Below are positions 1-10,420 of a stretch of DNA of 10,420 bases, piece by piece. A program made the position numbers and the translations under genes. The notes under the pieces were generated by a model that was not told where the DNA came from, searched no databases, and worked only from the letters and a program-made list of their open reading frames with translations. This DNA is from an alpha proteobacterium 3107 (GTDB taxonomy: Bacteria > Pseudomonadota > Alphaproteobacteria > Rhodobacterales > Rhodobacteraceae): assembly GCA_001483205.1 (NCBI GenBank), contig JPPB01000288.1:1-10420 (forward strand), read 5' to 3'. Numbering within the stretch: position 1 is the first letter of the stretch; every line of letters begins with the position of its first letter.

Positions 1-68
1 GGCAGGCGCTGCCCGGCGCAAGCGCCGGGCGGGACATTTGGGGGGCGATACAGCCTTATGCAGAGGTC
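1..68 (+). repeat. Dispersed repeat family A, copy 1 (cut by window edge)
   Basis: This stretch recurs in inverted orientation at 1900-1966 with 63 of 68 positions identical (four substitutions and one missing base). It starts with the arm GGCAGGCGCT, then has a perfect hairpin of 8-bp arms (11-18 and 23-30, loop CAAG), then a G-run, and ends in the tag TATGCAGAGGTC at 57-68. The window starts inside or at the edge of the element, so its true left end is unknown. It is noncoding by appearance; small open frames through it are not supported. Confidence 0.85.
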
Positions 69-161
69 ATTTGAGGGGTGGGACGGCGCGGCGTTCCGCC
101 GGGCGGGATCAGGGCCGGAAGCTGGAATCAAAATCCGGGCGTCAGGCTATATGCAGAGGTC
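69..161 (+). repeat. Dispersed repeat family B, copy 1
   Basis: This is the second of three units that each end in TAT(G/C)CAGAGGTC (tag at 150-161). Bases 98-152 match 9387-9333 on the opposite strand with 46 of 55 positions identical and no gaps. The conserved blocks are GCCGGGCGGGATCAG (98-112) and AAAATCCGGGCGTCAGGC (130-147), with a variable 17-base middle. The head GCCGGGCGGGA is shared with family A. The left part, 69-97, has no counterpart that I can see, apart from a small GGCG/CGCC hairpin. Confidence 0.75.
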
Positions 162-257
162 TTGATAAGGGCGAACCACATCATGCGCCTTACCACAGCA
201 GTGAGGGCAGCCCTCAGGCGGGATGGCCTGGCCTCTGAACGCCATTATCCAGAGGTC
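162..257 (+). repeat. Third tag-terminated unit downstream of coxG
   Basis: A unit of 96 bases ends in the tag variant TATCCAGAGGTC (246-257), 23 bases beyond the coxG stop codon. Its body does not match families A or B. It contains a perfect odd palindrome (TGAGGGC at 202-208, A, GCCCTCA at 210-216). A second hairpin pairs the tag itself: GGCCTCTG (230-237) with CAGAGGTC (250-257), 8 bp including one G-U, loop of 12. It may serve as a 3' structure for coxG transcripts, but there is no T-run. Confidence 0.5.
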
Positions 258-280
258 TTTCTAATCCGGCGCAGGCGCGT

Positions 281-733
281 TCAGGCCCCCGCCCCCTGAA
301 ACCGCAGGGCAAAATTTTCAAAAAACTGCCGGGCAAGGTTTTCCGACGTGGACCGGATCAGCCGCCGCCCCAGCTTTGCAATCCGGCCCTCGACGATGAT
401 CTCGGCGGCATAGATGAGCCGCGTCCCGCCGCCCTCAATCCCCTCAAGCCGGACACGCGCGTGGCCCCGTGCAATTCCGGCGCGCCCGCCATTGCACCGG
501 CCCGACATCACATAGCCCTCCGGCGCGGCAATTTCCGAAAATATCACCCTGCCCGCGAAGAGCACCCTGACCGGGCCGATCTTCAGCCGCAACCGGGCTG
601 ACATCTCGGTTTCGGATGATTGGTGCAGTTCCTCGCAGCCGGGAATGCACTCTCTCAGCACATGAGGGTCATTGAGCGCCGCCCAGACCTCTTCGCGGCC
701 CGTGGGTATGAGGGATTCGCCCGATATGTCCAT
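281..733 (-). CDS. CoxG-like SRPBCC family protein
   Basis: The 150-aa product resembles the CoxG family (carbon monoxide dehydrogenase subunit G) of the SRPBCC/START-like fold, which has a deep hydrophobic ligand pocket. The N-terminal hallmark is visible: an MDISGE opening, EEVWAALNDP at about 15-23, and CIPGCEEL at 29-36. The C-terminal helix (about 128-145) would close the pocket. There is no C-terminal membrane anchor, unlike some CoxG proteins. Known CoxG proteins help recruit or mature molybdenum CO dehydrogenase at the membrane, but no coxMSL genes are visible here, so its partner is unknown. The start at 733 is supported by AGGGA a few bases upstream. It probably forms its own transcription unit; a TTGACA lies about 55 bp upstream, but the matching -10 is poor. 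Family is fairly sure, role is not. Confidence 0.82.
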   Translation of the reverse strand: MDISGESLIPTGREEVWAALNDPHVLRECIPGCEELHQSSETEMSARLRLKIGPVRVLFAGRVIFSEIAAPEGYVMSGRCNGGRAGIARGHARVRLEGIEGGGTRLIYAAEIIVEGRIAKLGRRLIRSTSENLARQFFENFALRFQGAGA

Positions 734-898
734 TTTTCCCTGTCCTCTTGCCTTGTCCGGCCCGGCGGATACTCCGGGGGTGGTGGCGGCATGTCAATAT
801 CCGTTCTCGGGGGCACGAGGGGCGAGGGGTGACGCCAGCAGATGACTGCGGGGCCGCCCGGTTTCGGCGACGGGTCTTGTGGCTGTGTGCGTTCTGCC

Positions 899-1267
899 TC
901 AGCCCGGCGGGGGCAGATAGCGCATGATGGCAAAGAGCAGGCCGTTCAGCACCGCGATGCCGCCCAGAAGCCGCCAGGTGAGGTCGAATTTCGCGGTGGC
1001 GATCTTCGCCTCCAGCGACGCACCCTGAACCTCGATTTTCTTGTCGAGCGCTATGATCTGCTTCTCAAGCGCCGCGACCTGAACCTCAATATCAGCCTTG
1101 AGCAGGTCAATGTCGGCCTTGAGCAGGTCAAGGTCGGCTTTGGTGGCGACGCCGCCGGTGACCCCGGAATGGATCGACAGGGTGATCGCCTCGGCCTGCC
1201 TCTGCTCGAAACCTGCGTCGCGCAGGCGCTGCACTTCGGCAATCGTGTTGAAGGCTGCGTCGGCCAT
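899..1267 (-). CDS. DUF1640-like coiled-coil protein with C-terminal membrane anchor
   Basis: A 122-aa protein with three parts: an N-terminal conserved segment (AAFNTIAEVQRLRDAGFE, about 4-21, then QAEAIT and GVTGGVATKADL), a long heptad-type coiled coil at about 43-94, and one hydrophobic segment at about 96-118 (WRLLGGIAVLNGLLFAIMRYL) close to the C-terminus. This plan matches the DUF1640/CCDC90-like family, membrane-tethered coiled coils of uncertain function in bacteria. I place the start at 1267 because GGAG lies 7 bases upstream and the family begins here; the frame stays open to 1615, but that extension looks noncoding. The heptads ADLDLLK and ADIDLLK come from a recent 21-bp tandem duplication (1095-1136). 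A weak promoter (TGGAAA, 17 bp, TATCTT) is seen at about 1295-1323. Function unknown. Confidence 0.75.
   Translation of the reverse strand: MADAAFNTIAEVQRLRDAGFEQRQAEAITLSIHSGVTGGVATKADLDLLKADIDLLKADIEVQVAALEKQIIALDKKIEVQGASLEAKIATAKFDLTWRLLGGIAVLNGLLFAIMRYLPPPG
1095..1136 (-). repeat. 21-bp tandem duplication inside the coiled-coil gene
   Basis: Bases 1095-1115 and 1116-1136 are direct repeats that differ at only one position (t/g near the end). They encode consecutive DLLKADI-type heptads, so the copy number keeps both the reading frame and the coiled-coil register. A degenerate third unit (ctcaatatca) lies just left. Confidence 0.85.
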
Positions 1268-1608
1268 CCTCGTCTCCGTTTGGACTTCCCCCGAAAGATA
1301 CGCGGTTTTTGCGCTGATTTCCAGAGGGCATTCAGGCTTACGCCCCCCCGGTGCTGACATCTGCCTGTCGCTGCTTCCCGCGCCCGCAGCCCTTGCGCAG
1401 GATACCGGCAAAGACCCGGTTGCCACAGTGCCGATGCAAAAGCAGATAACCCCTTGCACACCGGCGAAAAGTGGGTAAGGCTCCGCGCCGTGACGACAGT
1501 TTCTCCAGACGACCGCCTCTCTCTGACCGGGGCAGCCGGAAGACCTGAAGACCTGGCTGCACGAACCTGCCGCAATTCCGCGCAGGATCACCGAGAAGGA
1601 GAAGACCG
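1268..1608. other. Gene-free divergent intergenic region (DUF1640-like / csp)
   Basis: These 341 bases separate the divergent starts of the coiled-coil gene and the cold-shock gene. I see no gene I would support. On the minus strand a weak sigma70-like pair serves the coiled-coil gene. On the plus strand the best guess for csp is TTGCAC-N16-TAAGGC at about 1454-1481, which would give a leader of roughly 120 bases. Long, structured 5' leaders are usual for cspA-type genes, so much of 1490-1608 may be transcribed leader. No stem strong enough to call was found by eye. Confidence 0.4.
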
Positions 1609-1815
1609 ATGGCAACTGGCATCGTGAAATGGTTCAATACAACAAAGGGTTACGGGTTTATCACCCCTGATGGCGGCGGCAGGGATGTGTTTGTTCACAT
1701 CTCTGCGGTCGAGCGCTCCGGCCTTGCCGGGCTGTCCGACAACCAGAAGGTCTCTTATGAGCTTCAGGCCGGACGGGATGGCCGGGAATCGGCTGTTGAT
1801 CTGAAGCCGCTCTGA
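1609..1815 (+). CDS. Cold-shock domain protein, CspA family
   Basis: The 68-aa product is a single cold-shock domain, a five-stranded OB fold that binds single-stranded RNA and DNA in the cytoplasm and loosens mRNA structure. Both nucleic-acid binding motifs are intact: RNP1 KGYGFITP at 13-20 and RNP2 DVFVHIS at 26-32, with the conserved KWF at 7-10 and the basic/aromatic surface between them. The length is the usual 65-70 residues. The start is fixed by AAGGAGAAG 5-12 bases upstream. It stands alone, divergent from the coiled-coil gene, with tandem hairpins at its 3' end. Which paralogue it is, and whether it is cold-induced, cannot be told from sequence. Confidence 0.96.
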
Positions 1816-1844
1816 ACGGGCGTCCGATCAGTCCCACCGGGAAA

Positions 1845-1888
1845 GCGGTAAAAACCATACCGCAGGGGCGGCGTTATCGCGCCGCCCC
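1845..1888 (+). terminator. Tandem hairpins downstream of csp
   Basis: Two adjacent stems lie 30 bases after the csp stop. The first is GCGGTA (1845-1850) with TACCGC (1858-1863), loop 7. The second is GGGGCGGCG (1865-1873) with CGCCGCCCC (1880-1888), a perfect 9-bp GC stem with loop TTATCG. No U-run follows (CCCCGTAAGG), so it is either an imperfect intrinsic terminator or an mRNA 3'-end stabiliser. Confidence 0.55.
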
Positions 1889-1899
1889 GTAAGGGCAAT

Positions 1900-1966
1900 G
1901 GCCTCTGTATAAGGCTGTATAGCCCCCAAATGTCCCGCCCGGCGCTCGCGCCGGGCAGCGCCTGCC
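1900..1966 (-). repeat. Dispersed repeat family A, copy 2 (inverted)
   Basis: This is the reverse complement of bases 1-68, with 63 of 68 aligned positions identical. Its tag end (GGCCTCTGTATA, 1900-1911) faces csp. The hairpin GCCCGGCG (1937-1944) / CGCCGGGC (1949-1956) is preserved even though the loop base changed (CTCG versus CAAG in the other orientation), which suggests the stem is under selection. Together with copy 1 it brackets coxG, the DUF1640-like gene and csp. Confidence 0.85.
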
Positions 1967-2105
1967 TGCCCCCCGGCAGGCGCTTAAAACGCCTCAACCT
2001 GTTGGGGCGTGTGGACTTTATAGCAAAACCATCGCCAATGTGGACCGTCGCGAAAAGCGCCCGCCCAGGCAGGCGGCTGCCCGGCTTGGCCAATATGCAG
2101 AGGTC
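1957..2105 (+). repeat. Hairpin run and tag downstream of gabD
   Basis: Following repeat A copy 2 are further stems: AGCGCCTGCC (1957-1966) with GGCAGGCGCT (1975-1984), 10 bp perfect; and ACGCCTCAA (1989-1997) with TTGGGGCGT (2002-2010), 9 bp with one G-U pair, loop CCTG. The stretch ends in the exact tag TATGCAGAGGTC at 2094-2105, 28 bases beyond the gabD stop codon, the same geometry as the tag at 246-257 beyond coxG. Bases 2011-2093 have no clear structure or homologue in the window. The whole of 1816-2133 is gene-free and lies between convergent genes. Confidence 0.65.
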
Positions 2106-2133
2106 TTACACCACGCCGCGCGTCCAAACGGCG

Positions 2134-3582
2134 TCAGGCGATCCCGCCCATGCAGACATATTTGATCTCCAGATACTCATCCATACCGTATTTCGACCCT
2201 TCCCGGCCCAGGCCGGACTGTTTGACACCACCAAACGGCGCGACCTCGGTCGAGACAAGCCCGGTATTGACACCGACCATCCCGGTTTCCAGCGCCTCCG
2301 CCACCCGCCAGATCCGCGCCAGATCGCGGGCATAGAAATACCCCGCCAGGCCAAACTCGCTGTCATTGGCCAGCGCAATCACCTCTTCCTCGGTCTCAAA
2401 ACGAATGAGCGGCGCAACCGGGCCGAAGGTCTCTTCACGCGACACAAGGGCAGAGGCCGGAACATCCGCCAGCAGGGTCGGCTCAAAAAAGCGCCCCTCC
2501 AGCCGGTTCCCGCCCACAAGCACCCTCGCCCCTTTCGCCACCGCGTCCGCCAGATGGCGCTCGACCTTGGCAACCGCGGCCTCATTGATCAGCGGGCCGA
2601 CCGTCACGCCATCCTGCATCCCGTCGCCGGGGACCAGCCTGCCGATGGCAGCAGACAGCCGTTCGGCAAAGGCGTCGTAAATTCCGGCCTGCACATAGAT
2701 GCGGTTGGCGCACACGCAGGTCTGGCCGTTGTTGCGAAACTTGGCGATCATCGCGCCCTCGACCGCGGCGTCCGGGTCGGCGTCATCAAAGACGATAAAC
2801 GGCGCATTGCCGCCCAGTTCAAGGCTGATCCTCTTTATGCTGTCGGCGCATTGGCGCATCAGGATGCGGCCCACCCCGGTTGAACCGGTAAAGGTGATCT
2901 TGGCGACTTTGGGGTTTGCGCACAGCTCTTTGCCGGTCTCGGACGCAAGGGTGTTGGGCACGACATTGAACAGCCCCGCCGGAAGGCCCGCGCGTTCGGC
3001 CAGCACCGCCATGGCCGTTGCCGACAGCGGGGTAAGCTCGGCGGGGCGGGCGACAAACGCGCAACCGGCGGCAAGCGCGGGGGCGACTTTGCGGGCGATC
3101 ATCGCGTTGGGGAAGTTCCAGGGCGTGATCGAACCGACAACGCCGACCGGCTGTTTCAGCACGACAATGCGTTTGTCCGGCTGATGGCCGGGGATGACAT
3201 CGCCATAGGCGCGCTTGGCTTCTTCGGCGAACCACTCGATGAAACCGGCACCATAGACGATTTCCCCTCTGGCTTCGGCCAGCGGCTTGCCCATTTCCGC
3301 GCACAGGATCATGGCGAGGTCATCGGCATTTGCCAGCATCAGGTCATGCCAGCGCCGCAGAACCCCGGCCCGCGTCTTTCCGGTTTCGGCGGCCCAGGCC
3401 TTTTGCGCCGCATGTGCGCTGTTGATCGCGTCCCGCACATCGGCAAGGGGGGTGTCCGTGACCCGGGCGATGGTCGCGCCGGTGGCCGGGTTGGTGACGG
3501 CAAAGGTGTTGTCGCCCGTGCGCCATTCGCCGTTGATACAGGCGCGTGGCTCCAGCAGGGTGGGGTCGTTCAGGCGGAGCAT
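2134..3582 (-). CDS. gabD: NAD(P)-dependent succinate-semialdehyde dehydrogenase (aldehyde dehydrogenase superfamily)
   Basis: The 482-aa enzyme has the full aldehyde dehydrogenase fold and the length of E. coli GabD. It likely oxidises succinate semialdehyde (or glutarate semialdehyde) to the dicarboxylate, feeding the TCA cycle. Catalytic residues keep canonical spacing: N156 in TPWNFPN, E255 in LELGGNAP and the nucleophile C289 in GQTCVCANR. R164, R283 and S444 appear to match the residues that hold the substrate carboxylate in known SSADHs. The C-terminus GREGSKYGMDEYLEIKYVC is GabD-like. Oddity: R179 (ARPAELTP) replaces the usual lysine that contacts the coenzyme ribose/2'-phosphate, so cofactor preference is uncertain. 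AAAGG lies about 7 bases upstream of the start. It follows bufD by 61 bp on the same strand; no gabT is visible nearby. Confidence 0.9.
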   Translation of the reverse strand: MLRLNDPTLLEPRACINGEWRTGDNTFAVTNPATGATIARVTDTPLADVRDAINSAHAAQKAWAAETGKTRAGVLRRWHDLMLANADDLAMILCAEMGKPLAEARGEIVYGAGFIEWFAEEAKRAYGDVIPGHQPDKRIVVLKQPVGVVGSITPWNFPNAMIARKVAPALAAGCAFVARPAELTPLSATAMAVLAERAGLPAGLFNVVPNTLASETGKELCANPKVAKITFTGSTGVGRILMRQCADSIKRISLELGGNAPFIVFDDADPDAAVEGAMIAKFRNNGQTCVCANRIYVQAGIYDAFAERLSAAIGRLVPGDGMQDGVTVGPLINEAAVAKVERHLADAVAKGARVLVGGNRLEGRFFEPTLLADVPASALVSREETFGPVAPLIRFETEEEVIALANDSEFGLAGYFYARDLARIWRVAEALETGMVGVNTGLVSTEVAPFGGVKQSGLGREGSKYGMDEYLEIKYVCMGGIA

Positions 3583-3623
3583 GGGGGGCCTTTCGTGATC
3601 ATCGGGCGGGTCAGGGGGCAGAT

Positions 3624-3638
3624 CATCGCAAGGCGATG
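3624..3638 (-). terminator. Small hairpin between bufD and gabD
   Basis: CATCGC (3624-3629) pairs with GCGATG (3633-3638) around a 3-base loop, 5 bases after the bufD stop. It is short and has no following T-run, so it may only trim or stabilise the buf transcript. It does not exclude readthrough into gabD. Confidence 0.3.
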
Positions 3639-3643
3639 TCCGG

Positions 3644-4210
3644 TCAGTATCCGCTGTTCCCGGCGGGGCGCAGCAGACGGTCGAGCGATAACGGCCCCGC
3701 GCCCTTCAGCACCGGGATCAGCAGGATAATCACCCAAAACAGGCGCTGATCAAGGATAATGCCGTCCGGGAACCTGTCAAACCACGCCCCCAGGGTTTCG
3801 GGATGCGCAATCGCCCCGTGGCCGAACAGATCGGTCAGCGTCTGCACCGCCACAAACCCGATCATGCCCAGGGCGGCCAGCCGCGTCAGCAGGCCAACCA
3901 CGATGAGCGCCGGAAGAACGAACTCGGCAACCGTGCCCGCAACCACCACCATCCAGTGCCAGGTGGACAGTTGCGAGACATCATATCCGACCGCCTCCAT
4001 CGCCTTGGGGAAAATCTGGGCATATGCGCCGAGCGAGGGCGAAAAGATGCCGAAAACCCCGTCCCCCAGCTTGGTCACGGCGCTGCTCCAGTAATAGAAC
4101 AACAGGCTCGCGGCAAAGGCGAACCGGGCGAGTGTTGGCAGCAGCCAGCCTTCAAAGGCGCGTTCCAGCAGCCCGAAGACGGCATCGTGCAAGGATTGTA
4201 TAGTGTTCAT
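3644..4210 (-). CDS. bufD: DoxX family membrane protein of the bufferin cluster (BufD-like)
   Basis: The 188-aa integral membrane protein shows four hydrophobic segments at about 23-44, 84-107, 109-129 and 156-172, the usual DoxX layout. The segment after helix 1 holds SSAVTKLGDG and the loop after helix 3 is rich in His, Asp and Pro. Some DoxX proteins move electrons or thiols across the membrane; in bufferin clusters a DoxX protein is the regular fourth gene, but its task is not settled. Its ATG overlaps the bufC stop (ATGA), so translation is coupled. The cluster context raises confidence in the name; from sequence alone only 'DoxX family' is firm. Confidence 0.85.
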   Translation of the reverse strand: MNTIQSLHDAVFGLLERAFEGWLLPTLARFAFAASLLFYYWSSAVTKLGDGVFGIFSPSLGAYAQIFPKAMEAVGYDVSQLSTWHWMVVVAGTVAEFVLPALIVVGLLTRLAALGMIGFVAVQTLTDLFGHGAIAHPETLGAWFDRFPDGIILDQRLFWVIILLIPVLKGAGPLSLDRLLRPAGNSGY

Positions 4211-4977
4211 CCCTCGTCCTTTCCGATGATTTTCGTGATCGCCCCGCCGGAGAGCAAAGCCCCGAGCGTGGCGGCAAGGTCGAAACCGGCGGCGGCACCG
4301 GTCGCGGCATCAAGCGCCCCGGCAAAACTTTGCCCCGCCTGCAACCCGGTGACGAACACAGCCCCGCCCGGCGGAAGCCCGATCAGCACCGGGTCATGTT
4401 CGGGCCGGGCAATCAGCACATCCTCGGCGCGCGCCTCGGGCACTGTCCCGGCCTCTTCAGCACCCTCCATCACCTGACGCCACAGGGACAGGATCGGCCA
4501 TGGCGAGGACACAACCCTTGTCGCCGGGGCAATTCCGATCCGCGCCTCCATCAGCGCCTCGGTGGTCAGCGCCTGAAGCGCACCGGGGTCTGTGGCGCGC
4601 GCATCCGCCGCATGATAGGATTGCCTGCGCGCAAGGTCAATCCGCGCCAGATCAGGCAGATAGCCAACAGACGACAGGCTGTCGATTCCGGCCAGAAAAT
4701 CCGGCATTTCATCGCCGTAGAACATGATCAGCGGCGATTTCGGCGGGTGGCGGCGCAGGAACTGCCCGGCCAGAGCGCGAAAATGCCCCTCACCGACCCG
4801 GCGACACACAGAGGGAAACGCGGTGATCAGCGCCTCGGTCAGGCTGAGCACGACATTGTTGCGGTAGACATTGAACCGTTTGCCCGCGTTCCGCCCCTCA
4901 GGGTCGGTCAGCCCTGCCGGAACCTTCATGCCCGGATCGAGCATCGCGGCGGTGAACGCTGTCTGATCAACGCCCAT
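4207..4977 (-). CDS. bufC: DUF2063 bufferin maturation partner (BufC-like)
   Basis: The 256-aa product has the DUF2063 N-terminal domain: FNVYRNNVVLSLTEAL at about 35-50, AFPSVCRRVGEGHFRALAG at 53-71, HPPKSP at 77-82 and FYGDEMPDFL at 86-95, then a helical middle (YLPDLARIDLARR) and a variable C-terminal domain (about 150-256). Proteins of this type partner a DUF692 oxidase and are thought to deliver the precursor peptide to it. I choose ATG 4977 (MGVDQTAF) rather than an upstream in-frame ATG, because it gives a TGATG one-base overlap with the bufB stop and matches the family start. The downstream stop overlaps bufD. Substrate recognition is inferred from family and context. Confidence 0.88.
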   Translation of the reverse strand: MGVDQTAFTAAMLDPGMKVPAGLTDPEGRNAGKRFNVYRNNVVLSLTEALITAFPSVCRRVGEGHFRALAGQFLRRHPPKSPLIMFYGDEMPDFLAGIDSLSSVGYLPDLARIDLARRQSYHAADARATDPGALQALTTEALMEARIGIAPATRVVSSPWPILSLWRQVMEGAEEAGTVPEARAEDVLIARPEHDPVLIGLPPGGAVFVTGLQAGQSFAGALDAATGAAAGFDLAATLGALLSGGAITKIIGKDEG

Positions 4978-5837
4978 CAGGCCGCTGCCTTCTCCAGAAT
5001 ACGGGCGGCGCGTCGGGCCTCTTCGGCCAGCACCGGCCATTCCGGCACATCCGTGTCCCACTCGATCAGCGTCGGGCGCGCGCCTGCTTTCGAGATCGTA
5101 TAGTCGTAAAGCGCCCAGACCGGATCAACAACCTCAGCCCCGTGGCTGTCGATCAGAAGCGGCTGGCCGGTATCGTCGGCATCCTCATCATGGCCGCCAA
5201 GGTGAATCTCCCCCACCAGATGCAGCGGAAAGGCGTCGATATAGCTGTAGGGGTCGGTTTGCTGATTGGTGGCGGAAACGAACACGTTGTTGACATCCAG
5301 CAACAGCCCGCAGCCGGTGCGCCGGGCAATCCCGGCCAGAAAGTCCGTCTCTGCCATAGTGGTCTCGGCAAAGGCCAGATAGTTTGAGGGGTTTTCCAGC
5401 AGCATCTGACGACCGACGGCCTCCTGCACCTGGTCGATATGCCGGGCAACGCGGTTCAGCGTCTCTTCGGTATAGGGCAGCGGCAGCAGGTCGTTGAAAA
5501 AGTGGCTGTCATGGGTTGACCAAGCCAGATGTTCGGAAAACCGCGCCGGGTTCAGCCAGCCGACCAGATGCGCCAACCGCTTCAGGTGGTCCTGATCCAG
5601 CGGCCCTTCCCCGCCGATCGACAGGCCGACGCCATGGACGGAAAAGGCGAACCGCTCTGCCAGCGCGCGAAGCTGGGCAATCGGGCGGCCACCGTCACCC
5701 ATATAGTTCTCGGCGTGAATTTCCAGCCATTCCACAGGACCGGCGTTTTCCATAATCGCCGTGAAATGCTGCGGTTTGTAGCCGACACCGGGACAATCCG
5801 GCAACCGGTCAAACGGGTGTTGGGCGGCGTCAAGCAT
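4977..5837 (-). CDS. bufB: DUF692 / MNIO multinuclear iron oxidase (BufB-like)
   Basis: The 286-aa protein is a DUF692 TIM-barrel enzyme, the multinuclear non-heme iron-dependent oxidase family that includes MbnB and TglH. These enzymes use two or three irons and O2 to rework cysteines in peptides. Probable metal ligands and signatures are all present: [10 protein letters not shown] (37-46), [10 protein letters not shown] (67-76), SEHLAW (101-106), LLENPSNY (146-153), [10 protein letters not shown] (180-189), EIHLGGH (210-216) and DSHG (230-233). The best-supported substrate is the cysteine-rich precursor encoded 84 bp upstream; in bufferins the product is reported as thiooxazole. The ATG at 5837 has only a modest GCGGGA ribosome site. 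It is cytoplasmic (no signal peptide), as expected for modification before export. Confidence 0.93.
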
Positions 5838-5872
5838 CTGAACTGTCCCGCAAGGTGGCCAAACAGGGAAAG

Positions 5873-5897
5873 CATCCCCGCGGGAAGCGCGGGAATG
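5873..5897 (-). promoter_or_regulatory. Strong hairpin between bufA and bufB
   Basis: In the transcript, CATTCCCGCG pairs with CGCGGGGATG (10 bp including one G-U) around a 5-base loop. It sits 25 bases after the bufA stop. The following bases (CTTTCCCTGTTT) are only mildly U-rich. It would suit a partial terminator or a 3' stabiliser that lets the small precursor be made in excess over its modifying enzymes. Confidence 0.55.
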
Positions 5898-5921
5898 CGA
5901 GTGTCGGTTTCAGGGCCGCGC

Positions 5922-6224
5922 TCAGGAAGGCAGGTCGCGATTGATCGAAAATGCGACCGAGCCGCGGCGCGGATGGCCGTCTGCCGTGTCAGGCAGCGCG
6001 GCAGTTTCGCATTCTTCCTGCGAAACCAGCGTCCAGGCATTGCCCTGATAATCGACGGTCGACGTGCCTGCGCAGGTGGTGCCGGGACCGGCGGCGCAAT
6101 CGTTAGCGCCCGCCAGGGAAATCCCATAACATTTCACCTGACCGTCCTGTGCGGCGGCGGCATGAGCCGTCAGGGCCGCAGCAACGGCACCGGCGATGGC
6201 AAGGGTCTTGGCATGGTTGGACAT
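5922..6224 (-). CDS. bufA: DUF2282 bufferin-type RiPP precursor, secreted, four cysteines
   Basis: The 100-aa product has an N-terminal signal peptide (basic start, hydrophobic 8-20, likely cut after HAAAA at about 25) and then a DUF2282 core. The core holds [13 protein letters not shown] (31-43), [15 protein letters not shown] (50-64) and EEC (70-72), that is cysteines 32, 43, 51 and 72, and ends in RDLPS. This four-cysteine pattern is that of type-1 bufferins, which bind copper in the periplasm after an MNIO enzyme modifies some of the cysteines. I choose ATG 6224 because AAAGGAA lies about 7 bases upstream and it opens the signal peptide; an in-frame ATG 27 codons upstream would bury it. 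Its own promoter lies at 6292-6320. The modification and copper binding are inferred. Confidence 0.9.
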
Positions 6225-6291
6225 GTGATGTTCCTTTGCGTTGAGTGAGGCCGCTTGTTGCAAGCGACGGGCAGAACCTAACCCGCTTCTG

Positions 6292-6320
6292 CTTAAACAG
6301 GCCATTCACAACGCTGTCAA
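6292..6320 (-). promoter_or_regulatory. Predicted sigma70-type promoter of the buf cluster
   Basis: On the minus strand TTGACA (6320-6315), a 17-bp spacer and TTTAAG (6297-6292) form a good housekeeping-type promoter, which would start transcription about 60 bases before bufA. A second ATTGACA lies exactly 15 bp upstream (6330-6335), with further matching bases after it, making a direct repeat that could be a regulator site. I saw no clear ECF SigF-type element (GTAACC) here. Confidence 0.55.
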
Positions 6321-6465
6321 TCACGCCCGTGTCAATTCCTGTTATGATCCGTGAGGCGGTTGTGCGCTGTCCGTTGGTCAAAAGCGCAAGGCACCCGGCC
6401 CGGTGGTTTGCGCCGGACAGGGGGCGCACCGGTGTCACCGCCCTGATCTGGCCGGGGGCCGTGCC

Positions 6466-6972
6466 TTATGGCTCTTGTCGTGGCAAGACCCAGTTCGGGC
6501 GCGGAAAATGGCAGGTATAGCCGTTCGGAAAGCGTTCCAGATAATCCTGATGTTCCGGCTCGGCCTGCCAGAAATCGCCTGCGGGTTCGACATCTGTCAC
6601 CACCGGGCCGGGCCAGAGGCCGGAGGCATTGACATCGGCAATCATGCGCTCCGCTTCCGCCCTCTGCGCCTCATCGGTGTAATAAATCGCCGACCGGTAG
6701 GACGGGCCGACATCATTGCCCTGCCGGTTTGGTGTTGTCGGGTCGTGAATCTGAAAGAACAGCTCCAGCAACCGCCGGTAGGGGAGTGTTTCGGCATCAA
6801 AGATGATCTCGATCCCCTCGGCATGGGTGCCATGGTTGCGATAGGTGGCGTTCGGCACATCGCCGCCGGTATAACCCACCCGTGTCGAGACCACGCCGGG
6901 CAGCCTGCGGATCAGCGCCTGCATTCCCCAGAAACACCCCCCGGCCAGAACCGCGCGTTCCCCGGCCATCAT
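6466..6972 (-). CDS. msrA: Peptide methionine (S)-S-oxide reductase
   Basis: The 168-aa enzyme reduces the S-epimer of methionine sulfoxide in proteins and free methionine, using thioredoxin. The catalytic motif GGCFWG is at 11-16 with nucleophile C13. Other family marks are VGYTGG (32-37), [18 protein letters not shown] (72-89), YRSAIYY (92-98) and [14 protein letters not shown] (134-147). A second cysteine, C154 in [11 protein letters not shown], can act as the resolving thiol. The length suits the single-domain cytoplasmic form. Two adjacent ATGs open the gene and the first overlaps the msrB stop (ATGA), so the two reductases are co-translated. The stop is TAA. It lies 241 bp upstream of bufA on the same strand. 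Confidence 0.96.
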
Positions 6973-7421
6973 TCCGCCCCCTCTTTGAACAGGGGCAGAT
7001 AGTCGCCATAGCCTTCGGCCTCCAGCGCGCTTGCCGGAACAAAGCGCAGGGCGGCGGAGTTGATGCAGTAGCGCAGCCCGCCCCGGTCATGCGGGCCGTC
7101 GGGAAAGACATGACCCAGGTGGCTGTCGCCATGGGTCGAGCGGACCTCGGTGCGGGTCATGCCATGGCTGGCGTCGGTATGTTCGGTGATGTGGGCGGCC
7201 TCGACCGGCCGGGTGAAGCTCGGCCAGCCGCTTCCGCTGTCGAATTTGTCGGTCGAGGCAAAGAGCGGTTCGCCCGAGACAATATCGACATAAAGCCCGG
7301 CGCCGGTGAATTTGTCGTATTGGCCGGTGAAGGGGCGTTCGGTTCCGCTCTGTTGGGTGATGCGAAACTGTTCCGGTGTCAGGCGCGCGATGGCGTCCGG
7401 ATCCTTGGCATAGCGGCGCAT
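6969..7421 (-). CDS. msrB: Peptide methionine (R)-S-oxide reductase
   Basis: The 150-aa enzyme reduces the R-epimer of methionine sulfoxide, complementing MsrA. The catalytic motif RYCIN holds C119, the only cysteine in the protein. [13 protein letters not shown] (42-54), [11 protein letters not shown] (62-72) and [11 protein letters not shown] (100-110) are typical. The two CxxC pairs that bind structural zinc in many MsrBs are absent, and the usual resolving cysteine of SGCGWPSF is serine, so thioredoxin probably reduces C119 directly; such forms are known. I take ATG 7421 (MRRYAKDP), because AGGAGA lies about 8 bases upstream; a longer frame to 7478 has no such site and low-complexity sequence. 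The stop overlaps the msrA start. Confidence 0.95.
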
Positions 7422-7446
7422 TCGGGTCTCCTGTGGTTGCTGTCCG

Positions 7447-7474
7447 GGGGCGGGGCCGGGCATGGCCCCGCCCC
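7447..7474 (-). promoter_or_regulatory. Long GC hairpin in the msrB leader region
   Basis: GGGGCGGGGCC (7447-7457) and GGCCCCGCCCC (7464-7474) form a perfect 11-bp stem with a 6-base loop, 26 bp upstream of the msrB start codon. If it is in the transcript it lies just upstream of the ribosome site. It could be a leader control element or the 3' end of something transcribed toward sdaA. Confidence 0.4.
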
Positions 7475-7572
7475 GCATGTCAAGATGGGCAATGCCGGGG
7501 GGATTTTCCAGTCATGTTGCGTGCTGGCGGACGTTATCATTGCGCCCCCGGAGATCAACACCATCAGGCCGA

Positions 7573-7600
7573 TTGCATCCGAACCGGCGTCGGGTATAGT
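7573..7600 (+). promoter_or_regulatory. Predicted sdaA promoter
   Basis: TTGCAT (7573-7578), a 16-bp spacer and TATAGT (7595-7600) make a good sigma70-type promoter; transcription would start near 7607, about 38 bases before the sdaA ATG. Confidence 0.6.
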
Positions 7601-7644
7601 CTGCCCGCCGGACGCCCCCGGCAGCCTGATAAAGGAAACCCCGG

Positions 7645-9021
7645 ATGTTCCTGTCCGTTTTCGACATGTTCAAGATCGGGATCGGCCCGTCATCCTCGCA
7701 CACCATGGGGCCGATGGTGGCCGCCGCGCGCTTTCTGGACCTGCTGCGGCAAAGCCCTTTCCGCCCGGCGGGGCTGCGGGCCTCTCTGCACGGGTCGCTC
7801 GCCTTTACCGGCGTCGGCCACGCCACCGACCGGGCGACGATTCTGGGGCTGGCCGGTTTCCTGCCTGACAGCTATGACGCCGACAGGGCCGAGGAAGCAT
7901 TGGCGCACATCCGGGCGACGAAACGGATCAATGCCGACGGCCTGCCGCCGCTCATATTCGACCCCGGCACCGATCTGGTTTTCGACTACGGCCCCCCGTT
8001 GCCCGGACACGCCAACGGCATGATCCTGATGGCCACCGATGCCCAGGGCGATGTGATCACGCAGGAAACCTATTATTCCATCGGGGGCGGGTTCATTGCC
8101 ACCGGGGCCGAGCTGACCGCAGGCACCCATACCGCATCCCGGCCCGGCACATATCCGTATCCGTTTGAAAGCGCGGCGCAGATGCTCGGGATGGCCCGGA
8201 AAAGCAACCTCAGCATCGCCGAAATGAAACGCGCCAACGAACTGGCCCATCGCAGTCATTCAGAGCTTGACCACGACATGGGCGTTATCTGGCAGGTGAT
8301 GAACGCCTGTATCGAGCGCGGCCTTGCCACCGACGGTATTCTGCCCGGCGGCCTGTTGGTGCGCCGCCGCGCCAAGGGCATCCATGACGCGCTTCTGGCA
8401 GAACGGGGCATGAACCTGAACCCGCCCCACACCATCAATGACTGGATGAGTGTCTATGCGATGGCGGTGAACGAGGAAAACGCCGCGGGCGGGCAGGTGG
8501 TGACCGCCCCCACTAATGGCGCGGCGGGGGTGGTTCCGGCGGTGATCCGCTATTGGCTTGATCATGTTCCCGGTGCGTCGGTTTCCGGGGTCGGGGATTT
8601 TCTGCTGACCGCGGCGGCGATTGGCGGGCTGGTCAAGCACAATGCGTCGATTTCAGGTGCGGAATGCGGGTGTCAGGCCGAGGTCGGGTCGGCCTCTGCG
8701 ATGGCGGCGGCAGGGTTCTGCGCGGTGATGGGCGGCACACCGGAGCAGGTCGAGAACGCGGCGGAGATTGCGCTGGAGCACCACCTGGGCATGACCTGCG
8801 ATCCGGTCAGGGGGCTGGTGCAGGTGCCTTGCATCGAGCGCAACGGGCTGGGGGCGATCAAGGCGGTTTCCGCCGCTTCGCTGGCGTTGCGGGGGGACGG
8901 CAGGCACTTTGTCCCGCTTGACAGTGCGATTGAGACCATGCGCCAGACCGGCGAGGATATGAGCGAGAAATACAAGGAAACGTCGCTCGGCGGGCTGGCG
9001 GTGAACGTGCCGAACTGCTGA
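7645..9021 (+). CDS. sdaA: L-serine ammonia-lyase (iron-sulfur L-serine dehydratase), single-chain
   Basis: The 458-aa cytoplasmic enzyme converts L-serine to pyruvate and ammonia using an oxygen-sensitive [4Fe-4S] cluster rather than PLP. The N-terminal (beta) domain starts [19 protein letters not shown] (6-24), the serine-binding signature. The C-terminal (alpha) domain holds the cluster cysteines C343 (GAECGCQAE), C385 (MTCDPV) and C396 (VPCIERN). The last residue is C458, as in the Legionella pneumophila enzyme of the same length, where the terminal cysteine folds into the active site, ligates the cluster and self-inhibits until serine displaces it. Alpha and beta domains are fused as in E. 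coli SdaA. AAGGAA lies upstream of the ATG. It is divergent from msrB and has its own promoter. Confidence 0.97.
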
Positions 9022-9099
9022 GCAAGGCCTCTCTGTGATGGCGTATCGGCGGCCAGACCGTCCGCCCGGCTCGGTTCGGTGTGTCAATCAGAGGCTTGC
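9022..9099 (+). terminator. Possible long-range stem after sdaA
   Basis: GCAAGGCCTCT (9022-9032), starting right after the sdaA stop, is complementary to AGAGGCTTGC (9090-9099) except for one bulged base. The enclosed loop is about 57 bases, so this is weak as a terminator. The right arm overlaps the proposed -35 of the next small gene. Confidence 0.25.
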
Positions 9100-9123
9100 A
9101 AGTTTGGGTGCAGGCTCTATTTT
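9096..9123 (+). promoter_or_regulatory. Possible promoter of the 53-aa membrane microprotein
   Basis: TTGCAA (9096-9101), a 16-bp spacer and TATTTT (9118-9123) precede the small gene by 26 bases. The match is moderate. Confidence 0.35.
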
Positions 9124-9149
9124 GAAGGCATAACCGGGAGGCAACCGGC

Positions 9150-9311
9150 ATGAGCATCACCCCTGACATGATCACGCTTGGCGGGATCGTTGCAATCCTC
9201 GTCTTTCTGTGGAATCTGCACAGAGACATGGCTGATCTGCGTGAGCGCATGGCGCGTCTTGAGGGATTGTTTGAAGGATTCACCGGGAAAACGCGACAGA
9301 ACGACACCTGA
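9150..9311 (+). CDS. 53-aa single-pass membrane microprotein with basic amphipathic tail
   Basis: This short gene is easy to overlook. It has a GGGAGG ribosome site 7-12 bases before ATG and runs to TGA at 9309-9311. Residues 8-22 (ITLGGIVAILVFLWN) form one membrane segment with a short N-terminal part, followed by a charged heptad-like helix (HRDMADLRERMARLEGLFEGF, about 24-44) and a polar tail. The phrase LRERMARLEGL is common in small hypothetical proteins of Proteobacteria, which suggests conservation, but I know no assigned function. It could be a membrane-tethered regulator or the hydrophobic partner of a larger protein. It follows sdaA by 128 bp and precedes a repeat copy. Confidence 0.7.
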   Translation: MSITPDMITLGGIVAILVFLWNLHRDMADLRERMARLEGLFEGFTGKTRQNDT

Positions 9312-9332
9312 TGCCCCGTGCCGGGCCGAATG

Positions 9333-9408
9333 ATATGGCCTGACGCCCGGATTTTGAGTCCAAGCCCCGTTTCTGATCCCGCCCGGCGCTTGCGGAGACC
9401 TCTCCATA
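9333..9408 (-). repeat. Dispersed repeat family B, copy 2 (inverted)
   Basis: On the minus strand this element begins with the tag variant TATGGAGAGGTC (9408-9397), directly after the thiN stop codon. It then runs through CGCAAGCGCCGGGCGGGATC and ends at CATAT (9333). Bases 9387-9333 match 98-152 at 46 of 55 positions. Its head also matches family A (GCAAGCGCCGGGCGGGA), so it links the two families. Here the tag is at the start of the unit and a partial tag (CATAT) at the end. Confidence 0.75.
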
Positions 9409-9409
9409 T

Positions 9410-10090
9410 TCACCCCCCGGACCATCCCGAAGGCTCTGACACCAGGCGCGCGCAGACCTCTGCCAGCGCCGCGCGCGGCACAAGCACCAGCATTCGCGGC
9501 GCGTCAAAGCCGAGCGTGACCGGGCCTGTCACCCGGTTCGAGGTGCCGATCCGCCCGTCAGCGGCAAACGGAATACCCCTGATCGGCCATTCCAGCCCCC
9601 CGGACCACCCCTCAACCGGCCCGAGCGGAAACAGCGACAACAGGCTGCCCGCCCCCAACGACAGCGAAATCCGCGGCGGGGCCAGAAATGTCACCATCTC
9701 CTCCCCGATCAGAACGCAACGCTTCTCGGGGTGGCGGACAAGCGCGTTCAGCGCCGCCAGTTCGTGATCGGGCCGCGCGCCGGTAAACCCCACCCCCAGG
9801 ATCAGCGGCGCGTCAATCAGGGCAAGGCATTTCCCGAAATCCGTGCTGTCCTGATCGGGAATGTGGTGCTGCCGCTCTGCCGGGATCGCCGCCCGCGCGC
9901 CATCACTGATCGAATCAAAGTCACCGATCACCGCCAGCGGCGCGAGACCCCGGCGCAGCACCGCGTCCGCGCCCCCGTCTGCGGCAACCACCCCCGGCCC
10001 GATGGCCAGTGCCGCGTCAAGCGCCGATTCCGCGAATGCCGCACCACCAACCAGAGTAATCGGGCGGGAATCATGTATAATAGGCGTCAT
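9410..10090 (-). CDS. thiN: Thiamine diphosphokinase (thiamine pyrophosphokinase)
   Basis: The 226-aa cytoplasmic enzyme transfers pyrophosphate from ATP to thiamine, giving the cofactor thiamine diphosphate. Family motifs appear in order: ADGGAD (37-42), IGDFDS (55-60), DQDSTDFGKCL (79-89), GFTGARPDHELAALNAL (101-117) and GTSNR (182-186) in the C-terminal beta-sandwich thiamine-binding domain. The acidic DFDS and DQDSTDF residues should bind Mg-ATP. I choose ATG 10090 (MTPIIHDS), though no Shine-Dalgarno is seen; the frame is open further upstream only through GTG or TTG starts with unlike-family sequence (to 10129). It is divergent from the gene at 10221. No TPP riboswitch or thiamine transport gene is visible in the window. 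The stop is immediately followed by a dispersed repeat. Confidence 0.93.
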   Translation of the reverse strand: MTPIIHDSRPITLVGGAAFAESALDAALAIGPGVVAADGGADAVLRRGLAPLAVIGDFDSISDGARAAIPAERQHHIPDQDSTDFGKCLALIDAPLILGVGFTGARPDHELAALNALVRHPEKRCVLIGEEMVTFLAPPRISLSLGAGSLLSLFPLGPVEGWSGGLEWPIRGIPFAADGRIGTSNRVTGPVTLGFDAPRMLVLVPRAALAEVCARLVSEPSGWSGG

Positions 10091-10220
10091 CACGGGGGGC
10101 CTGATTCGTTTTTTGCGGTTTGGACACAATCTTGCCCGGAAATTTCCCAGTTATGTGCTCATAGCACCCGTAACCAGTTGCAGACAATAAGCCGCGCGGC
10201 AGAGAGAAGTGAACAGCGTA

Positions 10221-10420
10221 ATGGGCGGAACCAATAAAATTCTAACAATATCTTACGGAACCTTTTCCTGCGCGCTGGAAGGTTTCGACGATTCGTTTGC
10301 GGTCATGCAGGGGATTATCGGCTATTTGCGTGATCTGGACAGCGGGGAGCGGCCTGCCGGAATTGAACCGCCGGAACCTGCGCCTGAGGCACTGACCCGC
10401 ATTGCCGAACGCGAATCGGG
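10221..10420 (+). CDS. Conserved Rhodobacteraceae hypothetical protein, N-terminal part only
   Basis: The window ends inside this gene after 66 codons. The N-terminus [20 protein letters not shown], followed by a helix ([14 protein letters not shown]) and [18 protein letters not shown], resembles large uncharacterised proteins that I recall as common and long in Rhodobacteraceae, often labelled hypothetical or lipoprotein without good reason. No signal peptide or lipobox is visible here. ATG 10221 is preferred because related proteins begin just before NKILT; an in-frame GTG at 10209 is possible. A GAGAAG lies 12-18 bases upstream, a weak and distant ribosome site. It is divergent from thiN across 130 bp. 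Function unknown. Confidence 0.75.

Follow-up and report, generated by a model that had tools for sequence, protein, structure and literature searches.

A Buf1-type bufferin operon with a conserved upstream element in an alphaproteobacterial contig

Buf1 bufferins, the DUF2282 proteins, are described alongside the Buf2 bufferins as peptides with a signal peptide and four cysteines, made with a DUF2063 partner protein (PMC12452194). According to the same paper, the central two cysteines of Buf1 are modified, the outer two are joined in a disulphide, and the thiooxazoles serve in periplasmic copper sequestration. For a related product, a 5-thiooxazole with a loss of 4 H per modified cysteine is described (PMC13097082). 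An earlier note on the DNA studied here had named thiooxazole and copper chemistry, which agrees with what PMC12452194 and PMC13097082 give for Buf1/DUF2282 products. It had also called the usage of the cysteines in this species undescribed; at the family level this needs adjusting, as the modified central pair and the outer disulphide are given in PMC12452194.

In Caulobacter, the bufferin genes were copper-induced in all tested conditions and are marked as SigF-controlled (PMC8224329), and the bufferin operons are placed under the control of SigF, with NrsF as the anti-sigma factor of the SigF system (PMC3511200). In Cupriavidus metallidurans, whose gig operons are termed bufferin clusters (PMC12452194), deletion of gig in the parent strain is reported to be without effect, and Gig is given as the last of five copper systems (PMC10304878).

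The DNA analysed here (the window) is one entire contig of 10,420 bases (C288) from a genome of 2.17 Mb in 337 contigs, which is given as 93% complete. Based on the ORF list and Pfam searches, bufA-bufB-bufC-doxX occupy 3644-6224 of the minus strand, in the gene order ABCD:

5922-6224, minus strand: bufA, Buf1/DUF2282 precursor, 100 aa
4977-5837, minus strand: bufB, MNIO (DUF692) bufferin maturase, Pfam PF05114 (MbnB_TglH_ChrH) at 7.2e-104 and NCBIfam MNIO_BufB
4207-4977, minus strand: bufC, MNIO partner protein of the DUF2063 family, Pfam PF09836 at 3.9e-23
3644-4210, minus strand: bufD/doxX, DoxX-family membrane protein, Pfam PF07681 at 7.1e-6 (27.0 bits vs 23.6)

The locus belongs to the Buf1 bufferin clusters, a kind that is already known. 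The four-gene operon described in the earlier note is present on the minus strand as it said, and the overlaps of 1 nt between bufB and bufC (4977) and 4 nt between bufC and doxX (4207-4210) were both found again in the ORF coordinates; bufB lies 84 nt away from bufA. The HMM check suggested in that note was run, with DUF2282, DUF692, DUF2063 and DoxX all scoring over their Pfam gathering scores. Gene content, gene order, family membership, the conservation of active-site residues and cysteines, and the conserved upstream element described below were obtained here directly. The best explanation for the locus, to which we assign a probability of about 0.92, is a Buf1-type bufferin biosynthetic operon whose product would be a thiooxazole-modified, copper-binding periplasmic peptide.

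The comparison was based on 137 related loci, all selected for a DUF2282 or MNIO gene: 57 stretches from genomes with DUF2282, and 80 that are the best 80 of 543 by BufB similarity. The closest BufB relatives among these best 80 were from Rhodobacteraceae and up to 81% identical, and on that ground we place the organism in this family. By clustering, precursor, MNIO, DUF2063 and DoxX-like genes were present in 137, 137, 135 and 133 of the 137 loci, respectively. A tblastn search with the window precursor found matches in 135/137 loci at 1e-4 (all except L047 and L057), giving 140 ORFs, and five loci (L059, L074, L116, L120 and L140) contain two bufA-like ORFs each, i.e. tandem precursor genes. 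In a profile search of 101 genomes, a DUF2282 gene was detected in 56, including the genome of the window itself, which has a single DUF2282 match and a single MNIO match.

BufA matched Pfam PF10048 (DUF2282) at 2.3e-19 with 69.5 bits, the cut-off being 22.4. Its cysteines at 32, 43, 51 and 72 were named correctly in the earlier note and are aligned with invariant columns, as all four columns hold cysteine in 141/141 aligned precursors (the window and the 140 ORFs of relatives), and the spacing of 11/8/21 is common to 131 of these 140. An alternative in-frame ATG lies further out, at 6305, and would give a longer ORF; the start at 6224 is preferred because AAGGAA is located just upstream and because Met occupies that column in 111/141 rows, with the starts of the rows chosen by script. 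The N-terminal end contains basic residues, a hydrophobic stretch and A-x-A, which by eye looks like a Sec-type signal peptide with cleavage near A25/Q26, and the hydrophobic character of this stretch is conserved in the alignment. By NCBIfam alone BufA would be nameless, because its sole match, the BufA2 model, reached 24.9 bits, below the cut-off of 60, and no NCBIfam cut-off was passed. A Buf2-type precursor with 6 or 12 cysteines was not encountered, the window precursor having four; the EGKCG-type repeat is absent from it, and a search for PDB sequence matches (E up to 1) found none.

For BufB, the score of 377.3 with NCBIfam MNIO_BufB (cut-off 310) upholds the earlier claim of a bufferin-type MNIO, while the NCBIfam models for MbnB, ChrH, ApyH and HvfB all remained below their cut-offs on this protein (MbnB 45.8 vs 325). 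PMC8888699 gives the iron ligands of VcMbnB as H55, H91, E135, D165, N168, H194, D209 and E238, and mentions H211 as well. Pairing the two proteins by residue order and spacing, all nine BufB residues corresponding to the VcMbnB iron site are kept (H68, H103, E148, D181, N184, H212, D230, H232 and E259), and each is at least 98% invariant across 138 rows. In FonB, D249 is the catalytic base (PMC13097082), and by our own assignment D261 is likely to be its counterpart in BufB. The best PDB sequence match of BufB was 3bww, a DUF692 protein whose gene is said to sit in a likely RiPP locus (PMC13097082); for BufC, none was found at E up to 0.001. BufC scored 32 bits with NCBIfam HvfC and DoxX scored 23.3 with HvfX, below the cut-offs of 142 and 80, respectively, both being models of a different MNIO subfamily.

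The window precursor does have peculiarities. In the profile search of 101 genomes, its DUF2282 score of 70.8 bits was the lowest in its own family, where all others reached at least 81. The two columns before the last cysteine (70/71), with G in 137/141 and T in 125/141 rows, are EE in the window, turning the near-invariant GTC into EEC, and the tail SLE (L in 134/141 and E in 118/141 rows) is SVA. This could reflect a decayed or relaxed cluster, with a precursor that has diverged and is now incompletely modified. However, the four cysteines, the iron-site residues, the open frames, the gene overlaps and the upstream element are all intact, and we consider such decay very improbable.

The gap between the first two genes has a feature of its own:

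5838-5921, minus strand: bufA-bufB spacer with stem-loop potential, MFE -33.6 kcal/mol, z -2.4

The corresponding spacers of the relatives, taken together with that of the window, are more stable than their dinucleotide shuffles, with a mean z of -2.54 and 84/133 under -2 (spacers shorter than 25 or longer than 200 nt, or unplaced, are not part of the 133), compared with a mean z of -0.72 and 21/140 under -2 for the 72 nt before bufA. The spacer could possibly act as a partial terminator or as an mRNA stabiliser setting the precursor-to-enzyme ratio, and, judged by its folding, the stem-loop would plausibly leave more precursor mRNA than enzyme mRNA.

Upstream of the operon and on the same strand are msrB and msrA (6466-7478, minus strand); downstream there is an aldehyde dehydrogenase gene of the succinate-semialdehyde-dehydrogenase type, followed by a cold-shock protein gene. 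The presence of msrB-msrA directly upstream raises the possibility that the operon is mainly concerned with something other than copper, with the peptide or DoxX shielding the envelope from oxidants or other metals in connection with methionine sulfoxide repair. In Caulobacter, the genes that copper induces in all tested conditions include a sulfoxide reductase pair as well as the two bufferin clusters, each assigned to SigF (PMC8224329), the Caulobacter homologues are reported to respond to dichromate and cadmium (PMC3511200), and DoxX has elsewhere been tied to oxidative or sulphur stress (PMC12452194). The msr genes are not conserved neighbours, however, with msrA beside the operon in 0/137 and msrB in 1/137 related loci. 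A coupling to msrAB through a conserved neighbourhood is ruled out by these counts, and a mainly non-copper role appears unlikely.

In the Rhodobacteraceae loci with full flanks (from L090-L169), the operon adjoins thrS in 60/60, an arsC-like gene in 54/60 and thyX in 30/60, none of which neighbours it in the window. Searches for thrS and the arsC-like gene found no match in the window's own assembly, an empty result that is no proof of absence, and a move of the operon away from the thrS locus is no more than a possibility. Among plasmid records, BufB relatives were found on 355 and BufA relatives on 238, with Escherichia and Klebsiella among them; 129 of the former plasmids and 103 of the latter are predicted to be conjugative.

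A motif search of the upstream regions identified the following in front of bufA:

6302-6344, minus strand: conserved operator-like element, 43 bp, reaching a little outside 3644-6320, the stretch covered by the earlier note

The input consisted of 83 regions of 250 bp upstream of bufA, from the loci found by BufB similarity and the window (tandem second copies included, the short locus L122 dropped); thinning by shared 10-mers left 76 of them. A single dominant de novo motif was obtained, with a log-likelihood of 1020.7 as the best of 25 starts at width 34; one shuffled set gave no more than 113.3 in 10 starts. Fifty-nine of the 76 thinned regions outscored the best of 760 shuffled regions, including the window with 42.1, all scored regions, that of the window too, being the motif's own training set. 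Three of the 17 misses (L116_1, L120_0 and L140_0) belong to the second gene copy of a tandem precursor pair, and shifted half-sites are visible in some others (L116_0, L120_1). The consensus over a width of 44 is T.ACa...ccT.ACGc...cGTGA..CACGggc.tGTGAaTgG, which can be read as two 14-bp palindromes, both imperfect and spaced 15 bp apart, with one extra half-site upstream.

The exact core, at 6306-6334 in the window, was present at 17 places in 17/101 genomes. Fifteen of these places immediately precede bufA and the other two are in genomes G058 and G015, whereas a reversed control pattern gave 1 match in the 101 genomes. Allowing one mismatch and adding two more bases, 14 places were found in 14/61 genomes, 13 of them upstream of bufA, against 4 matches for the control. 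Within the window's own genome, ten further places were found with up to two mismatches, none of them exact (control, 1 match), and the element may have minor additional targets there. The genome set and the motif-training loci are not independent, because G043 and L143, and likewise G007 and L116, appear to be the same records. This conserved control element in front of bufA appears to be what is new; our search of titles and abstract starts of mostly non-subscription papers found none on bufferin regulation in Rhodobacteraceae or Rhodobacterales.

Two other patterns were seen upstream of bufA. Where the main element is absent in L090, L100, L108, L112 and L118, there is another common motif, TTCGTGAG..CGTAACATCC-like. 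In L104, L105, L107, L124 and others, GTAAC pairs about 23 bp apart are located about 215-245 bp upstream of bufA, beyond the main element.

The earlier note had also placed the operon under its own promoter, for which there are two candidates:

6292-6320, minus strand: sigma-70-like promoter TTGACA-17-TTTAAG, 10/12 matches, TTGACA at 6320-6315 and TTTAAG at 6297-6292
6275-6281, minus strand: candidate -10 region TTAGGTT, lying at a nearly constant spacing downstream of the element in relatives

That claim can be retained in part: TTGACA-17-TTTAAG exists with its 10/12 matches, but its first hexamer TTGACA lies inside the conserved element, and it was not picked up by a stricter sigma-70 scan in which the second hexamer must end in T. 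Across 59 aligned regions, the columns of the candidate -10 region (tta) are weakly conserved. The bufA promoter is probably something other than a plain sigma-70 promoter.

The element could instead be a remnant of shared spacer ancestry and not an operator, with transcription starting from the sigma-70-like site, which does score 10/12 in the window. The operon is mostly found in one syntenic place, adjoining thrS in every locus with full flanks, and the neighbouring DNA is therefore homologous; the motif was, moreover, trained on those same loci and the window. However, the half-sites persist after the 10-mer thinning, with 59/76 regions above all 760 shuffles, and the element is kept in the window although the window is without thrS. 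As for the sigma-70-like site, among the 34 relatives listed there is one 10/12 site, and it lies elsewhere in the region. Shared ancestry with a sigma-70 start is in our view a rather unlikely explanation, and an operator is the preferred reading.

The distribution of NrsF also bears on the regulation. NrsF (PF06532) was found in 20/101 genomes; it had no match in the window's own genome, where the 93% complete assembly, from which thrS is also missing, leaves its absence unproven. Own-family genomes with DUF2282 number 40; the element is present in 23 and absent from 17, and NrsF is present in 0/23 element-bearing genomes vs 8/17 element-free ones, leaving 9 with neither (Fisher p 3e-4, uncorrected for kinship). 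In these counts G058 is element-bearing by a narrow margin (10.0 vs a threshold of 9.1), and G007 is element-free although half-sites are visible. Adding 15 genomes outside the family changes the table to 0, 23, 13 and 19, with G070, which has NrsF, left out as its precursor was unmatched.

These counts suggest that the same operon can be turned on in either of two ways, by the element with another regulator or by SigF/NrsF. There may be an even chance that the Rhodobacteraceae operon has been rewired from SigF/NrsF to a transcription factor that acts on a dedicated operator of two palindromes (TSACG-N4-CGTGA-like, 15 bp apart) and has about one target per genome, the window carrying such an operator. 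Close to bufA, an ECF sigma-like cluster recurs at 17 loci and an NrsF-like one at 15, both named from their sequences and the latter also from the PF06532 match positions. At the element-bearing loci, no recurrent nearby regulator was recognised on visual inspection of the initial 60 residues of one member per cluster, an inspection that could have overlooked one. The control site offers a bait for a regulator of copper or stress responses, possibly one that took over from an ECF sigma factor.

In the mechanism we propose, BufA would be made with a Sec signal peptide, and in the cytoplasm BufB, as a multi-iron MNIO, would together with BufC turn C43 and C51 into 5-thiooxazoles with a loss of 4 H each. 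After export and removal of the signal, a disulphide would link C32 to C72, and the mature peptide, about 75 aa long, would bind copper in the periplasm. DoxX would be an accessory membrane protein, and induction would occur through the upstream element by a regulator. The modification, the disulphide and the copper binding are carried over from the literature, and the induction is deduced from the sequence. At the family level there are good grounds for copper buffering, although its weight may be small; for this organism we infer it.

A bufferin cluster is now placed in one more alphaproteobacterium, and it can be compared with four named systems. Bufferin 1 of Caulobacter vibrioides/crescentus (CC3254-CC3257) is like the window in having DUF2282, DUF692, DUF2063 and DoxX in the same order (PMC3511200); it differs in its SigF/NrsF control, as the window genome yielded no NrsF and the upstream element is present instead. 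The gigPABT operon of Cupriavidus metallidurans resembles it in its four-cysteine secreted precursor, GigA, GigB with a DUF2063 domain and the DoxX-like GigT (PMC10304878), where GigA is the DUF692 enzyme by our own reading of the gene order. However, gigPABT is divergent from genes for an ECF sigma factor and a putative anti-sigma factor (PMC10304878), neither of which was recognised in the window. The EGKCG captophorins (fontiphorin and oxazolin) share an MNIO with a DUF2063-type partner, thiooxazole chemistry and a link to copper (PMC13097082), but have a repeat-type precursor without DUF2282, and the window proteins score under the HvfB, HvfC and HvfX cut-offs. The precursor and partner of methanobactin MbnB differ from those of the window and the window BufB is well under the MbnB cut-off, yet both enzymes belong to the same superfamily and have the same iron-site residues.
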